A DNA stretch of 64,000 nt from Pelagovum pacificum. GTDB lineage: Bacteria; Pseudomonadota; Alphaproteobacteria; Rhodobacterales; Rhodobacteraceae. The DNA is taken from the NCBI RefSeq assembly GCF_016134045.1, contig NZ_CP065915.1, forward strand, positions 2,542,001 through 2,606,000, written 5' to 3'. The translations under genes were made by a program, and so were the position numbers. Numbering within the stretch: the first letter of the stretch is position 1; each line of letters opens with the position of its first letter. This document shows positions 1 through 64,000 of the stretch, in pieces. The notes beneath the pieces are model-generated. The model was not told the DNA's origin. It saw nothing but the letters and a program-made list of their open reading frames with translations, and did no database searches.

Positions 1-506
1 TGAACAAGCGCCAGCAGGAGCGCCAGAAGGAGATCGAGAACGGCTTCCCGGACTCGCTCGACATGATGCTGGTCTGCGTCGAGGCCGGTCAGTCGCTCGA
101 CCAGTCGATCATCCGCGTCGCGCGTGAGCTGAAGTCCGGCTTCCCCGCTCTGGCTTGGGAGTTCGAGATGGTCGCCTGGGAAATGAAGGCCGGCAAGGAC
201 CGCGTCAACGTGCTCAAGGACATGGCCGAACGCTGCGGCGTGCAGGATGTGACAAGCTTCGTCACCGTGCTGATCCAGTCCCAGCAGTTCGGCACCTCGA
301 TCGCCGACGCCCTTCGGGTCTACGCCGGCGAGATGCGCGACAAGCGGGTGATGAAGGCCGAGGAAAAGGCCAACACCCTGCCGACCAAGATGACGCTGGC
401 GACGATGATGCTGACGGTCCCGCCGCTGCTCATCATCCTGATCGGCCCTTCAGTCTTCGATATCTACGACACGCTCGTCCTCGGCGGCGGTGTCGGCGGG
501 TTCTGA
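1..506 (+). CDS. tadC: Tad/Flp pilus inner-membrane platform protein TadC (GspF family), 3' part
   Basis: This is the C-terminal part of a type II secretion F-domain protein; its reading frame is open from base 3 and the start lies left of the window. TadC, with TadB, forms the inner-membrane platform on which the pilus ATPase TadA assembles Flp pili. The visible part begins with a charged helical stretch, continues into the F-domain (EAGQSLDQSI, SFVTVLIQSQQFGTSIADAL) and ends with a hydrophobic membrane segment followed by a short glycine-rich tail. The following tadD and prepilin-peptidase genes support the tad assignment. The family name is clear; TadC rather than TadB is inferred from its position just before tadD. 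Confidence 0.88.
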   Translation, partial: NKRQQERQKEIENGFPDSLDMMLVCVEAGQSLDQSIIRVARELKSGFPALAWEFEMVAWEMKAGKDRVNVLKDMAERCGVQDVTSFVTVLIQSQQFGTSIADALRVYAGEMRDKRVMKAEEKANTLPTKMTLATMMLTVPPLLIILIGPSVFDIYDTLVLGGGVGGF

Positions 507-530
507 TACCCCTCGCTCTGGTATCGGCTT

Positions 531-562
531 GCGCCCCGTCCGGAATGATCCGGGCGGGGCGC
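531..562 (+). terminator. Strong hairpin between tadC and tadD
   Basis: Fourteen-base arms (positions 531-544 and 549-562) pair with one G-T wobble around a four-base loop. The stem is almost all G/C and starts 24 bases after the tadC stop. Only a weak T-containing stretch follows, so it may be an intrinsic terminator, a pause site or an mRNA-stabilising hairpin that lowers tadD expression relative to tadC. Confidence 0.5.
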
Positions 563-654
563 AATCGTTTGAGGCCCCCCTTCGGTCTTGCGCGACCGGG
601 CAGCAGCGGCCAGAGTCCCGCGCAACGTCCCGGCGAAACGGGGATCGGGGGAGA

Positions 655-1212
655 ATGCGGGCAATCCTGTCGATAGTACTGGCTTCAGCCGTGTCGGCCT
701 GCGCGCTGATCGGCGGCGGACAGCGCGTGCCCGACACGCTCGACGCGCCAGGGATCGCACGCGACGGCGAAACGGCGGATCAGCTTGTGGTCGGTCACCG
801 CCTGATGGCCGCCGGCGAGAACGAACTCGCGCTCGAGGCCTTCACCCGCGCCGCCGCCGAACAGGGACTGAACGCCGACACGCTCTCCGCGCTCGGCTCA
901 GCGAACCTCCGGCTCGGGCGGCTGCACCAGGCAGAACGGCAGTTCCGCGAGGCGGTGGAGCTCGAAGCCGACTTCCCCGAAGCCTGGAACAACCTCGGCG
1001 TCGTGCTGATGGAGTTGGGCGAAACCGGCGAAGCGGCTGAGGTCTTTCGTCGCGCCTATGCAACGGACGACGGGCAATCCGACATGATTCGCGACAACCT
1101 GCGTTTGGCACTCGCAAAACTGGAAAACGCAAGCTACACTGAGCCCAATGACAACAGCGACTTCAGGCTGATCGAGCGCGGCGAAGGCGATTTCATCCTC
1201 CGCAGCGACTAG
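655..1212 (+). CDS. tadD: TadD-like tetratricopeptide lipoprotein of the Flp pilus locus
   Basis: The 185-residue product starts with a lipoprotein signal ending in VSAC (lipidated Cys16), followed by tetratricopeptide repeats from about residue 45 to 155 (for example the WNNLGVVLMELGETGEAAEVF unit). TadD is an outer-membrane-associated pilotin-like lipoprotein needed for Flp pilus secretin assembly. I chose the ATG at 655 because it places the signal peptide at the N-terminus; the frame is open upstream but that part looks non-coding. It sits 148 bases after tadC. The TPR/lipoprotein architecture is visible; the TadD role is inferred from context. Confidence 0.82.
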   Translation: MRAILSIVLASAVSACALIGGGQRVPDTLDAPGIARDGETADQLVVGHRLMAAGENELALEAFTRAAAEQGLNADTLSALGSANLRLGRLHQAERQFREAVELEADFPEAWNNLGVVLMELGETGEAAEVFRRAYATDDGQSDMIRDNLRLALAKLENASYTEPNDNSDFRLIERGEGDFILRSD

Positions 1213-1262
1213 AGCACCGGCGAAAAGACCGGATCGGCCCTGAGGCGAAGAGCAGTACGAGG

Positions 1263-2135
1263 ATGCAGGCACCCATGCGGCACCCCCACGTCTTGACCCT
1301 GCTGATCGCAGGTACAATCGGCCTGTCCGCCTGTTCGAAACCGGACGGCGAGGCCGAAGTGAACCGCGCGCTCAACGATCTGAACGTGATCGACGAAAGC
1401 AACCTCAACGACGTGATGTTGCAGGCCGCCGATCCCAACGAGGCGGTCGCCTACTTCAACCGGACGCTTCAGGAACAGCCCGAACGGGTCGACCTGCAAC
1501 GCGGACTCGCCTCGTCCCTGACCCGCGCGGGTCGCTCGACCGAAGCAGTCCCCGCGTGGGAGCGCGTTGTCGCCTCCTCCGCCGCCACCGACGACGACCG
1601 GGTGAACCTCGCTGATGCGCTGATCCGTTCCAACGACTGGGACCGCGCCGAGACAGTGCTCGACGGCATCCCGCCGACGCACGAGACCTACCGCCGCTAC
1701 CGGCTCGAGGCGATGGTCGCCGACAGCAACGAGGAATGGGACAAGGCCGACAGCTTCTACGAGACGGCGGTCGGGCTCACCACCACGCCCGCGGCGGTTC
1801 TGAACAACTGGGGTTATTCCAAGCTGAGCCGTGGTGACTATTCCGGAGCCGAGCGCCTATTCGGCGACGCGATCACCCACGACCAGACGATGTTCACCGC
1901 GAAGAACAACCTCGCCCTCGCCCGTGGCGCGCAGCGCAACTACGAGCTGCCGGTGATCCCGATGTCGCAGACCGAGCGCGCGCAACTGCTGCACACGCTC
2001 GCGCTGGCCGCGATCAAGCAGAACGACGTGGCCACCGGCCGCAGCCTGCTCCGCGAGGCGATCGACACGCACCCGCAGCACTTCGAGGCCGCTGTCCGCT
2101 CGCTCCGCGCGCTCGAAGACAACGTTCAGAACTAG
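1263..2135 (+). CDS. Second TPR lipoprotein of the tad locus
   Basis: The 290-residue protein has a lipobox LSAC (Cys24 from the first ATG, Cys20 from the alternative ATG at 1275) and several TPR-like helical pairs, including FNRTLQEQPERVDLQRGLASS and a NNWGYSKLSRGDYSGAERLF unit. It follows tadD by 50 bases and ends 4 bases before the prepilin peptidase, so the three are probably cotranscribed. It is likely a second outer-membrane-anchored accessory factor of Flp pilus biogenesis. No enzymatic motif is visible. Tandem TPR lipoproteins near tadC occur in related tad loci, but its exact role is not established from sequence. Confidence 0.75.
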   Translation: MQAPMRHPHVLTLLIAGTIGLSACSKPDGEAEVNRALNDLNVIDESNLNDVMLQAADPNEAVAYFNRTLQEQPERVDLQRGLASSLTRAGRSTEAVPAWERVVASSAATDDDRVNLADALIRSNDWDRAETVLDGIPPTHETYRRYRLEAMVADSNEEWDKADSFYETAVGLTTTPAAVLNNWGYSKLSRGDYSGAERLFGDAITHDQTMFTAKNNLALARGAQRNYELPVIPMSQTERAQLLHTLALAAIKQNDVATGRSLLREAIDTHPQHFEAAVRSLRALEDNVQN

Positions 2136-2139
2136 TCCG

Positions 2140-2628
2140 GTGAGCGCGCAAGCGCACGCCGCGGCGTGGTTCCTGCCCTTCGTCCTGCCGGTCTGCCTCT
2201 ACATCGCGTGGACTGACCTGCGGTGGATGAAGATCACCAACAAGGCCGTGCTGGCGCTGCTGCTGATCTTCATCCTCGGCGGCGCGATCCTGTTTCCGCT
2301 CGATCTCTACCTGTGGCGCTGGCTGCACCTGATCGTGGTGCTGGCCGCCGTGCTGGCGCTTTATGTCGGCGGACTGTTCGGAGGCGGTGACGCGAAGTTC
2401 CTCGCCGTCGCCGCGCCCTACGTTGCGATCGCCGACCTCAGCTCGATCATGATCCTGCTGGCGGGCATCATGCTCGCCGCCTTCGCGGTGCACCGGCTCG
2501 CCAAGCACAGCCGCCTCCGCCAACTTGCGCCGGAGTGGGAGAGCTGGACGTCCGGCAACCGCTTCCCGATGGGCTTTCCCTTCGGTGCGACGCTGGCCGC
2601 CTACCTCGTGATCTCGGCCCTCTCGTAG
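2140..2628 (+). CDS. cpaA: Prepilin peptidase, A24 family (TadV/CpaA type)
   Basis: The 162-residue membrane protein has the two aspartates of aspartic A24 prepilin peptidases: Asp26 in WTDLRW and Asp84 in the GGGDAK motif (the usual G-x-G-D). It is the short form without the N-terminal methyltransferase domain, as in TadV/CpaA. It would cleave the leader of Flp pilins and TadE/F-like pseudopilins at the cytoplasmic face of the inner membrane. The start is a GTG four bases after the TPR lipoprotein stop. Its last 28 bases overlap the 3' end of the convergent membrane-protein gene. Confidence 0.88.
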   Translation: MSAQAHAAAWFLPFVLPVCLYIAWTDLRWMKITNKAVLALLLIFILGGAILFPLDLYLWRWLHLIVVLAAVLALYVGGLFGGGDAKFLAVAAPYVAIADLSSIMILLAGIMLAAFAVHRLAKHSRLRQLAPEWESWTSGNRFPMGFPFGATLAAYLVISALS

Positions 2629-4253
2629 AGCACGTAGGCCTCGGTGCGCCGCACCTCGGTCAGCTCTTCGGTGCCCTGCGCCTCGATCGCCTCGAGGATC
2701 TCTCGCCGCACGCGGCCCACGATCGGACAGGTCGGCACGAACAGCAGGTCCGCCGCCTCGTAGCCCGACAGCGCTCCGTAATACCATGGCGCCGCGCCCG
2801 GAAGCGGTTCGAGGTCACCATAAAGCCAGTAGGTCGACAGCAGGTCGGCCGCGAACAGCGTGCGTCCGCCATAGCCGGCCGCGTCGAGGTCCGCTGCCAC
2901 CGCATCGAACATCGCGATCATGCCGCCGTCGAGTGTGCAGGCCGCGAACTCCTCGCCCATGAACGTGACCGGCGTGTTCGGGCCGGGTTCGTCCTCGTCG
3001 CCGAGAGGAGCTTCCTCCGTCAGGCCGAGGCCGGGCGCGATCAGGGGCACCCGGACCGCCGGGTCCTCGGCCCGCACGGCGGCGGCGAACAGGTCGGCGC
3101 TCTCTGGTGCGCCGGGGATGACGGGCGCATAGTCCTCCGCCTCGACGAAGAAGTGCCGGAAGGGGGAATAGGCGAGGTTGAAGAAAGACGGCGCGGCGAA
3201 GGTCAGCGCGATGGCGGCGAGTCCCGCGGCCGCCGCGCGGTGCTGAAGACCGAAACTGTTCTCGCCCTCCTCCGGCATGGTCGACACGAAGGCCAGCATC
3301 AGCACGCCGAGCAGCAGCAGCCACTGCGGATCGTTGCCGAAGTTCTGGTAGGTCACGTAGAAGAAGCCCGGCACCAGCAGCAGCACGAGCAGCCCGGCGA
3401 TGTCCTGCCCGGCCTGACGCAGCACGATCACCGCCGCGAGCGCGGTCAACGACGCCCCGACATAAAGCGGCGCGGTGAGCACGCCGGAGAACGGAAGCCC
3501 CGGCTGCGGACGCACGGTGGAAGCGGAGACCTCGCGCAGATCGCCGATATAGGCCGCCCAGTGCCCGAGGCCGAGCCAGAGAGTCGCGATCAGCGCGGCA
3601 AACGCCCCCGCGACGAGCGCGACCAGCAGCGTGCGTTGCTGCCCGGTCCGCACCAGCCCGAGCACCACAGGCACGACGAAGGCGACAACATAGGTGACCT
3701 TGATCATCACCAGCGCCGCGACCAGCAGGCCGATGATGATCCCGTCGGCGGCTGCACCCCTGCCCGCCTTCGGCGGCACCAGCGCCGCGATGACGAGGAC
3801 AAAGGTCATCGCCCAGGACCACCGGTTGTAATGCATCGAGATCGAAAGCGCCGGCTCCGCCTCACCATGCACCAGCGCCAGCGTCAGGACGGACACGAAC
3901 AGCACGAACAGGATCGCGACACCGCCGGTCAACCGCCGCGCGGCGATCCACCAGGCCGCAGGCGCGAGCAGGACCGCGACGAAGAGCTGCGACCAGAGGA
4001 TGGCCTTGCCGATCCCCATCCCGGCGGACACCAGCGCGGCAACTGGCGCGAAGGCCAGCACGCCGATCGGCGTCATGAAGTCGAGGTGCGCCCGCTCGCC
4101 CGCCGCCATGCGCATCACGATGTCGATGAAATGGAGCGTGTCGCCTTCGTGCTTGCCGAAGTAATAGCCACCCTTGGCGATCGAAATTCCACCCAGCAGG
4201 GCGACGAAAATAAAGGTGAGGCCGGCCAGCCGGCCCGCCTTGGGATGAAACAT
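2601..4253 (-). CDS. Polytopic membrane protein, possible GT-C-type glycosyltransferase
   Basis: The 550-residue protein has about ten hydrophobic segments in its N-terminal two thirds and a soluble C-terminal region. I chose the ATG at 4253 because a GAGAGG ribosome-binding site lies just upstream; an in-frame ATG at 4280 lacks one. After the first membrane helix comes a loop with GDTLHF and HLDFMTPIG, resembling the acidic first-loop motif of membrane glycosyltransferases with the GT-C fold. That resemblance is weak and the substrate is unknown. It is divergent from the AAA ATPase gene and convergent with the prepilin peptidase gene, so it need not belong to the pilus locus. Confidence 0.5.
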   Translation of the reverse strand: MFHPKAGRLAGLTFIFVALLGGISIAKGGYYFGKHEGDTLHFIDIVMRMAAGERAHLDFMTPIGVLAFAPVAALVSAGMGIGKAILWSQLFVAVLLAPAAWWIAARRLTGGVAILFVLFVSVLTLALVHGEAEPALSISMHYNRWSWAMTFVLVIAALVPPKAGRGAAADGIIIGLLVAALVMIKVTYVVAFVVPVVLGLVRTGQQRTLLVALVAGAFAALIATLWLGLGHWAAYIGDLREVSASTVRPQPGLPFSGVLTAPLYVGASLTALAAVIVLRQAGQDIAGLLVLLLVPGFFYVTYQNFGNDPQWLLLLGVLMLAFVSTMPEEGENSFGLQHRAAAAGLAAIALTFAAPSFFNLAYSPFRHFFVEAEDYAPVIPGAPESADLFAAAVRAEDPAVRVPLIAPGLGLTEEAPLGDEDEPGPNTPVTFMGEEFAACTLDGGMIAMFDAVAADLDAAGYGGRTLFAADLLSTYWLYGDLEPLPGAAPWYYGALSGYEAADLLFVPTCPIVGRVRREILEAIEAQGTEELTEVRRTEAYVLYERAEITR

Positions 4254-4402
4254 GCCCGCCTCTCTTATATCTTTGTCCATTTTTTGGCCACAATACTCGG
4301 CCAAAACGAGGTCAGCAAAAGGGCCACTGCGCACGCCCGTCCTTCGTATGAAGGCGCGGCGCAAAGGCCACAGGGCCTTGAAGAGTTGGGGGCAACGATA
4401 GC

Positions 4403-5716
4403 ATGAACGTGCAGACGAACGCAGTTCTCGCGCCACCGCCGCCGCGCACGATCGCGGCGATGCAGATCCCGGTCGTCATCATGCGGGACATCCTTCTGAA
4501 GACGATGTTCCGCAAGAACGTTTCGCTCGTGTCGGAACTTGCTAAGTCCGTCTGCCTTCCGCCGAACGTCACACAGGAACTGATCGACATGGGCCGCGCC
4601 CAGGGCCTGATCGAGGCGATGGGCACGCTCAAGGCGACTGCCGTCAACAACGAGATGGAATATCAACTTACCGACTCCGGCAAGGCACGCGCGCTCGATG
4701 CACTGTCGCAGTCGGAATATTTCGGCGCGATGCCCGTCCCTCTCGAGGTCTACCGTGAGCAGGTCCAGCGCCAGTCGATCCGCAACATCCAGATCACCCG
4801 CGAACAGCTGACGGGGGCGATGGGCCACCTGATCCTGCCGCCGAAACTGCTCGACCAGCTTGGCCCCGCAGTCGGCTCCGGCCGGTCGATCCTGATGTAC
4901 GGACCGCCCGGCAACGGTAAATCCTCGATCTCCAACGGCATCCGCGATGCGCTCGGCGACAAGATCTACGTCCCTCGCGCGATCGAATATTCCGGGCAGG
5001 TCATCACCGTCTACGACCCGATCGTCCACTCCTCCGTGGAGGAGGAGTTCGACGATCCGAACTCGCTGCGGCGCACCACCGGACGCTATGACACCCGCTA
5101 CGTCCGCTGCGAACGACCGACCGTCATCACCGGGGGCGAGCTGTCACTCTCGATGCTCGATCTCGTCTACAACTCGACCGCCCGTACCTACCAGGCGCCG
5201 CTGCAGCTGAAATCGACCGGCGGCGTGTTCATCGTCGACGACCTCGGCCGGCAGGCAGAACCGCCGCAGGCGCTCGTCAACCGCTGGATCGTACCGCTGG
5301 AAGAGAGCAAGGACATCCTCGCCCTGCAGTCGGGCGAGAAGTTCGAAGTGCCGTTCGACACGCTGGTGATCTTCTCCACCAACTTCCACCCGAACGAGAT
5401 CTTCGACAAGGCGGCGCTTCGCCGGATCTTCTTCAAGATCAAGATCGACGGCCCGAACCAGGAAGACTTCCTGAAGATCTTCGCGCTGATCGCCCGGAAG
5501 AAGAAGATGCCGCTGGACGAGAAGGCCCTGCTCCACCTGCTCAACAACAAGTACCCGACGATCAACAACAATTACGCGAACTACCAGCCGGTCTTCCTGA
5601 TCGACCAGATGATCGCGATCTGCGAGTTCGAGGGTATCCCCTACCAGATGACGCCCGAATTGATCGACCGGGCCTGGGCGAACATGTTCGTCCGCGACGA
5701 GTCGATCGTTCACTGA
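4403..5716 (+). CDS. Winged-helix plus AAA ATPase beside the tad locus
   Basis: The 437-residue protein has an N-terminal winged-helix-like region (about residues 25-100) and a P-loop ATPase core. Walker A is GPPGNGKS at 167-174, Walker B is VFIVDDLG at 275-282 with Asp-Asp in place of the usual Asp-Glu, and sensor 1 is STN at 325-327. A conserved C-terminal helical region follows (NNYANYQPVFLIDQM). There are no membrane segments. Similar ATPases occur close to tad genes in related alphaproteobacteria, so a role in pilus assembly or its control is plausible but is inference. It is not the TadA secretion ATPase, whose boxes it lacks. Confidence 0.7.
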   Translation: MNVQTNAVLAPPPPRTIAAMQIPVVIMRDILLKTMFRKNVSLVSELAKSVCLPPNVTQELIDMGRAQGLIEAMGTLKATAVNNEMEYQLTDSGKARALDALSQSEYFGAMPVPLEVYREQVQRQSIRNIQITREQLTGAMGHLILPPKLLDQLGPAVGSGRSILMYGPPGNGKSSISNGIRDALGDKIYVPRAIEYSGQVITVYDPIVHSSVEEEFDDPNSLRRTTGRYDTRYVRCERPTVITGGELSLSMLDLVYNSTARTYQAPLQLKSTGGVFIVDDLGRQAEPPQALVNRWIVPLEESKDILALQSGEKFEVPFDTLVIFSTNFHPNEIFDKAALRRIFFKIKIDGPNQEDFLKIFALIARKKKMPLDEKALLHLLNNKYPTINNNYANYQPVFLIDQMIAICEFEGIPYQMTPELIDRAWANMFVRDESIVH

Positions 5717-5773
5717 CACCGCATCAATGGTGGAGAAAAAACCGGCGGAACCGCGATGCGGCCCGCCGGTCAG

Positions 5774-7315
5774 TCAGCCTCGGGCCGTCACGGGACGACC
5801 CGGCAGGGAGTTCGAGAGCGGCAGTTCCTTCAGAAGGAACGACAGCAGGAAAGCGATCGCCCCGACCGTCGCCGCGATCAGGAAGATCGGGTGCATCGCG
5901 TTGCTGATACCGTCCATCACCTGAACCTGTGCTTCCGGATCGAGCGCGGCAACCGTCTCCGCGCTCATGGAGCGGAGACCCGCTCCATCCGGCAGCAAAC
6001 CGCCGAGATTGCGCGCCAGACCGGCGCTGAAGATGGCGCCGAAGGCCGCCGTGCCGATCGAGCCGCCGATCAGGCGGAACATGTTGGCACTCGCCGTCCC
6101 GACGCCGAGCATCGTGACCGGCACCGCGTTCTGGATCGCCGCCACACCGATGGAGAACACCGGCCCGAGGCCGAGGCCCACGCCGACCATCATCGTCGCG
6201 ATCAGCCACAGAGGCGTGTCCGCCGCGAGCGTCGACATGCCGAGCATCGACACGGTCAGCAGCGCCGTCGACAGGATCGGCAGCAGCTTGTAGCGGCCGG
6301 TCCGCGACATGATCAGGCCAGCCCCCATCGACGCGCCGAGCAGGCCCGCCATCATCGGCGTCAGGAACATGCCCGAGGTCGCCGGCGACAGCCCCTTCAC
6401 CACCTGCAGGAACAGCGGCAGGAAGGTGATCGTGCCGAACATCGCCATGCCGACCATGAAGCCCACCCCGTTCACCACGAGGAACGTGTTGATGGTAAAG
6501 AGCTTCGGCGGAAGGATCGGCTCAGCCGCCCGCCGCTCTGCGATCACGAAGCCGGCCACGGCGCCGAGGCCGAGCGCGATCAGCGCCAGAATCTGCGGAC
6601 TGCCCCAACCGTAGACCGTGCCGCCCATGTTCGACACCAGCACCGCCGAGGCGAGGATGACCGAGAGCAGCACCGCGCCGGCGTAGTCGATCGGATGCCG
6701 AATGCCCTTGGTCGGGTTGTCCAGCGCCACGCCGAGCACGATGAGCGCCAGCACACCGACCGGCAGGTTCACGAAGAAGATCCAGTGCCACGACAGCGCC
6801 TGGACGAGGAAGCCCCCGATCAGCGGCCCGATCACGGTCGAAATCCCGAACATCGCGCCCATCAGCCCCTGGGCCTTGCCGCGCTCCCGCGCGGGCAGCA
6901 CGTCCGCGACGACGGCCATCGAGACGACGATCAGCCCGCCACCGCCGAAGCCCTGCACGGCCCGGCCCGCGACCAGCATGCCCATGTTCTGCGCCAGCCC
7001 ACCGATGACGGCGCCGACCATGAAGACGCCGATCCCCACCTGGATGACGATCTTGCGTCCATAGAGATCACCGAGTTTGCCCGCGATCGGCGCCCCGATG
7101 GTCGAGGCGAGAAGGTAGGCCGTGATGACCCATGTGATATGGTCGAGACCACCAAGATCGGCGACCATGATCGGCATGGCCGTGGTGACGATGGTCTGGC
7201 CGAGCGACGCGAAGAGCAGGGTCGTCGCGACGGCGATCAGGACGATCCTGACCCGCGCGGGCTCGTGTTCTTCGAGATACTCCTCTGCGGGACCCGTCTG
7301 TTCCGCTACACTCAT
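5774..7315 (-). CDS. DHA2-family (EmrB/QacA-like) MFS drug exporter
   Basis: The 513-residue protein has about 14 membrane helices, as in drug:H+ antiporter family 2. The first helix carries LGQTIVTTAMPIM, typical of EmrB-like pumps, and MFS motif A GKLGDLYGRK lies at residues 79-88. I chose the ATG at 7315 because a GGGAG site precedes it and the further upstream frame would run through the palindromic control region. It is divergent from a MarR-type gene with 131 bases between the starts, the usual layout for a MarR-repressed efflux pump. The substrates cannot be read from the sequence. Confidence 0.9.
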   Translation of the reverse strand: MSVAEQTGPAEEYLEEHEPARVRIVLIAVATTLLFASLGQTIVTTAMPIMVADLGGLDHITWVITAYLLASTIGAPIAGKLGDLYGRKIVIQVGIGVFMVGAVIGGLAQNMGMLVAGRAVQGFGGGGLIVVSMAVVADVLPARERGKAQGLMGAMFGISTVIGPLIGGFLVQALSWHWIFFVNLPVGVLALIVLGVALDNPTKGIRHPIDYAGAVLLSVILASAVLVSNMGGTVYGWGSPQILALIALGLGAVAGFVIAERRAAEPILPPKLFTINTFLVVNGVGFMVGMAMFGTITFLPLFLQVVKGLSPATSGMFLTPMMAGLLGASMGAGLIMSRTGRYKLLPILSTALLTVSMLGMSTLAADTPLWLIATMMVGVGLGLGPVFSIGVAAIQNAVPVTMLGVGTASANMFRLIGGSIGTAAFGAIFSAGLARNLGGLLPDGAGLRSMSAETVAALDPEAQVQVMDGISNAMHPIFLIAATVGAIAFLLSFLLKELPLSNSLPGRPVTARG

Positions 7316-7388
7316 GTGGGAAACTCCCGAAAAAGGGCCGACGCTGCGTTGCCGCATGTCGGCCACTTGAAAAATCTGCTTTGCTCGG

Positions 7389-7415
7389 CACATATGTGTC
7401 CGAGGCATATATATG
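7389..7415. promoter_or_regulatory. Double palindrome, candidate MarR operator
   Basis: Two perfect AT-rich 10-bp palindromes, CACATATGTG (7389-7398) and CATATATATG (7406-7415), have centres 17 bp apart. They lie in the divergent gap between the exporter start (7315) and the marR start (7447). Their sequence stands out from the GC-rich surroundings. By analogy with MarR systems this is the likely operator controlling both genes; I infer this from position and symmetry only. Confidence 0.6.
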
Positions 7416-7446
7416 TCAACAGCATGTAAATTCGCGGGAGCAGCAT

Positions 7447-8049
7447 TTGGCAACGAGAGACGCGGACATGGTCGAAAAGCTGGCGGACGGCGGCATCAAC
7501 GAGGATGTCGGAGAGTCCGCCCTTGAACTCGACGCGATCCTGCAGCGCTGGCGCCGCCGGATCATGAAGCGCGAACTCGGCCATCGCGCGATCGCCGACC
7601 TCGACCTCGCGCTCGACCTCGCGCAGCTCGACGCGCTGACGGCCATCTGGGCGCCCGCCAATGAATTCGGCGGGGAGCCGGATGACGAGATCATGGTGTC
7701 GACCGTGGCTGCCCGCCTTGCGATCGACCCGTCCCGCGCCAGCCGCCTCACGACCGAGCTGATCCGCCTGGGCCTCGTCCGGCGCGCTGTCAGCCAGTTC
7801 GACGCGCGGCGCACCATCCTCGAGGTCACGACAGAAGGGGACCGGATCGTCTCCGCCGTTCGGCAGTACAAGTTCCTCGTGCTGGGCAACTACCTCAAGG
7901 GCTGGACCGCCGAAGAGATCGCCACATTCATCCCCCTGCTGGAGCGGTTCAGCACGTGGTCGGAGACGCTCGAGGATACGAGCCCCCTTGCCAAGGAGAT
8001 TGCCCGCCTGCGCGAGGACCTGCCGGAGAAATCCGACAAGGCGGGCTGA
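7447..8049 (+). CDS. MarR-family regulator, probable repressor of the adjacent exporter
   Basis: The roughly 200-residue product has a MarR winged helix: the helix-turn-helix is around ISTVAARLAIDPSRASRLTTELIRLGLV-like residues 80-105 and the wing is around RRAVSQFDARRTILEVT. I chose the TTG at 7447 because GGGAG ends six bases before it; the first ATG is at 7468. A longer frame reaching back to 7381 would overlap the candidate operator and is less likely. The divergent arrangement with a DHA2 pump suggests ligand-relieved repression of both genes. Confidence 0.82.
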   Translation: MATRDADMVEKLADGGINEDVGESALELDAILQRWRRRIMKRELGHRAIADLDLALDLAQLDALTAIWAPANEFGGEPDDEIMVSTVAARLAIDPSRASRLTTELIRLGLVRRAVSQFDARRTILEVTTEGDRIVSAVRQYKFLVLGNYLKGWTAEEIATFIPLLERFSTWSETLEDTSPLAKEIARLREDLPEKSDKAG

Positions 8050-8098
8050 TCGACGCGCGGGCTTGACCGCCTGCCCGGTGCGGAACATTTAAGGAACC

Positions 8099-10504
8099 AT
8101 GTCCGCCCTGCCCACCGCCTTCGAAGACTGGTTCGCGTCCCGGGGATGGTCGATTCACCCCCATCAGGCAGAGATGCTGGACCGCGCGGACGAACCCGCG
8201 CTGATGTTGATCGCGCCGACGGGCGGCGGCAAGACGCTCGCAGGGTTCCTGCCGACGCTGGTCGAACTGGCAGACGGCGGGCACGAGGGGCTGCATACGC
8301 TTTATATCTCTCCGCTCAAGGCGCTTGCCGCCGATATCCGGCGCAACCTCACCACGCCGGTGACCGAGATGGGCCTGCCGATCCGGATCGAGGACCGGAC
8401 TGGCGACACCTCTTCCTCCGCACGGCGGCGTCAGCGGGCCGATCCGCCGCACATCCTGCTGACCACGCCCGAAAGCCTCGCGCTGCTGACCTCCTATGAG
8501 GACAGCCACCGCATGTTCTCAGGCCTCCAGCGCGTGATCGTCGATGAGATTCACGCGCTGTCGGAAAGCAAGCGCGGCGATCAGCTGATGCTCGCGCTCT
8601 CCCGGCTGGAAGCGATGGCCCCCGGCCTGCGCCGTGTCGGCCTGTCGGCGACGGTCGAGGATCCGGCGGCCCTCGCCTCGGAACTTGCGCGGCACCCCGA
8701 TCCCTGCCCGATCCTGCACGCCGATCCCGGACCCGACCCCGACATCCGGATGCTCGTCACCGAGGAGCGCCCGCCCTGGGCCGGCGGAGGCGCCAGATAT
8801 TCCATCCCCGCCGTTCTAGAGGAGGTGAAGCGCCACCGCACGACGCTGATCTTCCACAACACCCGCGCCCAGGCGGAGATCTTCTTTCACAACCTATGGC
8901 TCGCCAACGAAGAGGCGCTGCCGATTGCGATCCACCACGGCTCCCTCGCGCGCGAGCAGCGGCTCAAGGTCGAGGCCGCGATGGTCACGGGCCAGCTGCG
9001 CGCCGTGGTCTGCACCGGCACGCTCGACCTCGGGATCGACTGGGGCGATGTCGACCTCATCATTCAGATCGGCGCCCCCAAGAACGTGAAGCGACTGATC
9101 CAGAGGATCGGCCGGGCGAACCACCGCTACAACGCTCCCTCGAAAGCGATCCTCGTCCCTGCGAACCGTTTCGAGATCGTCGAATGTATCGCCGCCTTGG
9201 AGGCCGCGAAGGAACGCGACCTTGATGGCGACCCGAAGGGCCCCGGCCCCCGTGACGTTCTGTGCCAGCACATCCTGATAAGGGCCTGTGCAGGACCGTT
9301 CCTACCGGAGGACCTTTACCGCGAGGTTAAGAGCGTCGGGGCTTACGCCGGTTTGTCGCGCGCCGCCTTCGATGATTGCCTCGAATTTTGTGCAACCGGT
9401 GGCTACGCGCTGCGCGCCTACGACCGCTGGCAGCGGCTGAAACAGACCGATGAGACATGGCACCTGCGCGACCCCCGCGCCGCGACCCGGATCCGCATGA
9501 ATATCGGAACGATCCAGGACACCGACCGCGTGAAGGTCCGGTGGCGCGGGCGCGGTGGCGCGCCGCTCGGCGAAGTGGAAGAGGATTTCGCCGCGACCCT
9601 GACGCCCGGCGACACGTTCCTGATCGGCGGTGAGGTCGTGCGCTACGACCGGCTGCGCGAGATGACGATCGAAGTGTCGCGCCGGCCCGACAAGAAGCCG
9701 AAGATCGCGACCTTCATGGGCACCAAATTCGCGACCTCGACTCAGCTGTCACAGCGGATCCTGCGGATGTTCGAACAGCCCTCGTGGCCCGAACTTCCCG
9801 AGCACACGGCCGAATGGCTCGCGCTGCAGCGCGACGTCAGCAAGCTGCCCGAGGCCGACCGTATCCTGGTGGAGACCTTTCCCGACGAGGGCCGACATCA
9901 CCTCTGCGCCTACGGTTTCGCGGGGCGCAACGCGCAGCAGACCCTCGGCCTGCTCCTGACCCAGCGGATGGAGGTCCTCGGGCTACATCCGCTCGGGTTC
10001 GTCGCAAGCGACTACGCGACGCTGATCTGGGGGCTTGATCCGGTCGAGGACCCGACTCCGCTGTTCGGCCCCGACGCGCTGCGCGAGGACTTCGATCATT
10101 GGCTGTCGGGCAATGCGGTCATGAAGCGCACCTTTCGCGCCGTCGCGACCATCGCGGGGCTGATCGAGCGCAATATCCCAGCCTCCGGACGCAAGTCCGG
10201 GCGGCAGGCGACGTTTTCGTCCGATATCCTCTACGACACGCTGGTCCGCTACGATCCCGAGCACCTGCTGCTGCGGATCACCCAGGAAGAGGCGCTGCGC
10301 GGTCTCGTCGATTTCGGCCGGATCGAAGAGATGCTGACCCGCACCGCCGGGCGGATCGACCATGTCCGGCTCGACCGGATCACGCCCTTGGCCGCGCCGA
10401 TGTTCCTCGAGGTCGGCAAGGTGCCGGTGTCCGCCTCCGGAGCGGAGCGGCTGATGGAGGAAGAGGCCGCCCGGCTGATGGAGACTGCCGGGCTCGTCCT
10501 CTGA
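8099..10504 (+). CDS. Ligase-associated DNA damage response DEXH-box helicase (Lhr-like)
   Basis: The 801-residue superfamily 2 helicase has Walker A APTGGGKT at 39-46, DEIH at 149-152, a motif III SAT, and the QRIGRANHR motif VI of Lhr-type enzymes, followed by the Lhr winged-helix/C-terminal region. This short Lhr form is the one usually encoded with an ATP-dependent DNA ligase, a metallo-beta-lactamase-fold exonuclease and the PdeM phosphoesterase. Here only PdeM is nearby, 990 bases downstream, with an inverted unrelated gene between. It would unwind DNA 3'-to-5' during repair. Confidence 0.92.
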   Translation: MSALPTAFEDWFASRGWSIHPHQAEMLDRADEPALMLIAPTGGGKTLAGFLPTLVELADGGHEGLHTLYISPLKALAADIRRNLTTPVTEMGLPIRIEDRTGDTSSSARRRQRADPPHILLTTPESLALLTSYEDSHRMFSGLQRVIVDEIHALSESKRGDQLMLALSRLEAMAPGLRRVGLSATVEDPAALASELARHPDPCPILHADPGPDPDIRMLVTEERPPWAGGGARYSIPAVLEEVKRHRTTLIFHNTRAQAEIFFHNLWLANEEALPIAIHHGSLAREQRLKVEAAMVTGQLRAVVCTGTLDLGIDWGDVDLIIQIGAPKNVKRLIQRIGRANHRYNAPSKAILVPANRFEIVECIAALEAAKERDLDGDPKGPGPRDVLCQHILIRACAGPFLPEDLYREVKSVGAYAGLSRAAFDDCLEFCATGGYALRAYDRWQRLKQTDETWHLRDPRAATRIRMNIGTIQDTDRVKVRWRGRGGAPLGEVEEDFAATLTPGDTFLIGGEVVRYDRLREMTIEVSRRPDKKPKIATFMGTKFATSTQLSQRILRMFEQPSWPELPEHTAEWLALQRDVSKLPEADRILVETFPDEGRHHLCAYGFAGRNAQQTLGLLLTQRMEVLGLHPLGFVASDYATLIWGLDPVEDPTPLFGPDALREDFDHWLSGNAVMKRTFRAVATIAGLIERNIPASGRKSGRQATFSSDILYDTLVRYDPEHLLLRITQEEALRGLVDFGRIEEMLTRTAGRIDHVRLDRITPLAAPMFLEVGKVPVSASGAERLMEEEAARLMETAGLVL

Positions 10505-10507
10505 TCC

Positions 10508-11359
10508 CTACTTCTTGCCTTCGGTCATCCGCTTGATCGCCTCGATCCCGCTCTCGCCGAGTGGCACCGCTGCGAAAGGACCGCCGACGCGCGTCTGCGC
10601 CACATCCTGCGGGTCGGGCGCGACGGCCTTGGCGAACAGCGCCTCCGCCCAGTCCTCGGCATTGTCCTGCGGCTTGTAGCCGAGGAAGCCGACCTTGTGA
10701 TTGCTCACCGGCGCGCGATCGTTGTTCGAAACGCCGTAGGCGACGGTGAAGCCGACCGTCGGCGTCTCGATCGCGCGAGTTACGAGCTGCACCATGTCCC
10801 GATAGCTGAGCCAGGAGCCGAGAGCGCGAACGTTCTGCGGTTCCGGCGTGCAGCTGAGGATGCGCAGGCAGACCGCCTCGAGACCGCGCTTTTCCCAGTA
10901 CATGCGGCCCATATCCTCGGCAAAGCACTTGGCGAGACCATAGAACGTGTCCGGCCGGTGGGGTTCGTCCGTGTCGATGCCGCGCGCGTTCTCCGCCATG
11001 CCGACGGCGTGGATCGACGAGGCATAGACCACCCGGCGTGCACCGTGCCTCCAGGCCGCCTGCCAGATGTTGTAGGCGCCGACGTAGTTCGGCAGGTGCA
11101 AGTCCTCGAACGGGCGTTCGTCGACGATCGCACCGAAGTGGATCACCATCTCCGCCCCCTCGAGCAGCGGCTCGACCGCGTCGTAGTCGCCGAGGTCGGC
11201 CTGAACGTACGTCTCGTTCGGCAGCAACTCCGCCGGCGCTTCGAGAATGTCGGTCGTGACAAGCTCGCGTGCCATCTTTGACAGAGGCGCACGCAGTTCA
11301 TTGCCGAGGTTGCCACGGGCACCGGTGAGGACGAGTTTTCCGAACAAGGCAGATCCCAT
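10508..11359 (-). CDS. NAD-dependent epimerase/dehydratase family, uronate dehydrogenase-like
   Basis: This 283-residue short-chain dehydrogenase has the NAD motif TGARGNLG (12-19), a catalytic serine in YASSIH (112-117) and a YxxxK pair (Tyr140, Lys144 in YGLAKCF). SCTPEPQN (169-176) and GFLGYKPQDNAE closely match uronate dehydrogenases, which oxidise D-glucuronate or D-galacturonate to aldarolactones with NAD+. The match to Agrobacterium Udh is from memory, so substrate specificity is a good guess only. No uronate catabolism genes are beside it. It lies inverted between the helicase and PdeM genes, its stop three bases after the helicase stop. Confidence 0.72.
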   Translation of the reverse strand: MGSALFGKLVLTGARGNLGNELRAPLSKMARELVTTDILEAPAELLPNETYVQADLGDYDAVEPLLEGAEMVIHFGAIVDERPFEDLHLPNYVGAYNIWQAAWRHGARRVVYASSIHAVGMAENARGIDTDEPHRPDTFYGLAKCFAEDMGRMYWEKRGLEAVCLRILSCTPEPQNVRALGSWLSYRDMVQLVTRAIETPTVGFTVAYGVSNNDRAPVSNHKVGFLGYKPQDNAEDWAEALFAKAVAPDPQDVAQTRVGGPFAAVPLGESGIEAIKRMTEGKK

Positions 11360-11493
11360 TCATTGCAGGAGGTACTGCCGGAGACGCTACCGGGATGGCG
11401 CGTGAAGGTCGAGTGTGCGGCACCTCCTTTCCAGGTGAGTGACAGGCGCGGGACGTCTTGCCCCCGGACCTATCATCTGCGAGTGAACAGATC

Positions 11494-12144
11494 ATGAACG
11501 CCTTCGAGTTCACCTTGTCCGGCGCAACCCTGCGCGCCCTGCCCTCCGGTGCGCTCTACTGGCCCGGCGAGCGCTTGCTTTGCGTGTCCGACCTGCACCT
11601 CGGCAAGTCGGAGCGCATCGCCCGCCGGCAGGGTCTGATGCTGCCGCCCTACGAGACGCGCGAGACGCTGACCCGCCTCGACGCGGTGTTGTCGGCCACC
11701 GGGGCCGAGCGGGTGATCTGCCTCGGCGATTCCTTCGACGACCTCGACGCCGGTGCCGCGCTCGACGAGAGCGACCGGCTCTGGCTGACGCAGCTCATGG
11801 CCGGGCGCGACTGGACCTGGATCGAGGGCAATCACGATCCGGGCCCGCTCGAGCTTGGCGGCGCGCATCGTGCCGAGATGACGGTCGGTCCCTTGACCTT
11901 CCGGCATATCGCGATGGACGGGGCCACCGGCGAAGTCTCGGGTCATTACCACCCCAAATGCAGTCTGCGCGGAAACAGCCGACCCGCCTTCATTGCGGAC
12001 CGTAACCGTCTGATCCTGCCGGCTTTCGGCGCCTATACCGGTGGTCTCCGCTGCGGCGATCCGGCGATCCGGCGACTGTTCGACGATGCGGCGCTGGCGA
12101 TTCTCACCGGCACCCGCGCGCTTCCCGTTCCGTTGGCGCGGTAA
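11494..12144 (+). CDS. pdeM: Ligase-associated DNA damage response endonuclease PdeM
   Basis: The 216-residue calcineurin-like metallophosphoesterase has all metal-binding motifs in order: SDLHLGK (32-38), GDSFDD (79-84), GNHD (112-115) and GHYHP (150-154). This short form matches the PdeM phosphoesterase encoded with the Lhr helicase, ligase and exonuclease in a predicted bacterial DNA-repair set. I used the ATG at 11494; an upstream start at 11458 would add residues outside the domain. The helicase partner lies upstream, interrupted by the uronate-dehydrogenase-like gene. Confidence 0.88.
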   Translation: MNAFEFTLSGATLRALPSGALYWPGERLLCVSDLHLGKSERIARRQGLMLPPYETRETLTRLDAVLSATGAERVICLGDSFDDLDAGAALDESDRLWLTQLMAGRDWTWIEGNHDPGPLELGGAHRAEMTVGPLTFRHIAMDGATGEVSGHYHPKCSLRGNSRPAFIADRNRLILPAFGAYTGGLRCGDPAIRRLFDDAALAILTGTRALPVPLAR

Positions 12145-12162
12145 GCCCCTGAAGTCCTGACT

Positions 12163-12480
12163 ATGTACGGGGCCGAAGCTGACGTTTGACAGGTGCTGTT
12201 AGAAGAGGTCCCCGAACAAGTGCTGGCCAACGGCATGGTCGACGGGACGGAGGTCAGCTTCGCCCGGATCGAAGCAGAGATCTTCGGCGCGCCGGCGGGA
12301 CTACGGGCGTCACTGGTCGCCGGTGCACCTCGACTTCCACACAAACGATGTCGAAGGGCTCCGCGAGCGGGCGCTGTGGGCCGGTGCGACGCTCGACGCC
12401 TGGCACAATGTCCCGGGCCGGCCGTCCGGCGCCTTCATAGCGGACCCGTTCGACAACGGCTTCTGCCTGATCGGCTCGGC
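12163..12480 (+). pseudogene. Broken VOC (glyoxalase/bleomycin-resistance) gene remnant
   Basis: From 12302 the frame reads GRHWSPVHLDFHTNDVEG and then ADPFDNGFCLIG, the typical C-terminal half of a VOC dioxygenase/glyoxalase-fold protein. Upstream, a different frame carries VDGTEVSFARIEAEIFGAPAG, which fits the preceding strand, so a +1 shift near 12300 splits the gene. An in-frame TGA at 12187 cuts the N-terminal part, and the C-terminal frame has no stop of its own before running into the antisense 3' end of folD. I read this as a decayed gene; the N-terminal part of the assignment is uncertain. Confidence 0.5.
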
Positions 12481-13371
12481 TCAGGCGGTCAGACCTTCGG
12501 GCTCGGCAAGGCCATTGGCGCGGCAGCAGGCCGTGACGGTATTCGCCAGCAGGCAGGCGATCGTCATGGGGCCGACCCCTCCCGGCACCGGGGTGATCGC
12601 ACCGGCACGCGCGGCGGCACTTTCAAAAGCCACGTCACCGACCAGCCGCGTCTTCTCGCCAGACGGGATGCGGTTGATGCCGACGTCGATGACCGTTGCG
12701 CCTTCCTTGATCCAGTCGCCCGGCACCATCTCGGGTCGTCCGACGGCGGCGACCACGATGTCGGCGCGGCGAACGACTTCGGCGAGGTCCTTGGTCCGGG
12801 AATGGGCGATGGTGACGGTGCAGCTCTCACCCAGCAGAAGGTTCGCCATTGGTTTGCCGACGATGTTGCTGCGCCCGATCACCACGGCGTCCAGTCCGGA
12901 GAGCGAGCCGAGCTGTTCGCGCAGCATCATCAGGCAGCCAAGCGGCGTGCAGGGAACCATCGACTTCTGACCGGTCCCAAGCAGTCCGACGTTCGAAATG
13001 TGAAAGCCGTCCACGTCCTTCGCCGGGTCGATCGAGTTGATGACGAGGTTGGAATCAAGATGAGGTGGCAGCGGCAACTGTACGAGAATGCCATGAACTT
13101 TCGGATCGGCGTTCAGCTTCTCGACCAGCGTGAGAAGCTCTTCCTCAGACGTGTCGGCGGTCAGCCGATGTTCGAAAGATGCCATTCCGACTTCAACCGT
13201 CATGCGACCTTTCGAGCGGACGTACACTTCGCTCGCCGGGTCTTCGCCCACGAGGACAACGGCAAGTCCGGGGGTGATCCCCTGCTCTTCCTTCAGCCGG
13301 TCGACGTGGCCGGCGACCTTGGCGCGGACCTCTGCGGCGAAGGCCTTCCCGTCGATGATCTGTGCGCTCAT
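12481..13371 (-). CDS. folD: Bifunctional methylenetetrahydrofolate dehydrogenase/cyclohydrolase FolD
   Basis: The 296-residue enzyme interconverts 5,10-methylene-, 5,10-methenyl- and 10-formyl-tetrahydrofolate in the cytosol. The catalytic Tyr50 and Lys54 are in [18 protein letters not shown] is the folate-site signature, GRSNIVGKP the nucleotide-site turn, and [10 protein letters not shown] the C-terminal FolD signature. The length is normal. The ATG at 13371 has a GAGGAG ribosome-binding site; the frame is open well upstream but that part is not FolD-like. Its stop abuts the VOC remnant. Confidence 0.97.
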
Positions 13372-13440
13372 CTTCTGCGTCTCCTCTTCCGTGACCGGTG
13401 CTGTGTCTGGGCAGAGCGCTACGACACTTCGGGGGCGAAC

Positions 13441-13464
13441 GAAAAGGCGAACTTCGCCTTCTTC
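13441..13464 (-). terminator. Candidate intrinsic terminator downstream of the MOSC gene
   Basis: Read on the minus strand, AAGGCGAA and TTCGCCTT arms form a compact hairpin followed by TTTTCG, about 80 bases after the MOSC stop and 70 bases before the folD start. It would separate the tam-MOSC transcript from folD. The stem is short and the T run only four bases, so the call is tentative. Confidence 0.4.
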
Positions 13465-13544
13465 ATGGGTTTGGCGCGACGCTAGACCTCTGCGGCCGGT
13501 TGGCAGCAATGTTTCCGACCATTTGCCGGCCGGAATCGGCGGAC

Positions 13545-14147
13545 CTAGGCCGGGACCGCCGCGTCCGCGCCTTGCCACGCCCTCTGCCCCGGCACGTGAA
13601 GCCGGATGCGCGCGCCGAGCTTCAGCTCACCTTCCCGCTCCACCCATGCCGTGACACCGCGCCGGCCTTCTGCGACCGCCTTGAAGCGTTTGCCATGGCC
13701 GGGCGCGGCTTCCTCGATAGTCATCGCGGGAAACTGGCAAGGCTGGTTCTGCATGTCGACCACCAGCGTCGCACCATGTTCCGACTGAAGCCGCGCCGAC
13801 GGGGGGACATGGCTGAAATCCGCGATCCCCTCGACCACGACGGACGCGCCGAGCCATGCTGGGTCGATCGCCTCCACCCCCAGCTCTGCTGCGATCTGCG
13901 CAAGCTCCTCCGCCGATACGATACTCAGCTGCCGAACGTTACGGATCTCGGTGCCGCGCGGGTACTGACTGACCACCCGGCTGCAGGACGGACGGGTGAG
14001 GCCGGCGTGAAACTCGCCCTCATAGCCAGCGAACGTCAGGGGCATCGTGTCCTGTGCCGAACCGTCGATCGGCTTGCGATCCCGGTGGGGCACATGGCCA
14101 AGCCAGGTGATCGTGGCGTAATGGTCGGTGGGGATCAGGGCGGGCAT
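13545..14147 (-). CDS. MOSC-domain protein
   Basis: This 200-residue MOSC-domain protein belongs to the group of small stand-alone members. The conserved cysteine of the domain is Cys137 in [10 protein letters not shown], with the upstream [18 protein letters not shown] and a [16 protein letters not shown] segment near the C-terminus. MOSC domains bind sulfur carriers in molybdenum-cofactor sulfurases and in proteins acting on N-hydroxylated compounds; the exact reaction here is not predictable. It starts 11 bases after the trans-aconitate methyltransferase stop and is probably cotranscribed with it. Confidence 0.87.
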
Positions 14148-14158
14148 CGCGACCTCCG

Positions 14159-14929
14159 TCAGGGCTGCTTGCGCAAGGTGACGAAAACCCGGCGGAACGG
14201 CAAGAGCACGGACCCGTCCGGCCCCGGTGGGTAGGATTCCGCAAGCGCGGCATCGTACTGCGCGATATAGGTCGCTCGCTCCTGGTCGGACATCCGTGTC
14301 GCATAAGGACGCATGGCGGTCGATTGGGTGAAGTGGCGCACCGGGTGGCCTTCCCCGGACGACACAAGCTCCTGAAGGTAAGTCGTTTCCCAGATGGACA
14401 CTGCTCCGAATGAACGCAGCAGGCGGTAATAGCTGTCGAGCGGCGCGACCGGAGCGCGGAACGCGCGATCGAACCGGTCCGGGATTAAGTCTGCCGCGAT
14501 CTCGCGCAGGAGGCGATGGCTCGGTGCGTCGAACTGGTCAGGCATCTGAACGGCGAGCACCCCGCCCGACGCCAGCAACAGCGCGAGGCGGGGGAACTGG
14601 ATGTCATGCTCGGGCACCCAGTGGAGCAGCGCGTTGGAGAAGATCAGAGCCGGGGGCGCCTCCGACTCCCAAAGCGCCGCGTCCACTTCGACCAGCGCAT
14701 CGTAACCTTTCGCCTTCTCCAGCATGGCGGGCGAGGAATCGACGCCGATCAATCGGCGATCCGGGAAGCGGGCGCGCAATGCGCCCGCGACCGCGCCGTT
14801 GCCACAGCCAAGGTCGACGATGTCGCCCGCCGGCACGTCGCCCACTTGCGCCAGCAGGTCGAGTGCGGGGCGCAGGCGCAGGTCACCGAAGGCCGCGTAG
14901 GCAGCAGGGTTCCAGTCAACGTCGGTCAT
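14159..14929 (-). CDS. tam: Trans-aconitate 2-methyltransferase
   Basis: This 256-residue SAM-dependent methyltransferase has motif I DLGCGNG at 39-45, the Tam-type N-terminus WNPAAYAAFGDLRLRPA, and the family segments SNALLHWVPEH and GGVLAVQMPDQFD. Tam methylates trans-aconitate, an inhibitory by-product of the citric-acid-cycle intermediate cis-aconitate. I chose the ATG at 14929; a start at 14992 would read through the ftsH terminator hairpin. It heads a two-gene unit with the MOSC gene. Confidence 0.88.
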   Translation of the reverse strand: MTDVDWNPAAYAAFGDLRLRPALDLLAQVGDVPAGDIVDLGCGNGAVAGALRARFPDRRLIGVDSSPAMLEKAKGYDALVEVDAALWESEAPPALIFSNALLHWVPEHDIQFPRLALLLASGGVLAVQMPDQFDAPSHRLLREIAADLIPDRFDRAFRAPVAPLDSYYRLLRSFGAVSIWETTYLQELVSSGEGHPVRHFTQSTAMRPYATRMSDQERATYIAQYDAALAESYPPGPDGSVLLPFRRVFVTLRKQP

Positions 14930-14970
14930 GCCCGAGAGGCTACCGTGAAAACCGCAGAATGGCAGCGCGC

Positions 14971-15009
14971 AAAAGAAAAGCCCCGCCGGCATCGCTGCCG
15001 ACGGGGCTT
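14971..15009 (-). terminator. Intrinsic terminator of ftsH
   Basis: Fourteen-base arms (14978-14991 and 14996-15009) pair with one mismatch around a four-base loop. On the minus strand the stem is followed by TTTTCTTTT. It begins 19 bases after the ftsH stop, so it ends the long tol-pal-tilS-ftsH transcript and insulates tam. Confidence 0.88.
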
Positions 15010-15028
15010 CTGTCGCTAGACCGGAAGA

Positions 15029-16954
15029 TCAGGCCGACGGTTCGGGCTCCAGCCCGCCATCGTCGGAGCGCGGCTTCTTCGGCTTGTTCGTCTTCGGGAT
15101 CGCGGTGACCGAGCTGCCCGAGGACGGCGGCGTGTCGTCCGCGTCGTCGCCGCGGTTCAGCGGATCGCCGGCGATGACCTTGGTGATCTCGTTGCCGGTC
15201 AGCGTCTCGTATTCCAACAGACCCTGCGCCAGACGCTCGAGGTCGTCGCGCTTCTCCGTCAGGATGCGCTTGGCCGTCTGGTACCCCTCGTCGATGATCT
15301 CCTTGACCTTGTCGTCGATCATCTTCTGGGTCGCGGCAGAGTGGTTGGTCCCGCCACCGTAGGCGCCGAGGTAGCTCTGCTGTTCGTTGGCGTAGTCGAC
15401 ATAGCCGAGCTCTTCGTCCGCGAAACCGAACTGGGTGACCATCGCACGCGCGATCTTGGACACCTGTTGGATATCGGACGCCGCGCCGGAGGTGACGTTC
15501 TCCTTGCCGAAGATCAGCTCTTCCGCGACACGGCCACCCATCGCCATGGCGATCTTGGACGTGTACTTGGTGAAGCTTACCGACAGCTGGTCGCGCTCCG
15601 GCAGCGACAGCACGAGGCCGAGTGCCCTGCCCCGCGGGATGATCGTCGCCTTGTGGATCGGATCATGCTGCGGAACGTTCAGGCCGACGACGGCGTGACC
15701 GGCCTCGTGGTAGGCGGTCAGCTTCTTCTCGTCCTCGGTCATGACCATCGAGCGCCGTTCGGAGCCCATCATGACCTTGTCCTTGGCGTTCTCGAAATCG
15801 AGCATCGTCACGAACCGCCGACCCACGCGGGCAGCCATCAGCGCCGCTTCGTTCACGAGGTTGGCCAGGTCCGCGCCGGAGAAGCCGGGCGTGCCGCGCG
15901 CGATGATGCGCAGGTCCACGTCGGGCCCGAGCGGCACCTTGCGCGCGTGGACGCCGAGGATCTTCTCGCGGCCCTTGATGTCTGGGTTCGGCACCTGGAC
16001 CTGGCGGTCGAAACGGCCGGGACGCAGCAGCGCGGGGTCAAGAACGTCCGGGCGGTTGGTCGCCGCGACGATGATGATGCCCTCATTCGCTTCGAAACCG
16101 TCCATCTCGACAAGCAGCTGGTTCAACGTCTGCTCACGCTCGTCATTGCCGCCGCCGTAGCCCACGCCACGGGACCGACCGACAGCGTCGATCTCGTCGA
16201 TGAAGACGATACAGGGCGCGTTTTTCTTCGCCTGTTCGAACATATCGCGCACGCGGGATGCGCCCACGCCGACGAACATCTCGACGAAGTCGGAGCCGGA
16301 GATGGTGAAGAACGGCACCCCCGCTTCGCCAGCAATGGCGCGGGCGAGCAGCGTCTTACCGGTGCCGGGCGGGCCGACGAGCAGCGCACCCTTCGGGATC
16401 TTGCCGCCGAGCCGGCTGAATTTCTGCGGGTTGCGCAGGAATTCGACGATCTCCTCGAGCTCGTCCTTCGCCTCGTCGATGCCGGCGACGTCGTCGAACG
16501 TGACGCGCCCGTGCTTCTCGGTCAGCAGCTTGGCGCGAGACTTGCCGAAGCCCATGGCGCCGCCGCGTCCACCGCCCTGCATCCGGTTCATGAAGTAGAT
16601 CCAGACGCCGATCAGCAGCAGGAAGGGCAGAAGCCCGACCAGGAATGTGGTGAAGCCATTCTGTTCCTGGCTCCGCGCCGTGACGGGGATGTCATTGGCG
16701 ATCAGAAGCTGGGTAACCTCGGCATCTTCAGGCTTGATCGTGACGTAGTCGCGACCGTCGGCCCCGCGGTAGCGAAGCTGTTCGCCGTCGATGGTCACGG
16801 AGCTGACGCCGTCGTTCTCCACTGCGCGGACGAAGTCCGAATAGCTGCGGGAGGTCGACTGCATCGTGCCCTGTCCACCGGAGAACAGGTTGAAGAGTGC
16901 CAGGATCAAAAGGAAGAGAACGACCCAGAAGGCCAGGTTTCGCGCGTTGCCCAA
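15029..16954 (-). CDS. ftsH: ATP-dependent zinc metalloprotease FtsH
   Basis: The 641-residue membrane AAA protease degrades misfolded membrane proteins and regulatory targets. Two N-terminal membrane helices (about 7-23 and 101-121) flank a periplasmic loop. Walker A is GPPGTGKT at 194-201, Walker B is VFIDEID at 250-256, the second region of homology with RPGRFD is near 311-316, and the zinc-binding HEAGH is at 416-420. The start codon is TTG, supported by GGGAG upstream and by the family N-terminus (GNARNLAFW). It is the last gene of the tol-pal-tilS block. Confidence 0.98.
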
Positions 16955-17030
16955 CGATAACTCCCGTGAATCCTCCGGTCCGGCAAGTGGTCCGGACTGT
17001 CTCCCTAAGATAGAGATCGGCGCCCGATCT

Positions 17031-18341
17031 TCAATGAGATAACAAACATTGAGGGAATTCCCCGCGCGGCGGGGCGAGTCTGACCTCCAGCCCCGCGCCG
17101 AACTCTGCTCTCGGACAGGCGATCAGGCGCTCGCCGTCGAACAGCGCGGGCGCGGACAGCAGCGAAACGTGGGGCGCTCCGCTGTCGCGGCCGGCCTGCG
17201 CGGCGCCGTCGGGACCAAGGGCCCGGACGGTCAAGTCCTTGTTTCCGAAAGTGGAAATTCTCCAGCGGCGATCCCATACGTCGCCCTCTGCCACGGTGTC
17301 CTTCACCGCTTCGTATTCACGGACGATGCGGAGCCTGTCGCCCCGCACGACCAGCCGGCACCCGTGCAGCGCGGTATCCCCGCCGGAGAGCACCCGGTCG
17401 AGCGCGGCTTCCAGCGCGGCTTCGCGAGGGCGGTAATCGGCCGACGCGACATATTGCAGCGCCGCCGCCAGCAGACGGAGCTGCGTATCGGCCTCCGTCG
17501 CGGCCAGCCCGTCCCGGTCGAACAGCACGTCGCCATGGTCCATCGCCGCAATCCGCGTGGCGACATCGAAGGCGCGGGCCTCCAGGGCATCGCGCGCGCG
17601 GGCGAGCCTGCGGGACGTCGCCGCGAGCGTCGATCGGGCAAGTCCGGCGTCTTCCAGCGGATCGAGCAGAGCCCGCATCCGGGCGCGCAGGTAGGTGTCG
17701 TCGATGTTGGTCGGATCGTCCGTAAAGGGAATCTTCAGAACCTTGAGGTAATGTCGAAGCTCGGCACGGGGAATCTCCAGCAACGGGCGCAGCTGGATCC
17801 ACGTGCCGTCACCGCGCAGGGGCATGTCGCCCGCGACATCCGGCGGGGCGTCGTCGGGACCATCGTGATTGCGGGAGGGGGCAATGGCGGACAGGCCCTC
17901 GACCCCTGATCCGCGTGACAGGCGCATCAGCAGGCCCTCGGCGAGGTCATCCTCGGTGTGGGCGAAACAGACATGGCACAGGTTCCCGCTCCAGCGCCCG
18001 ATCAGGTCGAGCCGGGCGCGGCGGGCGGCGCCCATCAGGTTGCCCTGCCCGTCCCAGTGCCAGCGCAGCGTCGCGTGGGGCAGGTTCAGACCGGCGGCTT
18101 CGTCTGCCACCATCGCGGCTTCCTGTGGGGCCTCGCGGCGCAGACCATGATCGACGGTCACAACCCAGAGGCGGATGCCGAAAACCCGCGCCCAGCCGGC
18201 GGCAAGGTGCAGCATCGCCATGCTGTCCCCTCCGCCGGAGACGGCAAGGCCGATGTCGGTCGGGAAATCGGGGCCGACCAGCCGCCCCATCGCGTCGGCG
18301 AACCTCTGGTCGAGGCTCGCCGGCCCGGGCCTCACGAGCAC
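17031..18341 (-). CDS. tilS: tRNA(Ile)-lysidine synthetase TilS
   Basis: TilS ligates lysine to C34 of the CAU-anticodon isoleucine tRNA, changing its decoding to AUA. The PP-loop ATP pyrophosphatase motif SGGGDS is at 35-40, VDHGLR follows, and [20 protein letters not shown] is the TilS substrate-loop region; the C-terminal half is divergent as is usual. The start is GTG at 18341, or alternatively GTG at 18335, which would give a GTGA overlap with the cpoB stop. Coupling to cpoB and ftsH is conserved in related genomes. Confidence 0.92.
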
Positions 18342-19156
18342 CCGAGCGCGGCCCTCGCATCCTGCGCGTCGAGCGCGGCATCGGAGGACGGGAAACGGTT
18401 GGTCACTTCAGCCAGCGTCAGGCAGGCATCTTCGGTCTGGCCGAGCCCGCCAAGCGCATTGCCGAGCTTGAAGAGCGCGTCCGGCGCGAAGTCGCCCGCC
18501 GGGTTGCCGGAGAAGGAGTCGAGGTAGGCGCGCGCGGCTTCCGCCGTTTCCCCCAGAGAGTCGTAGGCCTCACCCCGCAGGTAATGCGCCTGCGCGCTCA
18601 GCGGTCCACCCGGATAGGTCTGGGTATGGGCCGCAAAGAGGTCAGCGGCGCTGCGAAAGTCACCGTTGGCGAGCGCCTCCTGCGCCCGCTCGAAATCCGC
18701 CTGTTCGCCGACGGCCAGGGCGGGGCCGTTCGTTTCGTTGGCCGGCGCCGGCGCCGGAAGGTCCTCGGCCGCGTCCACGCCGCCGAGTGTCGGCGTATCG
18801 CCGAGCAGCGAGACGTCGCAGCCGCTTTCCAGCTCGCAGAGCCGGTACTCGAGGTCGCCGATCCGGTTCGTGCCGTCGCGCGTCACGCGGTTGATCCGGA
18901 ACTCGAGCTCCTCGGTCTTCGAGGTCAGGCGCTGAAGCTCGGCCTCGATCGCGTTCAGCCGCTCGAGCGCACTGTTGCCGGTGATGGCGACGGAGGGCGA
19001 GCCGGTCGTGTTCAGCTCGCTGTTGAGGCGTTGAACCTCGACATACATCACCGAAAGCTGCTGGCGGATGTCGGCCAGCGTTTCGTCCTGACCCTGCGCG
19101 GCCGCACTCATCGGTGCGGCCAGAAGCAGAGCTGTCAGCGTTGCGGCTCTCAGCAT
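18332..19156 (-). CDS. cpoB: Cell division coordinator CpoB (YbgF) of the Tol-Pal system
   Basis: The 274-residue periplasmic protein has a signal peptide (cleavage near Ala20), an N-terminal coiled coil (ADIRQQLSVMYVEVQRLNS onward, about 25-110) and C-terminal TPR repeats (about 150-270: FERAQEALANGDFRSAADLF, HYLRGEAYDSLGETAEAARAY). CpoB links the Tol-Pal constriction machinery with peptidoglycan synthesis. It lies 20 bases after pal and its stop overlaps the tilS start. Domain order and position both fit. Confidence 0.93.
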   Translation of the reverse strand: MLRAATLTALLLAAPMSAAAQGQDETLADIRQQLSVMYVEVQRLNSELNTTGSPSVAITGNSALERLNAIEAELQRLTSKTEELEFRINRVTRDGTNRIGDLEYRLCELESGCDVSLLGDTPTLGGVDAAEDLPAPAPANETNGPALAVGEQADFERAQEALANGDFRSAADLFAAHTQTYPGGPLSAQAHYLRGEAYDSLGETAEAARAYLDSFSGNPAGDFAPDALFKLGNALGGLGQTEDACLTLAEVTNRFPSSDAALDAQDARAALGCS

Positions 19157-19176
19157 GTCGCCCCCCGTCAGTTCAA

Positions 19177-19683
19177 TCAGCTCGTCGCGCCGGCGGCGAT
19201 CACGGTCACCGCACGACGGTTCTGGGCGTAGCAGCTCTCTTGCGAGCAGACGGCCAGCGGACGCTCCTTGCCGTAGGTCACGGTCTGGAGACGGCCCGAG
19301 GCGATGCCCTTGCTCACCAGGTACTCGCGCACCGAGTTGGCACGGCGCGAGCCGAGCGCGAGGTTGTACTCGCGGGTGCCCTGCTCGTCGGCGTGACCTT
19401 CGATCACGGCGGTGTAGTCACCGTTGCGCATCAGCCAGTCGGCCTGCCCGTCGAGGATCGTGCGCCCCTGCGCGGTCAGCGTGTGCTGGTCGACTTCGAA
19501 CAGGACGCGGTCACCGATCGTCTGGCTGAAATATTGCGGGCTGTTCGGATCGCTCGCGGAGTCGGAAGGCATGGAGGCCGTCGGCGGCGGGTTCAGCGCG
19601 GTGTCGTTCATGCGGTCGCGCCGGGAACAGCCGGAGATGGCGATCGCGGCGATGAGCAACGCGGCGATGGTGACGTGTTTCAT
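19177..19683 (-). CDS. pal: Peptidoglycan-associated lipoprotein Pal
   Basis: The 168-residue lipoprotein has a lipobox ISGC with Cys19, a Pro/Ser-rich linker, and an OmpA-like domain (about 55-165). The domain includes the peptidoglycan-binding stretch EGHADEQGTREYNLALGSRRA, with the conserved Asp and Arg. Pal anchors the outer membrane to peptidoglycan and is recruited to the septum through TolB. It carries two cysteines near the C-terminus (CSQESCY), common in alphaproteobacterial Pal. Confidence 0.97.
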   Translation of the reverse strand: MKHVTIAALLIAAIAISGCSRRDRMNDTALNPPPTASMPSDSASDPNSPQYFSQTIGDRVLFEVDQHTLTAQGRTILDGQADWLMRNGDYTAVIEGHADEQGTREYNLALGSRRANSVREYLVSKGIASGRLQTVTYGKERPLAVCSQESCYAQNRRAVTVIAAGATS

Positions 19684-19748
19684 TCAGGTAGTCCTGTCTC
19701 GATTGAGCCTGTTGCGGCGTTTCATAACACGGAGCGGCGCTCGGTGCA

Positions 19749-21089
19749 TCAGGGTTGGAGCGGTCCCCACGAGGGGTCGGAGGCGCCGCCGGGCGTGTTT
19801 ACGCGCTGCAGGTTCCGGCCCGACACGTCGACCGAGTAGACCGCCGACGCCCCGCTTTCGCCCTGCGTCTCGCGGCTGAACATCAGGACCCGCCCGTTCG
19901 GTGCCCAGGTGGGGCTTTCGTCAAGGAATGAAGCGGTCAGAAGCCGTTCCTCGCTGCCGTCCGTGCGCATCACGCCGATGTGGAAGCGGCCCGCGTTCTG
20001 CTTTGTGAAGGCGACGAGATCGCCGCGCGGCGACCAGACCGGCGTGCCGTAGCGACCCTCACCGAAGGAGATGCGGCGCGGCTCGCCGCCGCTCGCGCTC
20101 ATCACATAAAGTTGTTGGCTGCCGGAGCGGTCGCTTTCGAACACGATCTGGCTGCCGTCGGGCGACAGGCTCGGCGCGGTCTCGATCGAGGGCGCATCGG
20201 TCAGGCGCATGTGCTGGCCGGTCGCCACGTCGGTGCGCCAAATATCGGTATTGCCGCCGTTCGACAGCGAATAGATGACCGAACGCGCGTCGCGGCTGAA
20301 CCGGGGAGAGAACGCCATCTCGCCCTGTTGCGTGGCGAGCTGCTGGCGCGAGACGGTGCCGACGTCGATCGCGTTGATCCGGGGGAAGCCGCTGTCCCAG
20401 CTCGTGTAGATCACCCGGTCGCCGTTCGGCGAGAAGCGCGGCGCCAGCACGATCGAGCTGCTGTCCGTCAGATACTGCACGTTCGCGCCGTCGTAATCCA
20501 TAATCGCGATGCGCTTGCTGCGGTTGTCCTTGGGGCCGCTCTCCGCGACGAAGACGACGCGGCTGTCGAAATAGCCGGACTCGCCCGTGATCCGCGAATA
20601 GACCTGATCGGCGACCTTGTGCGCCATGCGCCGCCACCCGTCGGTCGTGCCGACGAGCTGCTGCCCCGCGCCGAGCTCTTGGCCCGAGAACACGTCGTAG
20701 AGGCGGAACTTCACCGTCACCTGGTTGCCGCTGACGGCGACCGCGCCCGTGATCAACGCCTGTGCGTTGATCGTGCGCCAGTCGGTATAGGCCACCGGTT
20801 GCGCGAAGGAGGTCACCTGGCTGACGAAGGCATCCTGCGAAATCTGGCGGAAGAGCCCGGTTCCGGTGAGGTCCTGCGCGACCAGCTGGGTGATCTGGCT
20901 CGCCAACTGCCCGGCGTCGCCCGTCTCCGCCTCGAAGGTCGGGATGGCGAAGGGCATCGGCTCCACGTTCGGGTCGGTCACCGTGATGCGGAGCGGACCG
21001 CTGCCCTGCGCGGAGGCAGGCGCCACGGAAACGGCAAGGATCATCGCGACGCAAAGCGCTAAGAAGCAGCGGAACATCATCAACCTCAT
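19749..21089 (-). CDS. tolB: Tol-Pal periplasmic beta-propeller protein TolB
   Basis: The 446-residue product has a signal peptide ending in ASAQ, an N-terminal TolB domain (residues about 30-160) and a C-terminal six-bladed propeller of TolB/WD-like repeats ([42 protein letters not shown]). TolB binds Pal and TolA and is needed for outer-membrane constriction. Three ATGs lie close together (21089, 21080, 21077); all keep the signal peptide, and I took the first. It follows the small TolA-like gene by 116 bases. Confidence 0.96.
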
Positions 21090-21205
21090 TCTCTCCGGGC
21101 CCTGCCCGTTTTCAATTGAACCCGCCCGGCGGCGGCAGGTTTCAGCCGATCTTCGGGCGGTCTGCCCGGTCCGGCCGGTCGTCACCTCGAACGAAGTGGT
21201 CATTG

Positions 21206-21598
21206 TCACGAGTCCCCCGCGATCGGATTGAATGTAATCGTCATCTCTTTCCAGCTCTCAAAGGCCTCGGGTGGCAAGTCGTAGGGCTGGCATCTCTGCA
21301 GAGCGCGCTCCGCCGCCTCGAACCCCTTGATGACAAGGCGGCCTTCGCTGCGGCGGGGCTCGACGAGGCGCACCTTGCCGTCAAGCGCGCCATCCCGTGC
21401 CAGCTGGAACGAGACGGTCACCGGCGGGGCGCCCGCGACGGGCGACCAGCAGGTGCGGATGACACGGACCATGTCCGCCTCGATCCGCTCGACCGCCGTG
21501 GGGGCCGGACCCATCGTGCAACCTTCGGCCACCGCGCAAGCGGACGCGCCGCCGGCGGGCAATCCGAAGATCAGCGAAAGGAGAAGGGTCAGCCGCAT
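21206..21598 (-). CDS. Secreted TolA C-terminal-domain paralogue without membrane anchor
   Basis: The 130-residue product has a signal peptide ([19 protein letters not shown]) followed only by a TolA/TonB-like C-terminal domain. It aligns with the end of the neighbouring Tol[21 protein letters not shown] against [30 protein letters not shown] against AAQRAVMRCQ, and [20 protein letters not shown] against YDLPEEKYGQWQSVEITFDP. The ATG at 21598 is one base after the tolA stop, so it is translated with tolA. It lacks the transmembrane helix and the Pro/Glu linker. It looks like a duplication of TolA domain III that could compete for or modulate TolB/Pal contacts; that role is inference. Confidence 0.75.
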
Positions 21599-21599
21599 G

Positions 21600-22754
21600 T
21601 CAGAAGGACCTGTTCGAAGGGTCGAAGGTGATTTCGACGCTCTGCCATTGACCGTATTTCTCTTCCGGCAGGTCATAGCCCGACCGGCCGCCGGAATTCT
21701 GGCAGCGCATCACGGCACGTTGCGCGGCGCCGAAGGCTGCGCGCACGGCCTCGTCGGGTCCACCGTTGGCGCTGACCATGCGGACCTCGCCCTCGACCAT
21801 GCCCTGCCGGCTGAGATCGAAGCCGACCGTCACGACCACGCGAGCGGCTTCCGAACCGACATCGAGGTTCCAGCAATCCTGCACCGCAAGTCGCAGCCCC
21901 TCCCGCTCCGCGCCGGTCATCGGCGGGCCCTGCGGGACGGAGGTCTCCGGCACGCCGGCATCCGATGCGGCGGCGAGCGCGGCGGCGACGGCATCGTCGA
22001 CCGCCTCCTCGTTGACTGCCGGGTCCTCGACATTGTCGGAACTCGCGGTGGTCGTGGTACTTTCCGTCTCGGGTGGCGGGGTCGGCCGGTTGGGCCGGGT
22101 CTGCGGCCGGATGGAGGCGAGCGGCGCGGAGGCGGCGGGCTCGTCCGCTTCGGTCACAATCTGGGTCGCTGCCTCTTCCTCCACGGTTTCCTGCTGCTCT
22201 TCCTCGACGATCTCGGCCGGCTCCTCGGCCGGAGCGGCGGCGGCGGTCGCCTCCTCCGCGATATTGTCGTCCGGCTCGGGCGGCGGCGCGACTTCGTCCG
22301 CGACCCGGTCGGCCGGGCGCGGCACAGGGCGGTCGCTGACGGTCAGCGTCTCATCCTCGACGATCTGCGGCACGGACGGTGCGGGCGGTGCGACGTCCGC
22401 GACGTCGGCGGGCGGCTGCTCCGGCTCCGGGAGGGCGGGCGGCGGATCGGGCTCCGCCGCTTCAGCAGGCGGCGGCGGCTCCGGCTGGGGCGGCGGGTCC
22501 TCGGCGACCGGTTCGGGCATCGCGGCCTCTTCCGTCTCGGGCGGCTCGGGCACGACCACTTCGGGCGCATCGACCTGCGGCTCGGCCGGCTGCGGCGCGG
22601 AGGCCGCGCGCATCTGCTCGAACTCCTCGCTCGAGACGACGGAGACGTCCATCACGTCGAACTCCAGCGGGTTGGAATACAGCCCCCATCCCGCGATGAA
22701 CCACACGAGAAGCCCCGCGTGACCGGCGCCTGATATGTAGCCACCCGGACTCAC
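21600..22754 (-). CDS. tolA: Tol-Pal inner-membrane/periplasmic protein TolA
   Basis: The 384-residue protein has one N-terminal membrane helix (GLLVWFIAGWGLY, about 14-26), a long Pro/Glu/Ala-rich periplasmic linker (about 50-275) in place of the Lys/Ala-rich helix of enterobacteria, and a C-terminal TolA domain (about 280-384) with a cysteine pair. TolA transmits proton-motive-force-driven motion of TolQR to TolB-Pal. The start is GTG at 22754 with AGGA upstream, seven bases after the tolR stop. The position between tolR and tolB makes the call secure despite the low-complexity linker. Confidence 0.93.
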   Translation of the reverse strand: MSPGGYISGAGHAGLLVWFIAGWGLYSNPLEFDVMDVSVVSSEEFEQMRAASAPQPAEPQVDAPEVVVPEPPETEEAAMPEPVAEDPPPQPEPPPPAEAAEPDPPPALPEPEQPPADVADVAPPAPSVPQIVEDETLTVSDRPVPRPADRVADEVAPPPEPDDNIAEEATAAAAPAEEPAEIVEEEQQETVEEEAATQIVTEADEPAASAPLASIRPQTRPNRPTPPPETESTTTTASSDNVEDPAVNEEAVDDAVAAALAAASDAGVPETSVPQGPPMTGAEREGLRLAVQDCWNLDVGSEAARVVVTVGFDLSRQGMVEGEVRMVSANGGPDEAVRAAFGAAQRAVMRCQNSGGRSGYDLPEEKYGQWQSVEITFDPSNRSF

Positions 22755-22761
22755 TCGCGTC

Positions 22762-23238
22762 CTACCCGTCCGAACCGTCGAGGGTCGGCCCGCCGATGTC
22801 GGTGACGAGGCCGATGTTGTTGAAGCCTGCAGCGTTCATCGCGCCCATGATCTCGGCCACGGCGTTCCACGCGTTCGCACCGTCGGCCCGCAGGAAGACG
22901 CGGTCGCTCTCGCGTTCGCCGGCGATGGCGCGCAGGCGGGTGATGAACTCATCCCGCGCGACGTCCGTCGCCTGGATCTGGAGACCACCCTCAGCCGTCA
23001 GCGTGACCGTCAGCGGCTCTTCCTGCTCGGTCGGCAGGGCATTGGCCGCCGTCTCGGGCAGCTGAACCGGAACACCCACCGTCAGAAGCGGCGCGGCGAC
23101 CATGAAGATGATCAGCAGGACGAGCATGACGTCCACGAAGGGCGTCACGTTGATCTCGGCCATCGGCTGCGATCGCCGCGTCCTGCGGCGTCCGCGCTTG
23201 CCGCCGCCGTCGTCCTTCTTGATGACCGTGGCTGCCAT
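22762..23238 (-). CDS. tolR: Tol-Pal proton-channel protein TolR
   Basis: This 158-residue ExbD/TolR protein has one membrane helix with the essential Asp36 in NVTPFVDVMLVLLIIFMVAAP, a basic cytoplasmic N-terminus, and a periplasmic domain. Together with TolQ it forms the proton-driven motor that energises TolA. It starts one base after the tolQ stop, so translation is coupled. Confidence 0.97.
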   Translation of the reverse strand: MAATVIKKDDGGGKRGRRRTRRSQPMAEINVTPFVDVMLVLLIIFMVAAPLLTVGVPVQLPETAANALPTEQEEPLTVTLTAEGGLQIQATDVARDEFITRLRAIAGERESDRVFLRADGANAWNAVAEIMGAMNAAGFNNIGLVTDIGGPTLDGSDG

Positions 23239-23239
23239 G

Positions 23240-23914
23240 TCAGCTGTCCAGTTGCCGGCTCAGGATAGTCGAGAATTCGTCGGCGAAGGCCTCGTAGCCG
23301 TTCACGATCCGGTCAGCGTCCGCAGACAGCTTGTTGTAGAAGACAACCGCCGGAATGGCCGCGAGCAGGCCGAGCGCGGTGGCAAGCAGCGCCTCGGCGA
23401 TGCCGGGCGCGACGACGGCGAGGTTGGTGTTCTGCTGTTCGGCGATCTCGATGAAGGCGTTCATGATGCCCCAGACGGTGCCGAGCAGGCCGATGAACGG
23501 CGCGGTCGAGCCGACGGTCGCCAGCACCGGCAGCCCGCGCTGCAGCTTGCCCGCTTCCTTGGCGATGGCGACGTCCATGCTGCGGTCGATGCGGGCCTGC
23601 GCCCCGGCGATCAGCTCTCCGTCCTGTCGGTGCGATCGTCGCCATTCGGTCATGCCGGAGGCGAAGATCTTCTCGCTTTGCCCCTTGGGGGTCGGGCCGA
23701 TGTCCTCGTAGAGACCGTCGAGCGGCTCGCCCGACCAGAACGCCCGGTCGAACCGGCTGGCTTCGCGGCGTGCCCGCTTGAACTGAAGCCACTTGTCGAT
23801 GATGACCGCCCAGCACCAGATGGATGCGCCGATCAGAAGGAGCATCACGAACTTGACGGCGATTGTCGCGCGCGCAAATAGCGCCCACATGCTGAAATCG
23901 GTAGCTGCTTCCAT
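23240..23914 (-). CDS. tolQ: Tol-Pal proton-channel protein TolQ
   Basis: This 224-residue MotA/TolQ/ExbB-family protein has three membrane helices (about 17-39, 128-150 and 160-182). STAPFIGLLGTVWGIMNAF is the conserved second helix region with the polar lining. I chose the ATG at 23914 (MEAATDFSMW); a longer frame to 23956 adds an unlikely charged leader. It is the first gene of tolQRA after a 329-base gap, so the tol promoter is expected there. Confidence 0.97.
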   Translation of the reverse strand: MEAATDFSMWALFARATIAVKFVMLLLIGASIWCWAVIIDKWLQFKRARREASRFDRAFWSGEPLDGLYEDIGPTPKGQSEKIFASGMTEWRRSHRQDGELIAGAQARIDRSMDVAIAKEAGKLQRGLPVLATVGSTAPFIGLLGTVWGIMNAFIEIAEQQNTNLAVVAPGIAEALLATALGLLAAIPAVVFYNKLSADADRIVNGYEAFADEFSTILSRQLDS

Positions 23915-24243
23915 AGACCTGCTCTTTTGGTGGCCCCTTTCGTCGCGGGGCTTCAACTGCCGGATTACATCATAATCAAGTGCGAATCCACGCCGCGCCG
24001 TTCACGGGCCCGTTTTCCAAGGCCCGCGACTGGCGGACATCCGCGCATATCGAAAGAATTCTGTTTGGCGGGGGCGGGCCTGATCCGGCGGAGCACCTGC
24101 GGTGCGCTCTGTCAGCCCTCCCTGCCGGTCGGGCGGAGTCAGGGGGCTGTCTGCCCCCTCTTGGGCCTGCGGCCCAATTCACCCCCGAGAATATTTGAAG
24201 CCCAAAGAAGTGCGGGAGTGGCGCGCGGTCCCGGGTGAGAGTG
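23915..24243. other. 329-base gap between ybgC and tolQ
   Basis: I see no credible gene here. The gap holds the intergenic hairpin element at 24141-24196, and the part next to tolQ (roughly 23915-24060) is comparatively AT-richer, containing TTACATCATAATC and GAAAGAATTCTG tracts that could belong to a promoter. I cannot assign -35/-10 boxes with confidence. Confidence 0.5.
24141..24196. repeat. Rhodobacteraceae-type intergenic hairpin element
   Basis: Two adjacent hairpins, GGGGGC-loop-GCCCCC (24142-24158) and TTGGGCC-TGC-GGCCCAA (24161-24177), are followed by ACCCCCGAGAATATTT (24181-24196). From memory, this arrangement, two GC hairpins followed by a CCCCCGAG-(N)TATTT tail, is a recurrent extragenic element in Rhodobacter/Roseobacter genomes. 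It could act as a terminator or processing site downstream of ybgC, or simply be a dispersed repeat. There is only one copy in this window. Confidence 0.5.
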
Positions 24244-24633
24244 TCAGTGAAGCGCCTTCCGAAGGCCCGCCGGCATCCGAACCGGACGGTCGTCCGGGCC
24301 GAGCGCGACAAGTGTCACCATCGCGCGGAACAGAACCTGCCCGTCACGCGTGACGTCCTGCTGCAGCACGATCCGGGCACCGCCGAGCTGATCGGTCTGG
24401 GTCACCACCTCGAGTTCATCGTCGAACTTTGCCGGGGCGAGGTAGTCTGCCTCCAGCCGGCGGACGGCGAAGACGATCCCCTCCTCCGCCTTCAGGCGGG
24501 TCTGGTCGACGCCGAGCATCCGCACCCACTCGGTCCGGGCGCGCTCGATGAACTTGAGGTAGTTGGCGTAATAGACGATCCCGGCGAGGTCGGTATCCTC
24601 GTAATAGACCCGAACCGTGAACCTGTTGATCAT
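24244..24633 (-). CDS. ybgC: Tol-Pal-associated acyl-CoA thioesterase YbgC
   Basis: This 129-residue hot-dog-fold thioesterase has the family signature YEDTDLAGIVYYANYLKF at residues 11-28, in which the second aspartate (Asp15) is the catalytic residue. YbgC hydrolyses acyl-CoA thioesters and associates with phospholipid synthesis enzymes; its gene is usually the first of the tol cluster. Here it is separated from tolQ by 329 bases. I used the ATG at 24633 rather than the longer frame to 24711, which overlaps the Hint gene. Confidence 0.95.
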   Translation of the reverse strand: MINRFTVRVYYEDTDLAGIVYYANYLKFIERARTEWVRMLGVDQTRLKAEEGIVFAVRRLEADYLAPAKFDDELEVVTQTDQLGGARIVLQQDVTRDGQVLFRAMVTLVALGPDDRPVRMPAGLRKALH

Positions 24634-24664
24634 GCCTTCGCCCCTTTGCGTGAATTCGGGGCGA

Positions 24665-25270
24665 TCATGCAGTCTGTGCCATCCGGCGCAAGGCCGGGAT
24701 CCCCAGCGCATCGTCGAGCAACGGCCGGCGGTTGGATCGATGGCGCAGGATCAGCCGCCGTGCGCGCCGCCCGGTCGCCAGCGGGCGGGCGGCGCGCATA
24801 GGATGGCCGGCCTGCCCGAGCAGGGGGAAGAACTTCGCGATCTCATCCCGGTCGGTTGTGGAGAGGCCGGCGATCGCCTGGTCGCCGAGGAGCAGGCTCT
24901 CGCTCGGCAGGTCTTCGGCGAGGAGCAGTTCGAGCGAGGAGAGCAGCAGGTGGTGGTAACCGAGCAGCCGCAGGTCGCGTTGCCGGGTGATCCCGAGCAT
25001 CCCGACAAGTGCGTGCGCCGGAACAATCACCTCCCCCGCGGCGACGGTCTGGCCGTTCATGTCGATCGGTTCGGTCGTGTCCTGCGACAGGTCGCCGCCC
25101 TCGAAATCGGGATCGCCATCCTCGACATCGATCAGGGTCGGACCGGCGGCCACCGAGAACACCGTGCCGACAGCGGCGCTGTCGAAGCTCGTGTCGCTCG
25201 CGAAGGGATCGACGCCGGAAAGGATCGTGACGTCGGCGATGTCGTATCCAGCGACCGTGTAAATGGCCAT
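24665..25270 (-). CDS. Hint-family protein with the catalytic core deleted
   Basis: The 201-residue product resembles the two ends of Roseobacter Hint-domain (hedgehog/intein-like) proteins. The N-terminal part (about 1-80) has the usual leader region (TVFSVAAGPTLIDVEDGD), and the C-terminal part (about 85-175) matches the tail (VPAHALVG, LAEDLPSESLLLGDQAIAGL). The segment that normally lies between them, with the self-processing cysteine and histidine blocks, is absent without a frame break. I infer an in-frame internal deletion of roughly 100 residues or more. It lies between ruvB and ybgC, which are normally close neighbours, with another accessory gene. Confidence 0.6.
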   Translation of the reverse strand: MAIYTVAGYDIADVTILSGVDPFASDTSFDSAAVGTVFSVAAGPTLIDVEDGDPDFEGGDLSQDTTEPIDMNGQTVAAGEVIVPAHALVGMLGITRQRDLRLLGYHHLLLSSLELLLAEDLPSESLLLGDQAIAGLSTTDRDEIAKFFPLLGQAGHPMRAARPLATGRRARRLILRHRSNRRPLLDDALGIPALRRMAQTA

Positions 25271-25393
25271 GACGCCCCCTGAAGCAGGCTCGCGGCGGCC
25301 GCAGACTTCGGCCGGCTCAGCACGTCCGGTCTATTCGGCACACCTTTCCCAAAGATGAAGGACGCCGCCGAGTCCGTTGAAAATCGGGTAAAA

Positions 25394-26032
25394 TCAGAGC
25401 GATCGGGTGATCCGCGCATAGAGGCGAAGGGCGTGGCTCGGATCGTTCGCCGCGACGGGAAGAACCGGGTCGTAGGCCGCCCGGATGATTGCGCCAATCT
25501 CCGGGCGCAGGACCGCGGTACCGTTGGCCATCGCGAGCGGTGAGCGGTTCGCGAAGGTCTTGTCCGACCAGTGCAGGATGGCCTGCGCGGCCTGCGTCAG
25601 GGCCAGTGTCTCCGCCGGCATGTCGGCCATCGCGCCCTCGAGCCGCAGAAACAGGATCACGGCACGGATCGCGCCGGTCTCCTCGAACCGGAACAGGCGG
25701 TACTGGTGCGCATTCGCCGCGGCGAGGCGCCCGGCAAGATCACCCACACCGCCGACCAGCCGGTCGAGGTCGGGCACCGCTGCCAGTTCCGACCAGTCCC
25801 GGCAGAAGAAGATCATGAAATTGGCGCCAAGCTCCGGATCGGTCTCGGCCATCCGGTGCCCGGCGAGCGACACGATCGCCTCGATCGCGCCTTTCAGGAC
25901 CGGCAGGCTTTCGTCGCCCACGCCGAAGATGACGGGGACCACCGGCCTCTCCCACCGGGCGAAGGCGTAGCGCCCGTCGGATTGGGTGAAGCAACCCTCG
26001 ACATCGGCCGGGGTCAGAACGTCGTCAGTCAT
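25394..26032 (-). CDS. Uncharacterised 212-residue soluble protein
   Basis: I do not recognise a family. The protein is predicted cytosolic, with no signal peptide or membrane helix, and is alternating alpha/beta in character. Notable segments are CFTQSDGRYAFARWERPVVPVIFGV near the N-terminus and GANFMIFFCRDWSEL around residues 68-82. The coding pattern and the ATG at 26032 look genuine. It sits 25 bases downstream of ruvB on the same strand and is probably cotranscribed with it. Confidence 0.7.
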   Translation of the reverse strand: MTDDVLTPADVEGCFTQSDGRYAFARWERPVVPVIFGVGDESLPVLKGAIEAIVSLAGHRMAETDPELGANFMIFFCRDWSELAAVPDLDRLVGGVGDLAGRLAAANAHQYRLFRFEETGAIRAVILFLRLEGAMADMPAETLALTQAAQAILHWSDKTFANRSPLAMANGTAVLRPEIGAIIRAAYDPVLPVAANDPSHALRLYARITRSL

Positions 26033-26057
26033 GAGTCACCAAGCGTTCGGGCATACA

Positions 26058-27077
26058 TCAGTCGAACAGCCCGCCCTGTGATTTCGGCACGGCGAGGCCG
26101 AGGTGACGCCACGCCCCCTCCGCCAGCATCCGCCCGCGCGGCGTTCGCTGGATCAGGCCCTGTTGCAGCAGGAAGGGCTCGATCACTTCCTCCAGCGCGT
26201 CGCGGCTTTCGGACAGCGCGGCGGAGAGCGTCTCGATCCCGACCGGGCCGCCACCGTAGCTTTCAGCGATCAGCCGGAGATACCGACGGTCCGCCCCGTC
26301 GAGCCCCAGCCCGTCGACGCCGAGCCGCGTGAGCGCACGGTCGGCGATCTGCTCGGTCACGGTACCGTCGCCTTCGACCACGGCGAAATCGACGACCCGG
26401 CGCAGCAGCCGCCCCGCGATCCGGGGGGTGCCCCGCGCGCGGCGGGCGATCTCGTGCGCGCCGGCCTCGGTCGCGGGGGCGCCCATCAGGCGGGCGCCCC
26501 GGGTCACGATGTCATGCAGTTCCGCCACCGTGTAGAACTGGAGTCGCACCGGAATGCCGAACCTGTCGCGCAGCGGCGTCGTCAGCAGCCCCATCCGGGT
26601 GGTCGCGCCGACCAGCGTGAAGGGCTGAAGCTCGATCCGCACGGTCCGCGCGGCTGGCCCCTCCCCGATCACGAGGTCGAGTTCGAAATCCTCGAGCGCG
26701 GGGTAGAGCACCTCTTCGACCGCCGGGTTCAGGCGGTGGATCTCGTCGATGAACAGCACGTCCCGCGCTTCGAGGTTTGTGAGGATCGCGGCGAGGTCGC
26801 CCGCCTTGGCCAGCACCGGGCCGGAGGTCATCCGAAAGTTCACGCCGAGCTCCCGGCTGACGATCTGCGCCAGTGTCGTCTTGCCGAGGCCGGGTGGCCC
26901 GTGAAACAGCACGTGATCCATCGCCTCGCCCCGGCGGCGGGCGCTTTCGATGAAGACCGCGAGGTTGGCGCGCGCGTCTTCCTGCCCGATGAACTCGGCC
27001 AGCGCCTGCGGTCTGAGGGCGCGGTCCTTGTCCTCCGGCTGTCGGTCGGGGCGCAGGGTCGGGTCGGGTGCGTCCAT
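26058..27077 (-). CDS. ruvB: Holliday junction branch migration ATPase RuvB
   Basis: This 339-residue AAA+ motor drives branch migration with RuvA. Walker A is GPPGLGKT at 60-67, Walker B is FIDEIH at 109-114, sensor 1 lies in GATTRMG, the arginine-finger region in LRDRFGI, and the C-terminal winged helix carries [13 protein letters not shown]. It is three bases downstream of ruvA in the order ruvC-ruvA-ruvB. Confidence 0.98.
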
Positions 27078-27080
27078 GCC

Positions 27081-27755
27081 CTACCCCTTCGGCGCCAGCG
27101 CCTTGAGCGCGGCACGGATCAGCGCCGCCGTATCGCCGGCGCCGCCATCCGCCGCCTCGGCGACGGCGCGGGAGGCTTCGGCGGGCGCGTAGCCGAGGTT
27201 GACGAGCGCGGAGAGCGCGTCGGACTGGGCGGCGCCGTCATGCACCACGGGGTTCGGCGCGGGCGCGGCGACGGGGTCGATCACCGCGTCCGTATCCACC
27301 TCGGCCGGCGGGGTGCCCATCGCCGCCGCCATCGTCCCGGCGAGCGCCATGACGCCCGGCGCCTTGTCCTTCAGCTCGTGGACGACGCGCTGTGCTGTCT
27401 TCGGGCCGACCCCCTTGGCCACCGCGATCGCGCGCGCATCGCCGAGCGCGATCGCGCGGCTCACTCCCTCCGCCCCGATCGCGCCGAGGATGGCGAGCGA
27501 CGCCTTCGCGCCGATGCCCTGCACCGACATCAGCAGCCGGTGCCACTCCTTCTCGACCAAGGTGGTGAAGCCGAAGAGCTGCAGCAGGTCCTCCCGCACC
27601 AGCAGGTCGGTATAGAGCGATACGGCCTCACCCGATCCCGGCAGGGAGGCCATGACCCGTTCGGAGACGTAGACCACGTAGCCCACGCCGCCGACCGAGA
27701 TCAGCACGTGGTCGCTCGCCCGGTAGTCGAGCCGTCCCGTCAGTCGGCCGATCAT
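27081..27755 (-). CDS. ruvA: Holliday junction DNA-binding protein RuvA
   Basis: The 224-residue protein has the OB-fold N-terminus ([31 protein letters not shown] region), two helix-hairpin-helix motifs ([18 protein letters not shown] and [21 protein letters not shown]) and a C-terminal RuvB-binding domain ([15 protein letters not shown]). The linker before the last domain is acidic and Ala-rich. The ATG overlaps the ruvC stop as ATGA, giving translational coupling. Confidence 0.97.
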
Positions 27756-28258
27756 GCGCCCGCCCTCTGAAGCGCAGCGGCGAGATGGCCGGAGGATTGC
27801 AGGTGATGGACGTGGCAGATCGCGATGGCGAGCGCGTCAGCGGCATCCGCCCCGTCGAGTTCCACCCCCGGCAGGTGCAGCCGCACCATGTGGGCGACCT
27901 GGCGCTTGTCGGCGTGGCCGACACCGACGACGGCCTTCTTCACCGCGTTCGGCGCATATTCCCCGATGGCGAGCCCGGCCTGCGCCGGCACGAGCATCGC
28001 GATCCCTCGCGCCTGGCCCAGCTTCAGCGTGCCCGCACCATCGCGGTTGACGAAGGTCTGCTCCACGGCCGCCGCGTCGGGCGCGTGCTGGCGGAGCACT
28101 TCGGCGAGTTGCAGGTGAAGGGACAGCAGCCGTTCCGCAAGGGTCGTCCCCTCGGAATTGCAGGTCCCGTTCGCGACATGGGAAATACGCGACCCGGACG
28201 AATCAACGACGCCCCAGCCGGTGTGCCTCAGCCCCGGATCTATCCCGATCACCCGCAT
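27752..28258 (-). CDS. ruvC: Holliday junction resolvase RuvC
   Basis: This 168-residue RNase H-fold endonuclease resolves Holliday junctions. The acidic catalytic residues are visible: Asp7 (IGIDPG), Glu66 (VEQTF), and Asp138/Asp141 ([14 protein letters not shown]). It is the first gene of ruvCAB. A possible LexA-like box lies just upstream (28295-28309). Confidence 0.97.
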
Positions 28259-28294
28259 TCTGCCCCTGCCTTCTTGTGTTTGAGAGCGACGCTA

Positions 28295-28309
28295 GCACAA
28301 AGAGCGAAC
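28295..28309 (-). promoter_or_regulatory. Possible LexA (SOS) box upstream of ruvC, one mismatch
   Basis: On the minus strand the site reads GTTC, seven bases, GTGC. The alphaproteobacterial LexA consensus is GTTC-N7-GTTC, so it differs at one position. It lies 37 to 51 bases before the ruvC ATG, where a repressor could block the promoter. A single mismatch in eight fixed bases can easily arise by chance. Confidence 0.3.
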
Positions 28310-28391
28310 ATCGACCAACCCCCGTACGTGTCCCGAATGCGAAATCCAGCGGCCCGTTTGCGACATCAACAGAAAAACGCCGTCGTTTTTC

Positions 28392-28411
28392 AGCGGCTTA
28401 CGCCGCTTTTT
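28392..28411 (+). terminator. Hairpin with T run upstream of the DUF1127 gene
   Basis: AGCGGC-TTAC-GCCGCT followed directly by TTTT has the form of an intrinsic terminator on the plus strand. No plus-strand gene ends here: ruvC is divergent from 28258. It lies 126 bases before the DUF1127 start, so it could end a short leader transcript or small RNA, or act as an attenuator. There is no supporting leader peptide that I can see. Confidence 0.4.
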
Positions 28412-28536
28412 CGACATGCGCACAGAACATGGATGACATGCAATTTTCCCCCTTCCCGCCCGTTCAATTTCCGCCTAATTGCGCGGCAGAGAACGTAACG
28501 GAAGCTCATGGCTTCCCCACAGAAAGGACGACCGCG

Positions 28537-28755
28537 ATGGCGATCTTCGACACGACCCGCTCCTACGCCGCCCCACGCGGTGTCTTCGGCCCCGGCCGCG
28601 CAATCGCGCGCATGGTTGCCTCCCTCAACGCATGGCACGAGGCGCGGATGACCCGCACCGCGCTGTCCAAGCTGACGGCTCACGAACTGGCTGACATCGG
28701 CCTCGATCACGGCGACATCGACGTCGTCGCGGAAGGCCGCCGCAGCCGCCGCTGA
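28537..28755 (+). CDS. DUF1127 small protein
   Basis: The 72-residue protein ends in the DUF1127/YjiS signature LSKLTAHELADIGLDHGDI followed by an Arg-rich tail. In alphaproteobacteria such small basic proteins have been linked to RNA binding, stress response and phosphate or carbon control (for example CcaF1 in Rhodobacter). The ATG at 28537 has AGAAAGGACG upstream. A longer frame from 28276 is open but would run through the hairpin leader and is not DUF1127-like. A strong bidirectional terminator follows 22 bases after the stop. Confidence 0.87.
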   Translation: MAIFDTTRSYAAPRGVFGPGRAIARMVASLNAWHEARMTRTALSKLTAHELADIGLDHGDIDVVAEGRRSRR

Positions 28756-28777
28756 GAGCCACACTCACGGACAGTCG

Positions 28778-28814
28778 AAAAGGCCGCGATCCTCGTCCGG
28801 GATCGCGGCCTTTT
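28778..28814. terminator. Bidirectional intrinsic terminator
   Basis: A 15-base perfect stem (AAAAGGCCGCGATCC and its complement) has a short loop, an A run on the left and a T run on the right. It sits between the convergent DUF1127 gene (stop 28755) and the 115-residue protein gene (stop 28836), so it can terminate both transcripts. Confidence 0.93.
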
Positions 28815-28835
28815 CTCTTTCCGGGAGGCGGAAAC

Positions 28836-29183
28836 TCAGCCGAAGACGCCGTGGGCGGCGTCGACGATGAAACGGGTCGCGGGATCGATCTGCATCACGA
28901 AGGCGCCGATCAGTTCGACCGGGTTCTCGCGATCAAGGCCGGAGAGCTTCGCGGCATAGGCCGCGTCGCCGAGGTAGTAGACGAGGAAACACTTGAAGAG
29001 GAAGAGCGCTGCAAGGACGTAGACAGCCGGCCGCAGGCTCAGCTTCAGGCCGCCGCGCCGGCCGCGCATGACCACGAGCCCGTCCTTGTTCAGCTTCGGC
29101 GTGCCGCCATTTTCGCGAATGCGCTCATGCTCGCGCGTGATGCGTTTCACACGTTCGTGGAAGGGGCGTTGGGCCGTGCCCAT
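28836..29183 (-). CDS. Small single-pass membrane protein
   Basis: The 115-residue protein has a basic cytoplasmic N-terminus (RVKRITREHERIRE, then KLNKDGLVVMRGRRGG), one hydrophobic helix (about 52-72, LRPAVYVLAALFLFKCFLVYYLG) and a short C-terminal domain (ENPVELIGAFVMQIDPATRFI). I recognise no family with a known function. It is followed by the bidirectional terminator and lies 84 bases downstream of prmA. Confidence 0.72.
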   Translation of the reverse strand: MGTAQRPFHERVKRITREHERIRENGGTPKLNKDGLVVMRGRRGGLKLSLRPAVYVLAALFLFKCFLVYYLGDAAYAAKLSGLDRENPVELIGAFVMQIDPATRFIVDAAHGVFG

Positions 29184-29267
29184 GGATCGACTCCGCGCGT
29201 AGGTCCTGTTCTGCGCAGGATGGATAATCCCGAAATCTGGCCATTTCGCGGCCCGGATGCGGAAAGG

Positions 29268-30134
29268 TCAGCGCTGCATCAGCAGCGTGGTCCAGTCACC
29301 GATCGGCTCCCGGCGGACAAGGCTCAGCCCCTGTTCCGAATAGGCGGCGATCACGTCATCGGCCTGCTCGTTCAGCAGTCCGGACAGGATCACGTGCCCG
29401 CCGGGCGAGAGGACGCCTGTCAGCGACGGTGCGAGGTCGACGAGCGGCCCTTTGAGGATATTGGCGAAGATCAGGTCGAACGGCGCGGCGCCGGCGATCT
29501 CCTCGCCCTCGACTCCGGTCGCCTCGAGGCAGCGCACCCGGCCGACGAGGTCGTTGGCGGCGACGTTCGCCTCCGCCACATCCACCGCGACTTCGTCGAT
29601 GTCGGACGCCAGCACCCTGCCCGGCCAGAGCCGGGCCGCAGCCATCGCCAGAACGGCCGTGCCGCAGCCGACGTCGATCACGCTTTCCTTGGTGACACCC
29701 TCGTCCGCCAGCCCGTCGAGCACGCGAAGGCAGCCCAGCGTCGTGCCGTGGTGGCCGGTGCCGAACGCCATCGAGGCCTCGATCAGCAGCGCGATGCGCC
29801 CCTCGGGCACGCGGTCGGCATCATGGCTGCCATAGACGAAGAAGCGTCCCGCCTCGACCGGGGCGAGTTCACGCCGGACCTTCGCGACCCAGTCGGTCTC
29901 GGGCAGTTCGGAAACGAGGAAGGGCTTCGCACCCTGGCTCGCCGCCAGGAGGTCGAGCGCGATGACGTCCGGCTTGTCGGTGAAATAGGCTCCGACTTCC
30001 CAAAGCCCGGAGCCGTCTTCCATCTCGAACACCCCGACGCCGGTCGGAGCCGGATCGAGGTCCTCCAGGAACTCGCCCAGCGCCTCGGCAGAGGCTTTTG
30101 CCCCGACGGTGGTCATGGCGGTGAAAGTGGGCAT
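29268..30134 (-). CDS. prmA: Ribosomal protein L11 methyltransferase PrmA
   Basis: The 288-residue enzyme methylates lysines and the N-terminus of ribosomal protein L11 using SAM. The PrmA signature MAFGTGHHGTT (122-132) is followed by the SAM motif DVGCGTAVLA (154-163) and by FANILKGPL. The N-terminal substrate-recognition domain is shorter and more divergent than in E. coli, as is common in alphaproteobacteria. I used the ATG at 30134, preceded by GAGGAGCG; the upstream extension to 30191 is not supported. Confidence 0.93.
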   Translation of the reverse strand: MPTFTAMTTVGAKASAEALGEFLEDLDPAPTGVGVFEMEDGSGLWEVGAYFTDKPDVIALDLLAASQGAKPFLVSELPETDWVAKVRRELAPVEAGRFFVYGSHDADRVPEGRIALLIEASMAFGTGHHGTTLGCLRVLDGLADEGVTKESVIDVGCGTAVLAMAAARLWPGRVLASDIDEVAVDVAEANVAANDLVGRVRCLEATGVEGEEIAGAAPFDLIFANILKGPLVDLAPSLTGVLSPGGHVILSGLLNEQADDVIAAYSEQGLSLVRREPIGDWTTLLMQR

Positions 30135-30239
30135 GTGGGCGCTCCTCGGACAAGTCGCGGCCCCTATGCTCCGCCAGCGGCGAAGCGTCAATGGAGGCCG
30201 GGCGCGTCGGCGCCCGACCCCGGGTCGTCCGTTGGCCGA

Positions 30240-30893
30240 TCAGGCGGCGGCGACGCCGATCGGGCAGGTCACGCCCGTGCCGCCAAGCCCGCAGTAGCCC
30301 GCCGGGTTCTTGGCAAGGTACTGCTGGTGGTAGTGCTCGGCGAAGTAGAACTCCGGCGCGGGAACGATCTCCGTCGTGATGTCGCCGTAGCCAGCCTCGT
30401 CCAGCTTCGGCTGGAAGGCCTCGCGCGACCGCGCAGCGGCCTTGGCCTGCGCGTCGGTGTAGGTGTAGATACCCGACCGGTACTGCGTGCCCATGTCGTT
30501 GCCTTGGCGCATGCCCTGCGTCGGGTCATGGCCTTCCCAGAACACCTTGAGCAGCTCGTCGTAGCTGACCTGGTTCGGGTCGTAGACCACGCGCACCACT
30601 TCGTTGTGACCGGTCTGACCGGTGCAGACCTCCTCATAAGTGGCGTTCGGCGTGTGGCCGCCTGCATAGCCCACCATGGTCAGCCAGACGCCGGGGACGT
30701 TCCAGAACTTGCGCTCGACGCCCCAGAAACAGCCCATGCCGAACATCGCCACTTCCATGCCCTCGGGCACCTCGGCGGTCAGCGGGCGGCCGGAGAGGAA
30801 GTGCGTCTCCGCCGTGGGGATCGGCCGGTCGCGGCCCGGCAGGGCTTCTGAGGGGGCGACCAATTCCATCTTCTTCGACTTCAGTCCGAACAT
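30240..30893 (-). CDS. msrA: Peptide-methionine (S)-S-oxide reductase MsrA
   Basis: This 217-residue enzyme reduces methionine-S-sulfoxide in damaged proteins. The catalytic Cys55 is in GMGCFWGVE, followed by [22 protein letters not shown], and resolving cysteines lie near the C-terminus ([10 protein letters not shown]). It has the longer N-terminal extension seen in E. coli-type MsrA. The ATG at 30893 is the first with family-like sequence; the frame stays open much further upstream only because the DNA is GC-rich. Confidence 0.96.
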
Positions 30894-30949
30894 GCGACTC
30901 TCCCTTCGGGGTTGCTTGCCCCCGATATAGGGGCGCGAGCGCGGTCCGG

Positions 30950-32191
30950 CTACTCGGCAGGGGCCGCGAGGGGGCCCGAAAACACGGTCTCGTGACCCGG
31001 CTCCGGGTGGCGCGGCACCATCATCGCCAGGACCAGCGACGTCACGGCCATCCCCGCCGCGAGCACGAAGACCGCGCCCGGCGAGACCAGCCAGAGGTAG
31101 CCGAGCAGCGCCGGCAGGAAGACCGCCGCGATGTGGTTGATGGTGAAGGCCACGGCCGCCGTCGGCGCGATATCCCCCGGATCGGCGATCTTCTGGAAGT
31201 AGGTCTTCAGTGCCAGCGCCAGCGCGAAGAAGATGTGGTCGATCACGTAGAGGACCGAGGCCAGCACGACGCCCCAGCCGAAGGCGTAGATGCCCCCGTA
31301 GGCAAGGAACACGATGGTCAGGCCGACATATTCGAACACCAGCGCGAACCGCTCCCCGAAGCGGCCGACGACGCGCCCCAACACGGGGGCGAGGATCATG
31401 TTCGCGACAAGGTTGATCAGGAACAGCGCGGTCACCTGGTGAACCTGGAAGCCGAACCGCTCGACCATCATGAAACCCGCGAAGACCACGAAGATCTGCC
31501 GCCGTGCGCCCGACATGAACTGCAGCGCGTAATAGAGCCAGTAGCGCTTTCTCAGCACGAAGGTCTTGAGCTGCGGGTTGGGTGCTTCGAACTGCGGATA
31601 GGCGAACAGGCAGAACAGCGCGATCAGGGCCGTGAAACCGCCGGAAACCCAGTAGACGAAGCTGTAGGACAGCTCGAACGTCTCCCAGGTCATGACGATC
31701 AGCACGTAGGCCACCAGCGTCGCGGCGGAGCCCGCCGCCATGATGAAGCCGAGCATCTGCGGCGCGCGCAGCTTGTCGATCCACTGCAGCTGCAGCGACT
31801 GGTTCACCGTCTCGAAATAGTGGAAGCCGATCGAGGACAGCATGGTGATCGTCAGGATGCCGCCCATGCTTGGAAACTGCGCGGTGACGGCCGTCGCAAG
31901 GCCCAGCATGATCAGCGCCACGATGCCGAGCACCTGCTCCCGGATGACCATGATGAGCGCGATCACCCCGATGGCGAGGAAGCCCGGTATCTCGCGCACC
32001 GTGTGCAGCCAGCCGATGTCCTGCCCGTCGAAGTCGGCGACCTCGATGACGAAGTTGTTGAGCAGCGAGGACCAGGTCGCGAAGGCGATCGGCTGGGCCA
32101 TGGCCATCAGGAACAGCAGCGACACGGGCCGTCTCCAGAGCGGCAGGTGACGCGCTTCAGAGAGGGGTACAATGCGCATGGGAAAAGCCAT
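30950..32191 (-). CDS. MFS transporter of unknown substrate
   Basis: The 413-residue membrane protein has about 12 helices and an MFS-like fold: [21 protein letters not shown] resembles motif A in the second half. The first half has an unusual loop with [26 protein letters not shown]. No substrate signature is visible. Starts at 32191 and 32179 are both possible; neither has a strong ribosome-binding site. It lies 56 bases upstream of msrA on the same strand and may be cotranscribed with it. Confidence 0.78.
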
Positions 32192-32324
32192 TAGACCGCT
32201 TTTCGGGCTTTGACGAGACCCCTGTCCACCGATGGCTGCACAGGCCGTTGCGCATTTCCCGACGTGGCGTAACCTGTCGGCGTCTCGGGGGCCGAGTCCC
32301 CGGCTTTGTCAGTGGAACATTTCG

Positions 32325-32807
32325 ATGCGCAGCTTCAGACGTATCGCCTTGGCCCTCGGTTTCGCCCTGCCGGGCGCGACGGCCTCGGCGGATCATTTCA
32401 TGGCCACCGCCGACCCGGAGGTCGTCTACGCGATCAACCAGATCGTCGGCTATTATTACGGGGCCTGCCAGGCCGGCAACCAGATGGGCTGCCAGATGGC
32501 GGAAATGGCGCAGCAGGAGGGCTACGCCATGCTGAACGCCGGCTATGACTGCATGATGTACAATTACGAGGAGGGCTGCTGGTACTACAACCAGTCCTAC
32601 CAGCGGCTCGGCATGCACCTCGCCCAGCTTCAGCAGGCCCAGCAGAGCGGGATGATCGGCGGGGGCGGCAACCCGCTCGGCGCGACTCACGAGGAGCGGA
32701 TGACCAACATCCACAACTGGGGCCAGTCGCGGCTCGCCTGGGGCCAGCAGCAGAGCCAGCTGATGGACCAGCGTCACGAGCAGTTTATGCAGACCCTGCG
32801 GGAGTAG
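32325..32807 (+). CDS. Small secreted protein with four cysteines, rich in Gln, Met and Tyr
   Basis: The 160-residue product has a signal peptide with likely cleavage after residue 22 (ATASA-DHF). The mature part contains four cysteines (48, 56, 76, 85) in two similar halves, each with a Cys-x7/8-Cys spacing (GACQAGNQMGC and DCMMYNYEEGC). A Gln-rich helical tail follows (LAQLQQAQQSG, WGQQQSQLMDQRHEQFMQ). I do not recognise a family. The cysteine pairing suggests two disulfides in the periplasm; the Met/Gln/Tyr content might suit metal binding, but that is speculation. Repeat cluster A starts 56 bases after its stop. Confidence 0.7.
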   Translation: MRSFRRIALALGFALPGATASADHFMATADPEVVYAINQIVGYYYGACQAGNQMGCQMAEMAQQEGYAMLNAGYDCMMYNYEEGCWYYNQSYQRLGMHLAQLQQAQQSGMIGGGGNPLGATHEERMTNIHNWGQSRLAWGQQQSQLMDQRHEQFMQTLRE

Positions 32808-32863
32808 GCTCGGGTCAGGTGTGCCGGGGTACCGGGCGGGTAATTTGGTCGGGTGCGCCCCGT

Positions 32864-33217
32864 CCCCTCACCCTGCCCTCTCCCCCGCGGGGAGAGGGTT
32901 CCACCGCCCCAACGTAGGGTGCGCGCTCGATGCGCACCCGTCGTTACACACCGCCCCCTCACCCTGCCGTCTCCCCTGCGGGGAGAGGGTTCCGCCGCCC
33001 CGGCGTAGGGTGCGCGCTCGATGCGCACCCGTCGTTGCGCACCATCCCCCTCACCCTGCCCTCTCCCCCGCGGGGAGAGAGTTCCACCGCCCCAACGTAG
33101 GGTGCGCGCTCGATGCGCACCCGTCGTTGCGCACCTCCCCCTCACCCTGCCCTCTCCCCCGCGGGGAGAGGGTTTCACCACCCCGGCGTAGGGTGCGCGC
33201 TCGATGCGCACCCGCCA
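32864..33217. repeat. Tandem palindromic repeat cluster A, four units of about 91 bp
   Basis: Four units start near 32864, 32955, 33047 and 33138, with periods of 91, 92 and 91. Each has a palindrome around CCCCGCGGGG with arms of the form CCCTCTCC/GGAGAGGG, then a linker, then a second inverted repeat with arms GGGTGCGC and GCGCACCC around GCTCGAT (cores at 32914, 33005, 33097 and 33188). The cluster fills the gap between the convergent secreted-protein gene and priA, ending 10 bases from the priA stop. Frames through it encode only repetitive peptides. Confidence 0.92.
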
Positions 33218-33227
33218 TCCACCACCA

Positions 33228-35426
33228 TCAATAAAAACTCTGCGGATCGATATCGATTGCCATCCGGGTCTCGCCCTTCAGCCGCACCTGCGCCGCCCAT
33301 TCGGCCAGCGCCGCCTGGATCGGCGCGCCCTTGTCGGCCTTCACGAGCAGCCGCACCCGGTGCCGCCCCCGGATCCGGGCGATGGGGGCCGGGGCGGGGC
33401 CGAAGACCTGCGCCCCGATCCGCCGGAGCGGTCCGTCGTGCCGGGCGAGGTGGTTGCCGAGGTCGAAACACACCTGCACGTCCGGGCTCGACAGCACGAT
33501 CCCCGCCATCCGGCCATAGGGCGGCACACCCGCGGCCTTGCGCTCGGCGGCCTCGGCCATCCAGAACGCCTCCTCGTCGCCGCCGAGGATCGCACGGATC
33601 ACCGGGTGCTCCGGCTGGAAGGTCTGAAGCAGCGCCTCGCCCTTCGCCTCCGACCGCCCGGCACGGCCGGCGACCTGCCGCATCAGCTGGAACGTCCGCT
33701 CCGCCGCGCGCAGGTCCGACCCCTGCAGGCCAAGATCGGAATCGATCACGCCCACCAAGGTCAACTTCGGGAAATTGTGCCCCTTCGCAACGAGTTGTGT
33801 GCCAATGATGATGTCGGCCCCGCCGGCCGCGATCTCTTCGATCACCGCCTTCAACTGCCGCGCCGTGCCGTAGAGGTCGGACGACAGCACGACCACCTTC
33901 GCGTCGGGAAACCGCGCCACCGCCTCCTCGGCCAGCCGCTCGACCCCGGGTCCGACGGGGGCGAGCTTGTCTTCTGCCTCGCAGCTCGGGCACTTCGTGG
34001 GCATCGGTTTCGTCTCACCGCACTGGTGACACATCAGCCGCTTGAGGAACCGGTGCTCCACCATCCGCGCGTCGCACTGGTCACAGCCGATCTGGTGCCC
34101 GCACGCCCGGCAGACCGTCACCGGCGCATATCCCCGGCGGTTCAGGAACAGGAGCGACTGCTCGCCCCGCTCGAGCCGCGCCTCGACCGCTTTCTGCAGC
34201 GAGGGCGAGATCCAGGCCGAGCCCGGCAGGTCTTCGTCGCGCATGTCGATGGCCCGCATGTCCGGCATCACCGCCTCGCCGAAGCGCGAGGTCAGCTCGA
34301 CCCGGCGATACTTGCCCTGCTCGACGTTGGCCCAGCTCTCGAGAGAGGGTGTGGCCGACGCCAGCACGACCTGCGCGTCGTTGATCGAGGCCCGCAGCAC
34401 CGCCATGTCCCGCGCGTTGTAGAGCACCCCGTCCTCCTGCTTGTAGGAGGTGTCGTGTTCCTCATCGACGACGATCAGGCCGAGGTCGCGGAACGGCAGG
34501 AACAGCGCGGAGCGGGCGCCGACGACCATCCGCGCCTGCCCGTCGGAGACCATCTTCCACGCCCGCCGCCGCTCGGTCATCGTCACGCCGGAATGCCATT
34601 CCGCCGGCATCCCGCCGAACCGCGCCTCGACCCGGGCGAGGAACTCCGCCGAAAGCGCGATCTCGGGCAGCAGGACAAGGACCTGCCGGCCGGCGCGCAG
34701 GCATTCAGCCACCGCCTCGAGATAGACTTCGGTCTTGCCCGACCCCGTCACGCCCCGCAGCAGCGTCGTGCCATACTTGCCCGAGCGCACCCCGGCGCGC
34801 AGCACCTCCGCCCCGGCGAGCTGGTCGGCGGTCAGCGCCTTGGCGCCGTGGTCAGGATCGAGCGTGGCGTAGGGGCCGTCGCGCGGCGCGGCCTCCTCGT
34901 TCACGACGCCCTGCTTCACCAGCCCCTTGATGACCGAGGTGCCGACCCCCGCCATCTCGGCCAGCTCGCCCAGCGTGAAGGACAGCCCGCCGTACTCCTC
35001 GAGCACCGCCAGCACCTTCTCGCGCGCGCTCGTCATGCGGTCGGGCTCCGCATCGCCCAGCCGGTAGACCGTGCGCAGCGCCGGCGGATCGCCGAGGCCG
35101 GGGTTGCGGGTCGCGAGCCGGAGCATCGCGGGCATCGGCGTCAGCGTGTAATCGGCGGCCCGGCCAAGGAACTGGCGCATCTCCTCCGCCATCGGCGCGG
35201 TGTCCAGCACGCGGCTCACGGAGCGCACCTTGCTGTAGTCGAAATCGCCGCGCCCGGCGCCCCACACGACGCCCATCACCTTGCGCGGCCCCAGCGGCAC
35301 CTCGACATAGGCCCCCTGCCAGCAGCCGCCCTCGGGCGCCTTGTAGTCGAGCAGCCGGTCGAGGGGTTGCGTCGTCAGCACCCCCACCAGCTCGCCCTCG
35401 TGAAAGAACGGAGTATCGCTCGCCAT
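33228..35426 (-). CDS. priA: Primosomal replication restart helicase PriA
   Basis: This 732-residue superfamily 2 helicase reloads the replisome at stalled forks. The N-terminal 3' DNA-binding domain is about 1-105, Walker A is GVTGSGKT at 225-232, the DEEH box is at 321-324, and two zinc-binding clusters (CRACGHQIGCDQC and CHQCGETKPMPTKCPSC) sit between the helicase lobes near 440-480. The motif V/VI regions IGTQLVAKGHNFP and QVAGRAGR are present. It is complete and divergent from the aldolase gene, with 182 bases between the two starts. Confidence 0.97.
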   Translation of the reverse strand: MASDTPFFHEGELVGVLTTQPLDRLLDYKAPEGGCWQGAYVEVPLGPRKVMGVVWGAGRGDFDYSKVRSVSRVLDTAPMAEEMRQFLGRAADYTLTPMPAMLRLATRNPGLGDPPALRTVYRLGDAEPDRMTSAREKVLAVLEEYGGLSFTLGELAEMAGVGTSVIKGLVKQGVVNEEAAPRDGPYATLDPDHGAKALTADQLAGAEVLRAGVRSGKYGTTLLRGVTGSGKTEVYLEAVAECLRAGRQVLVLLPEIALSAEFLARVEARFGGMPAEWHSGVTMTERRRAWKMVSDGQARMVVGARSALFLPFRDLGLIVVDEEHDTSYKQEDGVLYNARDMAVLRASINDAQVVLASATPSLESWANVEQGKYRRVELTSRFGEAVMPDMRAIDMRDEDLPGSAWISPSLQKAVEARLERGEQSLLFLNRRGYAPVTVCRACGHQIGCDQCDARMVEHRFLKRLMCHQCGETKPMPTKCPSCEAEDKLAPVGPGVERLAEEAVARFPDAKVVVLSSDLYGTARQLKAVIEEIAAGGADIIIGTQLVAKGHNFPKLTLVGVIDSDLGLQGSDLRAAERTFQLMRQVAGRAGRSEAKGEALLQTFQPEHPVIRAILGGDEEAFWMAEAAERKAAGVPPYGRMAGIVLSSPDVQVCFDLGNHLARHDGPLRRIGAQVFGPAPAPIARIRGRHRVRLLVKADKGAPIQAALAEWAAQVRLKGETRMAIDIDPQSFY

Positions 35427-35608
35427 GGCCGTGATTTGCGCCTTCGGCCGGCCATTGTCGAGAGCGACCTCGGAACAGCTGTCCGGCGCGAACGTTCGGA
35501 AGAGAGGAACACCCCGCTCCGCCGACTTCCCCGTTAGCGCCTGACATGCTAGAGGCGACGCGAAGCCGGCGGGGCCCCCGCCTAAGGCAGCCTTGAAGGA
35601 GCAATCCC

Positions 35609-36262
35609 GTGAAATTCTTCGTAGACACCGCCGAAATCGACGCCATCCGCGAACTCCATGCCCTCGGCATGGTCGACGGCGTGACGACCAACCCCTCGCT
35701 GATCGCCAAGTCCGGCCGTGACATCAAGGAAGTCACCAAGGAGATCTGCGATCTCGTCGACGGCCCCGTCTCCGCCGAGACGGTCGCGCTCGACGCCGAG
35801 GGCATGATCAAGGAAGGCCACGAGCTGAAGAAGATCGCCGACAACATCGCGATCAAGGTTCCGCTGACGTGGGAAGGCCTGAAGGCCTGCAAGACGCTCA
35901 CCGACGAAGGCCACATGGTCAACGTGACGCTCTGCTTCTCGGCCAACCAGGCGCTGCTCGCCGCCAAGGCCGGCGCGACCTTCATCTCGCCCTTCATCGG
36001 CCGCCTTGACGACCTCAACATCGACGGGATGGAGCTGATCGCCGACATCCGCGAAATCTACGACAACTACGGCTTCACCACGCAGATCCTCGCCGCATCC
36101 ATCCGCTCGGCCAACCACATGAGCGAAGCCGCGAAGATCGGTGCCGACGTGGCGACCGCGCCGCCGGCCGTCATCCATGCGATGGCGAACCACGTCCTGA
36201 CGGACAAGGGCCTCGACGCCTTCCTGAAGGACTGGGAGAAGACCGGTCAGAAGATCGTCTGA
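35609..36262 (+). CDS. fsa: Transaldolase-like fructose-6-phosphate aldolase family protein
   Basis: This 217-residue short transaldolase belongs to the FSA/TalC/MipB group. The Schiff-base lysine is Lys83 in IKVPLTWEG, with the N-terminal FFVDTAEI and the [11 protein letters not shown] motif and [10 protein letters not shown] in the core. Members either transfer dihydroxyacetone units (transaldolase, pentose phosphate pathway) or cleave fructose-6-phosphate; sequence alone does not separate these. A clear terminator follows the stop. The gene symbol reflects the family, not proven activity. Confidence 0.92.
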
Positions 36263-36291
36263 TCGACCGCGTCCCCTCGGGGCCAGACAGG

Positions 36292-36319
36292 AACGCCCGG
36301 CTTCCGCCGGGCGTTTTTC
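36292..36319 (+). terminator. Intrinsic terminator of the aldolase gene
   Basis: ACGCCCGGC and GCCGGGCGT form a perfect nine-base stem with a four-base loop, followed by TTTTTCG. It begins 30 bases after the stop codon and just before repeat cluster B. Confidence 0.92.
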
Positions 36320-36335
36320 GTTTCGGTCCCCGTGC

Positions 36336-36578
36336 GGGTGCGCATCAAGCGCGCACCCTACAGTCATCGTCGAACCACCGTAGGGTGCGCGCTCCATGCG
36401 CAGCCGACACCCCCCGTCGCAGCACATCCGAACCACCGCAGGGTGCGCGCTCGATGCGCACCCGACACCCCCGTCGCAGCATACCCGAACCACCGCAGGG
36501 TGCGCGCTCGATGCGTACCCGACAGCCCCCGGCACAGCACAGCCGATCCACCGTAGGGTGCGCGCTCGATGCGCACCC
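36336..36578. repeat. Palindromic repeat cluster B, five cores with about 58-bp spacing
   Basis: Cores equivalent to the second palindrome of cluster A (arms GGGTGCGC and GCGCACCC around GCTCGAT, with small changes) start at 36336, 36380, 36438, 36495 and 36553. The first is inverted relative to the others. The last four are spaced 58, 57 and 58 bp and share similar linkers, but the CCCTCTCC...GGAGAGGG palindrome of cluster A is missing. The array fills the gap between the convergent aldolase and permease genes and ends 12 bases from the permease stop. Confidence 0.92.
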
Positions 36579-36590
36579 CGGACCGGCCAC

Positions 36591-37784
36591 CTACTCCACC
36601 GGCGCCCCCAGCACCGCCATCGTCGCGCCCAGCACCGCCAGCCCGAACCACCCGACGGCGCGGCCTCCCTGACCGTCCCGCCGCGCGGCGATCCCGGCGA
36701 TCAGCGCCTGCACGCCATAGTAGAGCGCGAACGCCCGGCTCGCATGGGCGATGATCTCGAACACGTTGAACGTCCAGGTCATCACCAGTCCGAGCCCCAC
36801 CAGCACCACGTAGGACAGCCGCGGCCCCAGTTTGCCGCCTGTCAGCTCGTGCATGAGGCCTCCGGCACCGCTGGTGTCCGCCACGGCGGCGGAGAACTGC
36901 GCCGACAGCGCCGCCGCCACCAGCAGGACCGGCAGGACCGCCGCGACGACCCGCATCATGTCGATGATCGCCGCCTCGTCGACCTCGGGCATCTCACCGC
37001 CGAGCGACCACGCCAGCAGCACCACGTAGACCATGTAGATCGCCGCCGAGAGCATCTGCGCCAGCCGCATCGACCGGATACGCGTCGCCGCGTCGTAAGT
37101 TCTGCCGAGGTAGCGCGACGTCTCGAACCCCTGCACCGTCACGATCAGCCCGAAGGCCAGCGTCGTGCCCTCCCACCAGCCGACATGCACCGGCGTCAAT
37201 GTCAGTTCACCGGCAGAAACCCTGCCGGCGAAGAACCACGCCAGCCCCGCCAGCAGCCCCGCGATGATGGCCAGCTTGATCCCCACCGAAACCTGCTCCA
37301 TCCGCTCCAGCGCCTTGAAGCCCCAGGTCCAGCCGACAAGGAGGATGACGAGGAATACGGCGGTCGTCACGATCCGGGCATGGACCGGATCGTTCCACGG
37401 CGTGAGGTTCACGGCGAAGGACCCGAACAGGTTCAGGTAATAGGCCACCGCGATGAAATAGGCCCCCACCAGCGCCCAGGAGGCGGCGGCGTCGAGGCCC
37501 CGTTCCGCGCGTCCGCGCTGATCCTCGCCGTCGGCAAGGTCGGCGATGTTGCGCCGGATCGCCATGCCGAAGAGCCAGGCCACGACGCAGAGCAGCGCCA
37601 TCATCGCCGGCGCCCAGAGCCCGTAGGCATGGCTCAGCACCGGCCCGAGGACGAGAAACCCGCTCCCGATGATCGAGGCAAGCGGCGTCATGGTGGCACG
37701 CCACCAGTCCTTCCGGGCGAGCGCCGGGCGGGCGAGCAGGAAACCGGTGGCGGCGACGACGATGAGGATAAGCACGTTCAGCAT
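36591..37784 (-). CDS. APC-superfamily-like membrane transporter, substrate unknown
   Basis: The 397-residue protein has about 11 membrane helices. The first segments contain MTPLASIIGSGFLVLGPVL, which resembles the unwound GSG helix 1 of amino-acid/polyamine/cation permeases. Later segments (LIVTVQGFETSRYLG, LVAAALSAQFSAAVADTSG) also fit that fold. No substrate can be inferred. It seems monocistronic and its 3' end faces repeat cluster B. Confidence 0.68.
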   Translation of the reverse strand: MLNVLILIVVAATGFLLARPALARKDWWRATMTPLASIIGSGFLVLGPVLSHAYGLWAPAMMALLCVVAWLFGMAIRRNIADLADGEDQRGRAERGLDAAASWALVGAYFIAVAYYLNLFGSFAVNLTPWNDPVHARIVTTAVFLVILLVGWTWGFKALERMEQVSVGIKLAIIAGLLAGLAWFFAGRVSAGELTLTPVHVGWWEGTTLAFGLIVTVQGFETSRYLGRTYDAATRIRSMRLAQMLSAAIYMVYVVLLAWSLGGEMPEVDEAAIIDMMRVVAAVLPVLLVAAALSAQFSAAVADTSGAGGLMHELTGGKLGPRLSYVVLVGLGLVMTWTFNVFEIIAHASRAFALYYGVQALIAGIAARRDGQGGRAVGWFGLAVLGATMAVLGAPVE

Positions 37785-37906
37785 GGCAATAGCGCTAGCC
37801 CGACGCGTGGCGAACCGCCAGTGCCTGCGCGATGGCCGCGCATTAAGGACTAGGCGCAGACCCGCCGGATCTGCTATGGTTTCGGCAACAACAAGACGAG
37901 ACAGGC

Positions 37907-38617
37907 ATGAGCACCAAACCCCAGATCGACGCCGCCGTGCGCGAGCGGATCATGTCGGATCCAGAGTTCCTGCTCGAGGATCAGGACCTCATGCGGGCCC
38001 TCGTCGCGGCCAACGAGTCCGCGATGGGCAAGAACATCGTCGACCTGCGTGGCATCGCGATGGAACGTCTTGAAAGCCGGCTCGACCGGCTCGAGGACAC
38101 CCACCGCAACGTCATCGCCGCCGCCTACGAAAATCTCGCCGGCACCAATCAGGTCCACCGCGCGGTGCTGCGCCTGCTCGACGCCGTGAAGTTCGAGGAG
38201 TTCCTCGGCAGTCTCGGCGGCGACGTGGCCGACATCCTGCGGGTCGACGCGATGATCCTCGTGCTCGAAAGCGATCATGGCGCGGAGGAGGAAGGCACCC
38301 TCTCCCGCCTCGGCGACGTGCTGCATGTCGGCGGTCCGGGCTACGTGTCCGACTACATCACCCGGGGCCGCAACATGGCGATGCGTCCGGTGACGCTGCG
38401 CCAGATCAAGGCCGAGGACGACAGCCTCTACGGCGACAAGGCGGAATACATCCGCTCCGAGGCCTGTATCCGGCTCGACTTCGGCGAAGGCCGGTTGCCG
38501 GGGATGCTGGTCATGGGCTGCGAGGATCCGCACCAGTTCACGCCCCAGCAGGGCACCGACCTGCTCGCCTTCTTCGGCGGGGTGTTCGAGCGCGCCATGC
38601 GGCGCTGGCTCTCCTGA
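37907..38617 (+). CDS. DUF484 family protein upstream of xerC
   Basis: This 236-residue cytosolic protein has the DUF484 pattern: an N-terminal helical part with DPEFLLEDQDLMRAL, a coiled segment (about 45-75), and a GAF-like C-terminal domain with CIRLDFGEGRLPGMLVMGCEDPHQFTP-like strands and FFGGVFERAMRRWL at the end. DUF484 genes are usually next to xerC, as here, which suggests a role linked to chromosome dimer resolution, although its function is unknown. Its stop overlaps the apparent CTG start of xerC. Confidence 0.9.
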   Translation: MSTKPQIDAAVRERIMSDPEFLLEDQDLMRALVAANESAMGKNIVDLRGIAMERLESRLDRLEDTHRNVIAAAYENLAGTNQVHRAVLRLLDAVKFEEFLGSLGGDVADILRVDAMILVLESDHGAEEEGTLSRLGDVLHVGGPGYVSDYITRGRNMAMRPVTLRQIKAEDDSLYGDKAEYIRSEACIRLDFGEGRLPGMLVMGCEDPHQFTPQQGTDLLAFFGGVFERAMRRWLS

Positions 38618-39534
38618 TCTCTCCCGCGCTCCGCGACGCGGCGCAGGCCTGGCTCGACCACGCCCGCGCGCTGCGCGGTGCGTCCGAGAAGACGATCGAC
38701 GCTTACCGCGCGGACGTGCTCGGCTTCCTGTCCTTCATGACGCTGCACCATGGCGAGGCGCAGGGCCTCGGCCCCGTCTCCCGCGTGACGGTCAGCGACA
38801 TGCGCGCCTGGATGGCGCACGAGCGTTCGCGCGGCGTGTCCGCCCGGTCGCTCGCCCGGGCGTTGTCGGCGGTGAAGGGGTTCTACCGCTGGCTCTCCGA
38901 CCGCGAGGGGTTCGAACCGACGGCGGTGCTCTCCACCCGCTCGCCCAAGTTCCAGAACAAGCTGCCCCGCCCGCTGGCCGTCGACGCCGCGCAGGCGATG
39001 ATCGACCGGGTGGAGCTTCAGGCGACCGCCCCCTGGGTCGCGGCCCGGGATGCGGCAGTCGTCACCCTGCTCTACGGTTGCGGGCTGCGGATATCGGAGG
39101 CGCTGTCCATCACCTTCGCCGACACACCGCTCGCCGACACGCTGCGCATCCGCGGCAAGGGCAACAAGGAGCGGATCGTCCCGGTCATCGGCCCCGCGCG
39201 TGACGCGGTGGACGCCTACCTGCGCCTCTACCCCGGCCCGCGTGAGCCGCAGATGCAGCTGTTTCGTGGCGTGCGCGGCGGTGCGCTGAACGCGCGCGCG
39301 ATCCAGAAGGTGATGGAGCAGGCGCGGATGCAGCTCGGCCTGCCTGCCAGCGCGACGCCCCACGCGATGCGCCACAGCTTCGCGACGCACCTGCTCGGCG
39401 CCGGCGGCGATCTGCGGACGATCCAGGAACTGCTCGGCCACGCGTCACTCTCGACCACGCAGGCCTACACCGCAGTGGACACCGCCCGGTTGATGGAAGT
39501 CTATGACGCCGCCCACCCGAAGGCGAAACGCTGA
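38614..39534 (+). CDS. xerC: Tyrosine recombinase XerC
   Basis: The 306-residue recombinase resolves chromosome dimers with XerD at dif. Catalytic residues are visible: Arg159 (GCGLRISEAL), the lysine in RGKGNKER, His250 and Arg253 (HAMRHSF), His276 (GHASLSTTQ) and Tyr285 (AYT). The only canonical in-frame start, GTG at 38716, would remove the first part of the core-binding domain. Reading from CTG at 38614 gives ISPALRDAAQAWLDHARALRG, the expected XerC N-terminus, and a CTGA overlap with the upstream DUF484 stop. I therefore propose a CTG start. Confidence 0.9.
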   Translation: MISPALRDAAQAWLDHARALRGASEKTIDAYRADVLGFLSFMTLHHGEAQGLGPVSRVTVSDMRAWMAHERSRGVSARSLARALSAVKGFYRWLSDREGFEPTAVLSTRSPKFQNKLPRPLAVDAAQAMIDRVELQATAPWVAARDAAVVTLLYGCGLRISEALSITFADTPLADTLRIRGKGNKERIVPVIGPARDAVDAYLRLYPGPREPQMQLFRGVRGGALNARAIQKVMEQARMQLGLPASATPHAMRHSFATHLLGAGGDLRTIQELLGHASLSTTQAYTAVDTARLMEVYDAAHPKAKR

Positions 39535-39625
39535 TCGCCGGACCAGTCGCCTCGGACGGCACTCCGGTCCGCCTTCCCTGCCGCGCCCCCTTTCAATCCG
39601 GGACCAATTCGGACATGACAATACC

Positions 39626-40330
39626 ATGAAACCCGTCCGCCAGGCCGCGCTCGCCGTTCATTTCCTTACCGCCACCGGTGCCGTGTTCGCGATGCTCGCG
39701 CTGCTCGAGGCGGTCCAGCAGGACTGGCGCGCCATGTTCCTCTGGCTGGTCGTCGCCTTCGTGGTGGACGGCGTCGACGGGCCGCTCGCCCGCAAGTACG
39801 TGGTGAAGACCAACGCGCCGGAGTTCGACGGCGTCCTGATGGACCTCATCATCGACTACCTCACCTACGTGTTCATCCCGGCCTACGCGCTGTTCGGGTC
39901 GGACCTCCTGCCGGGCTGGACTGGCTGGGCTGCGATCCTCGTCATCACCTACACCAGCGTCGTCTACTTTGCCGACACGCGGATGAAGACGGCGGACAAC
40001 AGTTTCTCCGGCTTCCCGGGATGCTGGAACATGGCGGTGCTCGTCTTCTTCGCGACAGAGCCGTCGCCCGCCGTGATGCTGCCGATCATCGTGATCCTCG
40101 CGGCGCTGATGTTCGTCTCCGTGAAGTTCGTCCACCCGGTGCGCACGGCCCGCTGGCGGTCCGTCACCCTGCCCGTCGCGCTGGTCTGGACGCTGCTGTC
40201 GGCCTATGCCGCATGGCGCAACTTCATCCTCCCCGACATCATCGAGGCGGGGCTGGTGCTGACGTCGATCTACCTGCTCTGCGTCGGCGGCGTGCAGCAG
40301 CTGATTCCGAGATCCCGGAAGAGCGGCTAG
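39626..40330 (+). CDS. pcs: Phosphatidylcholine synthase
   Basis: This 234-residue CDP-alcohol phosphatidyltransferase-family membrane protein makes phosphatidylcholine directly from CDP-diacylglycerol and choline. The family's aspartates are in VDGVDGPLAR (47-56) and FDGVLMDLIIDYLTYVFIPA (68-87). The longer spacing between the arginine and the second aspartate pair is the Pcs type, not the phosphatidylserine or glycerolphosphate synthase type. About seven to eight membrane helices are present. Pcs is common in alphaproteobacteria associated with eukaryotes or choline-rich habitats. The ATG at 39626 fits the family N-terminus. Confidence 0.88.
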   Translation: MKPVRQAALAVHFLTATGAVFAMLALLEAVQQDWRAMFLWLVVAFVVDGVDGPLARKYVVKTNAPEFDGVLMDLIIDYLTYVFIPAYALFGSDLLPGWTGWAAILVITYTSVVYFADTRMKTADNSFSGFPGCWNMAVLVFFATEPSPAVMLPIIVILAALMFVSVKFVHPVRTARWRSVTLPVALVWTLLSAYAAWRNFILPDIIEAGLVLTSIYLLCVGGVQQLIPRSRKSG

Positions 40331-40439
40331 ACCCGCGACAGCGGCCCGGTCGCGGACGGCGTTGATCGCTTGAAGCAGCCATGTCCCGCGCGGACCAAGG
40401 CATGACCGCCCCGGCAAAAACCGGGACGGTCAGTTTGCT

Positions 40440-43343
40440 TCAGCCGAGCGCCTCGTCGCAGCGGGCGCAGGTGCCGGGATGGGAATGGGTGCCGACGTCC
40501 GGCAGGACCTTCCAGCACCGCTCGCACTTCTCGCCCTCGGCCTTCTCGAACACCACGCCGATACCGGACACGTCCGTCAGCCGGAACGCTTCGGCCGGAG
40601 CCGGGTCCGATGTCAGACGGATGTCCGACGTGATACAGATGTCGTCGAAGGCGACCGTCTTCAGCGCCTCCAGCGTCTCCGCATCCTCCACGTGGACGAC
40701 CGGCGCGGCCTCGAGCGAGGCACCGATCACCTTCTCCGAGCGCTGCACCTCCAGCGCGGCGGTCACGACCCGGCGCGCGCGCCGGACGTTCGCCCACTTG
40801 GCGGCCAGCGCGTCGTCCCGCCACCCGGCGGGCGTCTCGGGCATGTCCTCGAGGTGGACCGAACTCGTCTCGCCCGGGAAGCGTTCCAGCCAGACTTCCT
40901 CCATCGTGAAGACCAGCACCGGCGCGAGCCACGTCGTCAGCCGGTGGAACAGCAGGTCCAGCACCGTGCGCGCCGAGCGGCGGCGCAGCGTGTCGCCGTC
41001 GCAATAGAGCGCGTCCTTGCGGATGTCGAAATAATAGGCCGACAGCTCCACCGTGGAGAAGTTGAACAGCGCCTGGAACATCCCCTGGAAGTCGAACGTC
41101 CGGTAGCCCTCGCGGACCACGTCGTCCAACTCCGCCAGCCGGTGCAGGACCCAGCGCTCCAGCTCGGGCATCTCCGACGACTCGACCCGGTCGCTTTCCT
41201 CGAAGTGGGACAGCGCACCCAGCATGAAGCGCATCGTGTTGCGCAGCCGGCGATAGCTGTCGGCGACCCCTTTCAGGATCTCCGGCCCGATGCGCTGGTC
41301 GGCAGTGTAGTCCGTCTGCGCCACCCAGAGCCGCAGGATGTCGGCGCCGTACTGCTTCGTCACGTCCTCGGGCGACACGGTGTTGCCCAGCGACTTGGAC
41401 ATCTTGTTGCCCTTCTCGTCGAGCGTGAAGCCCGCCGTGACGACGTTCCGGTAGGGCGCGTGACCCGTGGTACCGACCGATTGCAGCAACGAGGAGTGGA
41501 ACCACCCCCGGTGCTGGTCGGTGCCCTCGAGGTAGACATCGGCGATGCCGTCCTCCGTCCCGTCTTCGCGGTCACGCAGGACGAAGGCGTGGGTGGAGCC
41601 GGAATCGAACCAGACGTCGAGGATGTCGAACACCTGCTCGTACTCGTCCGGGTTCACCATGCCATCGAGGAACCGGGCCTTCGCCCCGTCCTTGTACCAC
41701 GCGTCCGCGCCCTCGGCCTCGAAGGCTTCGGCGATCCGGGAATTGACCTTTTCCGACCTCAGAAGGAAATCCGGGTCCGTCGGAAGCAGTCCGACTTTCA
41801 CAAAACAGGTCAGGGGCACGCCCCACGCGCGTTGGCGGGAGAGCACCCAGTCGGGCCGCGCCTCCATCATGGAGAACAGCCGGTTCCGCCCGGAGCGCGG
41901 GTGCCAGTTCACCTTGTCGATGGAGGTCAGCGCACGCTCGCGGATGGTCGTGCCGTTCTCGTCCTGCCCGTCACCGACGGGCCGGTCGATGGCGGCGAAC
42001 CATTGCGGCGTGTTGCGGAAGATCACCGGTGCCTTGGACCGCCACGAATGCGGATAGGAGTGCGCCACGCGACCGCGCGCGATGATGCCGCCGGCCTCGA
42101 CCAGCTTGTCGATCACGGCAGCGTTGGCCTTGCCTTCCTTGCCCTTGCGGTCGAACACCTGAAGCCCCGCGAAGAAGGGCACATGCGGCAGGAATTCCGA
42201 TTCCTCGCCGACATTGTGCGTCATCCGGTCGAGCCAGTTGCGGCGCATGAAGCACTCGTAGTCGTCGGCCCCGTGGCTCGGCGCGGTGTGGACGAAGCCC
42301 GTCCCCGCATCATCGGTCACGTGGTCGCCGTCGATCATCGGCACCTCGTAGTCCCAGTAGCCATCCGCCCCGTCGAGACCGGCGAAGGGATGGCGCATCA
42401 CCATCTGGCCAAGCTCTTCAGGCGAGACGTCCCGGACGCGCGTCCACATGCCCGGCTCCAGCCGCGCCTTGGTCAGCACCTCTTCGGCCAGCGCGTCGGC
42501 CAGCAGGTATTTGTCGCCGACCTTGCACCAGCATTCGTCCGGCGTGCCCGTCACCTCGTAGAGGCCGTAGGCGATCTTCGGATTATAGGCGACAGCCTTG
42601 TTGGACGGGATCGTCCAGGGCGTCGTCGTCCAGATCACGGCCTTCGCACCCGAGAGCGGCCCCTCGACCACCTCGAACGGCACCCAGATCGTGTGGCTCT
42701 TGTGGTCGTGATACTCGATCTCCGCCTCGGCGAGCGCGGTCTTCTCGACCGGCGACCACATCACGGGTTTGGAGCCCTGGTAGAGCGTGCCGTTCATGAG
42801 GAATTTCATGAATTCCTCGGCGATGACGCGCTCGGCGTGGAAATCCATCGTCAGGTAGGGCTTGTCCCACGTGCCCGTGACGCCGAGCCGCTTGAACTCT
42901 TCCCGTTGCACGTCGACCCAGCCGGCGGCGAAGTCGCGGCATTCCTGCCGGAACTCGAGCACCGGCACCTTGTCCTTGTCGAGACCCTTCTGGCGGTACT
43001 TCTCCTCGATCTTCCACTCGATCGGCAGACCGTGGCAGTCCCAGCCGGGGATGTAGCGGCTGTCGTGGCCCATCATCTGGTGGCTGCGCACCACCATGTC
43101 CTTGAGCACCTTGTTCAGCGCGTGGCCGATGTGCAGGTGTCCGTTTGCATACGGGGGGCCGTCATGCAGCGTGAAGGGCGTGCGGCCCTCCTTCTCGCGC
43201 AGGCGGTCGTAGACCCCGATTTCCTCCCACCGGGCGAGCCAGTCGGGCTCGCGTTTCGGCAGACCGGCCCGCATGGGGAAATCGGTCTGCGGCAGGTTGA
43301 GCGTGGTCTTGTAGTCGGGCGTGGCGACGGTATCGGCGCACAT
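40440..43343 (-). CDS. ileS: Isoleucyl-tRNA synthetase
   Basis: This 967-residue class I synthetase charges tRNA(Ile) and edits valine. HIGH is at 71-74 (HLHIGHALN), the editing domain includes WTTTPWTIPSN, KMSKS is at 647-651, and a C-terminal zinc module carries CERCW and CARCDEAL. The length and domain order are normal. A perfectly overlapping antisense frame of the same length is a GC-content artefact. Confidence 0.98.
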   Translation of the reverse strand: MCADTVATPDYKTTLNLPQTDFPMRAGLPKREPDWLARWEEIGVYDRLREKEGRTPFTLHDGPPYANGHLHIGHALNKVLKDMVVRSHQMMGHDSRYIPGWDCHGLPIEWKIEEKYRQKGLDKDKVPVLEFRQECRDFAAGWVDVQREEFKRLGVTGTWDKPYLTMDFHAERVIAEEFMKFLMNGTLYQGSKPVMWSPVEKTALAEAEIEYHDHKSHTIWVPFEVVEGPLSGAKAVIWTTTPWTIPSNKAVAYNPKIAYGLYEVTGTPDECWCKVGDKYLLADALAEEVLTKARLEPGMWTRVRDVSPEELGQMVMRHPFAGLDGADGYWDYEVPMIDGDHVTDDAGTGFVHTAPSHGADDYECFMRRNWLDRMTHNVGEESEFLPHVPFFAGLQVFDRKGKEGKANAAVIDKLVEAGGIIARGRVAHSYPHSWRSKAPVIFRNTPQWFAAIDRPVGDGQDENGTTIRERALTSIDKVNWHPRSGRNRLFSMMEARPDWVLSRQRAWGVPLTCFVKVGLLPTDPDFLLRSEKVNSRIAEAFEAEGADAWYKDGAKARFLDGMVNPDEYEQVFDILDVWFDSGSTHAFVLRDREDGTEDGIADVYLEGTDQHRGWFHSSLLQSVGTTGHAPYRNVVTAGFTLDEKGNKMSKSLGNTVSPEDVTKQYGADILRLWVAQTDYTADQRIGPEILKGVADSYRRLRNTMRFMLGALSHFEESDRVESSEMPELERWVLHRLAELDDVVREGYRTFDFQGMFQALFNFSTVELSAYYFDIRKDALYCDGDTLRRRSARTVLDLLFHRLTTWLAPVLVFTMEEVWLERFPGETSSVHLEDMPETPAGWRDDALAAKWANVRRARRVVTAALEVQRSEKVIGASLEAAPVVHVEDAETLEALKTVAFDDICITSDIRLTSDPAPAEAFRLTDVSGIGVVFEKAEGEKCERCWKVLPDVGTHSHPGTCARCDEALG

Positions 43344-43559
43344 CGGCGGCGTCTCCTCGAAAATCGGTCGGTTGGGGAATAGTGCGCGTCACGCTTGGGC
43401 GCAACGACTTGACCCGGCGGCTCCGTGCTTCAGAGCGCCGGGAGGCTAATTCGACCGATGGGAAGGGCGAAATACGTCATGGCCGGCTTCTACGCCCCGC
43501 GTGCCGGTGGTGCAAGCGGCGCCTTCCCCGCCGCGCTGTCCCGCCATAAAGTTGCGCCC

Positions 43560-44765
43560 ATGAGGTATCGGATTGCCATCGCCGGCGCGGGGATCGGGGG
43601 ACTCGCCTGCGCGGGGCTGCTTCACGACGCGGGCCATCACGTCACGCTCTTCGACCAGTTCGACGCGCCGCGGCCCGTCGGTTCGGGCCTCGTGATCCAG
43701 CCCGTGGGCATGGCGGTGCTGGACCGGCTCGGCGCAGGTGAGGCCGCCGCGACCTTCGGCACGCCCATAACGCGGATGCTCGGGCGCGAATGCAAAAGTG
43801 GCCGGCGCGTCCTCGACGTGCGCTATGGCAAGGTGCCGGGTCTCGGCATTCACCGCGCATCGCTGTTCCAGTCGCTGCTGGAGGCGGTGGAGGCGCGGGG
43901 CATCGAGCTTCGGACATCGGCGATCGTTACCGGACAGGCGTCGGGCAGGCTGCACCTGTCCGATCACCGGACAGAGGGGCCGTTCGACCTGATCGTCGAT
44001 GCCTGCGGAGCGGGATCTGCGCTCTCGCCGCTCCGGTCGCGCGCCCTGCCCTACGGGGCGATCTGGGGCACGGTCGACTGGCCGGAGACGGACCTGCCCG
44101 CCGACCGGCTCAGCCAGCGCTATCGTCGCGCCGACCGGATGCTCGGCATCCTGCCCATCGGACAACTTCCCGGAAGCGGACAGCGCAAGGCGGCGATCTT
44201 CTGGTCCCTGCCCTCGGGCGGGCACGCCGACTGGATCGGCGGCGGGCTGGAGCGCTGGACGGCGGAGGCGGCGGAACTCTGGCCCGCATTCATGCCCTTC
44301 ATCGAACAGGTGTCCGATCCCGGACAGATGACGATGGCGCGCTACACCCACGGCACGCTTCACCGCCCCTGGGGCGACGGGATCGTCCACATAGGCGACG
44401 CCGCGCACCGGGCCAGTCCGCAGCTTGGCCAAGGGGCCAACATGGCGCTGCTCGACGCCGCGGCGCTGGCGGATGCGCTGACGCATTTCCCGCTTGCCGA
44501 CGCGCCCCGGGCCTACGCGCTCGGCCGGCGCTGGCACGTCCGGGCCTACCAGACGATGTCGGCGGCCTTCACGCCGCAATATCAATCGGATAGCCGCTGG
44601 TTGCCGGTGCTGCGCGACCGCGTGCTCTTCCCGCTGAGCCAGGTGCCGCCGCTGCCGTGGGTGCTGTCGCACCTCGTCAGCGGCACGCTGCTGCCGGCAT
44701 CGGGATCGCTGCCTACTCCCGCTCGCCGAAGAGCCCGGTCAGAGCCCGCCGCACCAGCGCGGTGA
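43560..44765 (+). CDS. FAD-dependent monooxygenase (UbiH/PhzS-like)
   Basis: The 401-residue flavoprotein has the N-terminal dinucleotide motif GAGIGG (9-14), a second FAD motif around HIGDAAHRASPQLGQGANMALLDA (about 276-300), and class A aromatic hydroxylase layout. The substrate is not predictable. I used the ATG at 43560; the frame is open upstream but without family-like sequence. The last 53 bases overlap the 3' end of the convergent TIGR01620 gene, and the Arg/Pro/Ala tail looks unconserved, so an original stop may have been lost. Confidence 0.78.
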   Translation: MRYRIAIAGAGIGGLACAGLLHDAGHHVTLFDQFDAPRPVGSGLVIQPVGMAVLDRLGAGEAAATFGTPITRMLGRECKSGRRVLDVRYGKVPGLGIHRASLFQSLLEAVEARGIELRTSAIVTGQASGRLHLSDHRTEGPFDLIVDACGAGSALSPLRSRALPYGAIWGTVDWPETDLPADRLSQRYRRADRMLGILPIGQLPGSGQRKAAIFWSLPSGGHADWIGGGLERWTAEAAELWPAFMPFIEQVSDPGQMTMARYTHGTLHRPWGDGIVHIGDAAHRASPQLGQGANMALLDAAALADALTHFPLADAPRAYALGRRWHVRAYQTMSAAFTPQYQSDSRWLPVLRDRVLFPLSQVPPLPWVLSHLVSGTLLPASGSLPTPARRRARSEPAAPAR

Positions 44766-45714
44766 CCGAGGGCCGCTTGACCGCGCCGAAGGGCAGCGGG
44801 CGGCAGACCTCGATCGCGGCGACGCCGACCCGCGCCGTGAGCGCTCCGTTCACCACGCCCTCGCCGAAGCGGCGCGACACGCGGGCGAGCAGACCGCCGC
44901 CCGCGACCGACCCGACGAGGTCGTCGCCGACTGCGACCGCGCCCGTGGCAATGAGGTGGGTGAAGACCGACCGCGTCAGCCGCCACGCCGACAGGCCCCC
45001 CGACCGTCCGCCGTAGACCTCGGCCACCCGGCGGATCATCCGCAGGTTCGCGGTCAGCGCCGTGATGACGTCCGCGAAGGCCAGCGGCACGACGGCGGTG
45101 ACCGTCGCCACCTGCCGGGCGGACGCCTCGACCTCGCGCATCGCGCGCTGATCGAGGGGGACGAGGATGTCCGTCTCGATCAGGCCAAGCAGGCCGTCGG
45201 CATCCATTACCTCGGCCCGACGCTCGGCGAAGCGGGCGCGGCCCCACTCCGTATCGGGGCGCCCGGCATAGAGCGCGACGACGCTGTCGGCCACCTTGCG
45301 CGCGCCGGTCAGGTCGTGGTTCGTCAGCGCCTCGGCCGCGCCCCGGTGAATATCGTCGAGCCGTTTTAATCTGTTGAACGCCGCGAGCTCCTTCACCGCG
45401 ATGATGAGCAGGACCAGCGCGAAGCAGGCCAGCAGCACCAGCGCCACGAAGCCGAGCAGCGGCGAGGCAAGTAGCAGGCCTTCGACGAAGCGCCAGGCGG
45501 CGACCGAGATCACGAAGCCGAGGATCGTCGCCAGCAGCGACCAGAACCAGCGCGACAGGGGCGAGGGTTTCGACGCGGCGAGCGCGGCGACCTGCACCAT
45601 GGCCGCTTCCCGCGTGGCGGGATCAAGCTCGGGGACCGGCGCGGCATCCGCCGGCGAGGGGCCGGGCGCATCCTCGTCGAGGTCGATCAGGACCGGGCCG
45701 TCACGCTCCGCCAT
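44713..45714 (-). CDS. TIGR01620/YcjF-family inner-membrane protein
   Basis: The 333-residue protein has two membrane helices (about 60-105, WSLLATILGFVISVAAWRFV and LVLLACFALVLLIIAVKEL) and a C-terminal domain related to YcjF/DUF697 (QVATVTAVVPLAFADVITALTANLRMIRRVAEVYGGRSG region). It is the partner of YcjX, two genes upstream. In enterobacteria ycjX-ycjF belongs to the phage-shock regulon; a role in membrane stress is inference here. The ATG at 45714 overlaps the GNAT stop by 14 bases. Confidence 0.83.
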   Translation of the reverse strand: MAERDGPVLIDLDEDAPGPSPADAAPVPELDPATREAAMVQVAALAASKPSPLSRWFWSLLATILGFVISVAAWRFVEGLLLASPLLGFVALVLLACFALVLLIIAVKELAAFNRLKRLDDIHRGAAEALTNHDLTGARKVADSVVALYAGRPDTEWGRARFAERRAEVMDADGLLGLIETDILVPLDQRAMREVEASARQVATVTAVVPLAFADVITALTANLRMIRRVAEVYGGRSGGLSAWRLTRSVFTHLIATGAVAVGDDLVGSVAGGGLLARVSRRFGEGVVNGALTARVGVAAIEVCRPLPFGAVKRPSVTALVRRALTGLFGERE

Positions 45715-46183
45715 GGGACCACTCCATCCTGACGTCGGGCAGGCCCTCGTCGTTGTCGCCGTCCGTCGCCTCCACCTCGCGGAACCCGTGCCGGGTGTAG
45801 AAGGCGATCGCGCCGTCATTGGCGCGGAAGGTCCAGAGCGACAGCTGTACGGTTTCGGACATTGCCTGTTTCAACAGGGCCGAACCGATCCCCTGCCCCC
45901 GCCATCCGGGATCGAGGTAGAGCGCCGGGATTTCGCCGTCGCGCCGCGCGAGGAAGCCCGCGACGCCGGTGTGCAGGTCGGGCGACGCGGGTCCGGTTCC
46001 GGTCGCGTGCCCGGTATCGGCCACAGTGATGCGGGCGGTGCTGAACAGGCGTCCGAGAAAGCCGAGGTCCTCGGCCCGCGTGTGCAGCGACGGCATCCAG
46101 ATCGTATCGCGACACCAGTCGCCGAGGATGCGCGCGCAGTCGGGCAAATCGTCGTGGGTCGCGGGGCGCAGGGTGACAGTCAT
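45701..46183 (-). CDS. GNAT-family N-acetyltransferase
   Basis: The 160-residue protein has a GNAT fold: the acetyl-CoA pyrophosphate-binding loop DPGWRGQGIGSALLKQA (about 92-108) and the terminal strand region LWTFRANDGAIAFYTRHGF. The N-terminal TLRPATHDDLPDCARILGDW is the usual first strand and helix. The substrate is unknown. It is inserted between ycjX and the TIGR01620 gene with ATGA coupling on one side and a 14-base overlap on the other, so it is cotranslated with both. Confidence 0.87.
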   Translation of the reverse strand: MTVTLRPATHDDLPDCARILGDWCRDTIWMPSLHTRAEDLGFLGRLFSTARITVADTGHATGTGPASPDLHTGVAGFLARRDGEIPALYLDPGWRGQGIGSALLKQAMSETVQLSLWTFRANDGAIAFYTRHGFREVEATDGDNDEGLPDVRMEWSHGGA

Positions 46184-47595
46184 AGCCGGTCTCCGAACAG
46201 GAACTGGGCGGCCCGGTCGAGCCGGATGTGCGGCGGCCCGTCGCCCGGCTCGAGCGTCAGGCGCGCGGGCGCGAAATCCATGATCTCGTAATCCGCGTCG
46301 AGCCACCGCTCCGCCCCTTCCCGCGCCGGGGCCAGCAGGTGACCGGGATCAGAGGGCAATTCACCGGGATAGAAGGCGGCCTGCTTGCCGGTGCTCTTGA
46401 GCCGGCCGCGCACCACGTCGAGCGTGCGGCCACCGTGCTCCACCCGGTCCTCGACCGTGGTACGCAGCGAGGCGATCGACATCGCCTCCGTCTTCGCGCC
46501 GGCGAAGGCGGCCCGGTCGCGGGCGTCGCGCAACAGCGCCTCGGTGATCGCCGTCAGTTCGGGGTGTTGCGTATGGTGCAGGTGGTCGGCCTTGGTCGCG
46601 GCGAAGAGGATCTTCTCCACCCGGCGGCCCTGGAAGATGCGGGACAGGAAGGAGTTCCGCCCCGGCTGGAACGCCGACAGGATATCGGCGAGCGAATGGC
46701 GCAGATCCTCGACCGCCCGCGGCCCGGCGTGGATCGCGCCGAGCACGTCGACCAGCACGATCTGCCGGTCGATCCGGCTGAAATGGTCGCGGAAGAAGGG
46801 GCGCACCACGTTGCGCTTGTAGCTTTCGTAGCGGCGCTCGAACTCCCGCCAGAGCGAGCGGCGGCCGGTCTCTTCAGGTTTGGCCAGCGGCGCGAAGGTC
46901 AGCACGGGCGAGCCTTCGAGATCGCCGGGCAGCAGGAAGCGCCCCGGCGTGCAGTCCGACCAGCCCTTCGCCCGCGCGACGTTCAGGTAATCGGCGTAGG
47001 CCGACGACAGCCGCTTCGCCGTGGCCTCGTCGAGGTCGGCGGCGCCATCGGTGGCGCTGGCCATGGCGAGGTAGCCCGCCGCCTCCTTGCGGTTGGCGAT
47101 ACGTGTCAGCGTCTCGTCCGACCAGCTGGCGAAATCCTTGTCCATCAGCCCGAGGTCGAGCAGCCACTCGCCCGGATAGTCCACGATGTCGAGATGCACG
47201 GTGCGCGGCCCCTGCCAGCCCGACAGGAGCCCCGTCGGCTGCACCCGGAGCGACAGGCGCAGCTCGCTGATCCGGCGCGTGCCCTCGGGCCATCGCGGCT
47301 CGGGCGAGGTGAGCGCGGCGAGGTGGTCCTCGTACTCGAACCGAGGGATCGTGTCGTCCGGCTGCGGCTGGAGGTAGGCGGTGCGGATCGCGCCGTTCTT
47401 GGCGGCCAGAAGCTGCGGCATCCGTCCCCGGTCCATCAGGTTCGCCACCAGCGAGGTGATGAAGACCGTCTTGCCCGCCCGGCTCAGCCCCGTGACGCCG
47501 AGCCGGATCACCGGGTCGGAAAACGGCGCCGAGGCATAGTCCGTCATCGTCTCGACACTGCGGGATATTCCGTCCGCTATCGCGGTGATGACCAA
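46180..47595 (-). CDS. ycjX: YcjX-family GTP-binding protein (DUF463)
   Basis: The 471-residue P-loop protein has GLSRAGKT at 36-43, [13 protein letters not shown] as the second nucleotide-site segment, and a TKADH guanine-specificity-like motif. YcjX proteins are GTPases of the phage-shock gene set whose partner is YcjF. The start is TTG at 47595 with AAAGGGGCAGG upstream, which restores the family N-terminus ([14 protein letters not shown]); the first ATG is at 47547. The stop overlaps the GNAT start as ATGA. Confidence 0.88.
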
Positions 47596-47703
47596 GACCT
47601 GCCCCTTTCACTTCTTTCGCGGCAAGATAGGGCGGGTGTGCCGCGATGTGTAGGGCCGACTGGCCCGCTTGCTCCGGACACGGCCTTCGGCTACGCGCCG
47701 GAC

Positions 47704-48477
47704 ATGCCCCGCTACGCGCTCAAGGTGGAATATGACGGCGGCCCGTTCTCGGGCTGGCAGCGGCAGGTCGACCTGCCGACCGTGCAGGGCGCGATCGAAG
47801 CCGCGCTCGCCCGGCTGGAGCCGCGCGACCACACGATCGCCGCCGCGGGCCGGACCGATGCCGGGGTGCATGCCTTCGGGCAGGTGGCCCATGCCGACAT
47901 GGAAAAGGACTGGGACCCGTTCCGCCTGTCGGAGGCGCTGAACTTCCACCTCAAGCCCGCGCCGGTCGCGATCATCGCCTGCGCCAAGGTCGCCGACGAC
48001 TGGCACGCTCGCTTCACGGCGATCGAACGGCGCTACCTGTTCCGGCTCGTGGCCCGGCGCGCGCCGCTGACCTTCGAGAAGGGCCAGGTCTGGCAGGTGG
48101 GCCATCCGCTCGACCTCGCCGCGATGCGTGAGGGGGCGGCGCATCTCGTCGGGCGGCACGACTTCACCACCTTCCGGTCGTCGATCTGCCAGGCGGACAG
48201 CCCGGTGAAGACGCTCGACAGGTTCGAGATCGAGGAGATCACCCGCCCCGACGGCTTCCCGGAATACCGCTTCCGCCTGCGCGCCCGGTCGTTCCTGCAC
48301 AACCAGGTCCGCAGCTTCGTCGGCACGCTGGAGCGGGTCGGCGCGGGGGCCTGGGCGCCCGACCGCGTGGCCGAGGCACTCGCGGCGAAGGACCGCGCGG
48401 CCTGCGGGCCGGTGTGCCCGCCGCATGGGCTGTATCTCGCCGGTGTCACATATCCGCACGATCCGTTCGGCCAATGA
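47704..48477 (+). CDS. truA: tRNA pseudouridine(38-40) synthase TruA
   Basis: The 257-residue enzyme isomerises uridines 38-40 in the anticodon stem. The catalytic Asp52 is in [11 protein letters not shown], with [12 protein letters not shown] near the N-terminus and [15 protein letters not shown] in the C-terminal half. The ATG at 47704 is the family-like start. It is divergent from ycjX and followed after 56 bases by tamA. Confidence 0.97.
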
Positions 48478-48533
48478 CGTCCCTTTGACCGCCGACCCCA
48501 CATCTAGGTTTTGACCCCGCCGCTTCGCCCGTT

Positions 48534-50381
48534 ATGATGCGTGAGACCGGCGTTAAGACCGTCCTTTTGGCACTGGGGAGCCATCTTTTGAAATCGATTG
48601 CGAAGAGTACCGTCGCGGCCGTGGCACTGTTGGCCGGAGCGGGGCTCCCTGCACTTGCCCAGACTGTCGAGATCACGACGACGGACGAAGACCTCGAGGA
48701 CTCGCTGAGCGACGCGTCCCTGCTGCGCTCGCTCGAAGACAACGAGACCGAGGCCCCGGCACCGTCCGACTTCGTGAGCGCCGCGCGCGCCGACTACCGG
48801 CGGATGCTGACCGCCCTCTACAACGACGGCTACTACGGCGGCACCGTGTCGATCCTGATCGACGGGCGCGAGGCGTCGGGGATCGAGCCGCTCGACGCAC
48901 CGTCGTCCATCGGGCGCATTCAGGTTCTGGTCGATCCGGGCCCCCGCTTCACCTTCGGCCGCGCGGTCATCGAGCCCGTCGCGCCCGAGACCGAAGTGGA
49001 CGAAGGGTTCGCCCCGGGCGAGCCCGCACGGTCGGGCGTCGTGCGCTCCGCCGTGTCGGACGTCATCGGCGGCTGGCGCGACTACGGCCATGCCAAGGCC
49101 GACGTTGCGGACCAGCAGGTCACCGCCAACCACGCCGCCGACCAGCTGAACGTCGATGTCGCCATCGCGCCGGGGCCGCTACTGACCTTCGGCCCGCTCG
49201 TCGTGTCGGGCAACCGCCGCGTCCGGACCGAACGGATCATCGCCATCGCCGGCCTGCCGACGGGCGAACGCTTCGACCCCGAGGAAATCGACCTCGCCAC
49301 CGAGCGGCTGCGCCGCACTGGTGCCTTCTCCGCCGTCTCGCTCGAAGAGGCCGAGGAGATCGGCCCGAACCAGACGCTGCCGATCGAAGGCCTGTTCGTC
49401 GAGGACAAGTTGCGCCGCGTCGGCTTCGGCATCGAGGTCAGCTCGGTCGAGGGGCTGACGCTGTCGACCTTCTGGCTGCACCGCAACCTGCTTGGCGGGG
49501 CCGAACGGTTCCGCATCGACGGGGAGATCAACGGCATCGGGGCCGAGACGGACGAGATCGACTACGAGGTCGACCTCTCCTTCAACAAGCCCGCGATCTG
49601 GGGCCCGGACGTCGACCTCTACGCCAACCTCGGCTTCGGCGCGATCCAGGATCCGGCCTTCGACCTCCTGCTGGCGGAGGGTGAAATCGGCCTCACCCGG
49701 ATCGTCACGCCGGACCTTACGGTCAGTGGCGGCGTCGGCTTCCGCGCCGCCGAAGTCACGATCGACTCCCAGACATCGGATTATTTCCTGCTGACGCTGC
49801 CGCTGTCGGCGGAATTCGACCGTCGCAACAACGAGCTGAACCCCGAGAGCGGCTATTACATCGATGCCGAGCTGACCCCCTTCTACGGCGTCGAAGGGTC
49901 GGAAAGCGGGGCGCGGCTCTACAGTGATGCGCGCTACTACCGGAGCTTCGGCAACGACGACCGCTTCACCCTTGCTGGTCGGCTGCAGTTCGGCTCCGTC
50001 GTCGGGCCGACCGGGGCCGATGCGCCGGCCGACTACCTGTTCTACTCCGGGGGTGGCGGCACGGTGCGCGGGCAGGAATTCCAGTCGCTCGGCGTCACCA
50101 TCGACGGCACCGATTTCGGCGGCAACGCCTTCCTCGGCGCGCAGGCGGAAGCCCGGATCGGCGTGACCGACCGGATCGAGGCCGTCGCGTTCTACGATTA
50201 CGGCCAAATCGGCGAGGAGTCCCTGCCCGCCTCCGGCGACCCGAGCCACGCGGGCGTCGGGCTCGGCATCCGGTACGACACGGGCATCGGCCCGATCCGC
50301 CTCGACCTCGCGACCCCTGCCTCGGGGGATGATGCCTACAACTCCGTCGCCGTCTACATCGGGATTGGACAGTCGTTTTGA
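48534..50381 (+). CDS. tamA: Outer-membrane translocation module protein TamA
   Basis: The 615-residue Omp85 protein has a signal peptide ending near LPALAQ (about residue 43), POTRA domains (about 75-290; LLTFGPLVVSGNRRVRTERI is typical), and a C-terminal 16-strand barrel ending in phenylalanine (VAVYIGIGQSF). GYYIDAELTPF and YSGGGGTVRGQEFQSLG are Omp85 barrel motifs. With TamB it inserts outer-membrane proteins and may take part in lipid transport. ATGs at 48534 and 48537 are both possible. Confidence 0.93.
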   Translation: MMRETGVKTVLLALGSHLLKSIAKSTVAAVALLAGAGLPALAQTVEITTTDEDLEDSLSDASLLRSLEDNETEAPAPSDFVSAARADYRRMLTALYNDGYYGGTVSILIDGREASGIEPLDAPSSIGRIQVLVDPGPRFTFGRAVIEPVAPETEVDEGFAPGEPARSGVVRSAVSDVIGGWRDYGHAKADVADQQVTANHAADQLNVDVAIAPGPLLTFGPLVVSGNRRVRTERIIAIAGLPTGERFDPEEIDLATERLRRTGAFSAVSLEEAEEIGPNQTLPIEGLFVEDKLRRVGFGIEVSSVEGLTLSTFWLHRNLLGGAERFRIDGEINGIGAETDEIDYEVDLSFNKPAIWGPDVDLYANLGFGAIQDPAFDLLLAEGEIGLTRIVTPDLTVSGGVGFRAAEVTIDSQTSDYFLLTLPLSAEFDRRNNELNPESGYYIDAELTPFYGVEGSESGARLYSDARYYRSFGNDDRFTLAGRLQFGSVVGPTGADAPADYLFYSGGGGTVRGQEFQSLGVTIDGTDFGGNAFLGAQAEARIGVTDRIEAVAFYDYGQIGEESLPASGDPSHAGVGLGIRYDTGIGPIRLDLATPASGDDAYNSVAVYIGIGQSF

Positions 50382-53300
50382 AGACACGTGTCTGGAATCG
50401 GGCGTTTGCTCTGCTCGCCCTGCTTCTCCTGCCATTTCAAGCTGTTGCACAGGATGAGGACGACGACGTCGGCTACCTGACCCGGCTGTTGCAGGACAAC
50501 CTGTCCGACGTCAGCCGCGATGTCCGCATTCGCGGCTTCGAAGGCGCCCTGAGCACCGCCGCGTCCATCGAGTCGCTGTCCATCGCCGACGGCGAAGGGG
50601 TCTGGCTGGAGGCCGAGGGCCTCGTGCTCGACTGGAACCGCTCCGCCCTGCTGCGCGGCCGCGTCGATGTCGAAACGCTCTCGGCCGAACGGATCGCCAT
50701 TCTGCGCGCGCCGATCCCCGACCCGAACCTCGACCTGCCGCCGCCGGAAGCGCGCGTTTTCAGCCTGCCGGAACTGCCCGTTTCGATCGAGATCGGTGAG
50801 CTGCTGGTCGAGCAGATCGAGCTCGGCGAGACGCTGATCGGCCAACCGGTCGAGATGCGCCTCGAGGGGGCCGTGTCGCTGATCGGTGGCGAAGCCACCG
50901 CCGACATCCGTGCCGACCGCACCGACGGTGTCGAGGGGAGCTTTGTCATCGCCGGCGATTTCTCCAACGATTCCCGCAACCTCGAGATTTCCGCGCGGGT
51001 CGATGAGGCCCCCGGCGGCATCGTGGCAAGCACGCTGGACCTGCCCGGCGACCCGTCCGTTTCCATGCTGCTTGAAGGCAATGCGCCGATCGACGACTTC
51101 AGCGCCGAACTCTCCATCGACACCGATGGGGAAGAGCGGATCGCCGGCAGCTTCGCACTCTCCACGGAGCGGGAGGAAACCGACGGCGACGGGCCCCTGC
51201 CCCCGGCGACCCGCGCGTTCTCGGTCGATATCGGCGGCGACGTCACGACGCTCTTCGCGCCTGATTACCGGGAGTTCTTCGGCCCCGACATCCGTCTGGC
51301 CGCAAACGGACGCCTGTCGCCCGACGGCGCGCTGGACCTGCCGGAGCTGTCCATTACCGCACAGTCGATCAATATCGACGGCTCGCTGGAGCTCGGCCCC
51401 GGCGGCTGGCCCGAACGGTTCGCGCTCGACGGGACGCTCGAAGGTGACGGCGAACAGGTGCTGCTGCCGCTCGGCGGGCCGCGCACCTACGTCGACCGTG
51501 GCGAGATTTACGTGGCCTACGATGTCGAGACCGGCGACGAATGGAGCGGCTTCGCCCTGCTCGAAGGGTTCGAGCGGCCTGGCCTCTCCCTCCCCTCGCT
51601 GTCGCTGTTCGGCGACGGTGTCATCACGCAGTCCGAGGGCAACGCGCTCGGCGATGCGACGGCGAACCTCAACTATTCCGCCTCCGGCATCGTGATCGAC
51701 GACCTCGGCGTCGCGGAGGCGCTCGGCGACACGATCAGCGGCCTCGCCAACATCCGCTTCGACGAGGGCGAGCCGGTCGAGATCGAACAGATCACGATCG
51801 AGGGCGACGGCCTCTCGGCAGAGGCGAACGCCACGCTCGAACTCGTCGGCGATCTTGCCGTGCGCTTCGCCACGGTCGCGGAAGTCGCTGATTTCGGACG
51901 GTTCTCCACGCTCGCCGGCACTCCGCTGGAGGGCAGTGGCCAGATCGACGTGTCGGGCAACTACCTCGCCCTCGGCGGGTCGTTCGACATCGACCTGACT
52001 GCCGAGACCGCCAGCCTCGCCATCGGCAACGAGATGGTTGACCCGCTGATCGGCGGCGACGGCACCGTGCGCCTCGTTGCGGAACGCGACCTCGCCGGCA
52101 CCCGGGTGGAAACGTTTTCGGTCAGCACCGATGCGGTCACGGCAACGGGCGATGCCTCGCTCACCAGCACCGTCGCGACGATCGACCTGAACGCGGAAAT
52201 CAGCGACCTCGGGCTCGTCTCACCACAGCTCGCCGGGCCGGGAACGCTCGATATCGCGCTCGAACGCGATGCGGAGCTCGTGACCGTGTTCGACGGCGAC
52301 CTGGTGGCCGGCACCGCGAACCTCGCGATCGACGGCACCGCCCAGTCGGAGGAGAACGGCTACCTCACCGATTTCACCGTCAGCGGCATGGTCGAGGACC
52401 TCGCCAGCTTCGCCGATATCGCCGGACAGGATCTGGCCGGTAGCGCACAGCTGGAGGTTACCGGACAGGTGCAGCCTGTCGATCAGCTGTTCGATATCGA
52501 TCTCGCGGCCGAGACCGAGAACCTCGCCATCGGGATCGAGCAGGTCGATCCTCTCATCGCCGGGTCGGGCCGCCTGAACGTCAGCGCGGCGCGCGACGCG
52601 GCGGGGATCACCGTGGACCGGCTCGACCTGACGACCGACGAGGTCACCGTGACCGGCACCGCCCAGCTTGGCGAGGCGATGCGCAGTGCCGACATCGACG
52701 CGGAGCTTCGCGAAGTGGCGCTTGTGCTCGACGGGTTGTCGGGGCCGGCGACCCTGTCGCTGACCGCCGATCAGGACAACACCGGAAACGTTGCCGTCGA
52801 CCTGTCCGCAACCGCGCCGGAGACGAGCGTGTCCTTCGACGGCACCGTGGCGCCGCCCGAGCAGGACTATGTCACGCAGGGCGTTCTGACCGCGGACATC
52901 GCGACGCTGGCGCCGTTCGGCGACCTAGTCGGCCGGCCGCTGGCCGGTGCGGTGGAGCTGAGCGCATCAGGCATGGTCGAACCGCTGACCCGGTTCTTCG
53001 ATCTGGACCTTCAGGCCGATACCGAGGACCTCGCCATCGGGGAAGAGCGGGTCGATCCGCTGATCGGCGGCACCGGCCGGCTGCGGGCGGACGCCAAGAT
53101 GGATGCCGAAAGCCTGCTGGTGCGCAGCTTCTCCCTGACCACCGACGCGATCGAGGCGTCGGGCGAAGGCGAGTTCGGTGACGAGCGCCGCTCCGCCCGG
53201 ATCGACGCGGCGCTGTCCGATGCCGGACTGGTGTTGCCGCAGCTCTCGGGCCCCGCAAACGTTTCCGGCACGGCCGAACAGGATGCCCAAGGCAACGTCG

Positions 53301-55702
53301 ACATCGACCTGACCGCCACCGCGCCGAGCGCGACCGTCTCGGTCGATGCCGTCGTCGCACCGCCGGAGCAGAACTACCGCACCGAAGGCACGGTGAGCGC
53401 CGATATCACCTCGCTCGCGCCCTTCTCGGAGATCGCGGGCCGGCGGCTCGCCGGTGCGATCCAGCTCCAGGCGTCGGGGATGCTCGAGCCGATCAACCAG
53501 TATTTCGACCTCGAAGTGGCTGCCGATACCGAAGACCTCGCTGTCGGACTGGGCCTTGTCGATCCGTTGATCGACGGCACGGGCCGCTTGCGGGCCAACG
53601 CGGCGCGGGACGCCGAAAGCCTGACTGTGCGCAGCCTCGAGCTGACGACGGATCAGCTCGACATCACCGCCGAAGGGCAGCTTGGCGACGAGGTGCGGAC
53701 CGCCCGCATCGATGCGCGGCTGAACGAGGCGGGCATCCTGCTGAACGGCATTTCCGGTCCGGCGACGCTCGTCGGGACGGCGGATCAGGACGCGGCCGGA
53801 AACGTTACGGTCGACTTCACCGCCACCGCGCCGGAGACCCGCGCAGAGATCGACGCGGTGATCGCGCCGCCGGAGGAGAACTACCGCGCGACGGGCAGCC
53901 TGTCGGCGACGGTCGGTTCACTCGCACCGTTTTCGCGGCTTGTCGGACAGCAGTTGCGCGGGTCTGTCGCGCTCGAGGCGGAGGGCAGCGTCGCCCCGCT
54001 CGACGCGGCATTCGACCTTGACGTCAACGCGCGGACGTCCGACCTCGGCATCGGGATCGAGGCGGTCGACCAGCTTCTGCGGGGACCGGGCAACCTGAAC
54101 GCCAGTGTCGCGCGGGGCAGTGACGGGGCACTGACCGTGCGCGCGCTGAACGTCGGCCTGCCGAACCTGACGGTGTCGGGCGGAGCGACATCGGGCAGCA
54201 ACGGCGACACGGTGCAATTCGACGCCCGGCTTGCGGATGTCGGCATCTTCGTCCCCGACCTGTCGGGGCCCGTCACCGCGAGCGGCACGGCAAGCCGGAA
54301 CGGCACCGTCTGGACTGTCGACACGGATATCGACGGCGCGGGCGGCGTGAGCTCGTCCATTTCCGGACAGGTGTCGCAGAACGGCAATCTCGCGCTCAAT
54401 GCGAACGGGTCCGTGAACCTCGAACTGGCCAACAATATCCTCGCGCCGCGTCGGCTGGCGGGCACGGCGAACTTCAACCTGTCCGTTAACGGACCGCCGT
54501 CGTTCAACGCGATTTCCGGCACGATCAGCAGCAGTGGATCCACGCTCTCCCTGCCCTCTTTCGACAATGCGCTGGAGGATATCCAGGCGAACCTGTCGCT
54601 GGGTGGCGGGACCGGCACGCTCGACGTGCAGGCGCAGGTGGCGAGCGGCGGGTCGGTATCGCTGACCGGGCCGGTTACCGTGACTGTGCCGTTCAACGGC
54701 AACCTCGACCTGGCCATCAACGAAGTCGTGCTTCGCGATCCGCAACTCTACGAGACCACGATCAACGGCAACCTGTCGGTCGACGGTCCGATTTCGGGCG
54801 GTGCGACGGTGTCCGGTGTCGCGGTGCTTGGCCGCACCGAGATCCAGGTGCCGTCCTCCTCGGTCGGCGCTCTCGGACCGCTGCCCGAAGTCAGACACGT
54901 GAACACGCCCGGCGACGTGGCGGCGACGCTGAACCGGGCGGACGTCTCGCTCGACGGGACGGATCGGGATGACGACGCCGAAAGCGACGGCGGTCGCGAC
55001 CGCCCCTACCCGCTCGACATCCGGGTGGAGGCACCGGCGCGGATCTTCGTGCGGGGTCGTGGCCTCGACGCGGAACTGGGGGGTGAGCTCCGGATCACCG
55101 GCACCTCGGACGACATCCTGCCGGTGGGCCGGTTCGACCTGATCCGCGGCCGGCTCGACATTCTGCAACAGCGGTTCGAGCTGTCGGAGGGTTACGCGCA
55201 GCTTCAGGGCGATTTCGAACCCTACCTGCGTCTCGTCGCCTCGACCGAGGCGCGGGACGGCACGGTCGTTACCATCACGCTCGAAGGGCCGGCATCGGAC
55301 CCGGACGTGTCGTTCACCTCTTCGCCGGAGCTGCCGCAGGATGAAGTGCTGTCGCGGCTTCTGTTCGGGCGCGACCTCGCCAGCATCTCGCCCCTGCAGG
55401 CGGTGCAGCTCGCGGCGGCGGTCGGCACGCTGGCCGGGCGCGGCGGTGGTGGCCTGATCGGCGGCGTGCGCAATGGACTCGGCCTCGACGATCTCGACAT
55501 CACGACGGATGACGAGGGCAACGCGGCTGTGCGGGCGGGTGTCTACCTGTCGGAGAACATCTACACCGACCTGACCGTGAATGCCGAGGGCGAGACCGAG
55601 ATCGACCTCAACCTCGACATCACCGACAACGTCACCGCGCGCGGCACGGTGGGCGGCGACGGGGAGACCTCGCTCGGCATCTTCTACGAGCGCGACTACT
55701 AG
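50378..55702 (+). CDS. tamB: Translocation and assembly module protein TamB, unusually long
   Basis: The 1774-residue inner-membrane-anchored, periplasm-spanning beta protein partners TamA and belongs to the AsmA-like bridge proteins. The start is TTG at 50378, overlapping the tamA stop as TTGA; a signal or anchor helix follows (ALLALLLLPFQAVAQ). The C-terminal DUF490 region (about 1450-1774) has EVLSRLLFGRDLASISPLQAVQLA-like sequence and ends in GIFYERDY, the TamB terminus. The middle carries four gap-free 169-residue repeats (residues 554-1229). Alphaproteobacterial TamB is often 1200-1500 residues, so the extra length comes from these repeats. The acidic, Asp/Glu-rich composition is notable. 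Confidence 0.92.
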   Translation: MKTRVWNRAFALLALLLLPFQAVAQDEDDDVGYLTRLLQDNLSDVSRDVRIRGFEGALSTAASIESLSIADGEGVWLEAEGLVLDWNRSALLRGRVDVETLSAERIAILRAPIPDPNLDLPPPEARVFSLPELPVSIEIGELLVEQIELGETLIGQPVEMRLEGAVSLIGGEATADIRADRTDGVEGSFVIAGDFSNDSRNLEISARVDEAPGGIVASTLDLPGDPSVSMLLEGNAPIDDFSAELSIDTDGEERIAGSFALSTEREETDGDGPLPPATRAFSVDIGGDVTTLFAPDYREFFGPDIRLAANGRLSPDGALDLPELSITAQSINIDGSLELGPGGWPERFALDGTLEGDGEQVLLPLGGPRTYVDRGEIYVAYDVETGDEWSGFALLEGFERPGLSLPSLSLFGDGVITQSEGNALGDATANLNYSASGIVIDDLGVAEALGDTISGLANIRFDEGEPVEIEQITIEGDGLSAEANATLELVGDLAVRFATVAEVADFGRFSTLAGTPLEGSGQIDVSGNYLALGGSFDIDLTAETASLAIGNEMVDPLIGGDGTVRLVAERDLAGTRVETFSVSTDAVTATGDASLTSTVATIDLNAEISDLGLVSPQLAGPGTLDIALERDAELVTVFDGDLVAGTANLAIDGTAQSEENGYLTDFTVSGMVEDLASFADIAGQDLAGSAQLEVTGQVQPVDQLFDIDLAAETENLAIGIEQVDPLIAGSGRLNVSAARDAAGITVDRLDLTTDEVTVTGTAQLGEAMRSADIDAELREVALVLDGLSGPATLSLTADQDNTGNVAVDLSATAPETSVSFDGTVAPPEQDYVTQGVLTADIATLAPFGDLVGRPLAGAVELSASGMVEPLTRFFDLDLQADTEDLAIGEERVDPLIGGTGRLRADAKMDAESLLVRSFSLTTDAIEASGEGEFGDERRSARIDAALSDAGLVLPQLSGPANVSGTAEQDAQGNVDIDLTATAPSATVSVDAVVAPPEQNYRTEGTVSADITSLAPFSEIAGRRLAGAIQLQASGMLEPINQYFDLEVAADTEDLAVGLGLVDPLIDGTGRLRANAARDAESLTVRSLELTTDQLDITAEGQLGDEVRTARIDARLNEAGILLNGISGPATLVGTADQDAAGNVTVDFTATAPETRAEIDAVIAPPEENYRATGSLSATVGSLAPFSRLVGQQLRGSVALEAEGSVAPLDAAFDLDVNARTSDLGIGIEAVDQLLRGPGNLNASVARGSDGALTVRALNVGLPNLTVSGGATSGSNGDTVQFDARLADVGIFVPDLSGPVTASGTASRNGTVWTVDTDIDGAGGVSSSISGQVSQNGNLALNANGSVNLELANNILAPRRLAGTANFNLSVNGPPSFNAISGTISSSGSTLSLPSFDNALEDIQANLSLGGGTGTLDVQAQVASGGSVSLTGPVTVTVPFNGNLDLAINEVVLRDPQLYETTINGNLSVDGPISGGATVSGVAVLGRTEIQVPSSSVGALGPLPEVRHVNTPGDVAATLNRADVSLDGTDRDDDAESDGGRDRPYPLDIRVEAPARIFVRGRGLDAELGGELRITGTSDDILPVGRFDLIRGRLDILQQRFELSEGYAQLQGDFEPYLRLVASTEARDGTVVTITLEGPASDPDVSFTSSPELPQDEVLSRLLFGRDLASISPLQAVQLAAAVGTLAGRGGGGLIGGVRNGLGLDDLDITTDDEGNAAVRAGVYLSENIYTDLTVNAEGETEIDLNLDITDNVTARGTVGGDGETSLGIFYERDY
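52037..54064 (+). repeat. Four 507-bp in-frame tandem repeats within tamB
   Basis: Units begin at 52037, 52544, 53051 and 53558, each exactly 507 bases (169 residues), marked by VDPLIxGxG at the start. Within each unit the order is the same: VDPLI, a STTD/LTTD segment, LSGPA or LAGPG, a TAT-APxT strand pair, APPE-NY (units 2-4), LAPF, and FDLDL-ADTEDLAIG at the end. A degenerate fifth unit begins at 54065 (VDQLLRGPG). Units 3 and 4 are the most alike. Confidence 0.93.
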
Positions 55703-56865
55703 AGCGGCAGGCCGACGTAGTTCTCCGCGAAGGCGGCCTGCGCGCGGGGTGACGTGGCGAGCAGGTCGAGCTCGGCCTCCCGCAGGTGCTGGTCGAACGG
55801 GTGCTGGTCCGGGAAGCGGTGCATCAGCGTCGTGAACCACCAGCTGAAACGGGTGGCTTTCCAGACGCGCGACAGGGCGCGGGCCGAATAGCCGTCGATG
55901 GCTGCGCGGTCGCCCTCGTACCAATGCCGGAGCGCCTCATGCAGGTAGTGGACGTCCGACATGGCGAGGTTCAGCCCCTTGGCACCGGTCGGCGGCACGA
56001 TGTGGGCCGCGTCGCCGACGAGGCACAGCCGGCCCCATCGCATCGGCTCGGCCACGAAGGAGCGCAGCGGCGCGATCGACTTCTCGATCGAGGGGCCGGT
56101 TTGCAGAACCTCCGCCGCGGCCGAGGGGATGCGCTTGCGGAGTTCGGACCAGAAGGCGTCGTCCGACCAGGCGTCGGCCGTGTCGGTGTTGGGCACCTGC
56201 AAGTAATAGCGGCTGAGGTTGGCGTTGCGCATGGAGCAGAGCGCGAAGCCACGGGCGTGGTTGGCGTAGATCAGTTCCTCCGCGACCGGCGGCGTCTCGG
56301 ACAGGATGCCGAGCCAGCCGAACGGATAGACCCGTTCGTATTCCGTCAGGACGCTGGCGGGGATCGACCGGCGGGAGACGCCGTGGAACCCGTCGCACCC
56401 GGCGATCCAGTCGCAGTCGAGCCGGTGTTCGGTGCCGTCCTTCACCCACGTGACGTGCGGCGTCTCTCCGCCGGCGTCGTGGAGCGTCACGCCCTCGACC
56501 TCGTCGATGATGGTGCCTTCATGCGCGTCGCGTGCGGCGTAGAGGTCCTTGGTCACCTCGGTCTGGCCGTAGACGATCACCTGCTCGGAGACGAGCGCCT
56601 CGAAGTCCACGCGGAATCCCTGATTGCGGACAGAGAGATGCGTGCCGCCGTGGGGGTGGCCTTCGCGGTCCATCCGGTCGCCCACGCCGGCGCGGCGCAG
56701 CAGGCGCGCCGTCCCCGGCTCGAGGACGCCGGCCCGGATGCGGCCCATCACGTGCGCGCGCGAGCGACGCTCCAGCACAACGCTTTCGATGCCAGACAAG
56801 TGGAGCAATTGCGACAGCAGCAGGCCCGACGGCCCGCCCCCGACAATTGCAACCTGCGTCCTCAC
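55699..56865 (-). CDS. pobA: 4-hydroxybenzoate 3-monooxygenase (PobA)
   Basis: This 388-residue FAD enzyme hydroxylates 4-hydroxybenzoate to protocatechuate using NADPH. The FAD motif is GGGPSG (9-14), followed by GRIRAG (41-46) and GDAAHIVPPTGAKGLN (284-299). Substrate-binding residues of the Pseudomonas enzyme are present with an offset of one: Tyr200, Ser211, Arg213, Tyr221, and the C-terminal Tyr383. The GTG start at 56865 overlaps the marR stop as GTGA, so the two are coupled. Its stop codon shares CTAG with the tamB stop on the other strand. Confidence 0.93.
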   Translation of the reverse strand: MRTQVAIVGGGPSGLLLSQLLHLSGIESVVLERRSRAHVMGRIRAGVLEPGTARLLRRAGVGDRMDREGHPHGGTHLSVRNQGFRVDFEALVSEQVIVYGQTEVTKDLYAARDAHEGTIIDEVEGVTLHDAGGETPHVTWVKDGTEHRLDCDWIAGCDGFHGVSRRSIPASVLTEYERVYPFGWLGILSETPPVAEELIYANHARGFALCSMRNANLSRYYLQVPNTDTADAWSDDAFWSELRKRIPSAAAEVLQTGPSIEKSIAPLRSFVAEPMRWGRLCLVGDAAHIVPPTGAKGLNLAMSDVHYLHEALRHWYEGDRAAIDGYSARALSRVWKATRFSWWFTTLMHRFPDQHPFDQHLREAELDLLATSPRAQAAFAENYVGLPL

Positions 56866-57353
56866 CCGTTCATGTCCGACAAGCGGTCGAGGTTGGCCAT
56901 CATCCGCTGCATGGTGGACAGCAGCTGTTCGAGGTCCTCTTCGTCGATCCCGCGCAGCAGCGTGTTTTCCCGGTCGAGCGCGATCGGCAGGATCATGTCG
57001 TGTAACGTGTCCCCTTTTGCCGTGGGGCGCCACGATTTGCGCCGGGGGTCGCTCGGGTCCTCTTCGTATGTGATGTGGCCGAGGCGATGCAGCGTGGCGA
57101 GCGACCGGCTCACCGCGCCCTTGTCTATCATCACCAGTTCACTCACGCGCTTGGCGCTCACATTGGGGTAGACTGACAGGCTCGCCAGCACGCGCCAGTC
57201 CACGACGCCGATGCCGAACCGGTCGAGGTAGACGCGCGAGGATCCGCGCGAGATGGCGTTGGTGATGGAGACGAGCATGTAGGGCAGGTAGCGGTCGAGA
57301 TCGAGAACGTGTCGGCCGTCCCTCTCTTGCGTCGGAGGCCGTCGCTTCGTCAT
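56862..57353 (-). CDS. MarR-family regulator coupled to pobA
   Basis: The 163-residue winged-helix protein has VSAKRVSELVMIDKGAVSRSLATLHRLG (about 66-94) as the helix-turn-helix and DPSDPRRKSWRPTAKG as the wing. Position and translational coupling to pobA suggest it controls 4-hydroxybenzoate use. That differs from the usual arrangement, in which pobA is driven by a divergent AraC- or IclR-type PobR. The promoter would lie in the 78 bases before 57353, which include an imperfect inverted repeat (AACT-N7-AGTT at 57414-57428); autorepression is inference. Confidence 0.85.
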   Translation of the reverse strand: MTKRRPPTQERDGRHVLDLDRYLPYMLVSITNAISRGSSRVYLDRFGIGVVDWRVLASLSVYPNVSAKRVSELVMIDKGAVSRSLATLHRLGHITYEEDPSDPRRKSWRPTAKGDTLHDMILPIALDRENTLLRGIDEEDLEQLLSTMQRMMANLDRLSDMNG

Positions 57354-57431
57354 GGTGTCCTCCCGTTGGTGTCGGACGGGGATGATCTCCCTATCCGTTC
57401 CCTCAACCTCCGAAACTAACCTTGAGTTGCA

Positions 57432-58313
57432 TCAATCCGCAATCTCGACAACATCGACCGCCTGCGACGTGCGTTGCTTGCCGGAGGTGCGCAGCGCGCC
57501 ACGGACCGGGGCGACGTCTGCATAGTCGCGGCCGCGCGCGATCACGATATGATCGGCGCCCGCGCGGGTGGCGTTCGTGGGGTCGAGCTCGACCCAGCCC
57601 ATGTCGGTGCCGCACCATGCCATGATCCACGCGTGCATCGCGTCCGCCCCCTCGAGACGGGCCTGCCCCTTGGGCGGAATGGTGCGGAGGTAGCCGCTGA
57701 CGTAGCCCGCCGGAATGCCGAGGCTGCGCAGCGCCGAGATGGCGAGATGGGCGAAGTCCTGGCAGACGCCGCGTTTCAGCTCGAACGCTTCTTCGATGGG
57801 GGTGTCGACCATCGTGGCCTGCGAGTCGAAGGTCCATTCCTCGTGCAGCGCGTTGCTCAGCGTCTCGGCGATGCGATAGGCGGAGCTCGCGCCGGCCGTC
57901 CGCTCCGCCGCCCATGCGGCAAGCGGCCCGTGCCGATGGATGCGCTCGCTGGTCCAGCGGAAATGGTGGGGCGAGAGCGGCTGAACGGAGGTGAGCGTAT
58001 CGAGCTGGCGCTCGATCCCGTCCATGTCGGGCGAGACGTCGAACAGTTCGTCGGGGTCGAACCGTTCGATGCGCGAGCGGACCTTGAATTCGGTCCGCTT
58101 GACCGCCCCGTCATAGCCGATGTCGGCCCATGAGTTGCCGAAGAAGTCGGTGTGCCAGGTCTGCTCGGTCGGGGACGGATCGACGGTGAGGGACGAGGCG
58201 ATCACCCGCTGCTCGCCCGGCAGGTCCGCGGGCATCAGGCAAAGCTGGTGCCGGCCGGACTCTGCGGCGGTCTCGTAGGCGTAAGTGATCTTCAGCGTGA
58301 TGTCGTAGAGCAT
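57432..58313 (-). CDS. Transglutaminase-like cysteine protease-fold protein (COG1305 type)
   Basis: The 293-residue protein has an N-terminal beta domain (LYDITLKITYAYETAAESGRHQLCLMP region) and a transglutaminase core with triad Cys184 (RGVCQDFAH), His227 (DAMHAW) and Asp244 (ELDPTN). No signal peptide is visible. It is the last of three cotranscribed genes and begins 4 bases after the stop of the ATP-grasp/alpha-E gene. Such proteins cleave or form isopeptide or peptide bonds; in this operon context a role as the peptidase of a peptide-tagging or peptide-synthesis system is predicted. Confidence 0.9.
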   Translation of the reverse strand: MLYDITLKITYAYETAAESGRHQLCLMPADLPGEQRVIASSLTVDPSPTEQTWHTDFFGNSWADIGYDGAVKRTEFKVRSRIERFDPDELFDVSPDMDGIERQLDTLTSVQPLSPHHFRWTSERIHRHGPLAAWAAERTAGASSAYRIAETLSNALHEEWTFDSQATMVDTPIEEAFELKRGVCQDFAHLAISALRSLGIPAGYVSGYLRTIPPKGQARLEGADAMHAWIMAWCGTDMGWVELDPTNATRAGADHIVIARGRDYADVAPVRGALRTSGKQRTSQAVDVVEIAD

Positions 58314-58317
58314 GGCC

Positions 58318-60720
58318 CTATCGCAAATGGGTTTGGGCAAGCAGTCCGGACAATCCGGCCACCTGGTTGGCGATCTCTTCCAGCGCGGCCTGGTCGAGGT
58401 CCGGCGGCTCCGCCACGGCGAGACGGGTCTCGAGCTTCATGACCTCGCGGCGCAGCGGTGTCATCTCTCCGCCCCCGGCGGGGATCGGCAGATACTTGAG
58501 GTGGGCGTGGATCTCGCTCAGCTGGTAGAGCACGGAGCGCGGGTTCATCGCGTCGAGCATCAGCAGGTCGATCACCGTCTCGCGGCTGTCGGACACGACG
58601 TAGCGGCGGCGGTGGGTCATCACGGAATCCCCGGCTTCGATCGCGATCTCGTAGGAGCCGTCCGGCGCTTTCGGCCCGGTCAGCGCGACGACGCTGTTGG
58701 CCGTGGCCCAGGCCCGCTCCATCGAGCGACCGATCGACAGGAAGCGCCAGCCGATGAAGCGGTACATGTTCTCGTGGATCAGGCCGGAGAAGCCGGAGAG
58801 CTTGCGCAGCAGCTGGTTCTGGGCGCGCACGGCGTCGTCGCCGGGACTGGCACTGCCGGCCAGCGCCTCGGCCGTGTCGAGCAGATCGACCAGCGCGCTC
58901 CAGCCATCGACGGAGAAGCGGTCCTGGATGCGGCCGGCGCTCGTCTTCGCCGCGCGGATGTCGTTTATGAGGGAGGCGGGCAGCGGTTCGTCAGGCTTGA
59001 GGCCCAAGCCTTTGAGGTACTTGCGGAAATAGGTGGTGAGCGGCAGTTTTGCGTCGCCCTGCTCCGCCAGCCGCAGGTGGTAGGAGCGGACCATGCGAAC
59101 CTTCTGCTCGGCCCGTTCGATATAGCGGCCCAGCCAGAACAGGTTGTCGGCGGCCCGTGTCGGCAGCGAGTTCGAAAAGCGCCGCCGCTTGGCCGAGCCT
59201 TCCGTGCGCAGCAGGGTATCTTCCTCGACCGGACGGTCGCCCATGACCCAGACGTCGCAGACCGAGCCGCCCCTCTGGACGGAGATCGACGTGCCCTGCC
59301 CCGCGTGGCCGATCCGGGCGAAGCCGCCGGGGGCGACGATCCATCCCTGTGGCGTGCGGGCGAGGAAGACGCGCAGGCTCATCGGGCGGGACACAAGGCG
59401 CCCGTCCTCCAGCGCCGGCGCGGTCGAGAGCGAGACGATCTCCTGCGCGGCGAGCGACTTGCCCATCTGGTCGATCCAGGCGGGATTTACCTTGCCGCCG
59501 GTGACGGTGCGGCCGCCGATCACGACGTCCTCGCCGTGATCGAACGGCAGGCGCGTCGACAGCGCCTGGTCGATCGTCATGCGGTGGAGGTTTTCCTTCA
59601 CGTAGTCGCGTTCCGCCTGACTGCCGCACCACCATGTCGCGATGTTGGGCATCGCCAGCGGGTGTCCGTTCAGGTGGCGCGCGATGCGCGGGATGAAGGC
59701 CATCAGCGCCCGCGCCTCCAGCGCGCCGGTGCCGAGCGCGTTGATCATCGTGACCGAGCCGCCGCGCAGGGCGCTGACCATGCCCGGCGTGCCGATGCGG
59801 GAGGCGGAGTTCAGCTCCAGCGGGTCGGCCCATTGGGAATCGAGCCGCCTCCAGAGCACCGAGATCGGCTGAAGCCCCGAGGCGGTGCGCACCAGAAGCT
59901 GGCCGTTCTGAACCGTCAGGTCCTCGCCCTCGACCAGCATCATGCCGAGGTAACGGGCGATGTAGGCATGTTCGAAGTAAGTGTCGTTCAGCGGCCCCGG
60001 CGTGAGGATCGCGGCGCGGCTGCGGTCGGGTCCGCGCAGCCCGTTCAGCGCATCACGGAACGCGCGGAAGAAGCTGGCGAGCCGCTGGACGTTGGCGCGG
60101 GCCTTGGTGTCGGCGAAGCTGCGCACCGTCGCCATCCGGGTCTCGAGCGCGAAGCCCGCGCCTGACGGCGCCTGCATCCGGTCGCCGAGCACCCACCAGT
60201 TGCCGTCCGGACCGCGTCCGATGTCGAAGGCGACGAAATGCAGGAAATTGCCCGACTGCGGCCGGATCCCGACCAGCGGGCGCAGCCACTCGCTGTTGCC
60301 CATCACCAGTTCCGGCGGCAGCAGCCCCTGCGCGACGAGGTCGTTCGGCCCGTAGATGTCCGCCGCCACCCGTTCGAGCAGGTCGGCCCGTTCGATCAGC
60401 GCGGCGCCGATCTGCTGCCACTCGTCGTTGCCGATCAGCAGCGGCAGACTGCCAAGCGGCCAGTCGCGCTCCGCGCCGCTTTCCTCGCCGTAGTGGCGGA
60501 AGTAGACCCCTGCGTCGCGCAGATATTGCTGGCCCTTGGCGATGTTGCGGTCGAGCTGCTCCGGCGAGAGCGTCGCGAGCTCTTCGAGGAACGGCCGCCA
60601 GACGGGGCGGATGTTGCCGGACGTGTCCAGCAGCTCATCCGCGACACCGGGTTCGACCCGGTAGTCGGCCATGAGCCGTCCGAGGTCCTCCCTCGTTCCC
60701 GTCCGGACCGTCTCAGACAT
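58318..60720 (-). CDS. Fused circularly permuted ATP-grasp and alpha-E domain protein
   Basis: The 800-residue protein joins two domains that are separate genes in many bacteria. The first (about 1-490) is a circularly permuted ATP-grasp ligase-like domain (DUF404/DUF407; [48 protein letters not shown]). The second (about 500-790) is the all-helical alpha-E domain (DUF403; [42 protein letters not shown]). ATP-grasp proteins of this type are predicted amide- or peptide-bond-forming ligases. The ATG at 60720 overlaps the stop of the DUF2126 gene by eight bases. Confidence 0.9.
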
Positions 60721-63700
60721 GCGCGGCGCGCCTGAGGTCGAGCGTCGCCGGGAACTCGCCATGCGGGTATTCCGGCGGCGGCATGTAGAGACCGGGCTTG
60801 TGGCCGTGCGGTTCGAACCGGGCGAGGCGACGGGCCTCGGCCTCGTTGGCGTTGACCGGGAAGGTGTCGTAGTTGCGCCCGCCCGGATGCGCGACGTGGT
60901 AGGTGCATCCCCCCAGCGAACGCCCGGTCCAGGTATCGAAGATGTCGATGGTGAGCGGGGTATGAACCGGGATCGCCGGGTGCATCGCCATCGAGGGTTG
61001 CCACGCCTTGTAGCGGATGCCGCCGACCGAGACTCCGTTCGTGCGGGTCTTCTGCAGCGGCACGCGGCGGCCGTTGCAGGTGACCGCGTAGCGGGTCGGG
61101 TCGAGCGTCGTGAGCTTCACCTGCAACCGCTCGGTCGAGCTGTCGGTGTAGCGCACCGTGCCGCCGATCGCGCCGGTCTCGCCCAGCACGTGCCACGGCT
61201 CCAGCGCCTGCCGCACCTCCAGGTTCACGCCGTCGATGTCGACTTCGCCGCAGAACGGGAAGCGGAATTCCGACTGCGCCTCGAACCACTCGGAGCGGAA
61301 CTCGAACCCGTGGTCCTGCAGGTCGCCGAGCACATCGGTGAAATCCTCCCACAGGTAGTGGGGCAGCATGAAGCGGTCGTGCAGCACCGTGCCCCAGCGG
61401 GTGAAATGCCCGGCGAGCGGCGCCTTCCAGAGCCGCGCGATCAGCGCCCGGATCAGGAGCTGCTGCGCCAGCGACATGCGCGGATCGGGCGGCATCTCGA
61501 ACCCGCGGAACTCGACGAGGCCGAGCCGTCCGGTCGGCCCGTCGGGAGAGAACAGCTTGTCGATGCAGATCTCGGCCCGGTGGGTGTTGCCGGTCACGTC
61601 CGTCAGCAGGTTGCGCAGCAGCCGATCGGTCAGCCACGGCATCGGCTGGTCGCCCTGTCCGGGATGCGGGATCTGGGCCAGCGCGATTTCCAGCTCGTAG
61701 AGGCCGTCGTGCCGGGCCTCGTCGATCCGGGGGGCCTGGCTGGTCGGGCCGATGAACATGCCCGAGAAGAGGTAGGACATCGACGGATGCCGCTGCCAGT
61801 GCAGGATCAGCGAGCGCAGCAGGTCGGGCCGGCGCAGGAATGGGCTGTCGAGCGGGTTTGAGCCGCCGACGACCACGTGGTTGCCGCCGCCGGTGCCGGT
61901 GTGCCGCCCGTCGATCATGAACTTGTCCGCGCCAAGGCGGCATTGCCGGGCCTCGTCGTAAACGCCGGCGGTGATGTCGACGCACTCGTCCCAGCTGGTG
62001 GCGGGGTGAATGTTCACCTCGATCACACCGGGGTCGGGCGCCACGCGGATGACGTTGATGCGGGAATCCGGCGGCGGGGCATAGCCCTCGATATGGACCG
62101 GCATCTGCAACCTGCTTGCCGTGTCCTCGACCGCGGCGAGCAGTTCGAGCCAGTCCTCGACTCGCTCGACCGGCGGCAGGAACACGCAGAGCCGTCCGTC
62201 ACGCGGTTCGATCGCGATCGCGGTGCGCACCGCGCCGCCGTCGGCATTGAGTTCCTGCTCGACGCGATGCTGACCGGGCTCGTCCGCGGTGAAGCTGGCG
62301 CGGGCCTGATCGCGGGACTCCTCCGGGGCGGCGGCCTCCGCACGCTCCGCCGGACGGTCGGGCCACGAGGGCGGTGCGGCGGGCCGATCGGGCAGCGGAT
62401 CGGTCAGGACCGAGGGATCGGCGGTGTTGATGTAGGGATAGGACGAGGGCGGCACGTAGGGCAGCGCCTCGAGCGGCAGGCGATAACCGACCGGGCTGTC
62501 ACCGGGGACAAGGAAGATCTTGCCGCGCCGGGGTTTCCACATCTCCGACTGCCACCGTTGCCCGGTCGCCCGGCCCTGCCAGCGCTGCACCGGCAGGACG
62601 TAGCCGCGCGGCTCGGTCAGGCCGTTGGCGAAGACCTTGGCGATGCGGGCACGGGCCTCGGCGTCCTTCAGCTCGGAATTCTCGGGCGTCACGTTCGGCG
62701 GCAGGTTGGCTTCCTTGAGCAGCCATTCGCCCGGATCCTCGTAGGCGGGCACCGCGTGCCCGGACTCGACGCCGAGCTCCTCGGCGACGCCGCGCAAGAG
62801 CGACGCGGCCTGCTCCACCGTCGGCGCGGCATCGGCGCTTTCGTCGGCGATCAGGCTGGCATCGTTCCAGATCGGCTTGCCGTCGCGGCGCCAGTAGAGC
62901 GAGAAGGTCCAGCGCGGCAGCGTCTCGCCCGGATACCACTTGCCCTGCCCGTAGTGCAGGATTCCGCCCGGCGCGAAACGGTCGCGCAACCGGCGGATCA
63001 GCTGGTCGGCGAGGCCGCGCTTCTGCGGGCCGACGGCGGCGGAATTCCACTCCTCCGACTCGAAATCGTCGATGCTGACGAAGGTCGGCTCGCCGCCCAT
63101 CGTCAGGCGCACGTCGCCCGCCGTCAGCTGGTCGTCCACCTTGCGGCCGAGCGTGTCGAGCGCCTCCCAGCTTTCTTCGGAGAAGGGCTTGGAAATGCGC
63201 GGATGCTCCGCCACCCGCGTGACGTTCATGTCGAAGGCGAAGTCGACCTCCGGCGCCCCGGCGGAGGAAAAGCCCCCCGCGATCGGCGCGGCGTTGCGGT
63301 AGTGCGGCGTGGCGGCAAGGGGAATGTGGCTCTCGCCCGTCAGCAGGCCGGACGTCGGGTCCAGCCCGACCCACCCGGCGCCGGGCAGGTAGACCTCGCA
63401 CCAGGCGTGGAGGTCGGTGAAGTCGTGATCCGTTCCCGACGGCCCGTCGAGCGCCTCGAGGTCCGGCTTCAGCTGGATCAGGTAGCCGGAAACGAAGCGC
63501 GCGGCGAAGCCGAGGTGACGCAGGAGCTGCACCAGCAGCCACGAGCTGTCGCGGCAGGATCCCTTGCCGATGCCGAGCGTTTCCTCCGGGGTCTGCACCC
63601 CTGCTTCCATCCGGATGACATAGCCGATCTCGCGCGCCAGCCGCGCGTTCAGCCCGACCACCATGTCGACGGTGCGCTGACCCGGCGTGCGGTCGACGCT

Positions 63701-64000
63701 GTCGAGCAGCTTCTGCAGGTGCGGGCCCGCCGGCTCCGGCTGGCGGTAGATGGTGAGGTCGTCGACATAATCGTTCGGGTAGTCGAAGGGCCATGCCTCG
63801 GCCTCTTCCTCCACGAAGAAGTCGAAGGGATTGTAGACGGACATGTCGGCGACGAGGTCGACTTCGATCTTCAGCTCGCGCACCGGCTCGGGGAAGACGA
63901 AGCGCGCCATCCAGTTGCCGTAGACATCCTGCTGATGGTTCACGAAGTGCCCGCCCGGCGACACCTTGAGAGAGTGCGACAGCACCCGCGTGCGGCCATG
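60713..64000 (-). CDS. Transglutaminase plus DUF2126 putative amidoligase, 5' end outside window
   Basis: At least 1095 residues are visible; the frame stays open to the right edge, so a short N-terminus is missing. From the right, a transglutaminase domain (about the first 290 visible residues) has cysteine in [10 protein letters not shown], histidine in DLHAWCEVY and aspartate in GLDPTSG. The DUF2126 region follows to the end, including [14 protein letters not shown] and [18 protein letters not shown]2126 is annotated in Pfam as a putative amidoligase. It is the first visible gene of the three-gene operon. Confidence 0.9.

Follow-up and report, generated by a model that had tools for sequence, protein, structure and literature searches.

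A conserved transglutaminase–DUF2126–ATP-grasp/alpha-E operon of Pelagovum pacificum with a probable pseudo-ligase among its domains

The right-hand end of the window, i.e., the whole stretch of 64,000 nucleotides of the Pelagovum pacificum genome that was analysed, carries three closely packed genes in which two ligase-like domains occur together with two transglutaminase-fold proteins and an alpha-E domain. This raises the question of what such an assemblage might make and whether it could do so on its own. Clusters of amidoligase, circularly permuted (CP) ATP-grasp, alpha-E and transglutaminase genes were reportedly predicted by Iyer, Abhiman, Burroughs and Aravind in 2009 to act in peptide synthesis or modification. 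All four domain types are present in the one operon considered here, with DUF2126, going also by its Pfam name, being what we take to be the amidoligase, and the same general prediction applies to it.

The operon and its distribution

The three genes are read from the minus strand in the order transglutaminase–DUF2126, CP-ATP-grasp–alpha-E fusion, transglutaminase:

60713-64096 (60713..64000 inside the window), minus strand: transglutaminase–DUF2126 gene, 1127 aa, start codon at 64096
63356..64000, minus strand: N-terminal, transglutaminase-like part of the large protein (to residue 247), with Cys181/His230/Asp246
60731..63250, minus strand: DUF2126 domain, probable amidoligase of the glutamine-synthetase/glutamate-cysteine-ligase type, candidate catalytic residues kept
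58318..60720, minus strand: CP_ATPgrasp_2 + Alpha-E fusion gene, 800 aa
59311..60444, minus strand: circularly permuted ATP-grasp domain, predicted pseudo-ligase
58327..59166, minus strand: Alpha-E domain (PF04168, 178.9 bits)
57432..58313, minus strand: stand-alone transglutaminase-like gene, 293 aa, PF08379 + PF01841, with Cys184/His227/Asp244

The first 96 bases of the transglutaminase–DUF2126 gene lie to the right of the window, where 64001-64096 encode residues 1-32 of a protein whose N-terminal part comprises Bact_transglu_N and Transglut_core. This gene overlaps the fusion gene by 8 bases (ATGTCTGA) and a gap of 4 bases separates the stop of the fusion gene from the small transglutaminase gene, in agreement with the tight spacing described in the initial sequence-only reading of the locus. 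An EamA transporter gene on the same strand ends 222 bases upstream of the operon, and beyond it lies one for a PIG-L deacetylase; on the downstream side there are genes for a MarR regulator and an FAD monooxygenase.

The operon is real, conserved, common and of an already predicted kind. In 71 of the best 80 of at least 593 loci (by their titles nearly all alphaproteobacterial, one merely "Proteobacteria"), the same three genes follow each other in this order on one strand, which together with the Pfam scores (404.4 bits for the ATP-grasp, 178.9 for Alpha-E and 1329.5 for DUF2126) argues that the arrangement is not due to chance. Co-occurrence across relatives, which had been set beforehand as a test of the sequence-only reading, is thus borne out. 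The other nine loci are either cut by contig ends (2) or carry DUF2126 without the other genes (7, of which L108 and L111 also lie near a contig end). Likewise, the three proteins recur in 34 of 40 genomes hand-picked from the matches in a class and a phylum sample, mostly one per family, with ATP-grasp and alpha-E in one frame every time; in three of this set (L044, L045 and L047) DUF2126 lies on the opposite strand. The fusion pointed out in the sequence-only reading is genuine, but it is the norm in related loci, as is the gene order. Of the 190 genomes sampled from the class, 29 have DUF2126, and of the 200 sampled from the phylum, 63 do. Its distribution is patchy, since none of the seven further genomes that the samples contain from the window's own family carries it.

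Loss of the ATP site from the fused ATP-grasp

The fused ATP-grasp was compared with stand-alone relatives in an alignment of 106 fused and 15 stand-alone copies from the loci together with 119 homologs of the fusion taken from a database. Copies with fewer than 380 aligned residues were dropped, the proteins of the present genome, which had been aligned twice, were counted once in these figures, and the tallies cover the five commonest residues per site. The reference was the stand-alone ATP-grasp encoded by an Anbu operon of the same genome, and the two families align over 477 columns. All 15 stand-alone copies have the motifs VLEDN (E174, N176), AD[DN]K (K335) and K382 followed by GGYG, and the solved relative 3n6x shows the same motifs in the alignment. 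By pattern, these presumably match D318/E330/N332, K498 and K533 of the E. coli enzyme Gss; the ATP- and Mg-binding roles are those of the GspS and glutathione synthetase structures, and the residues were assigned by visual comparison, as aligning Gss by profile did not succeed.

Where the stand-alone enzymes have E, N, K, K and GGYG, the window's fusion has G179, R181, R337, D384 and a non-glycine loop (388-398). The first Mg-site acid is retained (D or E in 225/225 fused copies), whereas the other two of the three Mg ligands, the Glu and the Asn, are replaced by G179 and R181; one fused copy (L055) has a Glu at the E174 site. At the position of N176 there is an Arg in 219 of the 225 fused copies and an Asn in none, the loop lysine (K382) is kept in 8 of 225 (all 8 among the 106 from the loci) as against 15/15 stand-alone copies, the GGYG loop is gone, and no lysine is conserved at 90% or more in 48 aligned fused proteins. 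Thus, the fusion differs from the ATP-grasps of the glutathione synthetase/glutathionylspermidine synthetase kind (PDB 3n6x, 1m0w, 2io8) in having lost their ATP and Mg residues.

These losses bear directly on the view, in line with the sequence-only reading of two ligase modules, that DUF2126 and the fused ATP-grasp are both active ligases, so that the operon would need no outside help to make and trim a peptide modification. The domain still scores 404.4 bits against CP_ATPgrasp_2, and its fold, one Mg-site acid and much of its remaining sequence are kept; yet the Mg-site Asn is lost in 225/225 and the loop lysine in 217/225 fused copies, both being kept in 15/15 stand-alone ones. With the ATP lysines, the glycine-rich loop and two of the three Mg ligands gone from the ATP-grasp half, that view is improbable.

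The domain is nonetheless well conserved. The model of the fusion is confident (mean pLDDT 87.7) and predicts a glutathione-synthetase/GspS-type ATP-grasp fold; S186, R195, E250, R450 and D489 (own numbering) are retained. Fusion-specific residues are strongly conserved, namely R181 (94% of the loci copies), E335 (99%), W364 (99%) and G366 (98%), the latter two belonging to a fusion-specific WWCG motif (363-366) whose W363, W364, C365 and G366 are invariant in the 48 aligned fusions. In a tree of 64 of the 121 copies, fused and stand-alone ATP-grasps fall on opposite sides of one branch with support 100/100. Such conservation might be taken to mean that the fused domain still uses nucleotide in a rewired pocket built from R181, E335 and WWCG. 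But this pocket would have neither a conserved lysine nor a glycine loop for phosphate binding, and a new binding surface would predict the same conservation, so that nucleotide use of this kind appears rather unlikely.

The alpha-E half was compared in an alignment of 69 fused and 16 stand-alone copies (those with fewer than 220 residues dropped; own-genome proteins aligned twice). Like the stand-alone proteins, the window's domain keeps E535, R536, E538, R542, E668, R669, P727 and R728; it has Q599 where nearly all others have Arg, and W44, S82 and R91 of the stand-alone proteins are not retained in fused copies. Since the ATP-site residues are lost from a well-conserved domain that keeps its fold, next to an alpha-E domain with its main motifs, a conserved pseudoenzyme is the simplest reading. 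Judged from its sequence, the fused ATP-grasp is very probably a pseudo-ligase and probably a non-catalytic partner. Sequence loss by itself is no proof of inactivity, as certain pseudoenzymes retain unusual activity.

A probable intact ligase in the operon and an intact ATP-grasp in trans

The loss of ATP-binding residues, which the sequence-only reading had named for both ligase domains as an argument against itself, was found in one of them, the ATP-grasp, and not in both. Among 101 DUF2126 copies from the loci and 119 homologs (copies with fewer than 600 residues dropped), 17 of 19 tested positions are invariant, including E336, E391, E670, E693, H740, R840, E862 and R864; H697 and N739 vary. 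The model, of moderate quality (mean pLDDT 68.7), suggests a fold of the glutamine-synthetase/GCL type, but Foldseek with this model retrieved glutamine-synthetase-type proteins only at E 0.45 or worse. DUF2126 may share the fold of glutamine synthetase, the YbdK-type glutamate-cysteine ligase and the Pup ligase, and it has invariant Glu, His and Arg residues; it is set apart from that superfamily by its fusion to a transglutaminase and by the failure of its sequence to match any PDB sequence at E up to 1. It looks like the intact ligase of the operon, with the invariant residues as candidates for catalysis.

The Cys-His-Asp triads of both transglutaminase-like proteins are intact, as the sequence-only reading had it. 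In the small protein the Cys and His are kept in 102/102 copies and the Asp in 100/102, and Cys181/His230/Asp246 of the large one in nearly all copies examined.

Dop and PafA appear among the lower-ranking fold matches of DUF2126. In a degradative alternative, DUF2126 would be a counterpart of Dop, the depupylase/deamidase, and a modification made by the stand-alone ATP-grasp would be stripped off by the transglutaminase-like Cys enzymes together with peptidases encoded next to the operon. A neighbouring Peptidase_Mx zinc peptidase was seen at 5 of 40 loci and in 6 of 80; the search for it in the present genome returned no match, as it did in control genomes. A degradative operon is possible, if doubtful.

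A counterpart of the fused domain is encoded in the same genome by a separate Anbu operon (Anbu at C1:2858803) with an intact stand-alone ATP-grasp. Neither the window's operon nor the 9 kb to its right contains an Anbu gene; the NTN-hydrolase partner that the sequence-only reading proposed to look for does not adjoin the operon, but one exists elsewhere in the genome in an operon of its own. The available text of the Anbu studies (PMC5666114, PMC6376114) describes homologous ATP-grasp, alpha-E and transglutaminase proteins; that operon consists of four separate genes, with an intact ATP-grasp, the NTN hydrolase and no DUF2126, whereas the window's operon has no Anbu. The same text likewise surmises peptide synthesis or tagging from the make-up of the operon and reports phosphate release from ATP for the ATP-grasp of the Y. 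bercovieri operon, no peptidase activity for Anbu and no stable complex of it with the other operon proteins.

Within the sample of 190 genomes, all 29 with DUF2126 also have alpha-E, as do 41 of the 161 others (p 3e-15, kinship ignored). Anbu is present in 21 of the 29, DUF2126 and Anbu being independent within alpha-E genomes, and a stand-alone ATP-grasp in 28 of the 29 (27 full-length, one a fragment at the end of a contig). The one genome with DUF2126 that gave no stand-alone ATP-grasp match, G099, is an assembly of 640 contigs with 84% completeness. The full-length copies number 28, as one of the 27 genomes has two, and all of them retain D, E, N, K, K together with the GG loop; the loop Tyr is altered in two of them (L149 and L151), and in L142, from genome G095, two stops are reported inside the match. 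These 28 copies, the fragment (L166) and G099's fused copy (L167) make up the 30 aligned rows. Among the 40 hand-picked genomes there are 17 in which stand-alone ATP-grasp/alpha-E or Anbu genes even lie within the stretch examined around DUF2126. Given this co-occurrence of an intact stand-alone ATP-grasp with DUF2126, the missing ATP-grasp chemistry may be supplied in trans.

Two ideas on the physiological setting were set aside. pxpB/pxpC-type carboxyltransferase genes follow the Anbu operon here, suggesting a 5-oxoprolinase link, but they do so at 0 of 20 other Anbu loci, some of them shortened by contig ends. Control by sigma-54 was considered because genes of the P. putida Anbu operon respond to nitrogen source: excerpts of that study give log2 changes, nitrate versus ammonium, of 4.44 for PP_2685 (proteasome-type subunit) and 3.99 for PP_2688 (circularly permuted ATP-grasp) (PMC8050072). 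Sites upstream of 78 DUF2126 genes gave a mean best mismatch of 3.88 as against 4.17 in mononucleotide shuffles, i.e., no convincing signal. A metagenome study, in its available part, associates these domains with urea-metabolism domains (PMC3597751).

The substrate and a two-cluster model

The sequence-only reading had seen no obvious substrate gene inside the window and had placed a candidate perhaps just to the right of 64000. None is obvious among the ORFs of at least 70 aa in the 9 kb beyond that point, where the EamA transporter, the PIG-L deacetylase, a regulator and sugar-transport genes are found, the last two identified by inspection. When ORFs of 25-90 aa lying no more than 700 bases from either end of the operon were grouped across 80 loci, no cluster spanned more than 6 loci, and one 6-locus cluster is made up entirely of Mesorhizobium. 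Besides the zinc peptidase, recurrent neighbours at the 40 loci, judged by eye, are response-regulator-like (4), peptidyl-prolyl-isomerase-like (3) and RecQ-like (3); the commonest at the 80 loci, again by eye, belong to large families (e.g., an ABC-transporter ATPase, 29 loci) or are rhizobial metabolic genes. These observations weigh on the notion that the target of the cluster is a ribosomally synthesized peptide from a gene close by. The cluster's ligase and protease-like genes do bear a general resemblance to peptide-modification clusters, but with transporter, deacetylase, regulator and sugar-transport genes to the right and no small-ORF cluster beyond 6 of 80 loci, a nearby peptide gene is hardly to be expected.

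The reading we prefer, at about even odds (roughly 0.5), is that the operon is an accessory peptide-modifying module working with the stand-alone ATP-grasp/alpha-E pair from elsewhere in the genome. The stand-alone ATP-grasp would activate a carboxylate, yielding a small peptide or an amide. This product might be bound or presented by the fused pseudo-ATP-grasp, presumably with part of its substrate side preserved along with the fold, together with alpha-E. DUF2126 would spend ATP on a further bond, either an amide or one of the gamma-glutamyl type, and trimming or transfer of the product could fall to the transglutaminase-like Cys enzymes. The succession of these steps is our inference, as is any interaction of one cluster with the other. 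Peptide or isopeptide ligation or trimming remains the best guess for the locus, without the fused ATP-grasp as a ligase. An extension of this relay to a ubiquitin-like tagging cycle is a long shot: the stand-alone pair would make a non-ribosomal peptide, the dead fusion would receive it and present it as a scaffold, DUF2126, as a putative relative of the Pup ligase in fold, would conjugate it to proteins, and the transglutaminase-like enzymes, Anbu or the zinc peptidase would remove it, the tag itself not being gene-encoded.

A parallel might be struck with the RloABC operon of Pseudomonas aeruginosa (PMC12239564), which likewise brings together an ATP-grasp protein, a protein with a transglutaminase fold and a protease. 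Its transglutaminase RloB is a membrane protein without activity, RloC resembles RimK, and the available text of that paper names neither DUF2126 nor alpha-E. In the portions of the literature at hand, the search retrieved no description of a dead fused ATP-grasp, although the 2009 prediction may already mention an inactive copy, and no publication assigning a product to these genes. Relative to the clusters predicted in 2009, the present operon may stand apart in that its fused ATP-grasp lacks its ATP site. The present analysis adds three points: of the two presumed ligases one is very probably inactive, a relative with its key residues intact is encoded elsewhere in the genome, and the surroundings of the operon showed no conserved substrate gene.

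With DUF2126 in 63 of the 200 sampled phylum genomes, these points matter beyond one organism. As quoted in the available text of later papers, the earlier prediction sees a peptide ligase in the ATP-grasp; should the fused copy be inactive and its active relative be the one of the Anbu operon, experiments on a single cluster could miss the product. A vague prediction is thereby split into separate enzyme tests.

The Anbu operon of the same genome

About 250 kb separate the operon in the window from a complete Anbu operon of the same genome, wherein the ATP-grasp has, judging from its sequence, an intact ATP site, and which is followed at a short distance by carboxyltransferase genes:

L007:5579-9550 (G000:C1:2855578-2859549), genes for ATP-grasp, alpha-E, transglutaminase and Anbu
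L007:9620-11250, 5-oxoprolinase-type carboxyltransferase genes, pxpB/pxpC-like, ~70 bases past Anbu

The latter adjacency was seen in none of 20 other Anbu loci, some of which end at contig ends. Among the 40 genomes chosen from the class and phylum hits, there are certain ones wherein an Anbu gene directly adjoins DUF2126 (L045:5149-9419, L034:7776-12238 and L048:6733-11048).

Fusion motif and neighboring genes

The probable pseudo-ATP-grasp of the fusion (window 58318-60720) displays a fusion-specific WWCG motif (363-366), invariant across 48 aligned fusions, which may form a new surface for binding. By sequence clustering, 5 of 40 loci and 6 of the best 80 of at least 593 have, near the operon, a protein that combines a zinc ribbon with Peptidase_Mx, with two members checked by Pfam:

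L018:5606-6727, zinc-ribbon + Peptidase_Mx
L063:16647-17681, zinc-ribbon + Peptidase_Mx

Elsewhere in the window lies a large ORF whose product, on visual inspection, looks like a TamB-type translocation protein:

50378-55702, plus strand, 1774 aa, signal-like stretch at the N-terminus

Distribution within the family

DUF2126 (cf. window 57432-64000) was not found in any of the 7 other same-family genomes of the class and phylum samples, which suggests horizontal gain or repeated loss.
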